A stretch of 64,000 nt of DNA from Synechococcus sp. NB0720_010 (GTDB taxonomy: Bacteria; Cyanobacteriota; Cyanobacteriia; PCC-6307; Cyanobiaceae), in NCBI RefSeq assembly GCF_023078835.1, contig NZ_CP090898.1, positions 870,045-934,044 on the forward strand, given 5' to 3'. A model generated the notes under the pieces. That model was not told the DNA's origin, did no database searches, and saw only the letters and a program-made list of their open reading frames with translations. This document shows positions 1-64,000 of the stretch, piece after piece (within the stretch, counting starts at the first letter, position 1; each line of letters starts with the position of its first letter). Both the position numbers and the translations under genes were made by a program.

Positions 1-207
1 TTGCTTGGGGGCCATCAAGGCCAGGTCGTGGTCGGCCTGCAGGTCAAACAGGTCCATCACCTGGGTCACCATCTCCCGGTGCTGACCGGTCAGCACCACC
101 CGGGTGTTGAAGTCATCGGACTGCTGGAAGGCCTGGATCACCGGAGCGAGCTTGATCGCCTCCGGACGGGTTCCCAACACGATGCAGACGTTGTGGGGAG
201 CGCTCAC
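1..207 (-). CDS. wecB: UDP-N-acetylglucosamine 2-epimerase, N-terminal fragment (window edge)
   Basis: Only the first 69 codons lie in the window; the gene runs off the left edge in frame. The translation begins SAPHNVCIVLGTRPEAIK, and the motif GTRPEAIK about ten residues in is the signature of the non-hydrolysing UDP-GlcNAc 2-epimerase family, which interconverts UDP-GlcNAc and UDP-ManNAc for surface polysaccharide synthesis. A second family hallmark, TGQHREM, follows near residue 40. The start is a GTG at 207; no ATG lies nearby. It is divergent from the pilT-like gene, with about 100 bases between them. The family call is firm; the exact substrate is inferred. Confidence 0.85.
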   Translation of the reverse strand, partial: MSAPHNVCIVLGTRPEAIKLAPVIQAFQQSDDFNTRVVLTGQHREMVTQVMDLFDLQADHDLALMAPKQ

Positions 208-309
208 TCAGGTGCCGTTGGCAGACCTCTGGATCCTAAAGATGGCGGGCAAAAAAGCTGCCCCTGGTCGGATTTGCAGCAACAGTGACGGCAGCGCGCC
301 TGCGGGCCA

Positions 310-1473
310 GTGAGCAACAGTTCGCCCTTCCCCATCGGGCTGTTCCCAGAGCAGGCAACGGCAGCAGCAGAAAGCCCGACTAAGCCACTGGATGGAGCCC
401 TCCAAGGGCAGCAACCCAGCTCACTCGAAGGCATCGTCAAACTTGCTGCGGAGCAGGGCTTCTCCGATGTCCACCTTGGGGTGGGCGAGGAACCCCGCTA
501 CCGCGATCGCGGCGAGATGCTGCGCACGGGCTGGCCCGTCACCGATGTCGCGGGCTTCCAGCACTGGCTCAGAGAAATGCTGAGCCCAGCTCAGATCGAT
601 GCCTTCCAGCGGGACAAGGAATTTGATGGCTCCCACGCCTTCCCCTTCGTCAGGGTCCGCATCAACCTCCTGGACTCCCTGCGGGGACCCGCGATGGTGC
701 TGCGGCTGATTCCGCAAACCATCGCCAGCCTTGAGGAGCTCCAGCTCCCCCCAGTGCTGCAGGAGCTGGCCTCCAAACCCAAGGGCCTTGTTCTGATCAC
801 AGGTCCCACCGGGTCAGGCAAGAGCACAACCCTCGCCGCGATGATCGATTGGATCAATCGCAACCGGGCCTGTCACATCCTCACGATTGAGGACCCGGTG
901 GAATTTGTGCACCGCAGCCAGCAGTCCTTGATTCGCCACCGCGAAGTCGGGCAGCACACCAAGCACTTTCCGAGTGCCCTCAGGGCTGCCCTCAGGGAAG
1001 ACCCCGACGTGATCCTGATTGGGGAAATTCGCGACGGCGAGACCCTGACCACTGCCCTTGAGGCATCCCAGACCGGTCACCTGGTCTTCGGCACCCTGCA
1101 CACCAATTCGGCCGTCAAAACCGTCGAGCGGGTTCTGGGGATGGTTCCGCCCCAGGACCAAGGCAGTCTGCGGCGCTCCCTGGCGGAAAGCCTGCTCGGG
1201 GTGGTCGCCCAAGGGCTGATCAAAACGAGCGACGGCAAACGCGCCGCCTTTCACGACATCTTGATCAACACCGACGCCTGCAAGGACTACCTCGAGCGCG
1301 GTGAGCTTGAAGAGATCGAATCGATCATGGCCCGCAGCGGCTTTGATGGCATGCAAACCGCCAATCAGGCCCTAATCGCCTTGGTGGAAGGGGGAAGGGC
1401 TTCAGCCGAGGCGGCCCTCGCCCAAAGCCTCAAGCCCAACGAACTTGGCCAAGCCCTGCGGGGCAAGGACTAG
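310..1473 (+). CDS. pilT: PilT-like type IV pilus retraction ATPase
   Basis: Hexameric ATPase of the PilT/VirB11 secretion-ATPase family, 387 residues. Visible are Walker A GPTGSGKST (165-173), the Asp box IEDPVEFVH (193-201), Walker B with DPDVILIGEIRD (231-242) and the His box TGHLVFGTLHTNSA (255-268), followed by the PilT C-terminal region. PilT proteins power pilus retraction in twitching motility and DNA uptake at the cytoplasmic base of the pilus. The first 35 residues are a low-complexity extension. The start is GTG at 310. No other pilus gene is next to it, so its job as retraction motor is inferred from family alone. Its stop overlaps the stop of the convergent hli gene. Confidence 0.88.
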   Translation: MSNSSPFPIGLFPEQATAAAESPTKPLDGALQGQQPSSLEGIVKLAAEQGFSDVHLGVGEEPRYRDRGEMLRTGWPVTDVAGFQHWLREMLSPAQIDAFQRDKEFDGSHAFPFVRVRINLLDSLRGPAMVLRLIPQTIASLEELQLPPVLQELASKPKGLVLITGPTGSGKSTTLAAMIDWINRNRACHILTIEDPVEFVHRSQQSLIRHREVGQHTKHFPSALRAALREDPDVILIGEIRDGETLTTALEASQTGHLVFGTLHTNSAVKTVERVLGMVPPQDQGSLRRSLAESLLGVVAQGLIKTSDGKRAAFHDILINTDACKDYLERGELEEIESIMARSGFDGMQTANQALIALVEGGRASAEAALAQSLKPNELGQALRGKD

Positions 1474-1652
1474 ACCTTGCCGGCGAGGCGGGCAATCAGC
1501 AAGACACTCAAGCCAACGGAGAGGCCCACCATCGCCATGCGGCCGTTCCAGATTTCAGCCTGAGGCGTAAAGCCGCGCTTCCACTGGTTCAGCTCCTCAG
1601 GAGCCGCTTCAACAACCTGGTCTGGGGTAGGGGCGGAGTCTGCAGTGGCCAT
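1470..1652 (-). CDS. hli: High light-inducible protein (Hli/SCP family)
   Basis: Small one-helix protein of the chlorophyll a/b-binding-like (ELIP/HLIP) superfamily, 60 residues from the ATG at 1652; a TTG at 1667 could add five residues. The core motif EIWNGRMAMVGL carries the conserved Glu/Asn/Arg set that binds chlorophyll, followed by one hydrophobic membrane helix. Such proteins sit in thylakoid membranes, bind chlorophyll and carotenoid and protect photosystem II assembly during high light. The acidic, Pro/Ala-rich N-terminus is typical of picocyanobacterial members. It is convergent with pilT and shares the four bases CTAG at the two stop codons. Confidence 0.88.
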   Translation of the reverse strand: MATADSAPTPDQVVEAAPEELNQWKRGFTPQAEIWNGRMAMVGLSVGLSVLLIARLAGKV

Positions 1653-1688
1653 CGCCTCTGCCTTCAAACTCCAAGCAGCCTACGGAAA

Positions 1689-2756
1689 TCAGAAGGGCGC
1701 CTGGGGTTCATAAAGAACCGGAGCCTGCTCGAGGGGCAGCCTGGGCGTCACAGCCAACTCGATCGAGCTTTGTGCGCCAGCACGGAAGCGCTGTTCGGCC
1801 GCCACACCGATCATTGCGGCGTTATCGGTGCAGTAGGCCAGAGGCGCTACCCGCCACTCGAGCGCAAGCGCCTGGCAACGCTCCTCCAACCGCGCGCGCA
1901 AACGCTGGTTTGCCGCGACTCCACCCACCATGACGATGGTCTTCAGTCCCTGATCGCGGGCGCAGCGGGTCGTGCGCTCGACCAGGACGTCGGCGACCAC
2001 CTGCTCAAAGCTCGCCGCCACATCCGCCAAGGGAAACGGCTCACCGCCGGCGGCTTCCTCGGCCCGCAGTTGATTGACCAGCCGCAGAACCGCCGTCTTG
2101 AGACCGCTAAAGCTGAAGTCGTAGGGATGGAAGCCCCCTTCGGGCCGTGACACCCGGCCCTTGGGAAGGCTGAAACGCTTGGAATCGCCACTGGCAGCGG
2201 CGGCCTGAACGGCCGGGCCTCCCGGATAGCCCAACCCCAACAGACGGGCGACCTTGTCAAAGGCCTCACCGGCGGCGTCATCGCGACTGCGAGCAAGACG
2301 CGTGTAGTCACCAGGACCATCCACACGGATCATCTCGGTGTGCCCACCGCTGACCAGAAGCACCAAATAGGGTCCCGGCGGCAGGGGATCTCCCAGCTGG
2401 ACCGAGCAGAGGTGCCCCTCCAGGTGATGGACCCCCAGAAACGGTTTTCCGTGTAGGCGAGCCAGACTCCGCCCGGTCACCGATCCGATCAACAGCGCAC
2501 CGACCAACCCGGGGGCCGCGGTCGCGGCGATGGCATCGAGCTCCTGGTAACTGACGCCGCTCTGCGCCATCACCTGTTCAATCAGATGGGGCAGCGCCTC
2601 CACATGGCGTCTGGAGGCGATTTCCGGAACGACGCCACCCCAACGGGCGTGCTCCTCCATTTGCGTTGCAACCGCGCTCGCGAGCACCGTTTGATTACAA
2701 ACAACGGCTGCGGCTGACTCGTCACAACTTGTTTCGAGGGCCAGCAGCGTGGGCAT
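1689..2756 (-). CDS. tsaD: tRNA N6-adenosine threonylcarbamoyltransferase
   Basis: TsaD (formerly Gcp) transfers the threonylcarbamoyl group to A37 of ANN-decoding tRNAs, working with TsaB and TsaE on the product of TsaC. The 355-residue length is normal. The ASKHA ATPase fold is visible from the start ([15 protein letters not shown]), with the metal-binding HHLEGH motif at 110-115 and glycine-rich nucleotide loops such as LVSGGHTE and [12 protein letters not shown]. The ATG at 2756 directly precedes the conserved N-terminus. It is divergent from psaF. Confidence 0.96.
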
Positions 2757-2821
2757 TAGGTCTGGAGAGCTCTCTTACTGTCCGTAAGTGACATCCTGCC
2801 GTGCAGCAGCTGGACCTGACG

Positions 2822-3301
2822 ATGCGCCGCCTTTTTGCAGTTCTCATTTCTGCCCTGCTGATCTTCGGCTTCGCCCCCGTGGCGAAAGCTGATGTTGCAG
2901 GCCTGACCCCCTGCGCTGAAAGCGCACGCTTCCAATCCCGGGCCGCCGCCGCCTCCACCCCCCAGGCCAAGGCGCGCTTCGAGATGTACAGCCAGGCCTC
3001 CTGCGGCGCTGATGGCCTGCCCCACCTGATCGTGGATGGTCGCCTCAGCCACGCTGGTGACTTCATCATCCCCGGCATCGCCTTCCTCTACATCGCGGGT
3101 TGCATCGGCTGGGCTGGTCGCAACTACCTGATGGCCATCCGTGGCAGCAAGGACGCCGCCATGAAGGAAATCCAGATCGACCTTTCTCTGGCCTTCAAGA
3201 GCACCCTGGCTGCAGCCACTTGGCCCATCGCTGCCTTCGCTGAACTCAGCGGCGGCAAGCTGACCGAATCCGACGACAAGATCACCGTCTCCCCCCGCTG
3301 A
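2822..3301 (+). CDS. psaF: Photosystem I subunit III precursor (PsaF)
   Basis: PsaF is a lumenal/transmembrane subunit of photosystem I next to the plastocyanin/cytochrome c6 docking side. From the ATG at 2822 the protein has 159 residues, with an N-terminal signal peptide ([15 protein letters not shown] ... APVAKA) and a mature start near DVAGLTPC. The conserved Cys-containing lumenal part and the region [18 protein letters not shown] match PsaF, followed by membrane helices. An upstream GTG at 2801 would add seven residues ahead of the signal peptide and looks wrong. psaJ follows 38 bases downstream, the usual psaF-psaJ pair. Confidence 0.96.
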
Positions 3302-3339
3302 TCGCGGCGGGTTATCTCCACTCTTTCAACGTCATTCCG

Positions 3340-3456
3340 ATGAAAAAGTTCCTGACCACTGCCCCGGTCTTCGCCGCGATCTGGTTCACCGTCACCGCTG
3401 GCATCCTGATCGAATTCAACCGCTTCTTCCCCGATCTCCTCTTCCACCCGATGTGA
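3340..3456 (+). CDS. psaJ: Photosystem I subunit IX (PsaJ)
   Basis: A 38-residue single-helix protein starting [20 protein letters not shown] and ending [10 protein letters not shown]. This is the standard PsaJ pattern: charged N-terminus, one membrane helix, then a conserved Asn-Arg-Phe-Pro-Asp segment. It stabilises PsaF within photosystem I in the thylakoid membrane. It lies directly after psaF and is followed by a strong terminator, so the two genes form a bicistronic unit. Confidence 0.96.
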
Positions 3457-3473
3457 TCGGCAGTTGCCATTGA

Positions 3474-3499
3474 GAAAGGCCCCAATCGGGGCCTTTTTT
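3474..3499 (+). terminator. Rho-independent terminator after psaF-psaJ
   Basis: A stem of AAAGGCCCC and GGGGCCTTT around the loop AATC, followed by a T-rich tail, 17 bases after the psaJ stop. It ends the psaFJ transcript before the convergent gmk gene and, being nearly symmetrical, may act on both strands. Confidence 0.85.
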
Positions 3500-3513
3500 A
3501 TTGCCCAGCGCCC

Positions 3514-4083
3514 CTAGCCAAGCCCCATCAACTGCTCCAGCTGCTGCAAGGCCTCCGTCAGATCGCCATTGACGATCACCGCATCGAATTCGGACTCGGC
3601 CTGCAGCTCCACCCGGGCTCGCTCAAGCCGCCGAACAATGGCCTCCTCGCTATCGGTGCCCCGTCCGCGTATGCGCCGCTCGAGCTCCTCAAAGGAGGGG
3701 GGCTTGATGAAGATCTGGAAACCGCTGGGGAAGCTGCGGCGCACCTGACGCGCCCCTTCCAACTCGATCTCCAGCAGGACTGGCCGGCCCGCTTGAAGCT
3801 GAGCCTCCACGGGCTCTCGGGGGGTGCCGTAGCAGTTACCGGCGAACTCGGCCCACTCGAGCAAGCCCCCTTGGGAGACCTTGGCGTCGAAATCAGCACG
3901 GTTCAAAAAGAAATAGCTCGTGCCCTCCACCTCACCGCTGCGGGGGGAGCGGGTGGTCGCTGAAATCGAAAGCCAGATCTCGGGATGACGCTCCAGCAGG
4001 GCAGTCACCAAGGTCCCCTTGCCGACTCCACTGGGGCCCGTGATCAGAAACAACCGGCCGCTGGAGGAGGGCTCTTCCGCCAT
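3514..4083 (-). CDS. gmk: Guanylate kinase
   Basis: Converts GMP plus ATP to GDP plus ADP in purine nucleotide synthesis. The 189-residue protein shows the P-loop [10 protein letters not shown] near residue 16, the GMP-binding stretch [14 protein letters not shown] and the lid region. The length fits bacterial Gmk. The ATG at 4083 is close to the conserved core. It is convergent with psaJ and divergent from the RqcH gene. Confidence 0.95.
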
Positions 4084-4142
4084 TAGGACTCAACCATGGC
4101 CCTGCAGAGTAAGAGTGCCTCCGCAGCGAATCGGCGCAGACC

Positions 4143-5861
4143 ATGGCCGCCCAGTCCCTCCAGGCCATGGACCTCACCAGCCTTCGTGCGGTGTTGGCGG
4201 AACTGCGGCCGCAACTGGTGCCCAGCCGCTTTGAGAAAGCCCAACAGGCCGACGGGCAGACCCTTCACCTGGGGTTCCGCACGCTGGAGCGGCGGCTCTG
4301 GCTCGAGCTCAGCTGGCTGGCCGAAGCACCGCGCCTGCTGGAGATCCCGCCTCCTCCCAAACAGGGCGATGGCAGCACCCTGGCGCAACAGCTCCAGCAC
4401 GGACTGAGCGGGCTAGCGCTCACCGGCCTCCAACAAGACGGTTGGGAGCGGGTGGTGGAACTGGACTTCGCCACCAGGCCGGGGGAGCCGGCCCAGCGGA
4501 GCCTGGTCCTGGAGTTAATGGGACGCCACAGCAATGTCTTCCTGCTGGATCAAGACCGCAGGGTCGTGGCCGTGGCCCGGCAGGTCCGCGATAACCAGTC
4601 CCGCCTAAGGCCGATCAGCACAGGCGATCTCTACAGCGCCCCACCGCCCATGGGCGGTCGCTGCCCCAGCCGCAGCGAGAGCTTTGAGCACTGGAAAAGC
4701 GAACTGCAACTGCTGCCGCTGCCGCTAAAACGCGCCCTGCCCAGCGCCTATCAAGGCATCAGCCCAGCGCTCGCGCGCCAATTGGTCGCGGGACTCGGCG
4801 ATGACCTACTCGATCAACCCGCACAGGGCCTCAGCCCGGTGACCTGGGACCAGCTCTGGCAGCGCTGGCAGCTCTGGCTCGAGGCCCTGGAGGAGGAACG
4901 TTTCGTATTCCGCCTGGACGAGGGCGGGGGGTATTGCTGTTGGAGCAGCGAGCGCGCACCAGAGCAGCCAGACAGCCTCAACGCCCAGCTCGCGAGCTAT
5001 CACCGCGATCGCTTACAAGCCAGGGCCTTCCAACAGCGGCAGCAGGCCCTCAAGCAGCGGCTCGAGCGGGCCTTGGAGCGCGAACGGCAGCAACAGCAGC
5101 AACAGCAAGCGCTCCTTGATCAAGTCGGCAACAGCACTGGACTCCAGGAGCAGGCCGACGCCCTGCTCTGCCAAGCCAACCCCAGCCGAGACACGGTGAA
5201 CGAGGCCCAGAAGCTCTACAAAAAAGCGCGGCGTCTGCGGCGCTCCGTGGCCGCCATCACCCCCCGACTGGCCCAGCACCAGCAGCAACTTGAGCAACTG
5301 GAGGCAAGCCTGACCTTTCTTGAGCTCATCCAGCTCGAGTGCCAATGGGACCCCGCCAACGGGCTCCTGCAACTGCAGGCCCTCGAAGAGGACAGCGAGA
5401 GGCTCTGGCAACGCCAACCCAGCAACCGCAAGGAACGCAGGCGAGCGCAGGAGGATCCCAGCCCCCTATCCGTCACCAGCCCAAGGGGACTGACGATCCA
5501 GGTTGGCCGCAATCACCGCCAGAACGAATGGATCAGCCTCCAACAGGCCCGCAAGGGGGATCTCTGGTTCCACGCCCAGGAGTGCCCCGGTAGCCATGTG
5601 GTGCTGAAGAGTTCAGTCGCCCCTGCGGAGGACAGCGATCTGCAGGCGGCGGCCAGCCTGGCGGCCCACTTCAGCCGTGCCCGCGGCAATCGCCAGGTGG
5701 CGGTGGTCATGACCCCCTGTGAGCAGTTGCAGCGGATCCCGGGGGCGGGTCCAGGAACCGTCAGACACCGCGGTGGTGAAGTCCTCTGGGCCGACCCCGA
5801 CGCTGCTGAGGCACTACTGCGCGGCAAACCCCTTAGCCTCAGTGGGGAGCAACAGTCATGA
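4143..5861 (+). CDS. rqcH: RqcH/NFACT family ribosome quality-control protein
   Basis: The 572-residue protein has the NFACT architecture: an NFACT-N domain with the hallmark ELMGRHSN at 124-131, a long Gln-rich helical coiled-coil middle (about 285-400), and a C-terminal NFACT-R domain with NEWISLQQARKGDLWFHAQ and PGSHVVLK. In Bacillus, RqcH binds obstructed 50S subunits and recruits tRNA-Ala to add C-terminal alanine tails that mark stalled chains for degradation. Older annotations call the family fibronectin-binding proteins. Start 4143 is chosen; the ATG at 4167 is possible. The stop overlaps the tatC start by four bases (ATGA). Confidence 0.88.
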   Translation: MAAQSLQAMDLTSLRAVLAELRPQLVPSRFEKAQQADGQTLHLGFRTLERRLWLELSWLAEAPRLLEIPPPPKQGDGSTLAQQLQHGLSGLALTGLQQDGWERVVELDFATRPGEPAQRSLVLELMGRHSNVFLLDQDRRVVAVARQVRDNQSRLRPISTGDLYSAPPPMGGRCPSRSESFEHWKSELQLLPLPLKRALPSAYQGISPALARQLVAGLGDDLLDQPAQGLSPVTWDQLWQRWQLWLEALEEERFVFRLDEGGGYCCWSSERAPEQPDSLNAQLASYHRDRLQARAFQQRQQALKQRLERALERERQQQQQQQALLDQVGNSTGLQEQADALLCQANPSRDTVNEAQKLYKKARRLRRSVAAITPRLAQHQQQLEQLEASLTFLELIQLECQWDPANGLLQLQALEEDSERLWQRQPSNRKERRRAQEDPSPLSVTSPRGLTIQVGRNHRQNEWISLQQARKGDLWFHAQECPGSHVVLKSSVAPAEDSDLQAAASLAAHFSRARGNRQVAVVMTPCEQLQRIPGAGPGTVRHRGGEVLWADPDAAEALLRGKPLSLSGEQQS

Positions 5862-6661
5862 GCGATCAACCCCAGGGCCCTGACGGTCGCCCCGCTGGAG
5901 TCGCGCCGCCGCCTCCCATCAAGATTCCGGCCGCTGAAGTCCAAGAGGACTTCCCCTCCGAGGTGGAGATGACCCTCGTTGGGCACCTCGAGGAGTTGCG
6001 CAGCCGAGTCCTGCGCAGCCTGCTTGCGGTGGTCGTCGGCGCGGCCGCGTGTCTGCTGTTTGTCCGGCCGCTGGTGCGCCTGCTCGAGGTACCCGCCCAC
6101 GGCATTCACTTCCTGCAGCTGGCACCGGGGGAATTCCTGCTGGTCTCTTTGAAAGTCGCGGGCTACGCCGGTCTCACCCTGGCCCTGCCCTACGTCCTCT
6201 ACGAAGGCCTGGCCTTCGTCCTACCCGGCCTGACCCGCAGGGAACAAAAGCTCGTGGCTCCAGCGGTCGCGGGGTCCGCGGTGCTCTTTCTGGCGGGCCT
6301 GGCCTTTGCCTGGTGGGCGCTGGTTCCAGCCGCCCTGAACTTCCTCGTGAGTTACGGCGCGGATGTCGTTGAGCCGCTGTGGTCGATCGAGCGCTATCTG
6401 GACTTCGTGCTGCTGTTGATGGTGGCCACCGCCTTGGCCTTCCAGCTACCCGTGCTGCAGATGCTGCTGGCGGCCCTTGGACTCGTGCGCTCAGAGTCCA
6501 TGCTCTCGGCCTGGCGTTTTGTGGTGATGGCCTCCGCCCTGGCCGGGGCTGTGCTGACCCCCTCGACGGACCCGATCACGATGCTGCTGCTCAGTGGCGC
6601 CATCACGGCGCTCTATCTCGTCGGTGTTGGCTTGGCTCGGGTGGTCCAACGGCCGGCCTAG
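5858..6661 (+). CDS. tatC: Sec-independent protein translocase TatC
   Basis: TatC is the receptor subunit for twin-arginine signal peptides. After a 30-residue Pro-rich N-terminus, the conserved entry motif HLEELRSR appears near residue 43, followed by six membrane segments and the conserved Pro-rich loop residues of the family (LPYVLYEGLAFVLPGLT; LTPSTDP). The 267 residues fit the family. It is translationally coupled to rqcH by an ATGA overlap. Clients in this window include the Rieske protein PetC and possibly the solute-binding lipoprotein at 33 kb. Confidence 0.95.
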   Translation: MSDQPQGPDGRPAGVAPPPPIKIPAAEVQEDFPSEVEMTLVGHLEELRSRVLRSLLAVVVGAAACLLFVRPLVRLLEVPAHGIHFLQLAPGEFLLVSLKVAGYAGLTLALPYVLYEGLAFVLPGLTRREQKLVAPAVAGSAVLFLAGLAFAWWALVPAALNFLVSYGADVVEPLWSIERYLDFVLLLMVATALAFQLPVLQMLLAALGLVRSESMLSAWRFVVMASALAGAVLTPSTDPITMLLLSGAITALYLVGVGLARVVQRPA

Positions 6662-6662
6662 A

Positions 6663-6998
6663 TCAGAGCAGGAACTCACTCGCACGCCCCTCAGGAAGCT
6701 CCAGGGCCAGGTTCATCGCCTTACCCAGGCGGGGTTTGTCATTGGTAGTGGTGAGCCATTGGCGCACCTGTCCCGCCACACCAAGTCCATTGAGGGTGGC
6801 CACAAGCTCGTCGAGCTTGGCGGTGTACTGCTCGGCATCCAGGGGAAAGGATTGCTGCTCGAGGTACGCCCACATCACCTGCAAATAAAGGCGACCGCGC
6901 CGGGACGTCAGCTGTAGGTCGTAGGAGGCCTGCCAACGGCCCCGCAGGGTCTCAAGGATCTCCGCAGTGGCCAGGGGAGCGGCAGGTGACTCAGTCAC
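6663..6998 (-). CDS. DUF3067 family protein (cyanobacteria/plastid conserved)
   Basis: A soluble protein of 111 residues from a GTG at 6998. It contains the segment LRGRWQASYDLQLTSRRGRLYLQVMW and ends with a helical half LDELVATLNGLGVAGQVRQWL and the block KPRLGKAMNLALEL, which I recognise as DUF3067, a family restricted to cyanobacteria and photosynthetic eukaryotes with no established biochemical role. The open frame extends further upstream, but that part runs antisense to petC and its leader and is not similar to anything. It is convergent with tatC, with one base between stops. Confidence 0.75.
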   Translation of the reverse strand: MTESPAAPLATAEILETLRGRWQASYDLQLTSRRGRLYLQVMWAYLEQQSFPLDAEQYTAKLDELVATLNGLGVAGQVRQWLTTTNDKPRLGKAMNLALELPEGRASEFLL

Positions 6999-7130
6999 AG
7001 CAAGGCAAAGCAGGACGCCCTCGCAACAGCATGTTGCAGGCTTCGGCCACCTGCCTGCAGTTCGGGCCCGTTGCGGGAACGACAAGGTCCATAATGGCCC
7101 CCACGTCGATGTGGCTGCAGGCCGCCCCGT

Positions 7131-7679
7131 ATGACCCAAATCCCAGCGAGCGCCTCGAGCGGTGATGTCCCCGGAATGGGTCGCCGGCAGTTCATGAACC
7201 TGCTGACCTTCGGTTCGGTGACCGGAGTTGCCCTTGGCGCCCTCTACCCGGTGGCCAACTACTTCATCCCCCCGAAGGCCGCGGGCTCCGGCGGTGGTAC
7301 GGCCGCCAAGGACGAGCTGGGTAACTCCGTCACCGCCAGTGGCTGGCTGAGCGACCACCGCGAGGGTGATCGCAACCTGGTGCAAGGCCTCAAGGGCGAC
7401 CCCACCTACCTAATCGTCGAAGGCAGTGATGCCATCGGCAGCTACGGCATTAATGCCATCTGCACCCACCTGGGTTGCGTTGTGCCCTGGAACGCAGCGG
7501 CCAACAAGTTCATGTGCCCCTGCCACGGCTCGCAGTACGACAACACCGGCAAGGTGGTGCGCGGCCCTGCCCCCCTCTCCCTGGCCCTTGCACACGTCTC
7601 GGTCGAGAACGACAACGTGTTCCTGAGCCAGTGGACCGAAACTGATTTCCGCACCGGCGAGAAGCCCTGGTGGGTCTGA
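7131..7679 (+). CDS. petC: Cytochrome b6f Rieske iron-sulfur subunit
   Basis: PetC carries the 2Fe-2S cluster that takes electrons from plastoquinol and passes them to cytochrome f. The 182-residue protein has an N-terminal membrane anchor ([20 protein letters not shown]) preceded by a GRRQF twin-arginine-like stretch, and the two cluster motifs CTHLGC (111-116) and CPCHGS (129-134). Conserved GPAP follows. It lies upstream of petA in the same operon (38 bases to the petA start). The start is the ATG at 7131. Confidence 0.97.
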
Positions 7680-7717
7680 TCTCCTCCCCAACCGTTTCCC
7701 TCTCGCCCCCACGCCCC

Positions 7718-8650
7718 ATGCGTCGCTCCTTCTCCCTGCTGCTGAGTTCGGTTCTGGTTCTCGGCGCACTCTTCTTTGCTCCTCAGGCCAGCTGGGCTTA
7801 TCCCTTCTGGGCACAGCAGCAATACGACTACCCCCGGGAAGCCACCGGCAAGCTGGCCTGCGCCAACTGCCACCTGGCGAAGAAGCCCACCCACGTGGAA
7901 CTGCCCCAAGCGGTCTTCCCCGATGAGGTCTTCAAGGTTGAAGTCGAGATCCCTTACGACACCAGCGTTCAGCAGGTGTCTGGCGATGGCTCTCCCACCG
8001 GCCTGAACGTGGGTGCTGTCGTGATGCTTCCCGACGGTTTCAAACTCGCTCCCGCTGATCGTCTGACCGACGAACTCAAGGAAGAGACTGAGGGCGTTTA
8101 CGTCACCACCTGGGACGAAGAGAACCCCAACATCCTGTTGGTCGGTCCCCTGCCCGGCGATGACCACCAGAAGATCGTCTTCCCGATCCTCTCGCCTGAC
8201 CCCGCTGCCGATAGCAACATCCACTTCGGCAAGTTCCAGCTGCACGTCGGCGGTAACCGCGGCCGCGGTCAGGTGTACCCCACCGGTGAGAAGAGCAACA
8301 ATGGCGTCTTCAACGCTTCTGCTGCTGGCACCGTTGAAGCAATCAATGCCGGTGACGCCGGTGCCTCCGTTGTCGTCATCAAGACCGCTGACGGCAACAG
8401 CGTGAGCGACACCATCCCCGCTGGCCCCACCGTCACCGCCCAAGTGGGCGATGTGGTCGCCGCTGGTGCAGCCCTGACCAATGACCCCAACGTGGGTGGC
8501 TTCGGTCAACTGGATGCTGAGGTCGTTCTGCAGAACCCCGTGCGCATCTACGGCTTGCTGGCCTTCTTCGCCGCCGTGGCTCTTGCCCAGATCATGCTTG
8601 TTCTGAAGAAGAAGCAGTTCGAGAAGGTGCAGGCCGCCGAAGGCCTTTGA
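7718..8650 (+). CDS. petA: Apocytochrome f precursor
   Basis: Cytochrome f is the c-type haem subunit of the b6f complex that reduces plastocyanin or cytochrome c6. From the ATG at 7718 the protein has 310 residues: a signal peptide ending ASWA, a mature N-terminus [18 protein letters not shown] whose first Tyr supplies the axial ligand, the haem site CANCH at 48-52, a large beta-rich lumenal domain, and a C-terminal membrane helix ending in a basic tail. The frame is open back to 7670, but that part overlaps petC. The stop TGA shares its last base with the lgt ATG. Confidence 0.97.
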
Positions 8651-9504
8651 TGCCCTTCGCTGTGTTCACCTCTCCTGGCCCCTTGCTGTTTCAGCTGGGG
8701 CCATTTTCTTTGCGTTGGTACGGGCTGCTCATCGCGATTGCGGTGCTCTGCGGACTCGCCCTGGCCACGCGCCTGGGCAAAGAGCGGGGCATCGATTCGA
8801 CGTTGATCGCCGATCTGCTGCCACTGCTGGTCCTGGCGGCCGTCGTTGGTGCCCGGATCTACTACGTCACCTTTGAGTGGCGTCAGTACCGCTTCAACTG
8901 GCTGGATGCACTGGCCATCTGGCGCGGCGGCATTGCCATCCATGGAGCCCTGATCGGTGGGACCTTGGCGGTAATCCTCTACAGCCGTTGGCGCAAGATC
9001 GCCTTCTGGAATCTGCTGGATGTCCTGCTTCCCTCGGTGGCACTGGGCCAGGCCATCGGGCGCTGGGGGAACTTTTTTAATTCCGAGGCCTTCGGTCTTC
9101 CCACGGACCTTCCCTGGAAGCTGACCATCCCGTTTTCGAACCGACCGGTTGAATTTCTCGATCAATCGACCTTTCACCCGACCTTTCTCTACGAGTCGAT
9201 CTGGAACCTGGGCGTCCTACTGCTGCTGCTCTGGATGTTTCGGCGGGGAATGGAAGGGCGGATCGCACTGCCTGCTGGCGCCCTGAGCTGCGTCTATCTG
9301 ATGAGTTACAGCTGCGGTCGCCTTTGGATTGAAGGACTGCGGATTGATCCGCTTTGCCTGATGGGGACACCGCCCTACTGCGCCGGTGGACTGCGCATGG
9401 CCCAGCTGATCAGCCTGGTCTTGATCGCGCTGGGTGGCTTGGGCCTCTACTGGCTCTATGGCCGCAAACGCCCCCTACCCGACCCCAGCGGAGTGAAGCC
9501 ATGA
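8650..9504 (+). CDS. lgt: Prolipoprotein diacylglyceryl transferase
   Basis: Lgt adds diacylglycerol from phosphatidylglycerol to the lipobox Cys of prelipoproteins in the plasma membrane. The 284-residue protein is highly hydrophobic and carries the Lgt signature [13 protein letters not shown], the earlier conserved [13 protein letters not shown] and the late [11 protein letters not shown] segment. It starts at the ATG at 8650, overlapping the petA stop, and its own stop overlaps the cobM start (ATGA). Lipoprotein substrates may include the gene products at 33 and 36 kb. Confidence 0.95.
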
Positions 9505-10274
9505 GCACGACCACGGGAAAGGTCTGGATTGTTGGAGCGGGCCCAGGCGCTCCCGATCTGCTGACCCTGCGGGCAGCCAGAACGATTGAACAAGCGGAGG
9601 TCCTGATCTGGACCGATTCACTGGTCAATCCTCAGCTGGCGGCAATGGCGCCTCAGGACTGCGAGCGGATCCGAACCAGCACCCTGACCTTGGAGGAGGT
9701 GATGCTGCTGATGCTCGACCGCGTCAAGCAGGGCAAGCGCGTGGTGCGCCTGCATGACGGAGACACTTGCCTCTACAGCGCCCTCAACGAACAGCTCTGT
9801 CGCTTGCTCGATGCCGATGTTGCCGTGGAGGTCGTCCCCGGACTCAGTGCTTATCAGGCCACTGCCGCCCGCCTGAACAGCGAGCTCACCATTCCCGGAC
9901 TGGTGCAGACGATTGTGCTTGGACGGGCAGGGGGGCGAACCGGCGTGCCAGAGAGCGAGTCCCTGGAGCGTCTGGCATCGCTCAAGGCCTCCCTCTGCCT
10001 GTACCTCAGTGCTCGTCACGTCGAGGAGGTGCAGCGTGAACTGCTGCTGCACTATCCAGCGGACACCCCTGTGGCCATTGGCTATCGCGTCAGCTGGCCC
10101 GATGAGTGGATCAGCGTTGTCCCCCTGAAGGACATCGATCGGGTCAGCCGCGAGCGCGAGCTGATCCGCACGACCCTCTACGTGGTGAGCCCCGCCCTCG
10201 CGGCCCCTGGGGGCCCCCGCTCCAAGCTCTATTCAGCGAGCCACAACCACCTCTTCCGCGGCGGCGCTGAATAA
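9501..10274 (+). CDS. cobM: Precorrin-4 C11-methyltransferase
   Basis: Tetrapyrrole SAM methyltransferase of the CobM/CbiF type, which methylates C11 of precorrin-4/cobalt-precorrin-4 in corrin-ring synthesis. From the ATG at 9501 there are 257 residues. Family motifs are [18 protein letters not shown] at the N-terminus, [26 protein letters not shown] and the late [10 protein letters not shown]. The frame is open upstream inside lgt, but the VGAGPG loop fixes the start. It is the last gene of the petC-petA-lgt-cobM run; a tRNA gene follows. Confidence 0.93.
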
Positions 10275-10329
10275 GCCCACCGCGCGGGCCATGATCTAAG
10301 CTCTGTCTGCGCGAGCGACGAGCGCACGC

Positions 10330-10401
<72 letters not shown>

Positions 10402-10418
10402 CTTGTTTGAACCCCTTG

Positions 10419-10450
10419 GCCGGGCGCAACAGACTGCGCCCGGCTTTTTT
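10419..10450 (+). terminator. Rho-independent terminator after tRNA-Val
   Basis: A perfect ten-base-pair stem GCCGGGCGCA / TGCGCCCGGC with a six-base loop, followed by six T residues. It terminates the tRNA transcript and insulates the psbA promoter region. Confidence 0.92.
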
Positions 10451-10530
10451 GTGTTTCGGGGCACATGGCCATAAGCCGGGCTGATCACTTCCATCACAAG
10501 CCGGCATCGGAAGCGGGCACGGCGAGCGTG

Positions 10531-10566
10531 AGCAACGCTTAAAGTTTCGTTGCTGGATATGTCCAG
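10531..10566 (+). promoter_or_regulatory. Paired inverted repeats in the psbA upstream region
   Basis: Two adjacent dyads precede psbA. AGCAACG (10531-10537) is mirrored by CGTTGCT (10548-10554) around an AT-rich ten-base spacer. CTGGA (10553-10557) is mirrored by TCCAG (10562-10566) around TATG. They lie 50-86 bases before the start codon, where they could form leader hairpins or a regulator site. psbA genes are strongly light regulated, so a control role is plausible, but no promoter was mapped and the function is inferred. The rest of 10451-10616 shows nothing else I can identify. Confidence 0.45.
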
Positions 10567-10616
10567 CTCTTCATAAACCGCCAGGCGTTCGCGCACGGCA
10601 CTTCTTTCCCGTACTC

Positions 10617-11696
10617 ATGACGACCACCCTCCAGCAGCGCCAAGGCGCTTCTGCGTGGAACCAGTTCTGCGAGTGGGTCACCAGCACCGACAACCGCCTC
10701 TATGTGGGTTGGTTCGGCGTTCTGATGATTCCCTGCCTGCTGGCCGCCACCATCTGCTTCATCGTTGCGTTCATCGCAGCACCCCCCGTCGACATCGACG
10801 GCATCCGTGAGCCTGTTGCTGGCTCCCTGATCTACGGAAACAACATCATCTCTGGTGCTGTTATCCCCTCCAGCAACGCCATCGGCCTGCACTTCTATCC
10901 CATCTGGGAAGCCGCCAGCCTCGACGAGTGGCTGTACAACGGTGGTCCTTTCCAGCTGGTTGTTTTCCACTTCCTCATCGGCATCTACGCCTACATGGGT
11001 CGTGAGTGGGAACTCTCCTACCGCCTCGGCATGCGCCCCTGGATCTGCGTTGCTTACAGCGCACCCGTGGCTGCTGCTTCCGCTGTGTTCCTGGTGTATC
11101 CCTTCGGTCAGGGCTCCTTCTCGGACGCCATGCCCCTCGGCATCTCCGGCACCTTCAACTACATGCTGGTGTTCCAGGCTGAGCACAACATCCTGATGCA
11201 CCCCTTCCACATGCTTGGTGTGGCTGGTGTCTTCGGTGGTTCCCTGTTCTCCGCCATGCACGGCTCCCTGGTGACCTCCTCCCTGGTGCGTGAAACCACC
11301 GAGAGCGAGTCCCAGAACTACGGCTACAAGTTCGGCCAAGAGGAAGAGACCTACAACATCGTGGCTGCCCACGGTTACTTCGGTCGCCTGATCTTCCAAT
11401 ACGCCTCCTTCAACAACAGCCGCAGCCTTCACTTCTTCCTGGCTGCCTGGCCCGTCGTTGGCATCTGGTTCACCGCCCTGGGCGTCAGCACCATGGCCTT
11501 CAACCTGAATGGCTTCAACTTCAACCAGTCGATCCTGGATTCCCAGGGTCGTGTGCTGAACACCTGGGCTGACGTGCTGAACCGCGCCAACCTCGGTATG
11601 GAAGTGATGCACGAGCGCAACGCTCACAACTTCCCCCTCGACCTGGCTGCTGCTGAGTCCACCCCCGTGGCTCTGACCGCACCTGCCATCGGCTGA
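10617..11696 (+). CDS. psbA: Photosystem II D1 protein, Glu130 (D1:2) form
   Basis: D1 is the reaction-centre subunit that binds the primary donor, pheophytin, QB and the Mn4CaO5 cluster. All 359 residues are present. Ligands are in place: Tyr161, Asp170, Glu189 and His190, His332, Glu333, His337, Asp342 and Ala344, followed by a processed C-terminal extension of 15 residues. Residue 130 is Glu (YMGREWELS), which marks the high-light D1:2 isoform; the D1:1 form has Gln. Codon use is strongly biased to C-ending codons, as expected for a very highly expressed gene. The start is the ATG at 10617. A terminator follows. Confidence 0.98.
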
Positions 11697-11716
11697 GGTT
11701 GATCCTCAAACCAAAA

Positions 11717-11765
11717 GGTTCAATCTCGGTTGAACCAGAAGCCCCCGCGAAAGCGGGGGCTTTTT
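11717..11765 (+). terminator. psbA terminator with preceding hairpin
   Basis: The hairpin GGTTCAA/TTGAACC (11717-11736) is followed by the strong terminator AGCCCCCGC-GAAA-GCGGGGGCT (11740-11761) with a T run. The GAAA tetraloop and G+C-rich stem suggest efficient termination and 3'-end stability of the abundant psbA mRNA. Confidence 0.9.
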
Positions 11766-11775
11766 GTTGTGGGAG

Positions 11776-13368
11776 CTAACTCACCTGCAAGGTGAGGCCC
11801 AGCGATTCTTCGACATAGCTCTCGCAGGACCGCAGACTCCAGCGCTCCAGGTTGAGATCCACCTCAGCCGTCAGCGGCAACAACTGGATCGCAATGCCGT
11901 TCTCAGCGTTGGCCTGCAGAACACAATCGGCAATCACCTTCTGGGGACGGCGATCCATCGCCACCGCCAGACGCAGCAGCAAGGCCATCGCTGAGACCGT
12001 GCGGCGTTGCTCCCGCCCTTCTATGAGTTGCCAGGACTCATGGCGTTTTTTCGGCAGGGAGCGGCGGTGGTAACGGGCAATCGCCGCCACCATGAGCTGC
12101 TCGCTATCGGAATAGCCCAGGAGGTCACCGTGGCGAATCAGATACCAGGTGTGTTTGTGATACGCACCGACATTGATGTGCTGTCCGCAGCTGTGGAGCA
12201 TCGCCGCGGCCCACAGCAACTGACGCCCCTGGCCATCGTCTTGATGCAGCAGGCCGTGGCTTTGGTCGTAGAGACGAATGGCGAGGGCCGCGACCCGCTC
12301 AGATCGGGGCACATCCACCCCATAACGCTGGGCCTGATGCAGCACCGTGCGTTGACGAATGCTGCTTTGAAAGGCAAAGCGATCAACGATCAAGTCGTTG
12401 CGCAGCATCCAATCAACAATCAAGCCCTCCCGCAGGGCCCGTTCGCTGATCACCAGCTCCTCCGCCCCGATCATCCCCATCGCCGTCTGCAAAATCAGGG
12501 CGCCAGGAACGATGATTTCCGCCCGGCGTTCATTCAGGGCCGGGTGAGCCTTGCGCTCCGCAGGCGTCATCCCCAAGAGCCGTTCGACGATCTGATCGAG
12601 TTTTTGCCGCGAGACCCGGTAGCCCTGCATGCGCAGGGGCGGACGCGCCTCATCCGCGGCGGCCATCGCGGCGATCGCCATCGCCGTTCCACTGGTGGCG
12701 ACCATCACCGGCTGATCACCGAGCCGCTTCAAACCTTGGCGGACCTTGAGCACCGCAGGCTCCAGCGCCCCCTGGATGAAGGCCCGCAGGAAGGTGACCC
12801 GCTTAGCAGGGATCGGGTCGTCCTGGACGAAATCCCGCTGCAGCCTGACCGCACCAATCCGGGTGCTGGTGAGGGCATGGGAGTCCGAAGCATCGGCCAG
12901 CACCAACTCGGTGGAGCCACCACCGATGTCGATGATCACGTGGGGCTTCTCGCCGAAGGACATCCCAGAGAGGACACCCAGATAGATCAAGCGCGCCTCC
13001 TCAGGGCCGCTCACCAGATCAACCGCCAGGCCCAGCTGCTCTTGGATCGATTGCAGAAACTCCCGACCATTGGGTGCTTCACGAACGGCACTGGTGGCCG
13101 CCGTGACGACGTCCCCGGGATCCACGCCATGGCTGGCCGCCAGCTCACGGCAGTGGCGCAGGGTCGTGAAGGCCCGCTCAATCGCCTCAGGCGAGAGATC
13201 GCCACTGACGGGATCGCGCTCCCCCAGGCGGGTCGTTGATTTTTCAGTGAGCAGCACCGAGAAGCTGCGCAGCTCAGGATCGACGCTGGCGATCAAGAGG
13301 TGAATCGAGTTGGTGCCGATATCGATGCCGGCCACCGGCCGTAGGGCACCACTGCGGGGCTCACTCAC
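11776..13368 (-). CDS. ppx: Ppx/GppA exopolyphosphatase family protein
   Basis: Releases phosphate from the end of polyphosphate chains, or hydrolyses pppGpp; the family cannot be split by eye. The ASKHA fold is clear: AGIDIGTNSIHLLIA near the N-terminus, VSGPEEARLIYLG in the middle, and the phosphate loop VIIDIGGGSTELVLA. The C-terminal half is an HD-type helical region (AAMLHSCGQHIN; YHRRSLP), giving a full-length Ppx of about 530 residues. The GTG at 13368 is chosen; a GTG at 13401 would add 11 residues. It is divergent from ubiA. Confidence 0.88.
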   Translation of the reverse strand: MSEPRSGALRPVAGIDIGTNSIHLLIASVDPELRSFSVLLTEKSTTRLGERDPVSGDLSPEAIERAFTTLRHCRELAASHGVDPGDVVTAATSAVREAPNGREFLQSIQEQLGLAVDLVSGPEEARLIYLGVLSGMSFGEKPHVIIDIGGGSTELVLADASDSHALTSTRIGAVRLQRDFVQDDPIPAKRVTFLRAFIQGALEPAVLKVRQGLKRLGDQPVMVATSGTAMAIAAMAAADEARPPLRMQGYRVSRQKLDQIVERLLGMTPAERKAHPALNERRAEIIVPGALILQTAMGMIGAEELVISERALREGLIVDWMLRNDLIVDRFAFQSSIRQRTVLHQAQRYGVDVPRSERVAALAIRLYDQSHGLLHQDDGQGRQLLWAAAMLHSCGQHINVGAYHKHTWYLIRHGDLLGYSDSEQLMVAAIARYHRRSLPKKRHESWQLIEGREQRRTVSAMALLLRLAVAMDRRPQKVIADCVLQANAENGIAIQLLPLTAEVDLNLERWSLRSCESYVEESLGLTLQVS

Positions 13369-13444
13369 GGTCCAATCCCTGGAGCTGAGCCACTTTGGCA
13401 CCGCCCCTCAGCCCTAGGGTGCGGGCACTTTTCCCCTGCTGAAC

Positions 13445-14350
13445 GTGGCTGCCGACAGCAAGGGCCTTGGATCGCTGCTCCGGGCTTGGCTGGGTCTACT
13501 GCGCTGGGACAAGCCCAGCGGACGCCTGATCTTGTTGATCCCTGCCGGCTGGAGTCTCTTCCTGGAGGGCCAGGCTCCCCCCAGCCTCCACCTGCTGGCG
13601 GCCATCGTCATCGGCGGCCTGGCCGTCAGCGGTGCGGGCTGTGTCGCCAATGACCTCTGGGATCGGCGGATTGATCCCCAGGTGGAGCGAACCCGCCAAC
13701 GGCCGCTTGCCAGCGGCCAGATCGGTGTTCCGGGGGCCGTTGTGCTGCTGCTGTTCTGCCTGATCGCTGCTCTTGCCGTCGTGCTCTGGGGGCTGCCAGA
13801 AGCCAACAGAACCCTTTGCCTCCAACTGGCCATCGCCGCCCTGCCCCCGGTGCTGCTCTACCCCTCAGCGAAGCGCTGGTTTGCCTACCCGCAGGCGGTC
13901 CTGGCCCTCTGCTGGGGCTTTGCTGTGCTGATCCCCTGGGCGGCCTCCCGCGGCAGTCTCCAGGGGGGCTGGCCCCTGCTCTGCCTCTGGCTGGCGACCC
14001 TGCTGTGGACCTTTGGCTTTGACACGGTTTACGCCATGTCCGACCGGGAGGATGACCGCCTGGTGGGCGTGCGCAGCAGCGCGCTGAGCCTTGGGGAGCA
14101 GGCCCCCCTGGCCGTGGCCCTCTGCTACGCCAGCGCTGGAGTGTTGCTGGCGATGGCCTCGGCCCTGCAGGGGGTTCAGCCCCTGTTCTGGCTGATCTGG
14201 CTGGTGGTCGTCCTTGGGCAGCTCAAGGAAGCCTTGGCCTTACGGCAGCCGCAGCTGCCGCGCTCGGCCTATGGCCGCCATTTCAAACACCAGGTGCTGC
14301 TCGGCGCACTCCTGCTGCTGGGCCTAGCCATCGGACGGATCTGGGCATGA
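13445..14350 (+). CDS. ubiA: 4-hydroxybenzoate polyprenyltransferase (UbiA family)
   Basis: Integral membrane prenyltransferase that attaches the polyprenyl tail to an aromatic acid; in cyanobacteria it serves plastoquinone synthesis. The 301-residue protein shows the first Asp motif ND-LWDRRID (Asn69, Asp70, Asp73, Asp77) and the second motif DTVYAMSDREDD, which bind Mg-diphosphate, plus about eight membrane segments. The start is GTG at 13445. Its stop overlaps the next gene by ATGA, indicating translational coupling. Confidence 0.92.
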   Translation: MAADSKGLGSLLRAWLGLLRWDKPSGRLILLIPAGWSLFLEGQAPPSLHLLAAIVIGGLAVSGAGCVANDLWDRRIDPQVERTRQRPLASGQIGVPGAVVLLLFCLIAALAVVLWGLPEANRTLCLQLAIAALPPVLLYPSAKRWFAYPQAVLALCWGFAVLIPWAASRGSLQGGWPLLCLWLATLLWTFGFDTVYAMSDREDDRLVGVRSSALSLGEQAPLAVALCYASAGVLLAMASALQGVQPLFWLIWLVVVLGQLKEALALRQPQLPRSAYGRHFKHQVLLGALLLLGLAIGRIWA

Positions 14351-15240
14351 ACGCGCGCGCCTGGCCCCGCCCGCTCCAAGCCGGCGATCGCGTCCAACTG
14401 GCCGCCGCCAGCTCCGCGCTCCAGGGCGATGCCATCAGCCGCCTGGAGGTGGGAATCGCTGTCCTTGAGCGCTGGGGACTGGAGGTCGAACCCCATCGCA
14501 ACCTGCAACGGCACTGGGGCTACTACGCCGGCACAGACCTCGAACGCCTGGAGGACCTCCAACCCAATGCGCCTTTGGTGGCGTGCATGCGCGGCGGCTG
14601 GGGCTCTGCTCGACTGCTGGAGCGGCCCCTTGCGGCTGAGGAGCACTGGCTGCTGGGCTTCTCCGATGTCACCTCCCTGCTCTGGGCGCGGCAGGCCGCT
14701 GGCCTACCCGGGGGCATCCATGGGCCCATGGTCACCACCCTGGGGGCCGAACCGGAGTGGAGCCAAGAGCGGCTACGGGCTCTGCTCTTTGGCGAGGCTC
14801 TACCGCCCCTGCAAGGGACGGTCTGGAACCCGGGCCAAGCCGAGGGCCCCTGCCTCGCCGGCAATCTCACGGTGGCGACGCACCTGCTGGGGACGCCTCA
14901 CCTCCCCGACCTCAGTGGATCGATCCTGCTGTTCGAAGACATCGGCGAGGCCCCCTATCGAATCGATCGGATGCTCTCCCACTGGCGTCTCAGTGGGGCT
15001 CTCCAGCAGATCGCGGGGCTGGGCTTTGGCAGCTTCAGCGACTGCGAGGGGGATGAGGATGACGCCCGTGATCCCCAGCGCTCCTTTGGTCTGCAGGCGG
15101 TGCTTCAGGAGCGCTGCGGCGACCTCGGCATTCCGGTGATTGCCGACCTGCCTTTTGGCCATCGCTGCGGCAACGCCGCCATTCCCATCGGCCGCAGGGC
15201 CCGTCTGGACGGCGAGCGCGGCCAACTGCTGCTGCTCTAG
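14347..15240 (+). CDS. Peptidase S66 family protein (LD-carboxypeptidase/MccF-like)
   Basis: A 297-residue S66 serine peptidase. LD-carboxypeptidases remove the terminal D-Ala from murein tetrapeptides during recycling; MccF relatives cleave microcin-type compounds. Recognisable are [11 protein letters not shown], the nucleophile motif [10 protein letters not shown] (Ser106 probable), the acidic block [16 protein letters not shown] and a late GHRCGN with the candidate catalytic His. There is no signal peptide, so it should act in the cytoplasm. It is coupled to ubiA and convergent with ispD, sharing the bases CTAG at both stops. Confidence 0.85.
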
Positions 15241-15914
15241 CGAGCCGAGAGCACCGCCTCAGCAATCGTCAGATCGAAGGGCGTGGTGATCTTGATGTTG
15301 GAGGGGGAGGACTCCATCACCCGCACGGGCCAACCCAGCCGTTCAAACAGGGAGGCGTCATCGGTGACACTCCAACCCTCCCCGCGCGCCTGGGCATGGG
15401 CCTGGCGCAACTGCTCGACCGGAAACCCCTGGGGGGTTTGGGCGCCCCAGAGAACGGAGCGATCCGGGGTGTCTTGGATCACGCCGTCGCCATCGACCCG
15501 CTTGATCGTGTCGGTGACCGGTGCGGCAGCAATCACCGCAGCGCCAGCGTCAACAGCCGCGGAACAGCGATCGATCAGAGCTGGATCGACCAAGCAGCGG
15601 GCTCCGTCGTGGATCAGAACCGATTGGGCCGCCGGCGGCAGCGCAGCCAGGCCATTGCAGACCGAATCCTGGCGGGTGTCCCCACCCTGAATCCACTGGA
15701 CCGGGATCCCTGGGTTGGCTGCCTTCAGCAGGGCTTCGATGTCCGGCCGGTCGATCTCCTGGCCGACCACGCCGATCCAGCGCACACTCTCGGAGGCCAG
15801 GGCCGCATCGAGAGTCCAGGCCAACACAGGCCGGCCGCTGACCTCCAGGAGCAGCTTGTTGCGCTCCGCCCCCATCCGCCGACCGCTACCGGCACAGGCA
15901 ATCAGCAGATGCAT
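15237..15914 (-). CDS. ispD: 2-C-methyl-D-erythritol 4-phosphate cytidylyltransferase
   Basis: IspD makes CDP-methylerythritol in the MEP isoprenoid pathway that feeds chlorophyll phytyl, carotenoid and quinone tails. The 225-residue protein has the nucleotide-binding N-terminus [16 protein letters not shown], the [14 protein letters not shown] stretch and the [12 protein letters not shown] motif, all typical of IspD. The ATG at 15914 is right before the conserved core. It is convergent with the S66 peptidase. Confidence 0.95.
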
Positions 15915-15987
15915 CGCGCGCTCCTGAGGACTAAGTAATCCGACCTACATACAATCAGCCAGCGATCTGCTGCACACCCCCGCAACC

Positions 15988-16821
15988 ATGCGAGTCCTCT
16001 TTTTGGTGCCGGGTGGTGTCAGTGCACAGCTGCAGGCCATTCCGGCCGCAGCGCAGGTTGCTCAAGACCTCAAGGCCCAGGTGCAAGTGGCCTGCTCCCC
16101 AGCGGCGGCAGCCGCCTGGTCACTGCTGCCGGCGGTGGAGAAGGTGATTCCCTTCGCCTTTGATGACGGGCCGAGCCTCGCCGACTGGGCCAACCTCCTG
16201 GGCAACGTGCGCGAGCCCGACTTTCAGGCCTGCATCAACCTCGCCAGCGGCCGCCAGGTTGATCTGATGCTGTCGATGAGTCACATCCCCAATCGCGTCG
16301 CCGCCGCTGGGTTCTCGGCCACGTCAACCGTCACCCCTGAAGCCGGCTGGGGGGCACAAGCGCTGTCGGCCTTCCTGCGCCCACTCGGCGTCACCCTCGA
16401 CGCCAGCCAATTCCGCCTGTCCTTGCCCAAAGGAGCACTGGAGCAAGCCGCAGCGTCCATGCCCAGTGGCCAGGGACCCGCCCTGTTGCTTGCCCCGTCA
16501 GGGAACCGTCAGGACTGGCCCGCCGACCACTGGCGAGTACTGCCCGAGGCCATCCGCAGCAAGCTGCCGGACCTGCGGGTCATCCAGGCCGGTGGCGCCA
16601 ATCTGCTGCAGCGGGCCGCGCAACTGGCCAGCTGTGATGTGGTCCTCAGCAGTGACCCCATCACCAGCCAACTGGCCCTGCTCAGTGGCATGCCTCTGGT
16701 GGCCCTCGGCCAGGACCCCGCCTCCCTGCCACAACGGGAGGGCGTGCAAGCGGTGGGTCAGGCCGGAGCCCTTGAGCAGCTGGGCACCCCTGAGGTCTTA
16801 AAAGCCCTCGGCTTGGGATGA
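15988..16821 (+). CDS. Glycosyltransferase family 9 protein (heptosyltransferase-like)
   Basis: The 277-residue protein has the two-domain GT-B fold of the ADP-heptose:LPS heptosyltransferase group: an N-terminal MRVLFLVPGGVSAQLQAIPAA segment, then a C-terminal nucleotide-sugar domain with LLLAPSGNRQDWPADHW and the SSDPITSQLALLSGMPLVALGQDP motif. It probably builds a lipopolysaccharide-type glycan, but marine picocyanobacterial LPS often lacks heptose, so the donor sugar is unknown. The stop overlaps the following ion-channel gene start (ATGA). Confidence 0.82.
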   Translation: MRVLFLVPGGVSAQLQAIPAAAQVAQDLKAQVQVACSPAAAAAWSLLPAVEKVIPFAFDDGPSLADWANLLGNVREPDFQACINLASGRQVDLMLSMSHIPNRVAAAGFSATSTVTPEAGWGAQALSAFLRPLGVTLDASQFRLSLPKGALEQAAASMPSGQGPALLLAPSGNRQDWPADHWRVLPEAIRSKLPDLRVIQAGGANLLQRAAQLASCDVVLSSDPITSQLALLSGMPLVALGQDPASLPQREGVQAVGQAGALEQLGTPEVLKALGLG

Positions 16822-17951
16822 CACCGATGCGGCAGCGACCCCGTTCACTGCCGCGCCGCCGCGGCCTCCTCAGCCCCATTCGCACGCAAGTGGCCAGGCG
16901 CCCCTGGGCAGGCCCGATCCTGGCCCTGGCCACGGTCGTCAATGCCGGCGCCGTTGGCTACCGACTGGCGGAGGGCTGGGACTGGGGTGATTGCTACTGG
17001 ATGGTGCTGATCACCCTCAGCACCCTGGGGTTTAGCGATGAGCACACCCAGCTGATCCACACCGGCGGCCGCATCGTCACGGCGCTGCTGTTGGTGGGCG
17101 GCCTGGTGGTGGTCCAGCAAACCATCCAGAAACTGCTGGAATTAACCAACTCCGGCTACTTTCGCCGCATCCGCCAGCGGCGCTACCGCCAACAGCTGCA
17201 GCGATCGATGAATCAGCACGTCATCCTCTGCGGCTACGGCCGGATGGGCCGCGAAATCGCGGATCAACTGAATGGAGAAAACGTCCAACTGTTGGTGGTT
17301 GAAAACGATAGCGACCGCATTGAGGAAGCACAGCAGCGAGGCCTGACGGTCCTTCAGGGAGACGCCACCCTCGATGAAACCCTGGAGGAGGCCGGCATCC
17401 ACCGCTGCCGAGCACTGGTCGCCGCCCTGCCGAGCAACGCGGCCAACCTCTACGTGATCCTCAGCGCCCGGGGATTGGCGCCGAGCGCCCGGCTGATTGC
17501 CCGCTCCGACAGCGAAGAAGCGGAAGGGAAACTGCGTTTAGCCGGAGCTGACCAGGTGGTGAGCCCCTATGTGGCCGGCGGTCGTGCCATGGCCGCCACC
17601 GCCCTGAGGCCCCTGGCGGTGACCTTCATGGACCTGCTGGCCGGCAGCGAGTGTGAGGTGGACGAATTTCTGCTGAGCGAGCATCCCGAGGATCTCGGCG
17701 ACCTCAACGGGGCCAGTCTCTCGGAACTGCAGTTGGGACGCCGCAGTGGTGCCCTGGTCCTGGCGATCCGAAACCCCGCGGCAAGCCAACTCAGCACCGG
17801 AGCGCCGGAACCACTCATCGCCAACCCCGGCGGTGATGTCCGCCTGGGTCCCGGTCAGTTGCTGGTGGTCATGGGCAGCAAACGCCAGTTGCAGCGCTTT
17901 GGGGAACTGCTTGGCCCCGCCTTGGCTGAAGTCAAAATCATGCCCGCCTAG
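16818..17951 (+). CDS. Two-helix potassium channel with RCK (TrkA-N/TrkA-C) domains
   Basis: MthK/GsuK-like architecture in 377 residues: basic N-terminus, first membrane helix (about 30-50), pore helix and filter (58-74), second helix (85-104), then an RCK domain starting [18 protein letters not shown] with the Rossmann motif GYGRMG (139-144), and a TrkA-C domain at about 290-370. Such channels gate K+ flux by binding nucleotide or cation to the RCK ring. The filter reads TLGFS (69-73) where K+ channels usually have TVGYG, so ion selectivity is uncertain. It is translationally coupled to the GT9 gene and followed by fabG 26 bases on. Confidence 0.85.
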
Positions 17952-17977
17952 CCTGGTCCGACTTTTCAGCGTTCTCC

Positions 17978-18730
17978 ATGGCGGACAGCACCCCCCTGGC
18001 CGGTCAGGTTGCTCTGGTGACCGGAGCCAGCCGAGGCATCGGGGCCTCCATTGCCCGCGAGCTGGCCCAGGCTGGCGCAACGGTGGTAGTGAACTACGCC
18101 AGCTCCCCCGCCGCGGCTGAGGCTGTGGTCGCTGAGATTCAGGCGGCAGGCGGCCAAGCCTGGTCCCACCAGGCCAACGTGGCCGAGGAAGAGCAGGTGG
18201 AGACCATGGTCAAAGCCGTCCTGGAGAAGGAAGGGCGCCTGGACGTGCTGGTCAACAACGCGGGCATCACCCGTGATGGCCTGCTGATGCGCATGAAGAG
18301 CGCCGATTGGCAGAGCGTGATCGACCTGAACCTCAGCGGCGTCTTCCTCTGCACCCGAGCCGTCAGCCGGGCGATGTTGAAGGCCAGAAGCGGCCGGATC
18401 ATCAACATCACCTCGGTGGTGGGACTGATGGGCAACCCCGGCCAGGCCAACTACAGCGCCGCAAAAGCTGGGGTGATTGGCCTGACCCGCAGCAGCGCTG
18501 CGGAATTCGCAAGCCGCGGGGTCACCGTGAACGCTGTGGCCCCTGGCTTCATCGAGAGCGACATGACCGCGGAGCTCGACAAGGAGCCGATCCTCAAGGC
18601 CATTCCCCTGGGACGGATGGGGCAACCCACCGAGGTCGCCAGCGCCGTTCGCTTCCTCGCGGCCGATCCCGCCGCTGCCTACATGACCGGCCAGGTCCTG
18701 CAGGTGGATGGCGGCATGGTGATGCGCTGA
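17978..18730 (+). CDS. fabG: 3-oxoacyl-[acyl-carrier-protein] reductase
   Basis: NADPH-dependent short-chain dehydrogenase that reduces 3-oxoacyl-ACP in fatty acid elongation. The 250-residue protein has the cofactor loop [25 protein letters not shown], the catalytic Ser within [10 protein letters not shown], the catalytic YSAAK Tyr/Lys pair, and the C-terminal [10 protein letters not shown] typical of FabG. It is the last gene of a + strand run and is convergent with a small membrane protein three bases away. Confidence 0.94.
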
Positions 18731-18733
18731 GGT

Positions 18734-20758
<2,025 letters not shown>

Positions 20759-20771
20759 TGCCGGCCTCGGC

Positions 20772-20963
20772 CTACATCACCCGAATCAAGCGGGCGTGAA
20801 TCCGGCAGACGGCAAGGGCTTCCGGGGGTGGGTTGCGGCACAGGCGGCCCAGCTCCCGGTTGAGCGCTTCGAGCTCAGCTAGGGGCAAGCCCGCTATGGG
20901 TGTGGCCAAGAGCGTCACGCCCGCCACCACTGAAAAAAACGGCAGCCCACGCTGGGAGCTCAT
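20772..20963 (-). CDS. Small secreted or membrane-anchored protein, uncharacterised
   Basis: About 63 residues from the ATG at 20963, or longer from the ATG at 20978 or the GTG at 20996. It has a short basic start, a hydrophobic stretch (LPFFSVVAGVTLLATPIAGL) that looks like a signal peptide, and a small C-terminal part with two Cys residues in RLCRNPPPEALAVCRI. The two Cys could form a disulfide in the periplasm. The family is not recognised. It is convergent with groEL. Confidence 0.55.
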   Translation of the reverse strand: MSSQRGLPFFSVVAGVTLLATPIAGLPLAELEALNRELGRLCRNPPPEALAVCRIHARLIRVM

Positions 20964-21054
20964 CGACTTTCCTCCCATTCGAGACAACCGAGACACGCTC
21001 AGTTTGAACTCGCCTGGGCTGCAGGTCCTGCTCCTTCAGAAAGCTTTTGGACCG

Positions 21055-21774
21055 CTAGGACTCCAGGGCCCGGCGATAGGCCGCCACCTGCAGATCCACG
21101 CCGGTAATCGCCGTCCCCACCACCACCGCATCGGAACCCCCATCAAGGGCCTGTCTGGCCTGCTGGGCTGAAGCGATTCCACCCTCACAGATCAGCATGA
21201 CCGGATCCGGGAGCTGCTCGCGCAGTGGACGCAACAGAGTCCAAGCGGGAGGCTTGAGGGAGGCGGTGGACTCGGTGTAGCCGTAGAGGGTTGTGCCAAC
21301 CCAATCACAGCCGAGCTCCGCGGCGCGCAACCCGTTCTCCAGACTGTCGACATCCGCCATCAAGCAGGCTCCAAGCTCCTGCTTGGCGCGCTGCACCAAA
21401 TCGGGCAAGAGGGCCCCAGCGGGGCGAACCCGATCAGTGGCATCCAGGGCGATGACATCGGCACCGGCGGCCCAAACCGCCTGAATCTCTTCCCAGCCGG
21501 GGGTGATGTAGACGGAACTATCGGGGAACGTGCGCTTCCAGAGGCCAATAATCAAAGCCTCCGGGCAGCGGCGGCGCACCGCCCCAATGTGTTCAGGACT
21601 CTCCAGGCGGACACCCACCGCGCCGTTGTTGAGGCTGGCCTCAGCCATGGCCGCAATCACCTGCGGGTCCCGCATCGGTGAGCCCTCAGGGGCCTGAACC
21701 GAGACGATCAGCCCGCCACGGAGCAACGAGGGATCAGGCAGCACGGGAGTCTTGCGAACCGGGAAGCCAAGCAC
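21055..21774 (-). CDS. nanE: Putative N-acetylmannosamine-6-phosphate 2-epimerase
   Basis: TIM-barrel protein of 239 residues matching NanE: LRGGLIVSVQAPEGSPM at the N-terminus, GAVGVRLESPEHI, the catalytic-lysine region LIIGLWKR, ALDATDR, LMADVDSLENGLRAAELGCDWVGTTLYGYT and ICEGGIASAQQARQAL. NanE interconverts ManNAc-6-P and GlcNAc-6-P, normally in sialic acid degradation. No other sialic acid gene is present here, so the physiological role is open. The listed GTG start overlaps the upstream gene by 41 bases; a GTG at 21744 would reduce this to 11. Confidence 0.85.
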   Translation of the reverse strand: MLGFPVRKTPVLPDPSLLRGGLIVSVQAPEGSPMRDPQVIAAMAEASLNNGAVGVRLESPEHIGAVRRRCPEALIIGLWKRTFPDSSVYITPGWEEIQAVWAAGADVIALDATDRVRPAGALLPDLVQRAKQELGACLMADVDSLENGLRAAELGCDWVGTTLYGYTESTASLKPPAWTLLRPLREQLPDPVMLICEGGIASAQQARQALDGGSDAVVVGTAITGVDLQVAAYRRALES

Positions 21775-22222
21775 GCAATTCCGCCAAGTCGGGATGGCTG
21801 GGGGCCGGAGCAGGGCGTGACGCAGCGGCTCGACGACGCACGACGGGCTTGAACGCCGTCTGAGGGATCGGAACCGGAGCCGCTACAGGTTCAGGCTCAG
21901 CCATCACAACCGGTTCGGGCTCAGGTTCAGGTTCCGGCTCGACTTCAGGTTGCGGTTCAGGTGCCATCTCCTCTTGCAGGGCAACGACGAGGGGCTCGGG
22001 CTCAGCCTGAGGAGTTCGCCACCAGTGGAGTCCTTCTGAATCCTCGGCTTCCAACTCCTGAAGCAGGGGCTCAAGAGCATCGACCCCGTGGCGATGGACC
22101 CACTGGCCGAGCAACCCATCCACGCTCGAGCGATCACGCTCGGACAAGGCCTGGCGCAGGGCCAAAACGTGGGCCTGGCGGCGGGCTTGCGGTGACGGCG
22201 GAGGAGAAGGGCGCTGGGGCAC
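21734..22222 (-). CDS. Pro/Glu-rich protein of unknown function
   Basis: A 162-residue protein from a GTG at 22222. The first 70 residues look folded and helical (ALRQALSERDRSSVDGLLGQW ... LEPLLQELEAEDSEGLHWW). They are followed by a Pro-Glu repeat tract (EPEPEPEPEP, about 90-125), a basic patch VVRRRAAASRP and a short helical C-terminus. There is no signal peptide or membrane helix. Pro-Glu tracts form stiff extended spacers, as in TonB. No family is recognised. It lies between the ABC permease and nanE in one direction. Confidence 0.6.
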   Translation of the reverse strand: MPQRPSPPPSPQARRQAHVLALRQALSERDRSSVDGLLGQWVHRHGVDALEPLLQELEAEDSEGLHWWRTPQAEPEPLVVALQEEMAPEPQPEVEPEPEPEPEPVVMAEPEPVAAPVPIPQTAFKPVVRRRAAASRPAPAPSHPDLAELRAWLPGSQDSRAA

Positions 22223-22240
22223 GATCGCTGCGGGAAAAGA

Positions 22241-23107
22241 TCAGGCGAGCTTGCGATCCAGCAAAGGGCGGATCAGCAGAAACAAACCCAACGCCAAAGC
22301 GGCCAGGACCCCTAAACAAGCGGCAGCGCTGAGGTCCCCATAGGGGGCATGCAACACCACAGCTGAGAGGGAGAAATGACCGGCGTAAGCGGCGCGAATC
22401 GGCTCAATCGCGAAGGTAAGGGGATTTACGGCCGCTAGCCAGCCCAACCAGGCCGGCATAAAGGAAATCGGAGCCAGGGCCGTGCTGGCAAACAGCAGGG
22501 GCAAATTGGCCACAAAGATCACGGCGATCAGCTCGATGTGACCTGGCAGTGCGAAGGCCAACCCCAAGCTCAGGCCCGTCACAGCGAAGACCAACAGCAA
22601 CAGGGTCAGCAGCACCAGGAGCAACCCAGAACCGCCGGGCCAGCCGTACCCCAAGACCCAGGCGGTGGCCATGATCGCGACGCTCTGCACCAGGCTCAGG
22701 GCCGTGATGTAGAGCACCGAGGCCAGGACAATCGAGCTGCGGGAGCGCAAGGGGGCCACCAACAGGCGATTGAGGAAACCAAACTCCCGATCGAACATCA
22801 CCGGCAAGCCGGCATTCAAGGCAGCGCTGAAGGCCGTGAAGACAATCACGCCGGCACCGAGGAAGCGGCCGTAACTCATGCCCTCGGGCAGCAGACCCTC
22901 AGGGGCATTGGCGAAGAGGGCCCCAAAGAGAACCAGCCAAATCAGGGGTTGCAGGACCCCCGCCACCAGGGTCGACGGACGGCGCGCCAGCTGCAAAAAC
23001 AGACGGCGGGTCAAGGCCAGGGTCTCCTGCGTCAGGTCAGCCAGGGCTGACCGCGGGGCGCTGGCGCTGGGGGCCGGGCTGAGCAAAGAAGAAGAAGCGC
23101 TGGTCAT
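22241..23107 (-). CDS. ABC-2 type transporter permease
   Basis: A 288-residue membrane protein with six predicted membrane segments and the ABC-2 exporter signature: the N-terminal amphipathic helix LTRRLFLQLARRPSTLVAGVLQPLIWLVLF, and the central FDREFGFLNRLLVAPLRSRSSI coupling region. It pairs with the ATPase gene 51 bases upstream to form a DrrAB-like exporter. The substrate cannot be told from sequence; lipids, polysaccharide and drugs are all exported by this class. It is part of a run that begins with ctaA-ctaB. Confidence 0.86.
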   Translation of the reverse strand: MTSASSSLLSPAPSASAPRSALADLTQETLALTRRLFLQLARRPSTLVAGVLQPLIWLVLFGALFANAPEGLLPEGMSYGRFLGAGVIVFTAFSAALNAGLPVMFDREFGFLNRLLVAPLRSRSSIVLASVLYITALSLVQSVAIMATAWVLGYGWPGGSGLLLVLLTLLLLVFAVTGLSLGLAFALPGHIELIAVIFVANLPLLFASTALAPISFMPAWLGWLAAVNPLTFAIEPIRAAYAGHFSLSAVVLHAPYGDLSAAACLGVLAALALGLFLLIRPLLDRKLA

Positions 23108-23158
23108 CTCAAATAACAGAAAAGTCCATCCACGGGAAATCCCGAACCAAAGCCACGG

Positions 23159-24190
23159 TCAACGCATGGACTGCTTGCGCTCCGCCTTGGCATCACGGAC
23201 ACCGGCCACCGCCAGCTCGGCATCCATCAAGGTCCGACCCGTGGCCTGGAGGTAGACGTCATCCAGGCTGGGGCGGCTTTGGGCAAGGGCAAAAACAGGG
23301 AGCTGGGCTTCAGCCAGCTGACGGCGCAACTGCTCCACCACCCCGTCGTGTTCAACCACCAAATTCAAGGAGAAGCCCTGGGCTCGGTTGACCACCACCT
23401 GCCGCACCCCCGGACAGGCCTGCAGCAGCTGCTGAACCCGTAGGGCCTCGGGTTCATCGCTGAACTCCCTCACCCGCAGGGTGACGCGGTCACCGCCGAG
23501 GGCCGCCTTGAGTTCGGAGGGGGGTCCCGCAGCAATCACCCGACCGTCCTCAATGATCGCCAGCTGATCCGCCAGGGCATCGACCTCCTCGAGGTAGTGA
23601 CTGCTCAGCAGCACCGTGGTGCCCTGGTCGCGCAGTTGGCGCAGCACGGTCCAAATGGCCGCGCGACTCTCGATATCCAGACCAACGGTGGGCTCATCGA
23701 GCACCAAGACATCCGGACGGTGCAGCAGACCGGAGGCCAAATCCAAACGCCGGCGCATCCCACCGGAGTAGGTGCCGCTGCGGCGGTCAATCCAGTCCGC
23801 CATCCCCAGCAGATCAATCAGCTCAGCAATGCGCTGGTCCCGGGCTGAACGGGCCAGGTGATACAGATCGCCCTGCAACTGGAGCAGCTCACGGCCGCTG
23901 AGAATCTTGTCGAGGGCAACCTCTTGGGCCACATAACCCAAACGCTCGCGGACACCGCGGGGGTCTGTCAGCGCGTCGAGACCAGCAACCTGGACACGGC
24001 CGCTGGACGGGGCCAACAGGGTGGCGAGGATGCGCAGGGTCGTTGTTTTGCCCGCCCCGTTGGGACCCAACAAGCCGAACAAACTGCCACCAGGGACCTG
24101 AAGATTCAGGCCGTTCAAGGCATCAACGGCCTTCTCACCTTTTCCGTAGCGCTTGGAGACGTTCTCCAGATCAATCACTGGATGAGTCAC
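23159..24190 (-). CDS. ABC transporter ATP-binding protein (DrrA/CcmA-like)
   Basis: A 343-residue ATPase with Walker A GPNGAGKTTT, the signature YSGGMRRRLDLASGL, Walker B VLVLDEPTVGLD and the H-loop LLSSHYLEE. The C-terminal extra domain of about 100 residues (VTLRVREFSDEPEAL ... LDDVYLQATGRTL) is typical of the DrrA subgroup. The start is GTG at 24190, 37 bases after the ctaB stop. Its partner is the permease gene immediately downstream. Confidence 0.9.
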   Translation of the reverse strand: MTHPVIDLENVSKRYGKGEKAVDALNGLNLQVPGGSLFGLLGPNGAGKTTTLRILATLLAPSSGRVQVAGLDALTDPRGVRERLGYVAQEVALDKILSGRELLQLQGDLYHLARSARDQRIAELIDLLGMADWIDRRSGTYSGGMRRRLDLASGLLHRPDVLVLDEPTVGLDIESRAAIWTVLRQLRDQGTTVLLSSHYLEEVDALADQLAIIEDGRVIAAGPPSELKAALGGDRVTLRVREFSDEPEALRVQQLLQACPGVRQVVVNRAQGFSLNLVVEHDGVVEQLRRQLAEAQLPVFALAQSRPSLDDVYLQATGRTLMDAELAVAGVRDAKAERKQSMR

Positions 24191-24227
24191 CGCCGCCGAC
24201 CTCGCTGGAGCACTAGAGAAATCGACT

Positions 24228-25244
24228 CTAGAAAGCGCCGCTCACCAGCGATGCCACCAGGGTGAAACCTGCGTTGCCGGACCCACTCCAACCCAGCAGG
24301 GCAAAGCCCTGCTGCGAAAACTGCTCCCCGGCCGGCATCCGAGCCATCAGCAGCAGCAGACAGACGCCAAAGAGATAGAAGATCGACCAGCGAAACAACC
24401 CCTTGGCCCGCTGCAGATCATCCGGGTCTTGGTGCAAATTCCAGGTCATCTGCAAGAGCCGGGCATTGAAGGGGAGCAGCAGGAGCCCGTAGAGCAACCC
24501 CCCACCGGGCAAGGCCCAGACACCCACCAGGCTCAGCACCACCGTCGCCAGGGCATACCAACGAATGGCCTCAGCGGTGGCACCACTGCCCTTCACCACA
24601 GGGAGCATGGGGATCCCGACGGCGCGGTAGTCCTCCTTCAGCAGCAGAGCGAGGGCCCAGAAATGGGCTGGCGTCCACAGCATCACCAGGGCAAACAACC
24701 ACCAACTCCCCAGGCCCAGATGGCCCGTTGCCGCGGCGGCACCGACCAGGGGGGGAATGGCTCCAGCCACACCACCGATCACGATGTTCTGGGTGGTGCG
24801 GGGCTTCAGCAGCACCGTGTAGAGCAGGACGTAACTGCACAGACCCAGCAGCGACAAGCTGGCGGCCAGACAATTCACCCCGCCCACCAGCAGCGTCGCC
24901 GCCGTCAGCGCGAGGGTGACGGCAATGGCAAAAGCCGTCGTGATCGAGAGGCGACCGGAGGGGAGGGCCCGGCCGCTGGTCCGCTGCATGCGGCCATCGA
25001 GCTCCTGCTCCCAAAGACAATTCAGGACACCAGCCGCTGCGGCGGCCAAGGCGCCACCACCCAAGGTGCAGGCCAGGCGGAGAGGAGGCAGGGGCCAGCC
25101 TTCCGACATCGCCATCCCGCCAAGGGTGGTCGCCAGCAACAGGGGGATCAAACGGGGCTTGGCGATCTCCAGCCAGGGGGGCAGCTTCAGCCGCTTCCTG
25201 GAGGGAACGATCTCCTCACGGGTCAGGGGCAAGGCATTAACCAC
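24228..25244 (-). CDS. ctaB: Protohaem IX farnesyltransferase (haem O synthase)
   Basis: UbiA-family membrane enzyme that farnesylates haem b to haem O for the terminal oxidase. The 338-residue protein has the two Asp-rich motifs ([22 protein letters not shown], carrying the N/D-x3-D-x2-R pattern, and later [13 protein letters not shown]), about eight membrane helices and the conserved [15 protein letters not shown] near the start. The GTG start at 25244 lies inside the ctaA 3' end (eight-base overlap), so the two haem A pathway genes are coupled. Confidence 0.93.
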
Positions 25245-26118
25245 GAAGCACCTCCGGCCAACTACGAACGGTCAAGGCCGCCAGAACGGCCACCAAGAGA
25301 GCAGCGCCCAGCTGGTGTGCCACGGTCACCGCTGGAACGGACAGGCTGAGACGCAAACTCAGCACGCCCAGGGCGATCTGCAGCAGAACCAGCAGTGCCG
25401 CAGCCAAGGCAAAGGGGCGCTCCGCCGGCCGCTTCCAAAGCAGCAGTCCCGAACCCAGGAGCACCAGCAGACCCACCGGCCGAGCACCCAGGCGGTGCAT
25501 CAAGAGCCAGGAGCAACCCTCCCCAGCGCTCAGGCACCGGCCTGCCGCCCACTGACTGGCCATGAGTCCGCCCAAGAGGCACTGCACCAAGACCGCAGTC
25601 GCCAGGAATGCGGTGAGGCCAGCCCAAAGCAGAGAGCGTCCTGACGACGAAGCCAGGGAGCCGGCCCTCAGCAACTCACTCAAACCGCTCAGCAGAGCAA
25701 CCAACACCAGGGCGGTGAGCAGGTGAGCCGTCACCACAGGGAACGGCAACAGCAGGGTCACCGTTAGGGCACCCAAGCCCGCCTGAACAGCCACCAGCAC
25801 CAGGCTCAGGCTGGCCAGGAGGGGAAAGCCCTTGGGCAACTCCCGCCTCCACCACCAACTGACCGCGGTGAGAACCAGAAGGCCCACACCGACGACAAAG
25901 GCATCCAGGCGATGGAACCACTCCAGGAAGACCTGCAGGTTCATCTGGCGCCCCGGCAAGAGGGAGCCGTAGCAAAGGGGCCAGTCTGGGCAAGCCAGAC
26001 CTGCCTCCATCACACGCGTCGCCCCGCCGATGACCACCAGCGCAATCAGTGCGACCAACAAGTGGGCGCAGAGTGCGGCGAGGCCGTCTCGTTTGTTGGG
26101 CTGCATGGCGCCGAACAT
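25237..26118 (-). CDS. ctaA: Haem A synthase (CtaA/COX15)
   Basis: Oxidises the C8 methyl of haem O to give haem A. The 293-residue membrane protein shows conserved [21 protein letters not shown] near the N-terminus with the family Cys, HRLDAFVVG with a haem-ligand His, and a second half with [12 protein letters not shown] and [10 protein letters not shown], giving the expected internal duplication of four-helix bundles. It is divergent from the ctaCDE operon with about 200 bases between, which must hold both promoters. Confidence 0.93.
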
Positions 26119-26324
26119 CTCTGCTGGAGAAGGGCGGGTGGCGTCAACCTAATGACGTCACACCGGCTTCGCAGACGTCCGTCACGCGCCACCCAAAAGC
26201 GACACCAACAGTGATCAATGGGTGAGCGTTCCCTCACCAAGAAGCGGCGGATTGCTGCAAACAACCACGAACAACACGTCGACGATCAAGCCTCCATAAG
26301 CTGACCTCGATTGATTTCAGGACG
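26119..26324. promoter_or_regulatory. Divergent control region between ctaA and ctaC
   Basis: About 206 noncoding bases separate the starts of the haem A pathway genes and the oxidase operon. It must contain both promoters. The stretch AACAACCACGAACAACACGTCGACG region near 26262-26285 is AT-richer than its flanks. I see no strong dyad or known regulator box here. Confidence 0.4.
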
Positions 26325-27164
26325 ATGCGGATACCAGCCGCAATCCTCACCCTGATCACCGGAATGGCCCTGGTGTTGATGGGCCTCTGGATCGGGCAGA
26401 ACGTCAACCTCCTGCCGGTTGACGCCAGCGCCAACGCGCCTGTTTATGACGAGCTCTTCAAGGTGCTCTTCAGCATCGGCACCATCCTGTTCGTCGGGAT
26501 TGTCGGGCTGATCCTCTACAGCCTGGTGAAGTTCCGGCGCAAGCCAGGCGAGAGCGGTGATGGCGAAGCCGTCGAGGGGAACCTCCCGCTCGAGATCCTG
26601 TGGACCGCCATTCCCGCCGTGGTGGTCTTGTTTGTCGGGATCTATAGCTACGACATCTATGACCGGATGGGCGGCATGGCTCCGCTCAATGACCACAGCA
26701 TGCATGCCATGGGCGGGGAGATGGAGGAGTCCCGCACCTGGGGCGGCATCAGCCCCGTGAGCCTGGAGAGCGACGACGCCCTAGCCCCACTGCCGATCGA
26801 TGTGACGGCCATGCAGTTCGCGTTCATCTTTCACTACCCGGGGGCTGAGATCACGAGCGGCGAGCTGCATGTGCCCATGGGGCAGCCGGTGGCATTGCGC
26901 ATGAAGGCCAATGACGTCATCCATGCCTTCTGGGTCCCGGAATTCCGCCTGAAGCAAGACGTCATCCCCGGTCAGCCCACACTCTTAAGTTTCACCGCCA
27001 CGAGAACTGGCCGTTATCCGATCGTCTGCGCAGAGCTCTGCGGCCCGTACCACGGCGGAATGCGCTCGACCGTGATCGTCGATGAACCCGAGACCTTCGA
27101 GGCCTGGGTCAACCAGAACAGTCCGATTGCCAGCGCAGCCCCACAAACCCCGGTGCAGTCATGA
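26325..27164 (+). CDS. ctaC: Cytochrome c oxidase subunit II
   Basis: Subunit II holds the CuA centre that accepts electrons from cytochrome c or plastocyanin. The 279-residue protein has two N-terminal membrane helices (the first can serve as signal), the subunit II motif LPLEILWTAIPAVVVLF, and the cupredoxin domain with IHAFWVPEF and the complete CuA ligand set CAELCGPYHGGM. The His-rich loop NDHSMHAMGG between helix 2 and the cupredoxin domain is an extra that might bind metal. The stop overlaps the ctaD ATG (ATGA). Confidence 0.95.
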   Translation: MRIPAAILTLITGMALVLMGLWIGQNVNLLPVDASANAPVYDELFKVLFSIGTILFVGIVGLILYSLVKFRRKPGESGDGEAVEGNLPLEILWTAIPAVVVLFVGIYSYDIYDRMGGMAPLNDHSMHAMGGEMEESRTWGGISPVSLESDDALAPLPIDVTAMQFAFIFHYPGAEITSGELHVPMGQPVALRMKANDVIHAFWVPEFRLKQDVIPGQPTLLSFTATRTGRYPIVCAELCGPYHGGMRSTVIVDEPETFEAWVNQNSPIASAAPQTPVQS

Positions 27165-28837
27165 CCATCAGCCTGACCCCTGAGCACCGCACGCCGCTGC
27201 AACCCCAAGGCTGGCTGCGCTACCTAAGTTTCAGCACCGACCACAAGGTGATCGGGCTGCAGTATCTGGTTTGTGGCTTCATTTTTTATCTGATCGGTGG
27301 CGCCCTCGCTGGAGCGATTCGAACCGAGCTGCTGACCCCGATTTCTGACTTCCTTCCAAGGGAGACCTACAACGAAGTCCTGACCCTGCACGGGACGGTG
27401 ATGATCTTTCTCTGGATCGTCCCGGTGGTGAATGGGGCCTTCGGCAATTACCTGATTCCCTTCTATGTGGGAGCGCGCGACATGGCGTTCCCAAGACTGA
27501 ACGCGGTGGCGTTTTGGCTGATCCCTCCAGCCGGGTTGCTCCTGATCAGCAGTTACTTCATCGCCAGCGCTGCCCAGTCGGGCTGGACCGCCTATCCACC
27601 CCTGAGCATCACGACCCCGGCCACCGGTCAGATCATCTGGATCTTGAGCGTGCTGCTTCTGGGCGGCAGCTCCATCTTTGGCGGGATCAACTTCATCGCC
27701 ACCATCCTCAAACTGCGGCGACCGGGGCTCAAGCTGATGCAGCTCCCGATGTACTGCTGGGCGATGCTCGGCACCAGCATCTTGGTGGTGCTCTCCACCC
27801 CAGTCCTGGCCGGCACTCTGGTGCTACTGAGCTTCGACATCATTGCCCACACCGGCTTTTTCAACCCAAGCCTGGGCGGCAATGCGGTGGTTTATCAGCA
27901 CCTGTTTTGGTTCTATTCCCACCCCGCGGTTTACATCATGGTGCTGCCGGCCTTTGGCCTGGTGAGCGAAATCCTGCCGATCCACTGCCGCAAGCCGCTC
28001 TTCGGATACACAACGATGGTGTATTCGATCATGGGCATCGTCGTCTTGGGCCTGATCGTCTGGGCCCACCACATGTTCACCAGCGGCACGCCTCCCTGGA
28101 TGCGGCTGTTCTTCACCATCGCCACCTCCTTTATCGCCGTCCCGACAGGGATCAAGTTCTTCAACTGGCTCGCCACCATGTGGGGAGGCCGCATTGCCCT
28201 CAACAGCGCGATGCTCTTCTCCTGCGGCTTCATCATCAACTTTGTCTTCGGGGGAATCACGGGCGTCGCCCTCGCTCAGGTCCCCTTTGACATTCACGTG
28301 CACGACACCTACTTCGTCGTCGCCCACTTCCACTACATCGTCTACGGCGGCACGGTGTTTGTGATCTTTGCCTCGATCTACCACTGGTATCCCAAGGTGA
28401 CCGGCCGATTGCTCAACGAGGACCTGGGACGGCTGCACTTTCTCTTGACCTTTGTCGGCTTCAACCTCTGCTTCGCTCCGCAACACTGGCTTGGCCTCAA
28501 TGGCATGCCGCGCCGCGTTGCCGAATACGACCCGCAATTTGAGTTGATCAACCAGCTCAGCAGTGTTGGGGCGCTGCTGATGGCCATCAGCACCCTGCCC
28601 TTCCTGCTGAACGTCGTCATGAGTGCCTTCAACGGCGCACCAGCCGGAGACAACCCCTGGAATGCCCTGACCCCCGAATGGCTCACCAGCTCCCCTCCAC
28701 CGGTGGAGAACTGGAAGGGAGAGGCCCCCTTGGTGAAAGAGCCCTACGGCTATGGCACCCCCGCCGGCGAACTGCCGTTGGCCGCCACCTCGGGCTCTGA
28801 GCTGTGGAAGCTCGGCAACTCTGACCAGCGCTCCTGA
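27161..28837 (+). CDS. ctaD: Cytochrome c oxidase subunit I
   Basis: The catalytic haem-copper subunit, 558 residues with twelve membrane helices. Haem and CuB ligands are visible: LHGTVMIF for the low-spin haem His, FWFYSHPAVYIMVLP with the cross-linked His/Tyr pair, WAHHMFTSG with the two CuB His, and VHDTYFVVAHFHYI with the haem a3 and a ligands. It starts with the ATG overlapping ctaC. It is the respiratory terminal oxidase that shares the plastoquinone/cytochrome pool with photosynthesis. Confidence 0.97.
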   Translation: MTISLTPEHRTPLQPQGWLRYLSFSTDHKVIGLQYLVCGFIFYLIGGALAGAIRTELLTPISDFLPRETYNEVLTLHGTVMIFLWIVPVVNGAFGNYLIPFYVGARDMAFPRLNAVAFWLIPPAGLLLISSYFIASAAQSGWTAYPPLSITTPATGQIIWILSVLLLGGSSIFGGINFIATILKLRRPGLKLMQLPMYCWAMLGTSILVVLSTPVLAGTLVLLSFDIIAHTGFFNPSLGGNAVVYQHLFWFYSHPAVYIMVLPAFGLVSEILPIHCRKPLFGYTTMVYSIMGIVVLGLIVWAHHMFTSGTPPWMRLFFTIATSFIAVPTGIKFFNWLATMWGGRIALNSAMLFSCGFIINFVFGGITGVALAQVPFDIHVHDTYFVVAHFHYIVYGGTVFVIFASIYHWYPKVTGRLLNEDLGRLHFLLTFVGFNLCFAPQHWLGLNGMPRRVAEYDPQFELINQLSSVGALLMAISTLPFLLNVVMSAFNGAPAGDNPWNALTPEWLTSSPPPVENWKGEAPLVKEPYGYGTPAGELPLAATSGSELWKLGNSDQRS

Positions 28838-28842
28838 ATGCC

Positions 28843-29445
28843 ATGACAAGCCTGAGCACAAGCGAATCCCTGAATCAAGAACAGGGCACCGAGCACCAGG
28901 AGCACCACGGCGACTTCCGGATGTTCGGCCTCGCCACCTTCCTGGTGGCCGATGGCATGACCTTCGCCGGTTTCTTTGCCGCCTATCTGACCTTCCGAGC
29001 CGTTAACCCCCTGCCATCCGGGGCGACCTACGAATTGGAGATGGTGCTACCCACCATCAACACCCTGTTGCTGCTGATCAGCAGCTTCACCTTCCACCGG
29101 GCTGGCGCAGCGCTGAAGCGCAACCAAAAAGCCCTCTGCCAACGCTGGCTTTTGATCAGTGCCGCCCTGGGTTTTGCCTTTCTGGCCGGTCAGATGAAGG
29201 AGTACTTCGAGCTGCCCTTTGGCCTGACCGACAACCTCTTTGCCAGCACCTTCTACGCCATCACGGGCTTCCACGGCCTGCACGTCACCTTGGGCGGCTT
29301 GATGATCCTGATCGTCTGGTGGCAGTGCCGTGAAGGGGGCCGCGTCAGCTCTGACAACCTCTTTCCCCTGGAGGCCGCCGAGCTTTATTGGCACTTCGTC
29401 GATGGGATCTGGGTGGTGCTCTACGGAATCCTTTATCTGCTGTAG
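28843..29445 (+). CDS. ctaE: Cytochrome c oxidase subunit III
   Basis: A 200-residue five-helix subunit III of the shorter bacterial type. Visible are LATFLVADGMTFAGFFAAYLTFR at helix 1, the conserved FYAITGFHGLHVTLGG, and the C-terminal ELYWHFVDGIWVVLYGILYLL. It lies five bases after ctaD and closes the ctaCDE operon. It stabilises subunit I and binds lipid. Confidence 0.95.
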   Translation: MTSLSTSESLNQEQGTEHQEHHGDFRMFGLATFLVADGMTFAGFFAAYLTFRAVNPLPSGATYELEMVLPTINTLLLLISSFTFHRAGAALKRNQKALCQRWLLISAALGFAFLAGQMKEYFELPFGLTDNLFASTFYAITGFHGLHVTLGGLMILIVWWQCREGGRVSSDNLFPLEAAELYWHFVDGIWVVLYGILYLL

Positions 29446-29536
29446 GGCAGCTGTTTGATCACAGTTCTTGCAAGTTGCCCTTGCGAAGCATTGCAAGTGA
29501 TCGGCACAATCGGGCCGCCAGCGACCCACTGCAGCG

Positions 29537-29944
29537 GTGTTCGTCGAAGAGAAGACAACCAAGCCGACCCAGATGCTGGAAGGCAAGGCGCTACTGGACA
29601 AAGCCCGGTCGCTCAGCAATCGGCCTGAAGATCAGATCGCTCGGGCCTGTGGCTATGTCGGTCCCAGTGGCCGTCTTCTCAAAAAAAGCTTCTATCGCGC
29701 CCTGGTGGAAGCCAAGGGCTACAAGCTCCCCAGCCAAAGCGGCGGTGGCAGCGGCACCAAGGGGCGGCAAGCGGAATTCCGCACCAAGGTCCATGGCAAC
29801 GGCAACCTCCTGATCGGCAACGCCTACACCAGGCGCATGGGGCTAGAACCCGGCCAGGAGTTCAAGATCGAAGTCCACAAAGAAACGGGCTCCATTTGGC
29901 TGCTGCCCGTGGAACAGGACGGCAGCGCAAACGAAGCCCTCTAA
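29537..29944 (+). CDS. cyAbrB-type AbrB-like transcriptional regulator
   Basis: The 135-residue protein begins with the cyAbrB-specific N-terminal region (LEGKALLDKARSLSNRPEDQIARACGYVG) and ends with an AbrB-like swapped-hairpin region (FRTKVHGNGNLLIGNAYTRRMGLEPGQEFKIEV). In cyanobacteria AbrB DNA-binding domains are usually C-terminal, as here. cyAbrB proteins act as global regulators of carbon/nitrogen balance and nucleoid organisation. The GTG at 29537 is chosen; the ATG at 29573 directly before LEGKALL is also possible. It is convergent with the HdeD-like gene. Confidence 0.88.
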   Translation: MFVEEKTTKPTQMLEGKALLDKARSLSNRPEDQIARACGYVGPSGRLLKKSFYRALVEAKGYKLPSQSGGGSGTKGRQAEFRTKVHGNGNLLIGNAYTRRMGLEPGQEFKIEVHKETGSIWLLPVEQDGSANEAL

Positions 29945-29963
29945 GGGAGATCCCCTGCGCGAT

Positions 29964-30548
29964 TCAGCGCTCGTCTGGACCGTGGAACGCGGCACTGAAG
30001 ACCAGAAGGTCAATGCCGCTGAAGAGGAAGCTGATCCCCACCAGGATGCCGATCACGCTCAGCAGACCCAGGCCCTTCATCGAAACGATGATCAGGCCAA
30101 GGATCAAGGTGACGATGCCATTGGCCAAACCCCAGCCCCAGCCGGCCATCTCCCGATGGGACAGGGAAACGATGCTGGCCACCGCACCCTCCACCAAAAA
30201 GACGATGCCGATGGCGAAGGCCAACGCCGCCACTTGAGCGGCAGCCGGTTCAACCCCAGCACTGAACTGCTGGATGATCCAAGCCCCGGTGACCACAAAC
30301 AGGGTCGAGACCACGAGGCGCCAGAAGCAGTGCCATTGGCTCAGTTGCCTCGAGCGGTTGAGGCTGTTCACCCAGCCGATGATGCCGCCGACCAAAAAAG
30401 CCAGGGCTACCACCACCGTCACCCAGGCGGAGGCAATCATCGGGAAGATCAGGGCAAGGACACCCAGCACCAGCAGGAGGATGCCCTCGGCCACGGTGAA
30501 GCTGCGCAGGGCGCCCACCATCAGACCGGAATTGTCGTCAGAAGCCAT
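29964..30548 (-). CDS. HdeD-like DUF308 membrane protein
   Basis: A 194-residue integral membrane protein with six hydrophobic segments arranged as three DUF308 helix pairs, for example EGILLLVLGVLALIFPMIAS, then ALAFAIGIVFLVEGAVASIVSL and ANGIVTLILGLIIV. E. coli HdeD belongs to an acid-resistance cluster, but the family's molecular role is unknown. The ATG at 30548 begins MASDDNSGLMVGALRSF. It is single in its transcription unit. Confidence 0.82.
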   Translation of the reverse strand: MASDDNSGLMVGALRSFTVAEGILLLVLGVLALIFPMIASAWVTVVVALAFLVGGIIGWVNSLNRSRQLSQWHCFWRLVVSTLFVVTGAWIIQQFSAGVEPAAAQVAALAFAIGIVFLVEGAVASIVSLSHREMAGWGWGLANGIVTLILGLIIVSMKGLGLLSVIGILVGISFLFSGIDLLVFSAAFHGPDER

Positions 30549-30603
30549 GAAGTGTTCAGCGGGAACACGAACCCCCGGAACGTAGGCATGGCATCTGGTG
30601 TTG

Positions 30604-31257
30604 TCAGCTCCAGCCGTGTTCCTTCAACCAGGCGTCACTGATCGGGGCCGTCGACGCCGTCCCGTGCTGCAACAAGCGTTCGGTGTACTTCGCCAGCAGG
30701 TCCGCCTCCAGATTCACCGCCGTGCCGCGCTGCAGATGCTGCAGGGTCGTCGTGCCCCAGGTGTGGGGGATCACGGCGATCCAAAACTCAGCCCCGTCCT
30801 GACTGCAGCCAGCCACCGTCAGGCTGATGCCATCGACAGCAACGCTGGCCTTCTCGCAGATGTAGCGACCAAAGGAGGGATCCTGCCAACGCAGCGTGAG
30901 CTTCCAAGAGGCGCTTTGCTGCTCCACCCCCACCACCTCGCCCAAGCCGTCGACGTGGCCGCTGACCAAATGGCCGCCCAGTCGATCCTGAAGACGTAGG
31001 GCCGGCTCCAGGTTGACCCAGCCCCCACGGTCGGCCTTGGTCGAAAGGGTGGTGCGGCTGAGGGTCTCCTCACTGACATCGGCCGAGAACCCACTGGCGG
31101 AGCGCTCGGTCACCGTCAGGCAGACCCCATCAACCGCCACGCTGTCCCCGAGGGCCAGCTGGGCCGGATCGAGCTCAGAGCCCCGGGGGATGCGCAGCCG
31201 CAAACCGCCGCTGCTGCGCTGCAGCTCTCCGGTGGCCTGAACCAGCCCAGTGAACAT
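30604..31257 (-). CDS. ribE: Riboflavin synthase alpha chain
   Basis: Dismutates two 6,7-dimethyl-8-ribityllumazine molecules to riboflavin. The 217-residue protein starts MFTGLVQATGEL and has the expected two lumazine-binding repeats: DSVAVDGVCLTVTE in the first and KASVAVDGISLTVAG in the second, with GHLVSGHVDG in between. The length and both repeats are complete. It is divergent from the bifunctional nuclease gene. Confidence 0.95.
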   Translation of the reverse strand: MFTGLVQATGELQRSSGGLRLRIPRGSELDPAQLALGDSVAVDGVCLTVTERSASGFSADVSEETLSRTTLSTKADRGGWVNLEPALRLQDRLGGHLVSGHVDGLGEVVGVEQQSASWKLTLRWQDPSFGRYICEKASVAVDGISLTVAGCSQDGAEFWIAVIPHTWGTTTLQHLQRGTAVNLEADLLAKYTERLLQHGTASTAPISDAWLKEHGWS

Positions 31258-31312
31258 GCGGTGGCCTGATCAACACTGGCCATAATCGGGCAGAAGGGAA
31301 AGCGGGCAAGCC

Positions 31313-31834
31313 ATGGTCGAAATGCGAGTGGCCGGCATTGCCCTCGACGCCGCCAGTCGAAGTCCGATCGTGCTGCTCCGCGATCCATCCGGGCGGCGTC
31401 AGGTGCCCATCTGGATCGACCAGGCCCAAGCCCAAAACATCATGGCCGGGCTCAGCGACCAGACCCCGCCCAGGCCCCTGAGCCATGACCTGATGGTGGA
31501 ACTGCTGCAGGCCGGGGGGCTGGAGCTGAGCAAGGTGATCGTCCACGCCATCGAAGACAGCACCTTTCGTGCCGTGCTGAAACTGCGCACCGAGGGCGAC
31601 GAGGAGCTGGAGCTCGACGCCAGACCCAGCGACGCCATTGCCCTGGCCGTCCGCACCGGCAGTGGGATCTGGATGCTGGAGGAGGTCGTCGCTGATGCCT
31701 CCATCCCCGTGGATGCTGAGGCCGATGCGGAAGATGCCGCCGATTTCCGCCGCTTCATCGATGGCATCAGTCCCGCCGAGCTCGTGAGGCACATCAACCA
31801 AGCCCAGACGGAGGCGGAGGAAGACCCTGGCTGA
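31313..31834 (+). CDS. BFN domain (DUF151) bifunctional nuclease family protein
   Basis: A 173-residue protein with the conserved DUF151 core: MRVAGIALDAASRSPIVLLRD, VPIWIDQAQAQNI, PLSHDLMVELLQAGG and the acidic DARPSDAIALAVR. Plant homologues have reported DNase and RNase activity and bacterial ones are widespread in photosynthetic species. The tail after about residue 145 is acidic and helical. It is followed closely by the aldo/keto reductase, whose true N-terminus may overlap its 3' end. Confidence 0.85.
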   Translation: MVEMRVAGIALDAASRSPIVLLRDPSGRRQVPIWIDQAQAQNIMAGLSDQTPPRPLSHDLMVELLQAGGLELSKVIVHAIEDSTFRAVLKLRTEGDEELELDARPSDAIALAVRTGSGIWMLEEVVADASIPVDAEADAEDAADFRRFIDGISPAELVRHINQAQTEAEEDPG

Positions 31835-32945
31835 ACGCCGCCCCTTTGGCCAAGGACCACGGGTCTCCCCGTTCTGCCTGGGCACGATGCGGGCCACCAG
31901 CAGCCCGCAGCAGATGGCGGAGGTGCTCGATGCCGCCCTGGCCGCAGGCATCAATCACATTGAGACCGCCCCGGCCTACGGCCCCGCAGAAGCCTTCCTG
32001 GGCCAGGCCCTGCGTTCACGCCCCCCTGGGGAGCTGGTGCTCACCAGCAAGCTGCTGCCGGGGATCAGCCTGGAGGAGGGACAGACGCAGCTCCGCGGGA
32101 TCCTGCAACGCCTAGGAGTGCAACAGCTGGACAACCTTGCGGTCCATGGCCTCAACCGCAGGGCGCACCTGGATTGGGCCCTCGAGGGGGCCGGAGCGGA
32201 TCTGCTGCAGTGGGCCCTGGGGGAGGGACTGGTCACCCAGGTGGGGTTCTCGAGCCATGGCGAGCTCTCGCTGATTGAGGCCGCCCTCGCCTCTGCCCGC
32301 TTCAGCTTTTGCAGCCTGCACCTCCATTGGTTCGATCAAACCCGACTGCCCATGGCCCAGGCGGCCCTGCGGGAGGGAATCGGGGTCCTGGCCATCTCGC
32401 CAGCCGATAAGGGGGGCCGGCTCTACGCCCCACCTGAGCAACTGCGCGCCGACTGCGATCCCTTTGAGCCCTTGGAGTTGGCCTATCGCTTCCTGCTCGA
32501 TGCGGGCATCTCCTGCTTGACCCTGGGGGCCGCCCAAGCCAGCGACCTGGACCTGGCCCAACGCCTCATGGTCGACAGGGAGATTGGTCTGGAACCGAGC
32601 CATCGCCAAGCCCTGGAGCGCGCCTGGCAGGCCGGCCAGGGTCGACTGGCTGAGACCGCCTGCCAGCAGTGCCGGGCCTGCCTGCCCTGCCCCAACGAGG
32701 TACCGATCCCGGAGCTGCTGCGCCTGCGCAACCTGGACCTCGGCCATGGCCTCAGCGCCTTCGCCCAGGAGCGCTACAACCTGATCGGGAGAGCAGGGCA
32801 CTGGTGGGAGAGCGTGAATGCCTCCGCCTGCGAAGGCTGTGGCGATTGCCTACCGCGCTGTCCCCATCAGCTCCCCATTCCTGAACTCTTGGCCGAAACC
32901 CATCAACGCCTGGCGGCCGCACCCCGGCGCAGGCTTTGGGGTTAG
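31827..32945 (+). CDS. Aldo/keto reductase with C-terminal 4Fe-4S ferredoxin domain
   Basis: Family signs are the AKR barrel (INHIETAPAYGPAEAFLGQAL; VHGLNRR; GFSSHGEL) followed by a C-terminal Cys-rich domain with CQQCRACLPC and CEGCGDCLPRCP, enough for an iron-sulfur ferredoxin module. The first ATG, at 31887, would cut off the strand that precedes LGTMRAT. In-frame codons from CTG 31827 encode LAERRPFGQGPRVSPFCLG, which fits the normal AKR N-terminus. No ATG, GTG or TTG lies between an in-frame TGA at 31785 and 31887, so a CTG start (listed here) is inferred. The substrate is unknown; a ferredoxin-linked redox role is plausible. Confidence 0.75.
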   Translation: MAERRPFGQGPRVSPFCLGTMRATSSPQQMAEVLDAALAAGINHIETAPAYGPAEAFLGQALRSRPPGELVLTSKLLPGISLEEGQTQLRGILQRLGVQQLDNLAVHGLNRRAHLDWALEGAGADLLQWALGEGLVTQVGFSSHGELSLIEAALASARFSFCSLHLHWFDQTRLPMAQAALREGIGVLAISPADKGGRLYAPPEQLRADCDPFEPLELAYRFLLDAGISCLTLGAAQASDLDLAQRLMVDREIGLEPSHRQALERAWQAGQGRLAETACQQCRACLPCPNEVPIPELLRLRNLDLGHGLSAFAQERYNLIGRAGHWWESVNASACEGCGDCLPRCPHQLPIPELLAETHQRLAAAPRRRLWG

Positions 32946-34021
32946 CGGCTGAGGGCCTGATCCCACAGGGTCTGCCAGCGGCTGCGCTCCGCGGGCGTGA
33001 ACACCGGCAAGTTGTTGCAGCGTTGCAGCACCGCCTCACTGGGGAGCAACAAAGGCCGCAGTCGCTCAGGCCAGCGCTGCAGAACAGGCTCCAAGCGCTG
33101 ACGCGGAAGAGGGGGCACCCAACCCGCCGCCAACAGGCGATCCACCAGGGGCAGGCTGAGGCCATCGCGCACCCACTCCAGGGGAAGTGGCGGATCCACC
33201 CCCGCAGTGTCCTGGGGGGGAAGACGGAGCAGCAGCTGCCACCAGAGCGGAGAGCCTGACTCCGGTAGGAAGGCCAAAAGCCGCGGATCTTTCTTCAGCA
33301 GGGGAATCGCCCGATGGCTGGGAACCACCGCCGCATCCGCCTCACCGGCCAACAGCAGATTCAGGCCATCGCGCTCATCCAGCGCCAACGCCTGCCCCAC
33401 CAACTGGGACAGCTGCTGCGGCAGCGCTGGGTTGCTCAGGGCCTTGGGATCTCCGCTGGAGAGACCCAACTGACGCAGGGCCAGCTCGATCACCACCCGC
33501 GGACTGGAGGGCAGCACGACCTTGCCGCGAAGGCTGGGATCGAGCAGCAACGACCAACCCAACTCGCGCTGCCGCCAGAGGTCCGGGCGACTGCGGAGCA
33601 CCAACAACCAGGTGCCAAAGGCCCACGGGAAAGCCAGGGGAACAGCGCCCTCAGCCGCAAACAACCGACTGGGGGCCTGGGCCATGGGCGCCAGCTGCTC
33701 CAGCAGGGCCGGAGCCTCGAGGGGCTGGAGCCGGGCACGATCGAGCTGCTGGGCCCAGCCGTCTCCAAGGGCCAACAGGGCAGCCCCCGCCAGGGGCTGC
33801 TCCTGCAAGGCGGAGCGATCCACCAGGCTCAGGAGCTGCTCCGGGCTCTCCAGGGCGCGGGGCTGCCAGGGCGATGGCAGCTCCTGCAGCCAGGCCTTGG
33901 GCAAGTCCCCTTTCACGCTCAACAGCTGCGGCTGGCCAGAGCGCGCCGGTGCACAGCCGGCAGCCGCGCCCAGGGCCGCCACTGAAGCCATCAGTTGCAG
34001 AGCGTGGCGGCGGGAAGTCAC
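32942..34021 (-). CDS. Solute-binding lipoprotein (PotD/Fe-binding type)
   Basis: A 359-residue periplasmic binding-protein-like lipoprotein. The N-terminus has SRRHALQLMASVAALGAAAGC, a twin-arginine-like signal with lipobox AAGC and the modified Cys near residue 23. The rest resembles type II extracellular solute-binding proteins of the spermidine/putrescine/iron group (VPLAFPWAFGTWLLVLR; LRGKVVLPSSPRVVIELALRQLG; LLAGEADAAVVPSHRAIPLLK). No transporter permease or ATPase is adjacent, so the ligand is unknown. The GTG start is at 34021. Confidence 0.78.
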   Translation of the reverse strand: MTSRRHALQLMASVAALGAAAGCAPARSGQPQLLSVKGDLPKAWLQELPSPWQPRALESPEQLLSLVDRSALQEQPLAGAALLALGDGWAQQLDRARLQPLEAPALLEQLAPMAQAPSRLFAAEGAVPLAFPWAFGTWLLVLRSRPDLWRQRELGWSLLLDPSLRGKVVLPSSPRVVIELALRQLGLSSGDPKALSNPALPQQLSQLVGQALALDERDGLNLLLAGEADAAVVPSHRAIPLLKKDPRLLAFLPESGSPLWWQLLLRLPPQDTAGVDPPLPLEWVRDGLSLPLVDRLLAAGWVPPLPRQRLEPVLQRWPERLRPLLLPSEAVLQRCNNLPVFTPAERSRWQTLWDQALSR

Positions 34022-34030
34022 AAGCGCAGG

Positions 34031-35149
34031 CTAGGCCGGGTGCTGCAGCTGGTCACAGGCCTGCTCACAGGCGTCCTGCAGCGCCTGCAGCGAACGCCCA
34101 CTGAGCTGCCAGAGGGCGGCCAAGCCCCCAGCGCCCACTCCCTCTTTGACGTAGCCGCGCTCGTAATCGAGCAACTCCGGGCGGCGGCTCTCCGTGAAGC
34201 GCAGGCCCGTGGCAAAGGCCAGCGGCTGCACCGCAAAGCGCTGGGCCAGTTGCAGCATCAGCCCTGGGAAATCGCTGGCCACCTCATGGGCCACCCAGGC
34301 GGTGGTCACCACCGCCGCCTGCTGGCAGAGCTGCTGGCGCTCAGGCGGTGTACACGCCGCCAAGGCCAGGGCCAGAACAGCCGCCATCTGACTGCCGCCC
34401 GCCAAGAGCAACGGCGTTCCCGCCAAGGCCGCCTGCTTCAGCAGGGCCGCCGCAACCACCTGCATCGGGTCACCCACCGCAGCCAACACAGCCTGGGGGC
34501 TGGCATCGGCAGCCAATTGAGCAGCCGCCAATCCCCGTTGAACCAAGCGCGCCTTGAGCTGGTGATCTGGCTGGCGAACGCTGCCACTGACTAAGCCCAT
34601 GGAGGGAATCCCCAGGGCCTCCAGGACCGCCAGGGCGGTGGTCGTTCCCCCAGGCACACACTCGCTGAGCAACACCGGTTGACCGGAGCGGGCCAAGCCG
34701 CGGCCCCAGCGCTCCCCCCAGCCCCAGAGGGCTTGCACCCGCTCGGGATCCATCGCCCGTCCGCCGCTGAGGCAGCGCGCGGGCGACGGGTTGAGCTGGA
34801 GATGGGGGATGACCGGTGCGACGGGCGCCCCCAGATTCAGCACCAAGGGCTCCAGGGCCAAGCCCTCCAGAACCGCCCAGGCAATCAAGGCGGGAGAGAC
34901 CCCCGCCGGCAGGGGCGGCAAAGCATGGGGTCGCCGAGCGGTCGGGCCCTGCCAGAGCAACTCGGCATCGGCGGCGGCCGTGAAGCGGCGGGATTCAGGG
35001 GTGGCCCCGGCGGCCGAGATCCCCGGCACCGCCGCCGTATCCGTGCCAGCCAGCAGCAACAACACTCGGGTCTCGCTGGCAGCGGCCCTGAGGCGCTGGC
35101 ACCACTGCTCCGCCCAGGCCGCCTCGCCGCTAATTCGCTCCAGTGTCAA
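34031..35149 (-). CDS. CobT-like nicotinate-nucleotide phosphoribosyltransferase (UPF0284/TIGR00303)
   Basis: A 372-residue protein of the UPF0284 group related to CobT, which activates the lower-ligand base of cobalamin. Markers are LLLAGTDTAAVPGISAAGATP, LNLGAPVAPVIPHLQL, the glycine-rich VLLSECVPGGTTTALAVLEALG and LLLAGGSQMAAVLALA. The start is taken as TTG at 35149, because it overlaps the stop of the upstream gene (TTGA) and precedes LERISGEAAW; the frame stays open far upstream but overlaps that gene. Marine Synechococcus makes pseudocobalamin, so the natural base may be adenine. This pairs functionally with cobM at 9.5 kb. Confidence 0.8.
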   Translation of the reverse strand: MTLERISGEAAWAEQWCQRLRAAASETRVLLLLAGTDTAAVPGISAAGATPESRRFTAAADAELLWQGPTARRPHALPPLPAGVSPALIAWAVLEGLALEPLVLNLGAPVAPVIPHLQLNPSPARCLSGGRAMDPERVQALWGWGERWGRGLARSGQPVLLSECVPGGTTTALAVLEALGIPSMGLVSGSVRQPDHQLKARLVQRGLAAAQLAADASPQAVLAAVGDPMQVVAAALLKQAALAGTPLLLAGGSQMAAVLALALAACTPPERQQLCQQAAVVTTAWVAHEVASDFPGLMLQLAQRFAVQPLAFATGLRFTESRRPELLDYERGYVKEGVGAGGLAALWQLSGRSLQALQDACEQACDQLQHPA

Positions 35150-35784
35150 AGCGGATCCAGGGCCAATAGGGGGCGCAACAAAGCCGGAGGCTCGCTGATC
35201 GGACTCTTCAGGCGGGGAAAGATCCAGAGGGCCACCGCATGCAGGGCCAGCACATAGATCAGGTTTTGCACCAGCACCAGGGCGAGGGCCATCAGCTGCA
35301 CCTGAAACAGATCCGGTCCACCGCCGATCTGGACCAAGCCAAGAAGCCGCTCCAGCACCTGGGAGGCGGCGGAGGTGATCAGGACCCAAAGGTTTTCGCC
35401 GAGGAGGATCGAGAGCACCGCCACCCGCACCAGGAAGCCACCGGCGCCAATCAACACACCCACGCCCCAGCTCAGGTACCAACTCAGACCCCGCCGCCAG
35501 CACCAGCCCAGCCAAAGGGCCAGGAAGCCATAGGGGAAGAGCACCAACGGACCGCGAATCGGCCCCATCAAGGCCACCAAGAGCAGGGCCGCCACGGCCA
35601 CACCCTCCACGGCGCAACGGCCGTTGTGGCGAAGCTGCAGCAACGCCAGGGGCAAGGGCAGCGCCAGGCGAAACAGGGCACCACCCACCGGGAGGTAGTA
35701 GAGGCCCACCCAGAGCAAGGCTGTGGCCGCCGCCAGATAGGCCGTATCGGTGAGCTGTCGGGCCTGACGGCGACTCAAGGACAT
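35146..35784 (-). CDS. DUF2232-like integral membrane protein
   Basis: A 212-residue membrane protein with about six to seven hydrophobic segments (YLAAATALLWVGLYYLP; LPLPLALLQLRH; GPLVLFPYGFLALWLGW; LGLVQIGGGPDLFQVQLMALALVLVQNLIYVLALHAVALWIF). It resembles the DUF2232/YybS group, some members of which act like S components of vitamin transporters, but the role here is unproved. The stop overlaps the CobT-like TTG start, suggesting a joint function. Confidence 0.7.
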   Translation of the reverse strand: MSLSRRQARQLTDTAYLAAATALLWVGLYYLPVGGALFRLALPLPLALLQLRHNGRCAVEGVAVAALLLVALMGPIRGPLVLFPYGFLALWLGWCWRRGLSWYLSWGVGVLIGAGGFLVRVAVLSILLGENLWVLITSAASQVLERLLGLVQIGGGPDLFQVQLMALALVLVQNLIYVLALHAVALWIFPRLKSPISEPPALLRPLLALDPL

Positions 35785-35798
35785 GGGATCGGGCCGGC

Positions 35799-36221
35799 CT
35801 AGCGCGGTTCAGGCGCAGCGGTGCGTGTGGGCGTCGTCCCGTTGGGGACGCGCTCAATGGTCTCCACTTCAAAGGCCAAGCCAGCGGCGCGCAAGGCCTG
35901 GGTCAGCACCTCCGCAGGGGCGGAAGGGTCAGCGGCGGGCAACTTGATCGTCACCCGATAGGGGGCCGGTGGTGCGCTGGGGCGAGGAGCCGCTGGCGCT
36001 TCAGGGGGTTTCGGCGCCGGCTTTTGGGCCACCGGTTTCTTCTCCTCCTTCTTGGGCTCGGCGGGCTGAGTCGGGGCGGGCGCAGCGGTTTTGTCCGCCG
36101 GCGCTGCGGCGGGGAGCGGACTGGAAAAACTCCGCGACAGCTGGTCGCCAAGGGGGGTGCCCTGGCAGCCGGCCAAGGCCGCTGCGAGCAACACAAGCGA
36201 ACCCCAGCGCAGTGGCGCCAT
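35799..36221 (-). CDS. Pro/Ala/Lys-rich lipoprotein, uncharacterised
   Basis: A 140-residue protein with a lipoprotein signal (LRWGSLVLLAAALAGC; lipobox LAGC with Cys19), a Pro/Lys/Ala-rich linker (PAEPKKEEKKPVAQKPAPKPP) that may span the periplasm or peptidoglycan, and a small folded C-terminus (YRVTIKLPAADPSAPAEVLTQALRAAGLAFEVETIERV). There is no named family. Its ATG overlaps the topA stop by one base (TGATG), so it is read from the topA transcript. Confidence 0.65.
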   Translation of the reverse strand: MAPLRWGSLVLLAAALAGCQGTPLGDQLSRSFSSPLPAAAPADKTAAPAPTQPAEPKKEEKKPVAQKPAPKPPEAPAAPRPSAPPAPYRVTIKLPAADPSAPAEVLTQALRAAGLAFEVETIERVPNGTTPTRTAAPEPR

Positions 36222-38938
36222 CAGCTGTCGGCCGCCTTGATGATCCTCACTGCGCTAGCCCGAAGCCGACCCGTTTTGGTGGTGGCCGGAGCTTTTTTCG
36301 CCGCGGGCTTTTTGGCGGCTGGTTTCTTGGCGGTGCTGGATTTCGCTGCGGTCTTACGGCCCTTGCCTTTGCCCGAGGCCGCCTTCGCGGCCAGCAACTC
36401 CACCGCCTGCTCAAGGGTGATGGTGTCTGCTGTTGTTCCTTCCGGCAGCGAGGCGTTCACCTTGCCCTGCTTGACGTACAGGCCATAGGGACCATCAAAG
36501 AGCTGGATGGCTTCATCGCCGCCCTCAGGGGTGCCGAGATCCTTCAGGGCCGTGCGGCCGCCGCGACCCCGCTTGGGCATCGCCAGCAACTCGAGAGCAC
36601 GGGAGAGGCCCACCATCAGGACATCGTCCTCAGCCTTGAGGGAGCGGTAGTCCTTCTCGCCCTTGCCCTTGTGGTGAACGACATAGGGGCCAAACCGACC
36701 CAGACCGGCCTCGACCTTGCCGCCATCGGGGTGTTCGCCCAGGTGCCTGGGGAGACGCAGCAGCCCCAGGGCGTCCTCCAGGGTCAGGTCCTCTGGCTTG
36801 GTGCCCTTGGGCAGGGAGGCCCGCTTGGGCTTGGGATTCTCGTCACTGACCTGACCGCGCTGCACATAGGGCCCGTACTGGCCAAACAGCAGATAGACCA
36901 AATCTCCGGTCTCGGGATCTTCACCCAACGCTTCGGGCCCATCGGCCTTCTGCTTGAGGATCAATTCCGCTTTGTCCGCGTCGAGATCCGCTGGAGTGAT
37001 CTCGTTGGGGAGGGTGGCCTTCAGGAGCTCTTCGCTGCCGTCGTCGGCCACGCGCTTGGTTTCCAGATAGGCCCCAAAGCGACCAATCCGAACCACACAG
37101 GGCAGCCCCTCCAGGGCAATGGTGCGGGAGGCGGTGGGGTCGATATCCCCTTCCCGCTGCTGAACCTGGGTCTCGAGCCCCTGATCACCCTTGTAGAAGC
37201 TCTCCAGGTAAGGGAGCCACTGCACCTTCCCGGTGGAGATGTCATCGAGGGTGCCCTCCATCCGAGCCGTGAAGCTGGTGTCCACCAAATCGGGGAAATG
37301 CTCCTCCAGCAGGGCCGTCACAGCGAAGGCCGTGAAGCTCGGGGTCAGGGCATTGCTCTGCAGGGTCGCGTAGCCGCGGTCGACGATCGTGCCGATGATC
37401 GAGGCGTAGGTGGAGGGGCGACCGATGCCCTCCTTCTCGAGCATCTTCACCAGGGCCGCTTCGCTGTAGCGAGCGGGGGGCTGGGTTTGGTGGCCCAGCG
37501 CCTCCACGCCTTTGCAGCTGGGGCTATCGCCGCTCTTCAGGCTTGGCAGCAGGACTTCCTGGCCTTCCAGCGCCGCATCGGGGTCATCGCTTCCCTCGAC
37601 GTAGGCGCGGAAGAAACCGGGGAAATCGATGCGCTTGCCGTTGGCCTTGAAGCTGGCGGGTCCGAGGCTGCCGCCATCCACCTCCAACTCAACGCTGAGC
37701 ATGGTCAGGCGGGCTTCCGCCATCTGGGAGGCGACGGTGCGCTTCCAGATCAGCTCGTAGAGGGCCAGGTCCCGGCCGTCCAAGCCAGTGGTGGAGGGAT
37801 CACGGAAGCTCTCACCGGCGGGGCGAATCGCTTCGTGGGCCTCCTGGGCGTTGCGGGCCTTGGTGGAGAACTGACGGGGTGAGCCGCTGAGGTAGTCCTT
37901 GCCGTATTTATCGGCGACACAGTTGCGGGCCGCATTGATGGCCTGGTCACTGAGATGCACCGAGTCGGTGCGCATGTACGTGATGAAGCCCCGCTCGTAG
38001 AGCCCCTGGGCCGTGCGCATGGTCTCGCGGGCCGAGAGACGCAGCTTGCGGTTCGCTTCCTGCTGCAGGGTGCTGGTGGTGAAGGGGGCAACCGGCTTGC
38101 GGGTGGAGGGCTTTTCCTCCACGGACGACACCCGCCAGGGCGCAGCCAAGACGGCCTCGCGCAGGCTGCGGGCATCGGCCTCGCTGAGCAAACGAACCTT
38201 GCTGCCGGCCTTCAGTCCACCGGTGTTTTCGTCGAAATCGGAACCACCAGCAATGCGCTCGCCCTTCAGGTGGGTGAGCTTGGCGTCAAAGGGGGAACTG
38301 CCTTGAGCCAGCTGGGCTTTGAGATCCCAATAGCTGCCGCTCTTGAAGGCACGGCGGGCCCGTTCCCGTTGGACCAGCAGCCGCACGGCCACGGACTGGA
38401 CCCGTCCGGCGCTCAGGCCCCAGGCGACCTTCTTCCAGAGCAGCGGGGAGAGGGTGTAACCCACCAGGCGATCGAGGATCCGCCGGGTTTCCTGGGCATG
38501 GACGAGCTCCATATCGAGCTCTCGGGTCTGCTCCAGGGCGCGACCGATGGCCTCCTTGGTGATCTCGTGGAAGACCATCCGCTTCACCGGCACCTTCGGG
38601 TTGAGCAGCTGCAGCAGGTGCCAGCTGATCGATTCCCCTTCCCGGTCTTCGTCGGTCGCCAGTAGGAGTTGATCGGCGCCCTTGAGGGCGTCCTTGAGTT
38701 CCTTGACCACCTTCTTTTTGTCCTTCGGCACCACGTAGAGCGGCTCGAAGTCGTTGGTGGTGTTCACGCCGAGATTGGCCCACTTCTCGCCCTTGTGGGC
38801 AGCGGGGATCTCGCTCGCGTTGTTGGGCAAGTCGCGCACATGCCCCATCGAGGCCTCAACCTTGAAGTCCTTCGGCAAGAACCCGCGGATGGTGCGGGCC
38901 TTGGTGGGGCTTTCAACGATGACGAGGGTGTGCGCCAC
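36221..38938 (-). CDS. topA: DNA topoisomerase I
   Basis: Type IA topoisomerase that relaxes negative supercoils. From the GTG at 38938 it has 905 residues: the TOPRIM domain starts [17 protein letters not shown] and contains [18 protein letters not shown]; the catalytic Tyr lies in [12 protein letters not shown]; domain IV follows with EAHEAIRPA. The C-terminal half carries repeated FGPYV/FGAYLE-type modules and ends in a Lys/Ala-rich basic tail ([12 protein letters not shown]) as seen in many cyanobacterial and actinobacterial TopA. The frame is open to 38983. It is divergent from ndhB. Confidence 0.95.
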
Positions 38939-39055
38939 AGGCAGGCGGTGAACCGCTTCCCTCTTTATCGCACCGGCGGTCAACCCCGGCGAGAAAGTCC
39001 GAAGGACGACGCCAGCGCGGCTACAGTCCAGCCCATCGGGCGTGATCCAACAGCT

Positions 39056-40639
39056 GTGCTCTCTCTCCTGGCTGCCGCCGAGACCGTTTCCACTGCGGCT
39101 GCTCCCCTGGTGAGTGGCATCACATCGCTGCAGCTCAATGCAGGAGCCATTGCACCGGAGGGTGCAGTCCTGCTCGCGATGCTGGCCTGCCTGCTGGTGG
39201 ACCTAGCGGGGGAAAAAGCAGCTGCACGTTGGGTCCCCCTCTTTTCCTATCTCGGACTGGGCAGCGCCCTGGTCCTGCTCGCCCTGCAATGGGACGCAGC
39301 ACCGCTTGAACCCTCCTTCCTCGGCTCTTTCCTGGCCGACAACCTCGCCATTGCCTTTCGCGCAGTGGTCGCCGCCTCGACCCTGGTCTCCCTCTTAATC
39401 AGCTGGCGCTACGTCGAGCGGGCCGGCACCCCCGTTGGTGAATACGCCTCGATCCTCTTGGCCGCCACCCTTGGCGCGATGCTGCTTTGCGGGTCCACAG
39501 ACCTGGTCAGCATCTTTGTGTCCCTCGAGACCCTCTCGGTCGCGAGCTATCTGCTGTCGGGCTACATGAAGCGCGATGCCCGCAGCTCCGAAGCCGCACT
39601 GAAATATCTGCTGGTGGGGTCCGCCGCTGCTGCGGTGTTTCTCTATGGCGCCTCCCTGCTCTACGGCTTGACGGGCGGCAGCACCAGCCTGGAAGCCGTC
39701 GGCATTGCACTGCAAACCAGCGCTTCGCCGGTGGCAGCCCTGGCCTTGGTGTTCGTTCTGGCCACCGTCGCGTTCAAGATCGCAGCGGTGCCCTTCCACC
39801 AGTGGACCCCTGACGTCTATGAAGGCTCGCCCACCCCAGTGGTGGCCTTTCTCTCGGTCGGCTCCAAAGCCGCTGGCTTTGCCCTGGCCCTGAGGATCCT
39901 GGTGGGTTGCTTTGAGCCCTTCGAGGCCCAGTGGAAGCTTCTCTTCACCGTCTTGGCCATCTTGAGCATGGTCCTGGGCAACGTCGTCGCCCTGGCCCAG
40001 ACCTCGATGAAGCGGATGCTGGCCTACAGCTCCATTGGTCAGGCCGGCTTCGTGATGATCGGCCTGGTCTGCGGAACCGAAGACGGTTACGCGGCAATGG
40101 TTCTCTACATGGCCGCCTACCTGTTCATGAACCTGGGGGCCTTCGCTTGCATCATCCTGTTCTCCCTGCGCACGGGCAGTGATCGCATCAGCGACTACGC
40201 CGGTCTCTACCAGAAGGATCCACTGATCACCCTGGGCCTGAGCCTCTGCCTGCTCTCCCTCGGTGGCATCCCTCCGATGCTGGGCTTCTTCGGCAAGATC
40301 TATCTCTTCTTCGCCGGTTGGGCAGACCACCAGTACCTGCTGGTCGTGGTCGGCCTACTGACCTCCGTGGTCTCGATTTACTACTACATCTCGGTGATCA
40401 AGATGATGGTGGTCAAGGAGCCCCAAGAGGCCTCTGAGGTGGTCAAGGCCTACCCAGACCTCAACTGGAACCTTGCTGGACTGCAGCCCCTTCGGGCCGC
40501 CCTGGTGTCCTGTGTCGTGGTCACGGCCGTTGGCGGCATCCTGTCCAACCCGCTGTTCACCTGGGCCAGTGGTGCGGTCTCCGGCACCCCGATGCTTCAG
40601 AAAGCCCTCGCTTCGGCCGCGGGCCTGCCTGTGGGTTGA
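39056..40639 (+). CDS. ndhB: NAD(P)H-quinone oxidoreductase subunit 2
   Basis: NdhB is an antiporter-like proton-pumping subunit of NDH-1, used in respiration and cyclic electron flow around photosystem I and in CO2 uptake complexes. From the GTG at 39056 there are 527 residues with fourteen or so membrane helices. Conserved features are [21 protein letters not shown] with the pumping Glu, [12 protein letters not shown] with the key Lys, [18 protein letters not shown] and [11 protein letters not shown]. The frame is open upstream through the topA region but without ndhB similarity. Its stop overlaps the next ATG. Confidence 0.95.
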
Positions 40640-41349
40640 TGGCAAGCGGCACCGGGCCCGTCGTTGCCGAACTCGAGCACATTCGCAAGACCTACGGCAG
40701 CGGTGACACCACAGTCATTGCCCTCGATGACCTGACCATGAGCGTGCGACGCGGTGAGTACGTCGCCGTCATGGGCACCTCGGGCTCAGGCAAGAGCACC
40801 GCAATGAACATCCTGGGCTGCCTCGATCGGCCCACCAGCGGAAGCTATCGCCTCAACGGCACCGCCGTTGAGCAACTCTCCGACGATCAACTCGCCGACC
40901 TCAGAAACCGCGAACTGGGCTTTGTCTTCCAGCAATTTCACCTGCTCCAGGAGCTGACGGCCCTAGAGAACGTGATGTTGCCCATGGTCTATGCGGGCGT
41001 TCCGGCTGAGGAGCGTGAGCAGCGGGGAATCCGTGCCCTTGAGCGCATCGGCCTTGGAGAGCGCCTCTACAACAAACCCAACCAGCTCTCCGGCGGACAA
41101 CAGCAGCGTGTCGCCCTCGCCAGGGCGATCATCAACCAACCCAACCTGCTGCTGGCGGACGAACCCACCGGGGCCCTCGATTCCCGCACCACCTCCGAGG
41201 TCCTGGATCTGTTTGATGAACTGCACCAGCGGGAGGGGGTGACCATCCTGCTGGTGACCCACGAACACGAGGTGGCGGCGCGGGCCCAGCGGGTCGTGCA
41301 CTTCCACGATGGACGTCTGGTGAGTGCAGGCGCTGGATCCCAGCCCTAG
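40639..41349 (+). CDS. ABC transporter ATP-binding protein (LolD/DevA/MacB class)
   Basis: A 236-residue ATPase with Walker A GTSGSGKST, QQFHLLQELTALENV, the signature LSGGQQQRVALARA, and Walker B LLADEPTGALD, which with the D-loop SRTTSEV marks the MacB/LolD/DevA subgroup. These work with FtsX-type permeases in lipoprotein or glycolipid movement to the outer membrane. No permease is adjacent. It starts at the ATG at 40639 on the ndhB stop. It is convergent with the M23 peptidase with shared CTAG. Confidence 0.88.
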   Translation: MASGTGPVVAELEHIRKTYGSGDTTVIALDDLTMSVRRGEYVAVMGTSGSGKSTAMNILGCLDRPTSGSYRLNGTAVEQLSDDQLADLRNRELGFVFQQFHLLQELTALENVMLPMVYAGVPAEEREQRGIRALERIGLGERLYNKPNQLSGGQQQRVALARAIINQPNLLLADEPTGALDSRTTSEVLDLFDELHQREGVTILLVTHEHEVAARAQRVVHFHDGRLVSAGAGSQP

Positions 41350-42302
41350 CCCCCAGGTCGCTCCAGGCTGCTGATCAGTTGCCCCATCAACAGGGCCACC
41401 GCATCGCTGCCGCGCAGGGCTGAACCGGGATCGAACTCACCCGGATCAACGGCCACCCAGCCACCGGAAACCGGTTGACGCAGCTCGAAATGCAGGTGGG
41501 GCCCTGTGCTCAAGCCGGTGCTGCCCACCCGGCCGAGCACCTCCCCCTGCAGCACCCGATCACCGGCGCGGACATAGAGCTCAGAGAGGTGGCCGTAAAG
41601 GCTGCGGCGGCGCGGCCGTTGGTGCTCCACCTCCACCGCCAGGCCATAGCCACCGGCCAAGCCACTGCTCACCACCCGACCGGCCAACGCCGCCACCACC
41701 GGGGTGCCCTCCGGGGCCGCCAGGTCATCTCCGGCATGAAGACGCCAGCCCCCAAGCAGGGGATGCAAACGCCAGCCAAAACCGCTGGACTTGAAGGCCG
41801 AACCAATGATCGGCAGCAGCAACCGGCGGTTGCCATTACCCGCCACTGGTGCCGGCCGAGGCGTCACCCGAAACACCTTGGCCAGGTCAAAGCGGCCGCC
41901 CAGCAAGGCCGACACCGGAACCGACAGGGGAGGACGCCGCGAACCCTCACGCCGCAGACCCCAGCGCAAGGCAATGCCACCGCTGCATTCACGGGCGGAA
42001 AGCGCACCGCTGCGACAGGCCTGTTGAAAGGCCCCCACATCCAGGGGCCGGAGCTCCCCTCCGCCCCCCCGCAGGGCCCGACGCTCCGAGGGGGTGACGA
42101 TGCCCTGGCGCACCAGCGCATCCAGGGACTGATCAAACCGCTTCGGCGGCGGCAGCGCCTGAAGCTGTGGCAGGGAGGGCCGCAGGGGCGCCTGCTGCGC
42201 CGGCAGGGGCGGCGGCTCCAATGGTCCACTGGGCTCAGACGCAACCGGTCCAGCCAGAAGCACCGGCGTCAACAGCAGCCAACGGAGCCGTGGAGGGCGC
42301 AT
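41346..42302 (-). CDS. M23 family metallopeptidase (LytM-type, periplasmic)
   Basis: A 318-residue secreted protein with signal peptide (LLLTPVLLAGPVASEP), a Pro-rich linker, a middle region with a candidate disulfide (CRSGALSARECSGG), and a C-terminal LytM domain. The zinc motif is HAGDDLAAPEGTPV (H-x3-D), with VEHQ..SLYGHL and HLHFEL completing the site, so it should be catalytically active on peptidoglycan crosslinks. The ATG at 42302 is chosen. It is convergent with the ABC ATPase. Confidence 0.88.
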   Translation of the reverse strand: MRPPRLRWLLLTPVLLAGPVASEPSGPLEPPPLPAQQAPLRPSLPQLQALPPPKRFDQSLDALVRQGIVTPSERRALRGGGGELRPLDVGAFQQACRSGALSARECSGGIALRWGLRREGSRRPPLSVPVSALLGGRFDLAKVFRVTPRPAPVAGNGNRRLLLPIIGSAFKSSGFGWRLHPLLGGWRLHAGDDLAAPEGTPVVAALAGRVVSSGLAGGYGLAVEVEHQRPRRRSLYGHLSELYVRAGDRVLQGEVLGRVGSTGLSTGPHLHFELRQPVSGGWVAVDPGEFDPGSALRGSDAVALLMGQLISSLERPGG

Positions 42303-42324
42303 CACATCCGCATCCTAGGAAGCC

Positions 42325-43071
42325 CTAGAAACGGCGCCTGAGCACCAGCGAGCCGGACTCGTTCTGCAGCTGCAGACCACCGTCCTGGCTGAGGCCGGCG
42401 ATGCTCCAATGCTGGCCGTCATGCTCAACGCCACCGGGGTCCCAGAGGCGTTGCTCGGCCTGCCGCCGCACCAGCTCCGGCTGGTCCGCCGCGGCCACGG
42501 CCCATTCCAAGGCCCGCAGTACACGCGCCCCCACGGCAGCCGGCTGCTGCCTGCCCAGCAGTTGTCCCAGGCTGATCGCCCCCATCGGTACGGCATTGGA
42601 GCCATTGAGGCCCAAACCAATGCGGGCGTGGCGAACGGCGCCGGAACGCCAGGCCAGGCGCGGCAAAAATCCACAGAGCTTGCGGCCCGAGACCAACAGA
42701 TCGTTCGGCCATTTGATCGCCGGCGCCAAGCCCAGCCCCTCCAACTGCAGGGCCAAACCGACGGCCACCGCCAGGGCCAGGGAAGCCGCTCGATCCCCCT
42801 CGCAAGGCCAGGGCAAGGCGGCACTCAACCAGATCCCACCGGCGGGAGAAGACCAAGAGCGTCCCTGCTGGCCCTGGCCAAATCCCTGGCGACGAGCTAG
42901 CACCACGCGGGCGGCTGAAGCCATGGGATCACGCCGGAGCCACTGATCCAGCTCCCGTTCCGTGCTCGCGCAGATCGGCCGCACCTGAATCCGCCAAGGC
43001 AGCGGATAGTCCCCTGGGGTTTGGCGCAACTGCCGCGCCAGAGCCGCGGCGCTTAAAGGCTGCTCAGCCAT
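42325..43071 (-). CDS. birA: Biotin-[acetyl-CoA-carboxylase] ligase
   Basis: Attaches biotin to the BCCP subunit of acetyl-CoA carboxylase. The 248-residue protein is the short class without DNA-binding domain. Visible are QGFGQGQQGRSWSSPAGGIWLSAAL (biotinyl-AMP loop), IKWPNDLLVSGRKLCGFLP with the catalytic Lys, and GLGLNGSNAVP. The start overlaps the end of the upstream aminotransferase gene by 19 bases. Confidence 0.92.
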   Translation of the reverse strand: MAEQPLSAAALARQLRQTPGDYPLPWRIQVRPICASTERELDQWLRRDPMASAARVVLARRQGFGQGQQGRSWSSPAGGIWLSAALPWPCEGDRAASLALAVAVGLALQLEGLGLAPAIKWPNDLLVSGRKLCGFLPRLAWRSGAVRHARIGLGLNGSNAVPMGAISLGQLLGRQQPAAVGARVLRALEWAVAAADQPELVRRQAEQRLWDPGGVEHDGQHWSIAGLSQDGGLQLQNESGSLVLRRRF

Positions 43072-44261
43072 GCCCCCATGCGCTGGGCGCCGGCCTCCAG
43101 TGCCGCTGTGTCATGGACCAAGGCCAAGCGCGCAAACCCCTCGCCCCCCTCGCCGAAGCCGTTCCCGGGGGTCAGGCAGACGCCTGTCGCCTCCAGCAAC
43201 TGGCCGCAGAACTGCTCGGAGGTCCAACCGCGCTGGCGGGCCTGCTCAGGCAAAGCGAGCCAGAGGTAGAGCGCCATCGACGGGCGCTGCACGGGCCAAC
43301 CGGCCGCCGTCAACGCCGCGATCATGCGGTCGCGACGCTCCCGGTACACCGGTTTGAGCTGCTCGGGCCAATCGGGCGCCTGCTCGAGGGCCGCAATCCC
43401 CCCCGCCTGCAGCGCTAAGGACTGGTTGAAATCCACCACCCCCTTGAGCTGGCGCAGGGCCTGGATCAAGGGGGCAGCACCAATCGCAAAGGCCATCCGG
43501 AATCCACCCAGACACCAACCTTTGGAGAAGGAGAAAAACTCAATGCCGCACTCGCGCCAATGGGGGGAGCGCAGCAGAGACGGAGCCTCCCCCTCGAGGG
43601 CCAAATCGACATAGGGGTTGTCGTGGGCGAAGACCAGGCCATGGCGAACGGCCCGCGCGGCCGCTTCATCCACCCAGCCCTGCTCTCCCGTGGTGGCCGT
43701 TGGGTTGTGGGGAAAGCCCAGGACCATCAACTTGAGCGCATCCCACTCCGCAGCGCTCAGCTGATCAAAGTTGGGGGCAAAGCCCCGCTCCCGCTCCAGA
43801 CGCAGGAAGCGCGGCTGCGCGGATGCCAAGCGAAGCCCCCCCAGGTGGGAGGGATAGAAGGGATCCAGCAGGAGCGCGGAATCGCCGGGATTGAGCACCG
43901 CCAAGGGCAGGTGGGCGGTGCCTTCCTGGGATCCCACCAGGAACAGGACCTCGCTGGCGGGGTCCACCGCCACCCCAAAGCGCCGCTCGGCCCAGGCCGC
44001 GACGGCTTCACGGAGCGGGGCCGTCGCGCCGTGTAGGCAGTAGGAAGCGCTATCGGGATGGCCGAGGCGTTGGCGGATGGCCTCGATCGCCACCGGCGGT
44101 GGTTGGAGATCGGTTGACCCCAAGGACAGGTCAAGTAGGGGGGCCAGCCCGGCCTCTGACCGGGCCCGATAGGCCACCTTGCGTTGGTCATTGCGGGCAA
44201 AAACGCCGCTACCTAGCCCACGAACCCGTTCGGAAATCGAGAACGGATCAGAGCTGGGCAT
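43053..44261 (-). CDS. Class I/II PLP-dependent aminotransferase
   Basis: A 402-residue fold-type I aminotransferase: SLGSTDLQPPPVAIEA, VLFLVGSQEGTAHLPLAVL, GFPHNPTATTGE, FAHDNPYVDLALEG and the PLP-lysine motif FFSFSKGWCLGGFRMAF. It is nearest the aspartate/LL-diaminopimelate aminotransferase group, probably for lysine/diaminopimelate or aromatic amino acid synthesis, but the amino donor cannot be fixed. It is in a run with thioredoxin upstream (14-base overlap) and birA downstream. Confidence 0.85.
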   Translation of the reverse strand: MPSSDPFSISERVRGLGSGVFARNDQRKVAYRARSEAGLAPLLDLSLGSTDLQPPPVAIEAIRQRLGHPDSASYCLHGATAPLREAVAAWAERRFGVAVDPASEVLFLVGSQEGTAHLPLAVLNPGDSALLLDPFYPSHLGGLRLASAQPRFLRLERERGFAPNFDQLSAAEWDALKLMVLGFPHNPTATTGEQGWVDEAAARAVRHGLVFAHDNPYVDLALEGEAPSLLRSPHWRECGIEFFSFSKGWCLGGFRMAFAIGAAPLIQALRQLKGVVDFNQSLALQAGGIAALEQAPDWPEQLKPVYRERRDRMIAALTAAGWPVQRPSMALYLWLALPEQARQRGWTSEQFCGQLLEATGVCLTPGNGFGEGGEGFARLALVHDTAALEAGAQRMGAWLSSL

Positions 44262-44580
44262 CCAAGAAAGCCTGGAGCTGGGGCTTCGCCATGGCGCCCT
44301 CGTGACGGGCGATCTCTTGGCCGTCCTTAAACAGCACCAGAGCGGGCAGGCCCTGCACCTGCATCAAATCGCGGCTCGCTGGGTTGGGGTCAGCCTCCAA
44401 CTTGCCCACGGTCAGACGACCGGCGTACTCCTGGGCCGCCCAATCCATCATCGGCGCCATCAGACGGCAGGGGCCGCACCAAGTGGCCCAAACGTCGACG
44501 AGCACTGGGGTCGAGCACTCCAGCACCTCGGCCTGGAAGTTGGCATCGGTGAGCTGAAGAACGGACACGGCGGCTGTCAT
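44248..44580 (-). CDS. trxA: Thioredoxin
   Basis: A 110-residue thioredoxin with active site WCGPC at 34-38, the buried Asp/Lys region and the cis-Pro loop GLPALVLFKDGQE. There is no signal peptide, so it is cytoplasmic. In cyanobacteria such proteins take electrons from ferredoxin- or NADPH-thioredoxin reductase to control enzymes. The sequence departs from the canonical m-type in MMDWAAQEYAGRL, so it may be a divergent paralogue. Its end overlaps the aminotransferase start. Confidence 0.9.
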   Translation of the reverse strand: MTAAVSVLQLTDANFQAEVLECSTPVLVDVWATWCGPCRLMAPMMDWAAQEYAGRLTVGKLEADPNPASRDLMQVQGLPALVLFKDGQEIARHEGAMAKPQLQAFLDAQL

Positions 44581-44604
44581 GGGTCTGGCGATTGTATGGA
44601 GAGC

Positions 44605-45372
44605 TCAGAGCTTGTCGATGGAACGCCTGAGCTCTTCAAGCTCCGTATCAACCTCGCTCACCTTGACCGGCTGCACCCCCTCAGCACCGGCGGGCAGGGA
44701 CGGGGCCTCGGAAGAACCCGAGAGCTTGCCCTTCAGGGCCTCCAGCTCGGAATCAACCTCAGGTGCGCCCTCCAGGGCGGCGAACTGGCTTTCCAGATCT
44801 GCGCCGGCCAGTTCAGCGGCGGCCTGACTGCGGGCCTCCAGGGCTTGGACCTTCTCCTCCATCTTCTCGAAGGCAGCCATGGCGGAATTTGTCCCGAGGC
44901 TGCCCACTGCGCTCTGCAGCTGCTCCTGGGCTTTGGCCGCCTGGGCCCGCGCCTTGAGCATGTCTTTTTTGGTCTTGGCTTCGGCGATCTTGCTTTCGAG
45001 CTGCACCAAGCTCTTCTTCAGCTGATCCACCTGGCCGCACTGGCTCTGCAGCTGGCCCTGCAGTGCGGTGGCGGTGTCCTGACAGGTCTTACGGCGCCCC
45101 AGGGCCTCACGGGCCAGGTCCTCTTCGCCTTTTTTGAGGGCCAACTCGGCACGCTCGTACCAGGTTTTGGCCTGGGCATCGGCCTGATCGGCCTGGTTCT
45201 GAATCCGCTTCTGGCTGGCGATCGCCGTGGCGACGGCCTGGCGCAGTTTCACCAGATCGGCCTGCATGTCCGCAACCGACTGGTCGAGGATCTTGACGGG
45301 ATCTTCAGCCGCACTCAGGGCTGCGTTGGCGTTGGCACGAACCAACCGGCCGAGGCGATCAAAAAAGCCCAT
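44605..45372 (-). CDS. vipp1: PspA/IM30 (Vipp1) family protein
   Basis: The 255-residue protein begins with MGFFDRLGRLVRANANAALSAAEDP, the amphipathic helix a0 and start of a1 of the ESCRT-III-like PspA/Vipp1 family, followed by long coiled-coil helices to about residue 180. After a linker an extra C-terminal helix (DTELEELRRSIDKL) matches the Vipp1-type tail rather than plain PspA. Vipp1 remodels and maintains thylakoid membranes. It lies 24 bases upstream of trxA. Confidence 0.88.
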   Translation of the reverse strand: MGFFDRLGRLVRANANAALSAAEDPVKILDQSVADMQADLVKLRQAVATAIASQKRIQNQADQADAQAKTWYERAELALKKGEEDLAREALGRRKTCQDTATALQGQLQSQCGQVDQLKKSLVQLESKIAEAKTKKDMLKARAQAAKAQEQLQSAVGSLGTNSAMAAFEKMEEKVQALEARSQAAAELAGADLESQFAALEGAPEVDSELEALKGKLSGSSEAPSLPAGAEGVQPVKVSEVDTELEELRRSIDKL

Positions 45373-45448
45373 GGAGCAAGCAGAGCTGAGGCCGAGACTA
45401 ACCAGCGCAGGCCGCCCTGCACAGCGCCAATTCCCCTAGGGTCACCCC

Positions 45449-46009
45449 ATGGGCATCGCCCCCCGCAACCAAACGCGACGCCAAGGGGACGTGAACCTCT
45501 TGGTGCCGCCGCCCAGGCCACCGATTCAAGGGCTGGGGGACTCCCTGAGCAGCCTGCAGAAGGAGTGGAAGGACGAGGGAAGCTTGGCGGGGCTCTGGCA
45601 GGCATGGCCGCGGATCGCCGGCCCCCAGCTCGCACCCCACTGCCGGCCGCTGCGCCTGCAGGGCGGACGACTTGTGGTGGGAGCCCAGCACCCCCAATGG
45701 CTCCAGGCCCTTCGCTTTAACAAGCACCAACTGCTCGGCGCCTTGCGAGGCGCTGGATTTGCGGTCAAGGACCTGCAGTTCCAGCAGCACCAAAGCACGC
45801 CCTTGCCCCCAGCGGGCAGTGGCCTTGAGGAGGAGATTTGGGCGCAGCATCCCAGCCGTGTGGACGTCTTTGGCATGGGGTCCTGTCCCACCTGCAAACG
45901 CCCTTCACCGGTCGGGGAACTCCAGCGCTGGGGGCACTGCAGCTTCTGCCAACGGGACACGATGGACCAAGGGGTCGCCATGGGCACCCCCAGCGAGACC
46001 GATCAGTAG
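45449..46009 (+). CDS. DUF721 (DciA-like) protein with C-terminal Cys4 zinc-ribbon-like tail
   Basis: A 186-residue protein. Residues about 28-110 match DUF721: GLGDSLSSLQKEWKDEG, LWQAWPRIAGPQLAPHCRPLRLQGGRLVVG and WLQALRFNKHQLL. DciA proteins of this family load the replicative helicase in bacteria lacking DnaC/DnaI. The C-terminus holds Cys146, Cys149, Cys164 and Cys167 (CPTCKRP ... HCSFCQRD), which would form a zinc ribbon. The Zn tail could mediate nucleic acid or partner binding. It is divergent from vipp1 and convergent with the GT39 gene. Confidence 0.75.
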   Translation: MGIAPRNQTRRQGDVNLLVPPPRPPIQGLGDSLSSLQKEWKDEGSLAGLWQAWPRIAGPQLAPHCRPLRLQGGRLVVGAQHPQWLQALRFNKHQLLGALRGAGFAVKDLQFQQHQSTPLPPAGSGLEEEIWAQHPSRVDVFGMGSCPTCKRPSPVGELQRWGHCSFCQRDTMDQGVAMGTPSETDQ

Positions 46010-47793
46010 CGCTCTGGGCGGGGCTCCTGCCAATCCGGAGCCAAACCCGCCCGTTCCGCCAGGTCCTTAGACCACTTGTTCAGGGCTGGACGGGGAACTC
46101 GCCAAAGCTCGTAGAGACCGATCGTTCCCAGGCGCTGGTGCGGCACCCCACGCCAGTGAGGCAAGGTCGCGGTATTGCCGTCGATCACCACCAGAACGCT
46201 GGCCCCTGGAGACGCCTGAGACGGTTGCTGGCCGCGGCGCTGTTCCTTGGCCAAACGGTCATTGAGGTTCAGCGGGCCATTGGGCTGCACCCCCTCGTAG
46301 ACCACCACCTGTTGGGTGTAGTAGTGCAGCGACGGCTTGAGGATGCCCACCATCGCCAGGGGCTCCTGCGGACGCTGCTGCTCCAGCGCCAGGGAGGCCA
46401 TACGGCGAATTGGGAGCTGACGTAGGCGGTCCCCCAACTCGACCATGGGCACCAGGGCTGTCACGACAAATGCCCCCATGCCCAATTGCTGAACCAGCAG
46501 CCAGCCCCGGCGGGCACTGGGGGGGCCCCACCAGAGCAGCAGTGCCGCCACCCCACCCGCGCCAAAGCAGAGCGAGGCGCGCGTCAGCGCTCCACTGGCC
46601 AGCAGGGCCGCGGACAAGGTCGGCATCTCCGGCTCATTAATCAAGGGAACCCAGAGGTTCCCGGCGGCGAGACCGGCCGTCAGAACCCCCACCAGGGCCA
46701 AGGTGCTCCCCCTTAGGACCGCGGAGCGCCATCCCGGCCGCAGGTTTTGCGCAGCCAAGGCAATCAAAAGCCCTGCGGCTGGTGTCGCGGGGATCCAGTA
46801 GCTGGGGAGCTTGGTGGCCGCTGCGGTGAAAAAGACAAAGACCGCCAGCAGCCAGCAGGCCGCAAAGCGCTGCAGGGACTGCTCGGGGGGGGCCGGTTGG
46901 GGACGAAGGGCCCCCACCAGACCAGCCAGCAGCAAGGGGGTGAAGGGCAGCGATGCCACCACCAGAACGGGGAAGAAAAACCACCAGGGCTGGAGGTGGT
47001 TGTTGACCACGCCGGTGAAGCGCTGAAGGTTGTGGTAACCGAAAAAGCTGTCCCAGTAGGGCTGCCCTTCCACCAACAGCTCAAGGACGTACCAGGGCAA
47101 GGCCAACGCCGCCGTCAGGGCCAGGCCACGCCAGGGTCTCCAAAGGGCCCATAAACCCGGGAGATCACGCTGCAGCAGGGCAAACAGCAGCGCAGTCAGC
47201 CCAGCCAGGACCACCGCCACGGGCCCCTTGGCCAGCACGGCCAGACCCAGCACCAACCAGGGAACCCACCAACGGCAGAGGCCGGCGTAGCGCCACCAAA
47301 ACAGCAGCAGTGCCGCCGACAACAAGCCACTGAAGAGCGCATCACTGACCGAAATGCGGCTCCAGAGCAGGACCAGTGGCGAGAGGGCAAAGGCCAAGGC
47401 CGCCGTCATGGCCGTGACGGCCTGCTGGGCCCCATCAGGCTGGCCCTGGGGGCGGCGCAGCAGGGTGAGGGCCATCAGCAGCATCAAACCGATGGAACTG
47501 AGTGCTGATGGGAGCCGCGAGGCCCAGGTGCCGAAGGGATTCCAGAGGTCCTGAGCGGGCAGGGCATAGCCCAACCCCATCAGCCAATAGACCAGGGGCG
47601 GCTTGTCGTAGCGCGGTAAACCGTTGACCCGCGGCGTCAGCCAATCACCGGTCTCCGCCATGGCCTTGGCGGACGCAGCAAACAGCGGGGGGGTCTCATC
47701 CACCAGGCCCGTCATGCCGAGCCGCCAAACAAACAGCAGCAGACCGGCAACCGCCACCAGCAACAGCACCAACCAGGGCTTGCGGTTGCGCAC
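46003..47793 (-). CDS. Glycosyltransferase family 39/ArnT-like membrane protein
   Basis: A 596-residue integral membrane glycosyltransferase. The first lumenal loop has GLVDETPPLFAASAKAMAETGDWLTPRVNGLPRYDKPPLVYWLMG, with the conserved Asp/Glu and KPPL features of the ArnT/PMT superfamily. Around twelve membrane helices follow, then a soluble C-terminal domain of about 150 residues. Such enzymes use polyprenyl-phosphate sugars to modify lipids or proteins on the outer face of the membrane. The GTG at 47793 is chosen; the open frame continues upstream inside the GT4 gene. Confidence 0.83.
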   Translation of the reverse strand: MRNRKPWLVLLLVAVAGLLLFVWRLGMTGLVDETPPLFAASAKAMAETGDWLTPRVNGLPRYDKPPLVYWLMGLGYALPAQDLWNPFGTWASRLPSALSSIGLMLLMALTLLRRPQGQPDGAQQAVTAMTAALAFALSPLVLLWSRISVSDALFSGLLSAALLLFWWRYAGLCRWWVPWLVLGLAVLAKGPVAVVLAGLTALLFALLQRDLPGLWALWRPWRGLALTAALALPWYVLELLVEGQPYWDSFFGYHNLQRFTGVVNNHLQPWWFFFPVLVVASLPFTPLLLAGLVGALRPQPAPPEQSLQRFAACWLLAVFVFFTAAATKLPSYWIPATPAAGLLIALAAQNLRPGWRSAVLRGSTLALVGVLTAGLAAGNLWVPLINEPEMPTLSAALLASGALTRASLCFGAGGVAALLLWWGPPSARRGWLLVQQLGMGAFVVTALVPMVELGDRLRQLPIRRMASLALEQQRPQEPLAMVGILKPSLHYYTQQVVVYEGVQPNGPLNLNDRLAKEQRRGQQPSQASPGASVLVVIDGNTATLPHWRGVPHQRLGTIGLYELWRVPRPALNKWSKDLAERAGLAPDWQEPRPERY

Positions 47794-47819
47794 GTTGCTG
47801 GATCGAAGCAGGCCCGACC

Positions 47820-48908
47820 CTATCGCCCTTTCCCCATCAGACCGGCTTCCAACCACTGCTCCAGCCGTTCTGCCAGAACGGCCCTGGAGGCCTGGCGCTC
47901 CACCCAGTGCCGGCACTGACGGCGATCGATCTGATCGACCCTCTCCAGCGCCTCTGCCAAGGCGCGGGGCTGGTCGGGTTCCACCAACCAACCATTGAGG
48001 CCGGGCTGAATCAATTCACCAGGTCCGCCCCTGCGGTAGGCCACCACGGGCACACCGCAGGCCATGGCCTCGACCACAACATTGCCGTAGGCCTCATTCC
48101 ACTTCGGGGTGTTCAGCAAGGCCCGGCAGCGGCCCAATTGCGCCTGAAGGGCAGCCGTGGGCAGAAACCCCCGCCAATCCAGGGTGCCCGAGGGAACAGA
48201 GGCTTCAACCCGCTGGGCGTAAGCGGGGTCCTCCACCAGGCCCCAGACGGCCAGGCGCTGCCCCAGCTGAGCCGCGGCGGCTGCCGCATCCTCCAAGCCT
48301 TTTTCAGGCGCCACCCGGCCGACCCAGCCCAACAGGGGCTCGGGTTCTAGGCAGAGGCCATAGGCGGAGAGATCAAAGCCATTGCCGACCACAACGGGGG
48401 GCTGCGGCAGGGCGAAATCAGCGGCCTGGGTGGCGGTGTGGAAGGCCAGCCGGCGTTGATCCCAGCGGGCCACTTCGGCGATGGCCGCATCCATGGCTTG
48501 GTTCACCGAGCCCATGCTCACCAGGTGAAAGATCGGCACCTCAACCAGAGGGGTCAGCCAAAAGGGGAGCCAGTCGTAGCCCAGGTTCAACACCAGATCG
48601 CAGGGCTCCCGCAGGGCCCTTTGCCAAAGCCGCGGCAGCAGTCCCTCAGCTGGCATCAGCACATCCGAAGCCCTTGGGGCGTGCTGGCAACTCTCCTGGG
48701 GCGCTCCTGCTTCAGCCAGTAGGGCGGCCCCATCGCAGCTCGGGGGCAAGCGGGAGCCCTCGGCCGCCACGACCGTCAGTTGATGGCCCCGCTCGAGCAG
48801 CCCACTCACCAGGCTGGTCAAGGTGAGCTCCACGCCCCCCGCCTTGCCGCTGCCCAGCGCGCCCAGGGCAGGAGCCACCACCAGGATCGAAAGAGAGCGC
48901 GCGCTCAT
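47820..48908 (-). CDS. Glycosyltransferase family 4
   Basis: A 362-residue GT-B enzyme from the ATG at 48908. N-terminal SILVVAPALGALGSGKAGGVELTLTSLVSGLLERGHQLTVVA and the C-terminal donor-binding domain LLGWVGRVAPEKGLEDA, LNTPKWNEAYGNVVVEAMACGVPVVAYRRGGPGELI are classic for GT4, with the EAYGNVVVEA acid motif. It probably adds a sugar in surface glycan synthesis. It is coupled by ATGA overlap to the DMT permease upstream and precedes the GT39 gene by 26 bases. Confidence 0.88.
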   Translation of the reverse strand: MSARSLSILVVAPALGALGSGKAGGVELTLTSLVSGLLERGHQLTVVAAEGSRLPPSCDGAALLAEAGAPQESCQHAPRASDVLMPAEGLLPRLWQRALREPCDLVLNLGYDWLPFWLTPLVEVPIFHLVSMGSVNQAMDAAIAEVARWDQRRLAFHTATQAADFALPQPPVVVGNGFDLSAYGLCLEPEPLLGWVGRVAPEKGLEDAAAAAAQLGQRLAVWGLVEDPAYAQRVEASVPSGTLDWRGFLPTAALQAQLGRCRALLNTPKWNEAYGNVVVEAMACGVPVVAYRRGGPGELIQPGLNGWLVEPDQPRALAEALERVDQIDRRQCRHWVERQASRAVLAERLEQWLEAGLMGKGR

Positions 48909-49870
48909 GGGGTGACCTCCTGCTCCATCGAGTCCGGCTGCCACAACTGGGTGCGGCGGTTGATCAAAACCACGCTCAACAGGGCCAAGGCCGCGCCGAG
49001 CCACTGCAAGGCACTCAGGCTCTCCTCGAGCAGAGCCACGCCGCAGAGCAGCGCGAAAACGGGGGTCAAGAAGGTCAGCGCCGTGAAACTGGTCAGCTCT
49101 CCATGGTTGGCGAACCAAAAGAACAGTCCGTAGGCCAGGGCGCTGCCGAAGAGGGCGGCGTAGGCCATCAGCAGCCAGCCGGTGCCTGACCACTGCGGCC
49201 AGGGGCCCAGGGCTGCGGGGTTCCAGAACGGCTCCAGGGCTGCCCCCGCCAAAAGAGGCAGTGCCCCCAGGGCCAGGTGCCAGCCGGTGACCGCCACTGG
49301 ATCGCTGTGGCGGCAGGCATAGCGGCTCAAGACCGTCCCCAGGGCCATGGCCAACGCCGCGGCCAACATCCAGAGCTCACCGTGGCTCCAGGCGGTCTCA
49401 CCGAAGACCTCCGGGCCCATCAGCCACCACTGCCGCAGCAGGGATTCCGGCAGCCCGAGGCAGAGGATGCCGAGCAAGCCCACCAGCAGGCCCACCCAAC
49501 CCACAGGATTGATCGCCTCGCCAAACAGGCTGCGGGCCAGCAGGGCCACCAGCAGCGGCTGGGAGTCGATCAGGACTGAGCCCAAGCCCGCGCCGGTGCC
49601 GCCCAAGCCCCGCGCCAGCAACCCCTGAAAGGCCGTGGCATCCACCACGGCGAACAGGGCAAACCAGAACCAATCGCGGCGATCGACCGCCATGGAGCGA
49701 CCCAGGACCTGGGCCGCCAGCAAGACCACCAGCCCCGCAGGCAGAAGCCGCATCCAAGCCAAGGTGAGGGGGCCCGCCCCATCCAGCAGGGGCCGCATTG
49801 CCGCCATCGCGGTTCCCCAAAGCGCGAAGGGGAGGACCATGGCCAGCCAGCGCAGATTCACCGGCTCCAA
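48905..49870 (-). CDS. EamA/DMT superfamily transporter
   Basis: A 321-residue ten-helix drug/metabolite transporter with two EamA repeats, for example WGTAMAAMRPLLDGAGPLTLAWMRLLPAGLVVL in the first and HLALGALPLLAGAALEP ... LTPVFALLCGVALLEESLSALQWLGAALALLSVVLI in the second. The substrate is unknown; position before two glycosyltransferases allows, but does not prove, a glycan-precursor role. The start is TTG at 49870 or GTG at 49861. It is divergent from sppA. Confidence 0.85.
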   Translation of the reverse strand: MEPVNLRWLAMVLPFALWGTAMAAMRPLLDGAGPLTLAWMRLLPAGLVVLLAAQVLGRSMAVDRRDWFWFALFAVVDATAFQGLLARGLGGTGAGLGSVLIDSQPLLVALLARSLFGEAINPVGWVGLLVGLLGILCLGLPESLLRQWWLMGPEVFGETAWSHGELWMLAAALAMALGTVLSRYACRHSDPVAVTGWHLALGALPLLAGAALEPFWNPAALGPWPQWSGTGWLLMAYAALFGSALAYGLFFWFANHGELTSFTALTFLTPVFALLCGVALLEESLSALQWLGAALALLSVVLINRRTQLWQPDSMEQEVTP

Positions 49871-49917
49871 TCGCCCACAGGCTCCTTTTTAAGATCCAGC
49901 CACTGCAGATCGACTCG

Positions 49918-50730
49918 ATGCCCTGGCCCTGGCGACGCAAGTCACGCCGCAAACTCGCGCGGATTGCCATTGAAGGGCCCATTGCCTCCGGCACACGCAA
50001 ACGGGTGCTGAAGGCCCTGCGCGAGGTCGAAAAACGCGAATTCCCGGCCCTACTGCTGCGCATCGACAGCCCCGGCGGAACCGTGGGAGACAGCCAGGAG
50101 ATTCATGCGGCCCTGCTGCGCCTGCGGGAGAAGCAGTGCAAGGTGATTGCCAGCTTCGGCAACATCTCCGCCTCCGGTGGCGTCTACATCGGTGTGGCCG
50201 CCGACAAGATCGTCGCCAACCCGGGCTCCATCACCGGCTCCATCGGTGTGATCCTGCGGGGCAACAACCTCTCGCGCCTGCTCGAGCGGATCGGCATCCA
50301 ATTTGAAACCGTCAAAAGCGGCCTCTATAAGGACATCCTTTCCCCGGACCGGGCCCTCAGCAGTGGCGAGCGGCAGGTGCTCCAGGAGTTGATCGACTCC
50401 AGTTACGGGCAGTTCGTCAGCGCCGTTGCCGAAGGCCGGGGACTCAGCGAAGACGAGGTCCGTCGCTTTGCCGATGGACGCGTCTTCAGCGGTGCCCAAG
50501 CCCAAGAGCTGGGTCTCGTCGATGCCCTGGGCGATGAAGAACAGGCCCGGCGCCTGGCCTGTGAACTGGCCGAGTTGGACCTGGAGAAAACCAAGCCCAT
50601 CACCTTTGGGCAGGAGAAAAAGCGCTTCGCAGGGGTCATCCCTGGACGGTCCCAGATTTCCCTGGCCCTGCAGTGGCTCAAGCTGGAGCTGAGCAGCAGC
50701 GGCCAACCCCTTTGGCTGCATCGCCCATGA
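49918..50730 (+). CDS. sppA: Signal peptide peptidase SppA, short form
   Basis: S49 Ser-Lys protease that degrades cleaved signal peptides. The 270-residue protein shows RIDSPGGTVGDSQEIHAAL, the nucleophile Ser86 in ISASGGVYIG, NPGSITGSIGVI and the general base Lys138 in SGLYKDILSP, so it is catalytically complete. Unlike most SppA proteins it has no N-terminal membrane helix: it starts with the basic stretch MPWPWRRKSRRKLARIA. The stop overlaps the aroH start (ATGA). Confidence 0.9.
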   Translation: MPWPWRRKSRRKLARIAIEGPIASGTRKRVLKALREVEKREFPALLLRIDSPGGTVGDSQEIHAALLRLREKQCKVIASFGNISASGGVYIGVAADKIVANPGSITGSIGVILRGNNLSRLLERIGIQFETVKSGLYKDILSPDRALSSGERQVLQELIDSSYGQFVSAVAEGRGLSEDEVRRFADGRVFSGAQAQELGLVDALGDEEQARRLACELAELDLEKTKPITFGQEKKRFAGVIPGRSQISLALQWLKLELSSSGQPLWLHRP

Positions 50731-51098
50731 GCCCTGAGCAATCGCTCCGCGCCCTGAGGGGCGCCACCACCGCGACGGCCAACAGCCGTGAAGCCATTCA
50801 GGAGGCGGTTAACGAGCTGCTCGACGCTCTGGTGGAGCGCAACAACCTCGAAGGCGCTCAGATTCTTTCGCTGACCTTTTCGGTCACCGCGGATCTGGAC
50901 GCCTGCTTCCCGGCGGCCATCGCACGGCACCGGGCAGGCTGGGATGGGGTCGCCCTGCTCGACTGCCAGCAAATGGCCGTGGCAGGTGATCTGGAGCGCT
51001 GCATTCGCCTCCTGGCCCACGTCTGGCTCGAGCGACCCGCTCGCCATGCCTATCTGCGGGAGGCCGCACGGCTCAGGCCCGACCTCGCCGCCTCCTAA
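50727..51098 (+). CDS. aroH: Chorismate mutase (AroH type)
   Basis: A monofunctional chorismate mutase of 123 residues that converts chorismate to prephenate for Phe/Tyr synthesis. The AroH signature is intact: LRGATTATANSREAIQEAVNELLDALVERN with the active-site Arg and Glu, and the C-terminal HVWLERPARHAYLREAARLRPDL. It starts with the ATG at 50727 overlapping the sppA stop. Confidence 0.92.
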   Translation: MSPEQSLRALRGATTATANSREAIQEAVNELLDALVERNNLEGAQILSLTFSVTADLDACFPAAIARHRAGWDGVALLDCQQMAVAGDLERCIRLLAHVWLERPARHAYLREAARLRPDLAAS

Positions 51099-51204
51099 GG
51101 CAGTCGCATCTGGTCACAACTGCCAGCTGCCTGGCCGCCCACCGGGCCCGACCTGAACCCCTACCCCCCTGAGAATGGGCCAAACGGGTCAAGTTTCAGG
51201 CGCA

Positions 51205-51825
51205 ATGATCAATCGCAAGCGGATCTCTTTGAAACGAATGTCCCTCAAACAGACAGCGATCAAGCTCGCCGCCGCCCTTGGCTGCGGAGCTGCCCTCGCC
51301 GGAGCTCAGCTTGGACTGGCTCCCAAAGCAGCCCTGGCCCAGGGAACACCCAGCATCATGGAGTTCCGCTGGGATAACACCAAGGATTACCGCAAGCTCT
51401 ACTACTTCACAACGAACACCGTTCGTCAACAGCGCGCTGAATACTATTTTTTGCTCAAACCGAAGGATCGCAAAACCGCGATCTTGAAGCTGGCCATCTC
51501 GATTCCCCAGAGCTTCGACACAACGATTGATCCGCAAAAGATCAAGCTCTGCTACATGAAGTCGGGCAGCATGACCAAGCGCACCCGCTGCGAGGAGACC
51601 ATTCCGGCGACCGTGGAGGTCACAACCGATGGCCGCTCGATTGAGATCTTCCCGGACACCCCCGTGCCCGTCGGCAAGACCATTGGCGTCTACATGCAGG
51701 TGATCAATCCGCCCAGCGCAGGCATGTTCCAGCTCAACGCCCTGGCGCAGGCCCCAGGCGCAGTGCCGATCTCGGGTTACCTGGGCAGCTGGCTGATCCA
51801 GGTGGACGCCACCGCCGATTTCTGA
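51205..51825 (+). CDS. DUF2808 secreted protein
   Basis: A 206-residue protein with a long basic N-terminus and signal peptide (AIKLAAALGCGAALAGAQLGL ... AALA) and a beta-rich mature domain typical of DUF2808 (MEFRWDNTKDYRKLYYF; YYFLLKPKDRKTAILKLAISIPQSFDTTIDP; KSGSMTKRTRCEETIPATVEV; PVPVGKTIGVYMQVINP). The family is cyanobacterial and periplasmic with no known activity. A GTG/ATG further up is open, but the ATG at 51205 suits the signal peptide. Confidence 0.8.
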   Translation: MINRKRISLKRMSLKQTAIKLAAALGCGAALAGAQLGLAPKAALAQGTPSIMEFRWDNTKDYRKLYYFTTNTVRQQRAEYYFLLKPKDRKTAILKLAISIPQSFDTTIDPQKIKLCYMKSGSMTKRTRCEETIPATVEVTTDGRSIEIFPDTPVPVGKTIGVYMQVINPPSAGMFQLNALAQAPGAVPISGYLGSWLIQVDATADF

Positions 51826-51882
51826 GTCACCCCAGCTGATAAATTGGGCGATCGACGTTGAAGGCGCAGCCGAGCCGGACCC

Positions 51883-52020
51883 ATGACCAAGCGCACACTT
51901 GAAGGAACCAGCCGTAAGCGCAAACGGGTGTCCGGTTTCCGTGTTCGCATGCGGAGCCACACCGGCCGTCGCGTGATCCGCTCCCGCCGTAAGCGCGGCC
52001 GGGCCCGTCTGTCGGTCTGA
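51883..52020 (+). CDS. rpmH: 50S ribosomal protein L34
   Basis: A 45-residue, very basic protein [19 protein letters not shown] ... with the L34 core [14 protein letters not shown] and tail [10 protein letters not shown]. It precedes rnpA, the universal bacterial order rpmH-rnpA-yidC. Here dnaA is not next to it, as is common in cyanobacteria. Confidence 0.97.
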
Positions 52021-52093
52021 TCCCCTGAAGCCCTTGCTCTCGACGAGCGAGGGCAGCAACGCCCCCTCAGCCAACCCCGCGTAGCCCCAAGCC

Positions 52094-52474
52094 ATGGCGC
52101 TCTCTCGGGAACACAGGCTGAGGGGGCGTTTTGTCTTTGATCGGATCTACCAAAAGGGTCGGCGGATCCATGGCCAGTGGATGGTCCTCAGAACCATGGC
52201 CGCCAAGCCCGAACTGCTGAAAACCGATCCACGGGACCACACCCCCTTGAGCTGCCGCCTGGGGGTTGTGGTCAGCAGCAAGGTCAGCAAACGCTCCGTG
52301 GAACGCAACCGGTTGCGTCGTCTGCTGCATGGCCATCTCAGCCAACTGATCGCGAATCAGGGCGAGGGGATTTGGCTGTTGATCTCGCTCAAACCGGGTA
52401 GTGCGGACACGGAAGAGCAACTCCTCCTGGGAGAATGTTCCGAACTCGTTGCCAAGGCAGGACTGAGACCATGA
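52094..52474 (+). CDS. rnpA: Ribonuclease P protein component
   Basis: A 126-residue basic protein that helps the RNase P RNA bind pre-tRNA. Recognised by MALSREHRLRGRFVFDRIYQKGRR at the start and the RNR motif block SKRSVERNRLRRLLHGHL. It lies 73 bases after rpmH and its stop overlaps the next gene (ATGA). Confidence 0.95.
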   Translation: MALSREHRLRGRFVFDRIYQKGRRIHGQWMVLRTMAAKPELLKTDPRDHTPLSCRLGVVVSSKVSKRSVERNRLRRLLHGHLSQLIANQGEGIWLLISLKPGSADTEEQLLLGECSELVAKAGLRP

Positions 52475-52923
52475 GCGCTGCCTCCCAACCCGCTCCCGTC
52501 GCCCCGGGGGCCAGCATCAATGAGGAGGTCTTCTATGAAGGCGGTCCTGCCAAGGGTGATCTGATCACCAACCTGCTGTTCGGGCTCACCCTGATCGGCA
52601 TCCCCTTCGCCGTGGGCGCCCTGGTGCGCGCCCTCTGGCTGCGCTTCCGGATCACCAGCCGCCGGGTTGAAGTCACTGGCGGCTGGCTCGGCCGGGACCG
52701 CACCCAGGTGGTCTACAGCCAGATTCGCGAGGTTCGTTCGGTCTCCCGCGGCTTCGGCTTCTGGGGTGACATGGTGCTCGTCCTGAGCGATGGCATGAAG
52801 TTGGAGATGCGCGCAGTACCCCGCTACCGCGAGGCCCAAGCCTTCATCGAGGCACGGCTGAAATCCGGTCCCGCCGCCAAGAGCTCTGGCACCGCCGGAT
52901 TCGGTGGCGACGCCGCCGCCTGA
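52471..52923 (+). CDS. PH domain (bPH2-like) membrane protein
   Basis: A 150-residue protein: N-terminal EEVFYEGGPAKGDL, one or two membrane segments (LITNLLFGLTLIGIPFAVGALVRAL), and a bacterial PH domain of type YdbS/bPH_2 (LRFRITSRRVEVTGGWLGRDRTQVVYSQIREVRSVSRGFGFWGDMVLVL). It is commonly sandwiched between rnpA and yidC in picocyanobacteria. A role in membrane protein insertion is possible from context but unproved. Confidence 0.8.
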   Translation: MSAASQPAPVAPGASINEEVFYEGGPAKGDLITNLLFGLTLIGIPFAVGALVRALWLRFRITSRRVEVTGGWLGRDRTQVVYSQIREVRSVSRGFGFWGDMVLVLSDGMKLEMRAVPRYREAQAFIEARLKSGPAAKSSGTAGFGGDAAA

Positions 52924-52964
52924 GACACTGACTCACACCTCCCAACCCCACCGTTAGCGACGCC

Positions 52965-54101
52965 GTGATCGGATACATCTCCGACAACCTGCTGCTGCCA
53001 ATCCTGGATTTCTTCTACGGATTGGTACCGAGCTACGGGCTCGCGATCATTGCCCTCACGGTGGTGATTCGCCTGGCTCTCTTCCCCTTGAGCGCCGGCT
53101 CGATTCGCAATGCCCGCCGCATGCGGATCGCCCAGCCGGTGATGCAAAAGCGCCAGGCTGAGATCAAGGCCAAATACGCCAACAACCCGCAAAAGCAACA
53201 GGAGGAACTGGGCTCCTTGATGAAGGAGTTCGGCAGCCCCCTCTCCGGCTGCCTGCCACTGCTGGTGCAGATGCCGATCCTGTTTGCGCTCTTCGCAACC
53301 CTGCGTGGATCACCGTTTGCCGATGTTCCCTACACCCTCAATCTGAAGGTCCTGCCGGCTGATCAGATCGCTGCTGTTGAACCCAAGCCCTTCAACAGTG
53401 CAAGCCACTCCATTTTTGTGACCAGCACCGATCACGTTCCCGTGATCGCCAGCTTGGAGAAGGGAACCAAGCTCGGCGTAGGTGACACCGAGACCGTCAG
53501 CCTGCACACCAAGGATGGCGCCAGCTTTGCCTCCGTCCTCAGCGGCGTCGAGAACGGTTCCGCCTTTGCCCCCACCTGGTCTGTGACCAAGGGCGAAGGG
53601 CTTGTGAGCGTGGACCAAAACGGCGCGATCCATGCCATCGCCCCAGGTGATGTCACGGTTGAAGCCAAGATTCCTGGCTTGGCGGCCCGCAGCGGCTTCC
53701 TCTTCATCAAGGCCCTGGGACAGGTTGGCTTCTACACCGATGGCGCCATCAACTGGGATATCGCGATCTTGGTGGGCGGTTTCGGCGTCACCCTCTTCCT
53801 GAGTCAGATCCTCTCGGGCATGGGCATGCCCGCCAATCCCCAACAGGCCACGGCCAACAAGATCACCCCCGTGATGATCACCGGGATGTTCCTGTTCTTC
53901 CCCCTGCCCGCCGGGGTTCTGCTCTACATGGTGATCGCCAACGTCTTCCAGGCGGTTCAGACCTTCCTGCTGACCCGCGAGGCGCTTCCCGACAACCTGC
54001 AGTCGATCCTCGATCAGCAATTGGCTGCCGAAGCCAAAACGGTGACCGCCACGGTCACAGGTAGCAGCCGCATGCCGTTCGAACCAAAGGGCAAGAAATA
54101 G
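52965..54101 (+). CDS. yidC: Membrane protein insertase YidC with Ig-like insert
   Basis: YidC/Alb3/Oxa1 insertase, 378 residues. Helix 1 is followed by the catalytic-groove Arg36 ([11 protein letters not shown]), the cytoplasmic hairpin [34 protein letters not shown] and helices [20 protein letters not shown]. Between the second helix and the last three lies an insert at about residues 149-250 with a BIG2-like repeat ([23 protein letters not shown]). The GTG at 52965 starts the protein. In cyanobacteria it inserts thylakoid and plasma membrane proteins. Confidence 0.93.
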
Positions 54102-54104
54102 GGC

Positions 54105-54647
54105 ATGGGCGACCGTCTCCAGACCGGTGACCCCCTCACGCCCGTACCACTCCAGGAGCTCAAGCTGCTGGAGCAGGGAAAGCACTGGACCATCGACCAA
54201 CGGCTCGGCGAACTCGACAGCCTGACCCCGGTGCGCGGCCAACTCCTCGCCGTGCATCGCGGCAATGTCCTCGAACTGGACGGCGAGGCCAACACCATCG
54301 TCACCCTCTGCTGTGACCGCTGCCTGCAGCAGTTCAACCACCCCCTGAGCTTCCAAACCCGCGAGGTGCTTTGGCTGGGGGAGCAGGCCCGGGAGCAGGG
54401 GATGGATCTGGAGACCGTGCTGGAGGCCGGCAGTGAGGTGCTGGAACTCGATCCCGATGAACTGACCGAAAGCATGGACCCCCGGGCGGATTTCGATCCA
54501 GAGCACTGGGTGTTTGAGCAACTCAACCTCCAGCTGCCGGTCGTGAATCGCTGCGGCGCGGAGTGTCCTGGCCCCAACCTGAAGACGGAACCGGACGATG
54601 GACCCATCGATCCCCGCTGGGCTGCCCTGAAGAACCTGCAGCCATGA
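54105..54647 (+). CDS. YceD family (DUF177) protein
   Basis: A 180-residue protein of the YceD/DUF177 family, which in plants and bacteria affects 23S rRNA accumulation. Markers are the Cys pair region VTLCCDRCLQQFNHPLSFQTRE and the C-terminal RWAALKNL. A second Cys pair RCGAECPGPN near residue 150 might complete a metal site. It starts three bases after yidC and its stop overlaps the AAA ATPase start. Confidence 0.82.
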   Translation: MGDRLQTGDPLTPVPLQELKLLEQGKHWTIDQRLGELDSLTPVRGQLLAVHRGNVLELDGEANTIVTLCCDRCLQQFNHPLSFQTREVLWLGEQAREQGMDLETVLEAGSEVLELDPDELTESMDPRADFDPEHWVFEQLNLQLPVVNRCGAECPGPNLKTEPDDGPIDPRWAALKNLQP

Positions 54648-56131
54648 GCCAGGCCTGGGCGGATCACCTTGATCTCTTGATCCGGGCCCGGACGCCGATC
54701 CTCTGGATCCGGAGCCAGGAGGAGGAGAGGATCGCGAACCTCTTGGGCGATGCCGCCAAGCGCCTCGACCAGCGAGCGCTGGCCCGCTGGGATTTCATCA
54801 GTGGGCTCAAAGGCTGGCCTGGCCGGGACGGAGAAGCCGCGCGCAATCCGTTGGCAGCCCTGGAGAGCCTCAGCGCCCTCCCCGCTGAGCAGCCAGCCCT
54901 GCTGGTGCTGCACGACTTTCACCGCTACGCCGACGACAGCAGCATCTGCCGCAAGCTGCGCAACCTGGCCTCAAGCCTGCGCCAACGGCCGCAAACCCTG
55001 GTGATCACCGCGGCGGAATGGCAGCTGCCGCGGGAGCTGGAGGAATGCATCACCCTGCTGGACCTTCCACTGCCCAACCAACAGGAGATCCAGGCCCTGC
55101 TGGGAAACATCGCCCAAGCCAGTGGCCAGGCCATCGGCGCCGATCTTCTGGAGCTGCTCACCCACAGCTGCAGCGGGCTCAGTGAGCAGCGGATCCGCCA
55201 GGTGGCCGCCCGCGGCCTGGCCAGTCGGGGACAACTCGGCAGCGCGGACCTCGATGAGGTGCTCGAAGAAAAGCGCCAGGCCATCGCCCGCAGCGAACTG
55301 CTGGAGTACTGCCCAACAGAAGCCACACCGGCTGATATCGGCGGGTTGGATGCCCTGAAGCGCTGGCTCGAGCAACGGCACATGGCCTTCAGCGATGAGG
55401 CGCGCCGCTACGGGCTGCCGCTTCCCCGCGGGGTCCTACTGGTGGGTCCCCAGGGGACCGGCAAGTCACTGACGGCCAAGGCCATTGCCCACAGCTGGAG
55501 CATGCCGCTGCTCCGCTTGGATGTCGGCCGGCTGTTTGCCGGGCTGGTGGGAGCCTCGGAAGCCCGCACCAGGGACATGATTCAACGGGCCGAGGCGATG
55601 GCCCCGTGCGTGCTCTGGATTGACGAGATCGACAAAGGCTTCGGCAGCGCTGATGGCCGCAGCGATGGAGGCACCAGCCAACGGGTACTGGCGAGTCTGT
55701 TGACCTGGATGGCGGAGAAAACGACAGCGGTCTTTGTGGTGGCGACGGCGAACGGTGTGGAGAAACTGCCGGCCGAGCTGCTGCGCAAAGGACGGTTCGA
55801 TGAAATTTTCCTCTTGGATCTTCCCGATGCCCAAGAGCGTCGAACGATCCTCGATTTGCAACTCCGCCGACGACGTCCCCAACACCACATTCCATTGGAT
55901 GTGGTGGTTGATCGCACTCAGGGGTTCTCTGGGGCAGAACTCGAGCAGGTGGTGATTGAAGCGATGCACCAGGCCTTCAGCGAATCCCGGGAATTCGCAG
56001 AGGCCGACCTCACCAGCGCCGCGGCACAACTCGTACCCCTCTCGCGCACGGCCCGTGAACAATTGGAGCAACTGCAACAGTGGGCCAGCAGCGGCAGGGC
56101 CCGCCCAGCTTCAACACATTGCGGCGGGTAA
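54644..56131 (+). CDS. ycf46: Ycf46-like AAA ATPase
   Basis: A 495-residue AAA+ protein: an N-terminal degenerate domain (ARTPILWIRSQEEERI; LLVLHDFHRYADD; LVITAAEWQLPRELEE), then one complete AAA domain with Walker A GPQGTGKSL, Walker B VLWIDEIDKGFG, an FtsH-like segment ELLRKGRFDEIFLLDLP with the arginine finger region, and the lid region QGFSGAELEQVVIEAM. The family is encoded in algal plastid genomes as ycf46 and is thought to act in carbon-related regulation. It is translationally coupled to the YceD gene. Confidence 0.88.
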   Translation: MSQAWADHLDLLIRARTPILWIRSQEEERIANLLGDAAKRLDQRALARWDFISGLKGWPGRDGEAARNPLAALESLSALPAEQPALLVLHDFHRYADDSSICRKLRNLASSLRQRPQTLVITAAEWQLPRELEECITLLDLPLPNQQEIQALLGNIAQASGQAIGADLLELLTHSCSGLSEQRIRQVAARGLASRGQLGSADLDEVLEEKRQAIARSELLEYCPTEATPADIGGLDALKRWLEQRHMAFSDEARRYGLPLPRGVLLVGPQGTGKSLTAKAIAHSWSMPLLRLDVGRLFAGLVGASEARTRDMIQRAEAMAPCVLWIDEIDKGFGSADGRSDGGTSQRVLASLLTWMAEKTTAVFVVATANGVEKLPAELLRKGRFDEIFLLDLPDAQERRTILDLQLRRRRPQHHIPLDVVVDRTQGFSGAELEQVVIEAMHQAFSESREFAEADLTSAAAQLVPLSRTAREQLEQLQQWASSGRARPASTHCGG

Positions 56132-56221
56132 AGAAGATCAACTGCAGGTAAAGAAGTCCGCGGTTCGCTCTCGCCCTTTTTGAAGACAGGCCCAAGCTGC
56201 ACGGAACGCACCCAAGCGGCA

Positions 56222-56383
56222 ATGGATCAACGCCCCGCCCTGGCTACACAACTGATGGTTGCTGGTCTTGGGGCCGGCGTGATCACCAGCTACGCGGTCG
56301 CCCAGGGACAGAATCCCCTGACCGCCCTCAGCATTACGGTGTTCTCAGCCCTGGCAGCCGTCCTGGTGGGCCAGGTCCTCTAG
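56222..56383 (+). CDS. Small hydrophobic protein, uncharacterised (53 aa)
   Basis: MDQRPALATQLMVAGLGAG is followed by membrane-like sequence ITVFSALAAVLVGQVL; two short hydrophobic stretches could form a helical hairpin. There is no recognisable family. It lies 90 bases after ycf46 with a clear ATG at 56222 and is the first of a cluster of very small genes. Confidence 0.55.
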   Translation: MDQRPALATQLMVAGLGAGVITSYAVAQGQNPLTALSITVFSALAAVLVGQVL

Positions 56384-56399
56384 ACCCGAGCGCAAGGCC

Positions 56400-56624
56400 A
56401 TGCCCGCAGACACGCTTTCAACCAGTCAGCGGGAAAGCCTGATCGATGCCCTGCGTTCCTGCCGGAGCACCCAGGAACGCCTGGCCTTTGCCAAGGACTA
56501 CGCCCAGACCGGCCGTGAACCGCTCTGGGAATTGATCTGCGACCTACTGATCAGCCGTTCGATCTCCAGGGCCGTGGCTGCCCATTGGCTCAAGGACCTG
56601 ATCGAAGAAGGCAAATCCTCCTAG
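56400..56624 (+). CDS. Small helical soluble protein, uncharacterised (74 aa)
   Basis: A charged, helical protein (LIDALRSCRSTQERLAFAKDYAQTGREPLWELICDLLISRSISRAVAAHWLKDLIEEG) without membrane segments. The even composition and proper ATG at 56400 suggest a real gene. No family is recognised. Its stop overlaps the stop of the convergent small gene at CTAG. Confidence 0.6.
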   Translation: MPADTLSTSQRESLIDALRSCRSTQERLAFAKDYAQTGREPLWELICDLLISRSISRAVAAHWLKDLIEEGKSS

Positions 56625-56791
56625 CGGGCGCAGCGCTCGGCATCGGCCTTGATCGAGGCCTCGAGCTGGCGGCGCTTGTCTTCAATCAAGTGCGCGCTGC
56701 TGACAAAGGCGCAGGCCGTATGGCCATCTTTGGTCAGGCAAACCTTGTAACCGAGACCATCGGTTGTGGGTTCAAAGTCCATCAAATCCAT
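56621..56791 (-). CDS. Small Cys-containing protein, uncharacterised (56 aa)
   Basis: Encodes MDLMDFEPTTDGLGYKVCL followed by TKDGHTACAFVSSAHLI and a helical, charged C-terminus EDKRRQLEASIKADAERCAR. Three Cys are present. The reading frame has an ATG at 56791 and a second at 56782. It is too short for routine calling, but the amino-acid composition and the clean CTAG overlap with the neighbour support it. No family is known to me. Confidence 0.55.
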   Translation of the reverse strand: MDLMDFEPTTDGLGYKVCLTKDGHTACAFVSSAHLIEDKRRQLEASIKADAERCAR

Positions 56792-56876
56792 GCCGATGCG
56801 CCATTAGAGCTCGCACGTTGGCGGCCCACAAGGGATTGTCACCAGTAGTGTTCAAACCCTCAGGGGATGGTCGGCC

Positions 56877-56975
56877 ATGGACGGGAGATTGGTGGTCATT
56901 GGACTCTTACTGGTGTTCGCTGGGTTGTACGTCTCGGTGTACTTCGTCACCCAGGGCATCACGCCTCCCACCTAG
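56877..56975 (+). CDS. 32-residue single-helix membrane peptide
   Basis: An ATG at 56877 opens MDGRLVVIGLLLVFAGLYVS, then VYFVTQGITPPT and TAG. The single strong membrane helix and short polar ends resemble photosystem or b6f small subunits in design, but it does not match PetL, PetM, PetN, PsbM, PsbT or Psb30 as I know them. It is close upstream of another small gene. Confidence rests on composition only. Confidence 0.5.
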   Translation: MDGRLVVIGLLLVFAGLYVSVYFVTQGITPPT

Positions 56976-56981
56976 GTCGCC

Positions 56982-57191
56982 ATGCAACCTCCAACGGCTC
57001 GCTCCTGGCGCAACTTCGCCATCAAGATTGCGCTCTATTGGCTCGGGAAGTTGTGGATTTGCCAGGTTGATGCGACCAGACCGATCTGCCACATCGTCGA
57101 GCGCGGCTTCCTGCCCTGCCTGCTGACCTTTGCGCTGATGGATTTCCTGCTATTGCCGTGGCTAAGGCAACGCCTCCAACGCAGGCGCTAG
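56982..57191 (+). CDS. Small basic membrane-associated protein (69 aa)
   Basis: MQPPTARSWRNFAIKIALYW is followed by LGKLWICQVDATRPICHIV and a hydrophobic C-terminal helix FLPCLLTFALMDFLLLPWL ending in a run of Arg. It begins seven bases after the 32-residue peptide, so the two may be cotranscribed. Unknown family. Confidence 0.5.
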   Translation: MQPPTARSWRNFAIKIALYWLGKLWICQVDATRPICHIVERGFLPCLLTFALMDFLLLPWLRQRLQRRR

Positions 57192-57241
57192 CAAGCCCCC
57201 ACAGCAACCGTTAAAACCCAAAAGCCCAGGCCAACCGCCGC

Positions 57242-57472
57242 ATGTTCAAGATCTACCGGAAGGTCTCGGAGTTCCTGGCTCGTTTTCTGACGGTCGGTCA
57301 TCCCCTGCGGATCCCAGCGCTGTTGATCTCGCTGTTGTTTTTCTGCCTGGCCGCCACCTGGACCTTCTGGGCCACCTGGGCCGTCCTCAGCGGTGTGCTC
57401 GGCCTCTCCAACCTGATCGGCATCAGCGCTGGCGTGGGGATGAATATCGCGGTGTTGAAGCTGCCCGCCTAA
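57242..57472 (+). CDS. Small two-helix membrane protein, uncharacterised (76 aa)
   Basis: MFKIYRKVSEFLARFLTVG leads into two hydrophobic segments (LLISLLFFCLAATWTFWATWAVL and LGLSNLIGISAGVGMNIAVLKL). It has a proper ATG and typical codon use. The family is not recognised. It is convergent with a 43-residue membrane protein, sharing the stop-codon bases CTAA. Confidence 0.55.
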   Translation: MFKIYRKVSEFLARFLTVGHPLRIPALLISLLFFCLAATWTFWATWAVLSGVLGLSNLIGISAGVGMNIAVLKLPA

Positions 57473-57600
57473 ACCCGGCTGAAACGCGCATAGGCCAGGT
57501 AACAGAGCAGGGTCAACACCAACACTTGAGCGAACGACGGCACAAAGAAACACGCCACCAGAACGCCAAGCGTCAGTCCCAGAAGACCGGAGGGTTTCAT
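57469..57600 (-). CDS. 43-residue hydrophobic membrane protein
   Basis: The reverse strand encodes MKPSGLLGLTLGVLVACFFV, then PSFAQVLVLTLLCYLAYARFSRV. The sequence forms two adjacent hydrophobic stretches split by Pro-Ser. Start ATG at 57600. It is below usual length cut-offs; support is its membrane-protein composition and its tight convergent fit with the neighbour. Confidence 0.5.
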   Translation of the reverse strand: MKPSGLLGLTLGVLVACFFVPSFAQVLVLTLLCYLAYARFSRV

Positions 57601-57731
57601 CGAACGGGGTCGGCTCCTCCCCCTTATCCAGCAGAAGTCAGGAGTCGACCAGGGGAAGAAATACTGATGAAACTATCGGCCTTGACATTGCCGCCGCTTT
57701 GGCTTGGATCGTCCCTAACGGGAACGGGGCC

Positions 57732-57932
57732 ATGGGCAGTTACTGGTACCAGTTCAACAACGGCGATCTGCTGCGCTCCGAGGTTCTCCCCTCTGAGGTG
57801 GACTGCCAGCCCGCACCGGGAACGCAGGGGCAGCGCGTCTACCAGGTGTTCAGCAGCCGCGAGCGCTTCCGGCTCCTCCGCCTCCATCGCAGACAACAAA
57901 CCGCGGGCGTGGAGTGGGATCAGGCTGCCTAG
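57732..57932 (+). CDS. Small soluble protein, uncharacterised (66 aa)
   Basis: From the ATG at 57732: MGSYWYQFNNGDLLRSEVLP, then a region with CQPAPGTQGQRVYQVFSSRERFRLLRLHRRQQTAGVEWDQAA. It looks like a compact beta-strand protein with a basic tail. A TTG at 57699 would add 11 residues. An alternative frame (ATG 57667) gives a signal-peptide-like start but then Ser/Arg-rich shadow sequence, so this frame is preferred. No family. Confidence 0.5.
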   Translation: MGSYWYQFNNGDLLRSEVLPSEVDCQPAPGTQGQRVYQVFSSRERFRLLRLHRRQQTAGVEWDQAA

Positions 57933-57941
57933 GCTGATGGG

Positions 57942-58109
57942 ATGACAGCCAGCGGACGGGCCTTCCGTTTCATCCTCTTGATCGTGGGCATTGGCCTCTT
58001 GGTCTGGATAACGAGGCAACAACCGCGTCCGACACCCAGCGGCGGCGGCGGACTGCCGGCATCTGGCATGGGCTCTCCCCGGCCCGGACTCCGCAGCTTG
58101 GGCTATTAG
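57942..58109 (+). CDS. 55-residue single-pass membrane protein with Gly/Pro tail
   Basis: MTASGRAFRFILLIVGIGLL continues into VWITRQQPRPTPSGGGG and a short Gly/Ser/Pro-rich end finishing SLGY. One N-terminal membrane helix and a flexible tail are visible. It starts nine bases after the preceding small gene, suggesting cotranscription. It marks the left edge of the AT-richer island. Confidence 0.5.
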   Translation: MTASGRAFRFILLIVGIGLLVWITRQQPRPTPSGGGGLPASGMGSPRPGLRSLGY

Positions 58110-58128
58110 CAAATGAAGACTGGAGGCA

Positions 58129-58542
58129 TCAAACAGCCCTTAATGTCCCTGCATAAAAGGCTGCGAAAGCATTAGAAGTTGCCACCGGATCAAGCGAGCC
58201 AGAAAAGGACCCATGGGTGCAGAGATAATTCAACAAACCCCTCTCCTGATCATCAACAATACGATCAGCAAAAACAAGATGAGCACTGACCGCGATAATC
58301 GTGTCGTGATGCTTGGGATCAAGGCATGCCAACGCCTGATCAATAATTAGCTTCGGGTCCTCTTCTTCAAATCGCTTGGCAACTCGCGACGACAACTCCG
58401 ACATACCCGCTGCACCTAGAGACGAGAATAACTCCCTATTCTCAAGAAGTCGCCTTAAAGCTGCCGCTTCATCATTTCTCATCCTGCCATCACAAGCAAG
58501 CGTAGCGATTGCAATCGAAAGGAATGCTTCCTGGTCATTCAC
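58129..58542 (-). CDS. TerB-like helical protein
   Basis: A 137-residue protein that resembles the TerB/tellurite-resistance fold: EAFLSIAIATLACDGRMRNDEAAALRRLLE with the family A-x-DG-x-E pattern, then IDQALACLDPKHHDTIIAVSAHLVFADRIVDDQERGLLNYL repeating the D-G/D-x-E theme. TerB domains are acidic helical bundles often tied to membrane or stress functions. It starts 28 bases after the end of the pentameric channel gene on the same strand, so the two form a likely operon. The TerB assignment is by pattern only. Confidence 0.65.
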   Translation of the reverse strand: MNDQEAFLSIAIATLACDGRMRNDEAAALRRLLENRELFSSLGAAGMSELSSRVAKRFEEEDPKLIIDQALACLDPKHHDTIIAVSAHLVFADRIVDDQERGLLNYLCTHGSFSGSLDPVATSNAFAAFYAGTLRAV

Positions 58543-58570
58543 AAGGCAATTATGATCGGCTCACCAAATT

Positions 58571-59869
58571 TTAATACCCGCCAAGACGAGAAGACAAAAA
58601 ACCTAATACCCAGATTAGCGGTGCACCAAAAGCCGCCACAAACATTGTGCCCACGCGAGAGACACGAGTGAACGTCAGCGGAATAGCCTGACGCTCATCG
58701 GCCAGAAAATGCGAGGCAATAATAAACTCAACAAATGCCGCAAGTGTCGCAACATATGCCAGCAAGTAGTAGTAATCAAGCAGCATAGGCTGCCCTAGAT
58801 CAGGCACGTCGGTCAAAGCACCTTGCTGCAGAAAGACCAACGAGAGAAGCACAGTGGGAGGAATCGCAAGTCTAACTTCGACATGCTCTTTTGGTATGTA
58901 AGAAGCAACTACCAGAGACACTAACAGCAGTGATACGGGGAATACAAACCTAAGCCAGGTTGTCGAGAGCTGCCTCTTCAAGGTCAAAGTCCAAGACGCG
59001 ACTGAAAAAGGACCAACCTCATTCGAGAAATACGCCTTTTCCAACTCCCGAAGAGACTCACCATTAGACCCGAAAGCACCGGTCTTACCATCAACAACCA
59101 CGTCACCTAAGCCCTTAAAAAACGGAGCGCTAAAGAATGACGGAGAACTTTTAAAGTCCGATATCCGGTAATTAGAAACCGATTTTTGAGCATTAAGATC
59201 CTTCAGATTCTTCTTGGTCGGAGCAAGCTTCAGTCTGTAAGATGGCATCAAGTCGTGGAAGACTTTAATGTCAATTTTCTGGGAGTCGACAGGATAATCG
59301 AGCAGCCTAGGTGCAAAGGAGTAGTTACCGGAAAAAGCATACTCGCCGACCCAATACTTGCCATTCCTGCCACTTTTCTGCTGAAGCAAAACAGGTTCAT
59401 AGGAGTAAAAGTCATCCTGAAGAAGCCCATCAATAACAAGATCAGCCATCAAGTCTTCGCTTGCCTTGATTTTCCCTAGACGCGCACTGGCAAATGAAAT
59501 CTTAGGAGCAATTGACTCCTTCCCAAGAGAGTCTTCAGACCAAACGCCTCTAATCGTGCCTGAGATGAAGACCGTCTGAGAAGCAAAGTCAATTGGGCGC
59601 ACTTTCTCAATGTCGAGATCTAAATACATAGGCGCCGATGGCGCAACGTAATCACCCCTTCTATTTGCAATGGCGATAACGTTTTCCAATCTATTGAGCG
59701 ACTTAAACTGATACTCATAGCGATAGTCAGATGCCCCTTGATCGCCATAGAACGAGCTATCAACAACAGCAATCACAAGCGGCGTAATGACGACGGCCAA
59801 AAAAGCAATAATTCCGAGAAGAGGAGTAAATAAGTTCCGCCTCAGAAGTGAGCCAATAAAATGCTTCAT
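58571..59869 (-). CDS. Pentameric ligand-gated ion channel homologue (Cys-loop receptor superfamily)
   Basis: A 432-residue protein from the ATG at 59869. An N-terminal membrane helix (about 12-36) precedes a large extracytoplasmic domain. That domain contains an ISGTIRGVWSED strand (102-113) like the W-x-D of channel ligand domains and the Pro-loop hallmark YPVDSQ at 192-197 (YPFDSQ in GLIC). KR at 298-299 begins the pre-M1 region, then four helices: M1 near 305-324 with the conserved Pro, M2 near 330-351, M3 near 365-388 and M4 near 404-425, preceded by FTRVSR (GLIC has ITRASR). Glu331 sits at the -2' pore position as in cation channels. The stretch at about 220-290 is a long insertion, and prolines at 4'/5' of M2 are unusual. 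The ligand is unknown. Confidence 0.85.
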   Translation of the reverse strand: MKHFIGSLLRRNLFTPLLGIIAFLAVVITPLVIAVVDSSFYGDQGASDYRYEYQFKSLNRLENVIAIANRRGDYVAPSAPMYLDLDIEKVRPIDFASQTVFISGTIRGVWSEDSLGKESIAPKISFASARLGKIKASEDLMADLVIDGLLQDDFYSYEPVLLQQKSGRNGKYWVGEYAFSGNYSFAPRLLDYPVDSQKIDIKVFHDLMPSYRLKLAPTKKNLKDLNAQKSVSNYRISDFKSSPSFFSAPFFKGLGDVVVDGKTGAFGSNGESLRELEKAYFSNEVGPFSVASWTLTLKRQLSTTWLRFVFPVSLLLVSLVVASYIPKEHVEVRLAIPPTVLLSLVFLQQGALTDVPDLGQPMLLDYYYLLAYVATLAAFVEFIIASHFLADERQAIPLTFTRVSRVGTMFVAAFGAPLIWVLGFLSSRLGGY

Positions 59870-59947
59870 ACACACTACTAGCGGCAGGAGGTGGGGCCCG
59901 AGACCAGGCAGTTGATACAATAATATATCGATTCACGCGAATCCAGG
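59870..59947. promoter_or_regulatory. Divergent promoter region between the two channel genes
   Basis: Only 78 bases separate the start codons. The AT-rich core ACAATAATATAT (about 59917-59928) can supply a -10-like element for either strand. A perfect dyad GATTC-ACGC-GAATC (59930-59943) sits just upstream of the bestrophin GTG and could be an operator or a leader hairpin. No -35 box is convincing. Confidence 0.5.
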
Positions 59948-60874
59948 GTGCCGCATCAACCAAGGACGCTTATCAGAGAGCTTTGGAGCGACAGCAACCA
60001 GGTCGACCTACACCACACCTCCCCGCCAGAGACATCACTGCGTGAGTATCCAGAAGTCATTGCCCAAGTAATACGAAGGACGACGGCAGACATTCTTTCA
60101 CTCATAATATTAGCTCTCTTACTTGGCACCATTGAGACTCCAGAAAGAATCTTCTTGAGCAGCAAAGCCATTTCAATCCTTGGCATTGCAGTCGCAGTTT
60201 TTATTGGCTTTAGAAACACCCAAGCCATAGATCGCTGGTGGGAAGCCCGAAAACTATGGGGAGAATTAGTCAACTCAAGTCGGTTATGGAAAGACAGTCT
60301 GATTACATATTTGGATAAAGAGACCCTGCACAGCGATGGCCATCTTCTGCTTACATCTCAAGCGGCTTTACTGTGGGCTCTCAACTTTGAATTACGAAAC
60401 TTTGCTCGCAGAGATGATTTAAGACTATTCCATGAACTACTAGACAAAGGCCAGCTTTCTCAATCCGAATCGACCACTCGGCTGATTTCTGAAAACATGA
60501 TGAGAAGAGTTAACAGCCTCCACTGTGCAGGGAAACTAGACGACTGGGGACGCAATCAGATGGTCTACAACTCGAGCCTCATCACCGCATCAATTGGTGG
60601 ATTACAAAGGATTCGCAATACACCAATACCACCTCCATACGATGTTTTTGTTAGAATACTTTCATGGATATTTGGGTCTCAGCTGATATTAGCATTTAAG
60701 GCCGATGGCTCAATCATTACAGGAGCATTTCTCACAGCAGGTTTTATTTTTGCCGAGCGAATTGGTTCTTACATCGAGGGTCCTTTCGACAAAGACGGAT
60801 CAACGTTTTCAATTCGCCAAAATGAGCTATGCCATCTAGTCACAGATGAACTTACCTTCAAGAAAAGCATTTAG
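59948..60874 (+). CDS. Bestrophin family anion channel protein
   Basis: A 308-residue protein of the prokaryotic bestrophin (UPF0187) family, which forms pentameric anion, or in some bacteria cation, channels. Diagnostic is FIGFRNTQAIDRWWEARKLWGELVNSSR (85-112). RIRNTPIPPPYDVFVR (221-236) and ERIGSYIEGPFDKD (270-283) follow, with four membrane segments in between and around. A soluble start of 40 residues precedes helix 1. The start is GTG at 59948. Cyanobacterial and plant thylakoid bestrophins balance charge across the thylakoid membrane. It is divergent from the pentameric channel gene. Confidence 0.9.
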   Translation: MPHQPRTLIRELWSDSNQVDLHHTSPPETSLREYPEVIAQVIRRTTADILSLIILALLLGTIETPERIFLSSKAISILGIAVAVFIGFRNTQAIDRWWEARKLWGELVNSSRLWKDSLITYLDKETLHSDGHLLLTSQAALLWALNFELRNFARRDDLRLFHELLDKGQLSQSESTTRLISENMMRRVNSLHCAGKLDDWGRNQMVYNSSLITASIGGLQRIRNTPIPPPYDVFVRILSWIFGSQLILAFKADGSIITGAFLTAGFIFAERIGSYIEGPFDKDGSTFSIRQNELCHLVTDELTFKKSI

Positions 60875-60970
60875 CAACTTTCGAACAATATCCAACTAGT
60901 CAAGAACTGAGCAAATCTTCAAATTCAAACATAAGCTGACATCAGATGAGCAATTTTGGATTCTGACTCG

Positions 60971-62149
60971 ATGGCATCCAATGTATTGCGCGATCTCTGT
61001 CCAGCACTGGCCAACAAGACCTACTTCAACTACGGCGGTCAGGGGCCTCTGCCCACCCCATCGCTCGAGGCCATCACAGCCAGTTGGCGCACCATTCAGG
61101 AGCTGGGGCCCTTCACAACCGATGTCTGGCCCTTCATCGAGCAGGAAACCAGCCGCCTACGCCAGAGCCTGGCGAGCTGGTGCGGGGTCGGCCCCCATCG
61201 CATTGCCCTCACCGAGAACGTCACCAGTGGATGCGTCTTGCCCCTCTGGGGCTTGCCCTGGGAGGAGGGCGATGAGCTGCTGATCAGTGACTGCGAGCAC
61301 CCAGGCGTGGTCGCGGCCTGCCAAGAACTGGCCCGCCGCCACAACCTAACCCTGGCCACCCTGCCGGTGCTGGAGCTCTGCCAGGCCACCGCCCAGCGGG
61401 GCCTTGAGGGGGCCGTTCTGGAGCAGCTCCAGACCTGCCTGAAGCCCAGAACCCGGCTCCTGGTCCTCTCCCACCTGCTCTGGAACACCGGCTCCGTGAT
61501 GCCCATCGCTGCGGTGGCCCAACACCTGCAGGCGCATCCCCAACAACCCTGGCTCCTGGTGGATGCGGCCCAATCCATGGGCAGCCTTCCCGTCGCCGCA
61601 GCGGCGCAGGCAGCAGACATCTACGCCTTCACCGGTCACAAGTGGTGCTGCGGCCCAGAGGGCCTGGGGGGAGTTGCCCTCTCCGAGCGGCTCCTGGATC
61701 AAGGCCAGCCCACCTTGATCGGCTGGCGCAGCCTCGAGCAGGAGAGCAGTGCCGGCAGCAGCTGGCACCGCGATGGTCGACGTTTTGAGGTCGCCACCTC
61801 CTGTGTGCCCCTCTTCAGTGGACTGCGGCAATCCCTGGAGTTGCTCAGTGCAGAGGGGAGCGAGACGGAACGCCTCGAGAGGATTCGCCAGGGCAGTCAC
61901 CAGCTCTGGCAAAACCTGCAAGCACTCCCCGGCTGCCGCACCCTCTTGAGCGAACCCCCGCCAGCTGGTCTGGTCAGCTTTGGCCTGGAGGGGGTTGAGA
62001 CCGCGCAGGCGGTTGAGGCCTTGGGTCAAGCCGGGATCTGGATCCGGCGACTGGATTCACCGGATTGCCTCAGGGCCTGCACCCATCTCTGCACCCTCCC
62101 CACAGAAATCGAGGCCCTGAGCGCAGCCGTGAGTGAGCTGCTTCCCTAA
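60971..62149 (+). CDS. Class V aminotransferase, L-cysteine/cystine lyase (C-DES) type
   Basis: A 392-residue PLP enzyme. N-terminal [20 protein letters not shown] is typical of the Synechocystis C-DES group; the PLP Lys lies in [17 protein letters not shown], and [19 protein letters not shown] and [12 protein letters not shown] are family features. C-DES releases a persulfide from cystine for iron-sulfur or sulfur metabolism; ordinary cysteine desulfurases are a less close fit. The ATG at 60971 is chosen over an upstream TTG. The GC-rich core genome resumes here. It is convergent with murE with overlapping stops. Confidence 0.85.
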
Positions 62150-63657
62150 CAGGGCCGACTGCGCAGCGCCTTCTCGGCCTCCTCGCGGTCGTCGAAATGG
62201 ACCTTCTTGGTCCCCAGGATTTGATAGTCCTCGTGGCCCTTGCCGGCGATCAAGACCAAGTCCTTGGGACCAGCCATGGCGATGGCCGCAGCGATGGACT
62301 GGGCCCGATCCACGTCCACTTGGACTGGGGTCCCCTCAGGGATCCCGGCCAGCACATCCTTGAGGATTTGCTCGGGGTCTTCGGTGCGGGGGTTATCGGA
62401 GGTCACCAAGACCTGATCGGCCAAGCGGGCGGCGATCGCCGCCATCTGGGGACGCTTGGTTCGGTCACGATCTCCCCCGCAACCAAAGACACAGATCAGC
62501 TGCCCTTCCACAAAGGGGCGGCAGGCCTTCAGAGCACTCTCCAAACCGTCGGGGGTGTGGGCGTAATCCACCAGCACCGCCGGAGCAGCGGCGTCGCCGC
62601 AGTCGGCGCGAGCCACCTGAACACGCTCCATCCGGCCGGGAACGCCCTTGAAGCTGCCCAGGGCCTCCAACATCGCCCCCAGGGGGAGTCCCTGCTGCAG
62701 CAAGACACCAACGGCCTCCAGCAGGTTCATCAGGTTGAACTTGCCTAGCAACGGCGAGCTGAACGCTCCGCGACCCAGCGGGCTGATCAGGGTTCCGCTG
62801 ACCCCCTGCGAACCCATCTTCAGTGCCTCCATCCGTAGATCGGCGTCAGAGTCCGGCTCCAAGGAGGCCCGCCAGCAGCGATCCCCCAGGCGCTCGGCCA
62901 ATTGCTTGCCCCAGGGGTCGTCGACGTTGACCACGGCCCGGGCCTCAGGGGCCAGGAAGGGCGCTGCAAACAACTTGGCCTTGGCCTCGAAGTAGGCCTC
63001 CATTGAGGGGTGGTAGTCGAGGTGGTCCTGGGTCAGGTTCGTGAAGATCGCCCCGGCAAACCGGCAGCCACTGATCCGCTGTTGATCAAGAGCATGGGAG
63101 CTCACCTCCATGGCCGCAATCCGTGCTCCGGATTCGGCCGCCAGGGCCAACTGCGCCTGCAGCTCATCGGCAAAGGCCGTGGTGTGCTGCGCCGTGATGC
63201 TGTGGCCGGGCCAGCGGTTGATCAAGGTGCCAAACAGCGCAGCTGGGTACCCGCAAGCGCTGGCCAGGTGCTCCAGCAGATAGGTCGTGGTGGTCTTGCC
63301 GTTGGTCCCCGTGACCCCGATCAAAGCCGTGCGTTGACTGGGCTGCTGCCAGAACTCCGCCGCCAGCAGGCCGGCCCAACGGGAGACGGGATCGGAGACC
63401 ACCAACACCGGATCACCATCGGCCGGGGGCCTGGCCTCCGCTGCGGAGCGGCCAATCACCGCCAGGGCCGCTCCCAACTGAAGTGCCTCAGGCCAAAACG
63501 TTCCCCCATCCACCGTGGCGCCGGGCAGCCCCACAAAGACAGTCCCCGGGCCCACACGACGCGAATCGCAGCTCACCCCCTGCACGTCGCCATTGCCCAG
63601 CCCTGGGGGGACAGCCAGCCCGACCTCTCGCAGCAGGGAGTGGAGCCGTTGGGCCAT
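62146..63657 (-). CDS. murE: UDP-MurNAc-L-Ala-D-Glu:meso-diaminopimelate ligase
   Basis: Mur ligase of 503 residues that adds meso-diaminopimelate to the peptidoglycan stem. Visible are the ATP loop [11 protein letters not shown], the carbamoylated-Lys region, [19 protein letters not shown] and the DNPR motif ([13 protein letters not shown]), which selects diaminopimelate over lysine. The N-terminal substrate-binding domain is complete. It starts at the ATG at 63657 and is convergent with the C-DES-like gene. Confidence 0.96.
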
Positions 63658-63760
63658 GGGTGGGCGCGCGTTACCGCTGTTTTAAGTCGGTTCTGCGCTG
63701 AAAACGTCGCCGCTGAGACCAGTCCCGTGAGCCTCAATCAAGACACCCCCAGCAGGCGGG

Positions 63761-64000
63761 CTACTGAACCCCCTGTTGAGCCAGCCACAGGGCCAACTGA
63801 GGCGCACCCAACCGCGGTGAAACGCGGGGCAGAACCCTCTCTGCGCCGGTGCTTCGATCCAGCAGCACCGGCACCTCCAGGTCAAAGCGCGCCAGCAGTT
63901 GGGGGTCGAGATCGACATCCACCGCCTCGAAGGACACCCCAGCAGCACGCAACTTCTCCTCAAGCCCCTCGCAGAGGCAGCAGCCCACACGGGTCACCAG
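63761..64000 (-). CDS. Glutaredoxin-like (DUF836) protein, cut by the window edge
   Basis: 80 codons are visible up to the right edge in frame. The motif CCLCEGL near the start, VDVDLDPQLLARFDLEVPVLLD with the cis-Pro, and a final helix match the DUF836/glutaredoxin-like family of short thioredoxin-fold proteins. A GTG at 63997 is a possible start, but homologues normally have a few residues and a first strand before this point, so the true start is probably beyond the window. It lies about 100 bases upstream of murE on the same strand. Confidence 0.75.
   Translation of the reverse strand: MVTRVGCCLCEGLEEKLRAAGVSFEAVDVDLDPQLLARFDLEVPVLLDRSTGAERVLPRVSPRLGAPQLALWLAQQGVQ

Follow-up and report, generated by a model that had tools for sequence, protein, structure and literature searches.

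A divergent pentameric ligand-gated ion channel gene beside a KpBest-type bestrophin gene on an AT-rich insert adjoining the 5′ end of a cysteine/cystine-lyase gene of Synechococcus sp. NB0720_010

Tyrosine-recombinase elements are known from picocyanobacteria as the tycheposons of Prochlorococcus, which target tRNA genes. Entry into the 5′ end of a protein gene, which thereby receives a new 5′ end, has been described for the dusA-associated islands, which likewise encode tyrosine integrases (Farrugia et al. 2015, PMC4482086). Pentameric ligand-gated ion channels (pLGICs) of Synechococcus and Prochlorococcus are on record through Jaiteh et al. (2016, PMC4795631), according to whom none of the pLGICs of unicellular organisms had a known biological role. 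Among the bestrophins, KpBest is a Na+ channel that shifts towards Cl– upon the exchange I66F; Cl– bestrophins have the neck residues I-F-F, as compared to I-I-F in the Na+-conducting KpBest (PMC8496536). Each of the two kinds of protein, and the presence of pLGICs in picocyanobacteria, is therefore not new. The part of the survey by Jaiteh et al. (2016, PMC4795631) that was available mentions no bestrophin pairing for the picocyanobacterial pLGICs, and a literature search at the level of titles and abstracts revealed neither a described pLGIC–bestrophin pair nor islands in a cystine-lyase gene. What the present locus adds, judged from that search, is a divergent pLGIC member, its rare pairing with a bestrophin, and an apparently undescribed hotspot in a lyase gene.

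The window, i.e., the whole stretch of 64,000 nucleotides analysed here (G000:C1:870045–934044), is part of a genome of genus g1 that consists of one contig of 2.41 Mb. An insert of 2,880 bp at 58106..60985 carries a TerB-like gene, the pLGIC gene and the bestrophin gene. The sequence-only reading had placed the two channel genes in an AT-richer island of a GC-rich genome, which is borne out by a GC content of 0.459 for the insert versus 0.648 in the remainder of the window; among 1105 overlapping upstream stretches of the same length, none falls below 0.598. GC contents of the TerB-like, pLGIC and bestrophin genes are 0.48, 0.46, and 0.45, respectively, with GC3 values of 0.43–0.48, and those of the flanking genes are 0.65–0.66, with GC3 values of 0.77–0.79. 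One of these flanking genes, at 54647..56131 (+), codes for an AAA ATPase and, having matches in genomes of the genus, serves as the left marker of the variable spot. The other, at 60971..62149 (+), codes for a class-V PLP enzyme (PF00266), the nearest solved relative of which is the L-cysteine/cystine C-S lyase C-DES (1elq, E 7.9e-98). Two genomes, G064 (L279) and G269 (L280), whose ATPases are 97% identical to that of the window, present a near-exact empty site: homology to the window extends as far as 58105 and starts again at 60986, the two relatives having 19 and 22 bases in between, respectively. Foreign GC content and empty site together corroborate the earlier proposal of acquisition by transfer. 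The insert adjoins the 5′ end of the lyase gene and supplies its first codons, the protein starting with M-A-S-N-V-L-R-D-L in the window and with M-F-R-D-L in L279 and L280.

The pLGIC gene (58571..59869, minus strand) encodes 432 aa from an ATG codon; a longer intact ORF (58571–59920, minus strand) is possible from a TTG start at 59920. The marks on which its assignment to the Cys-loop superfamily had been based, namely YPVDSQ at 192–197, KR before M1 and FTRVSR before M4, were all found in the translation. The cysteine pair of the metazoan Cys-loop is absent, the 432-aa translation containing no cysteine. A Pfam search returned nothing at E≤1, and NCBIfam models of ligand-gated channels matched weakly, below the cut-off (4e-5 and 0.008). 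In a single-sequence search, residues 302–434 (numbered from the TTG start) matched GABA-A receptors with an E value of 1.2e-5. A profile of 18 family members retrieved ELIC (5e-26) and GLIC (about 1e-16 to 3e-19), in both cases over ectodomain and pore, and together with the fold match supports the superfamily assignment. The AlphaFold model, built from a 63-member alignment (mean pLDDT 76, pTM 0.72), shows the expected beta-sandwich and four C-terminal helices (301–322, 327–352, 363–390, and 398–428), and was grouped with GluCl, GlyR and GABA-A receptors by Foldseek (E 7e-17) and VIA-align (Z 21.4, 289 residues, rmsd 3.0 to GluCl). With ELIC and GLIC the protein thus shares the beta-sandwich ectodomain, the Pro-loop proline, the four helices and the lack of Cys-loop cysteines; it differs from them in that its similarity becomes visible by family profile and fold while Pfam is blind to it, and in that the model has an N-terminal helix (14–37) and a stretch of low confidence (246–285). 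The Pro-loop proline P193 is kept in all 63 aligned members, as are D/E at pore position –2′, R/K at 0′, P at 4′, L at 9′, and F at 13′. Judged by profile and structure model, the window protein is a divergent Cys-less pLGIC. Its residues at pore positions 0′ and 9′ are Arg and Leu, respectively, and that at –2′ is acidic. GLIC, too, has an acidic residue at –2′, and by this analogy the window pLGIC is probably cation-selective. A caution of Jaiteh et al. (2016, PMC4795631) applies to this assignment, namely that the pore region does not decide ion selectivity in prokaryotes.

The bestrophin gene (59948..60874, plus strand, GTG start) codes for a KpBest-type protein of 308 aa. That a bestrophin is encoded beside the pLGIC was confirmed by a match to PF25539 well over the cut-off (E 6.1e-34, 118.3 bits, cut-off 27) and by matches to bestrophin chains of Klebsiella (best E 8.8e-21); the match to KpBest (4wd8) covers residues 36–298, with an E value of 9e-20. 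The sequence-only reading had further suggested that this protein acts as a counter-ion anion channel. Such a role finds no support, because the neck residues I-V-F, read from the alignment at the positions of I62, I66, and F70 of KpBest, are nearer to those of the Na+-conducting KpBest (I-I-F) than to those of the Cl– type (I-F-F). Like KpBest, the window protein has a non-aromatic middle neck residue; it is distinguished from KpBest by I-V-F in place of I-I-F, and by adjoining a pLGIC. As far as can be predicted from these residues, it is more likely to conduct cations than anions. A second bestrophin, 41% identical to that of the window, is encoded in the same genome at 2373831, and 55 of 251 family genomes (own genome included) contain bestrophin relatives. 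Weak bestrophin matches were also obtained in four records named Acinetobacter phage MD-2021a.

The two channel genes diverge from an intergenic stretch of 78 bases (59870..59947), reaching from the ATG of the pLGIC gene to the GTG of the bestrophin gene, exactly as had been noted before. No sigma-70-like site was detected in this stretch by consensus scan; the promoter scan, with 2 sites versus 3.2 in shuffles, was rejected as evidence. The TerB-like gene (58129..58542, minus strand, 137 aa, GTG start) follows the pLGIC gene on the same strand, 28 bases past its stop codon, so that the position noted earlier stands; the name has to be weakened, since the match to PF05099 (E 6.7e-4, 20.4 bits) stays below the Pfam cut-off of 24.4 bits. 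The protein is weakly TerB-like, outside the Pfam TerB family by that score. Relatives with up to 43% identity are present in 131 of 251 family genomes (own genome included), and the loci scanned contained no second case of a TerB-like gene as partner of a pLGIC.

An att core of 23 nt is located within the lyase gene (61010..61032, plus strand); it is doubled around integrative elements elsewhere and single in the window. Allowing ≤3 mismatches, this core was found in 140 of 300 family genomes. Fourteen of the 300 have at least two copies, and in 12 of these a pair of copies shares a contig at a spacing of no more than about 15 kb. Among the 11 genomes of this last group that were examined (all except G188), eight contain a tyrosine recombinase of one family at the lyase end and three lack it; identities of the recombinases between elements are 37–61%, with one pair at 99%. 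Two of these three, L329 and L332, may represent another kind of duplication, because the left copy continues into lyase-like sequence. Within the genus, 23 of 25 genomes (own included) have the lyase gene, and the distance between ATPase and lyase matches on the same contig lies between about 0.25 kb and 15.6 kb, the latter in G115. Other AT-rich inserts occupy the place of the window insert in G092 and G115; a stretch of about 45 bases derived from the lyase 5′ end is repeated, imperfectly and in direct orientation, on either side of them, and a Phage_integrase protein (PF00589) is encoded at the lyase side (E 1e-12 and 2e-7, respectively). In 78 further lyase loci (80 minus L341 and L392, which show no clear lyase), the integrase adjoins the lyase in two; in L336, a short piece resembling the integrase was noted 2.2 kb upstream, and L341, dropped from the count, has two integrase-family ORFs. 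The 5′ end of the lyase gene is a hotspot which integrase-bearing elements have entered time and again within this family of cyanobacteria. It differs from the tRNA targets of the tycheposons. In entering the 5′ end of a gene and replacing it, the elements resemble the dusA islands (Farrugia et al. 2015, PMC4482086); the target here, however, is a picocyanobacterial cysteine/cystine-lyase gene, and the window insert is without integrase and second att copy.

Some further features of the lyase region were observed. Elements with one type of integrase enter the lyase 5′ end in several genera (L281 4173–11880, L282 4230–17480, L324–L328, L331), and the cargo differs between L281 and L282. Two similar sulfotransferase-like ORFs lie upstream of the lyase gene in both G115 (L282 2465–4107) and G150 (L283 2075–3744); one of the four was tested against Pfam.

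Of the 400 family genomes sampled, 116 contain a relative of the window pLGIC (E≤1e-3, own genome included); at the same threshold, 30 of 386 genomes of the phylum do so, 17 of these 30 (own genome included) belonging to the family. Among the matches listed, similarity mostly concerned the pore domain, with 23–42% identity. Phages and plasmids searched for the pLGIC gave no match, nor did a single-sequence scan of genome-contig and viral-contig collections. In many cases, pLGIC genes exceed the DNA around them in AT content: of the 59 genes with enough flank for comparison (L032–L090, window included, without control genes), 45 are more than 5 GC points lower. Two contigs titled Bifidobacterium breve (L173, L196) contain a pLGIC related to that of the window; this bin label is probably wrong, because the L196 protein nests among picocyanobacteria in the tree. 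In two picocyanobacterial genomes (L083, L084), one strand carries two pLGIC genes separated by about 3 kb. The pLGIC gene is arranged tail to tail with the cysteine/cystine-lyase gene in six loci of genus g34 (L066, L068, L069, L071, L073, L078) and located immediately downstream of it in G244 (L322), but adjacency of lyase and pLGIC genes as a family-wide rule was rejected in view of its absence from all 78 of the further lyase loci.

Conservation of the pLGIC–bestrophin pair was surveyed in 37 other family genomes which contain both a bestrophin and a pLGIC of the window type (type A, window query). Compared by eye, none of the matches listed for these genomes adjoin each other; the two genes are 4.4 kb apart on one strand in G214, and more than 130 kb apart or on other contigs in the rest, different contigs being scored as non-adjacent although fragmented assemblies may hide pairs. 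The stretches around 111 distinct pLGIC genes (L032–L090, L152–L231), 70 of which have at least 3 kb on both sides, contained no bestrophin or TerB match. Outside the family, 11 genomes hold both genes, with no adjoining pair among the matches listed. The type B pLGIC of genus g5 is not among the matches listed for the window pLGIC and was found by scanning bestrophin loci. In three g5 genomes, this different subfamily is encoded divergently from a bestrophin, with 33 (G061), 110 (G197), and 36 (G004) bases between the matches, and the bestrophin gene sits between the pLGIC gene and sdhC; in G004, the pLGIC is a relic of 62 aa. The type B protein of G061 matches GLIC over residues 152 to 370 with an E value of 1.3e-4, a range that takes in the pore and some of the ectodomain, and, used as query, gave matches in 30 of 251 genomes (E≤1e-3, weak ones included). 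Seven other g5 genomes have type B open frames of 347–380 aa without a bestrophin (L414, L415, L416, L418, L420, L422, and L423); in these, the pLGIC gene diverges from genes that, named by eye, are sdhC-like and sdhA-like. Other ORFs next to bestrophin genes were considered as pLGICs and rejected by eye: the divergent ones of g34 (L127–L129, L132, L134) look like FAD-type oxidoreductases, and those of L131 and L133 are Rieske-like. The pairing thus has two or more origins, or else was moved; each partner persists without the other, seven g5 genomes keeping the pLGIC without a bestrophin and G004 keeping a bestrophin with a relic. The neighbourhood survey which the sequence-only reading had called for thus revealed a second divergent pairing, with type B, while the window-type pLGIC was without an adjacent bestrophin among the matches listed, and the TerB-like gene remained a single case.

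For the juxtaposition of the two channel genes, there is about an even chance that they are unrelated cargo gathered in the hotspot, with no functional link whatsoever. The genes in other inserts at the spot are unrelated ones, among them IS elements and genes for an RTX-repeat protein and a porin-like protein, the 78 further lyase loci contained no pLGIC, bestrophin or TerB match, and about 0.1 adjacent pairs would be expected by chance in the compared genomes (a rough estimate from gene numbers), so that a single additional independent case gives little cause for surprise; that such an independent divergent pairing does exist in g5 nevertheless argues against mere coincidence, and speaks to some extent for a pLGIC–bestrophin link and against the view of loosely associated cargo. 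The opposite proposal is that of one sensing and ion-flux module, in which a ligand would open the pLGIC and the bestrophin would answer the change in voltage or ions, both being made from a shared divergent promoter and travelling as a unit. The back-to-back arrangement in two genera and with two pLGIC subfamilies, one of them (type B) matching GLIC, agrees with this part of the sequence-only reading. We nevertheless regard such a module as unlikely, considering the lack of adjacency among the matches listed for 37 family genomes and 11 outside genomes, the g5 genomes in which type B is without a bestrophin or has decayed to a relic, and a tree that lends no support to a grouping of the window bestrophin with those of g5, the placement of the window protein being unsafe because of long branches. 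Distinctly unlikely, in our estimate, is a mobile two-channel signalling cassette, for which picocyanobacterial pLGIC genes of at least two subfamilies would have come, independently, to lie back to back with a gene for a KpBest-type bestrophin; if it were real, a ligand-gated depolarising channel and an intracellularly regulated pore would be co-made and spread on integrative elements.

Homologous recombination of the flanking core genes, or a transposon, might have brought in the insert in place of the integrase family. We consider this route rather doubtful. It would fit the lack of an integrase trace (best tblastn E value 0.078 in the island, 58000–61000, and nothing at 0.01 in the window) and the presence of one att copy, a search of the window with up to 3 mismatches allowed having revealed no second core, but the place of insertion and the replacement of the lyase N-terminus are as in the integrase-bearing elements, the island has no ORF >105 aa beyond its three genes, and no repeat pair was found at its edges. 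The letters upstream of the att core in the lyase gene are partly native-like in the window and were rejected, as ambiguous, as proof of an origin from an element. Since the window has neither an integrase nor a doubled target site, and the insert no repeat pair at its edges, we infer the route of entry; from the lack of an integrase and of a second att copy, we regard the insert as the presumable trimmed remnant of an integrative element. It is highly improbable that the window pLGIC is degenerate and no longer a channel. Its tree branch is very long (2.82) and its best identity to other members is 22% over 324 columns, as might be expected of a decaying gene, and its function may have drifted because of the length of that branch; the frame of 432 aa is still open, however, and at 12 columns the protein keeps the residue common to the other 62 members. 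It groups with four Prochlorococcus proteins (support 99/97), a placement which is unsafe because of long branches.

As a whole, we are moderately confident in the explanation that the locus is a transferred insert at the lyase hotspot, with two real channels as loosely associated cargo. A small insert, the putative trimmed remnant of an integrative element, would have been acquired horizontally at the 5′ end of the cysteine/cystine-lyase gene, its cargo including two membrane channel genes read outward from the 78-base stretch. The pLGIC would form a pentamer in the cytoplasmic membrane, be opened by a small molecule from the periplasm, and pass cations, thereby shifting the membrane potential. 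The bestrophin would form a pentameric pore of its own, which more probably conducts cations than anions; regulation may be common to both channels, which would be loosely associated cargo and not an obligate unit. The hotspot at the lyase 5′ end offers an explanation of how pLGIC receptor genes move, and the neighbours which recur beside pLGIC genes in some genera, namely bestrophin, sdhC-sdhA and cysteine/cystine-lyase genes, suggest testable ligands and partners for these channels.
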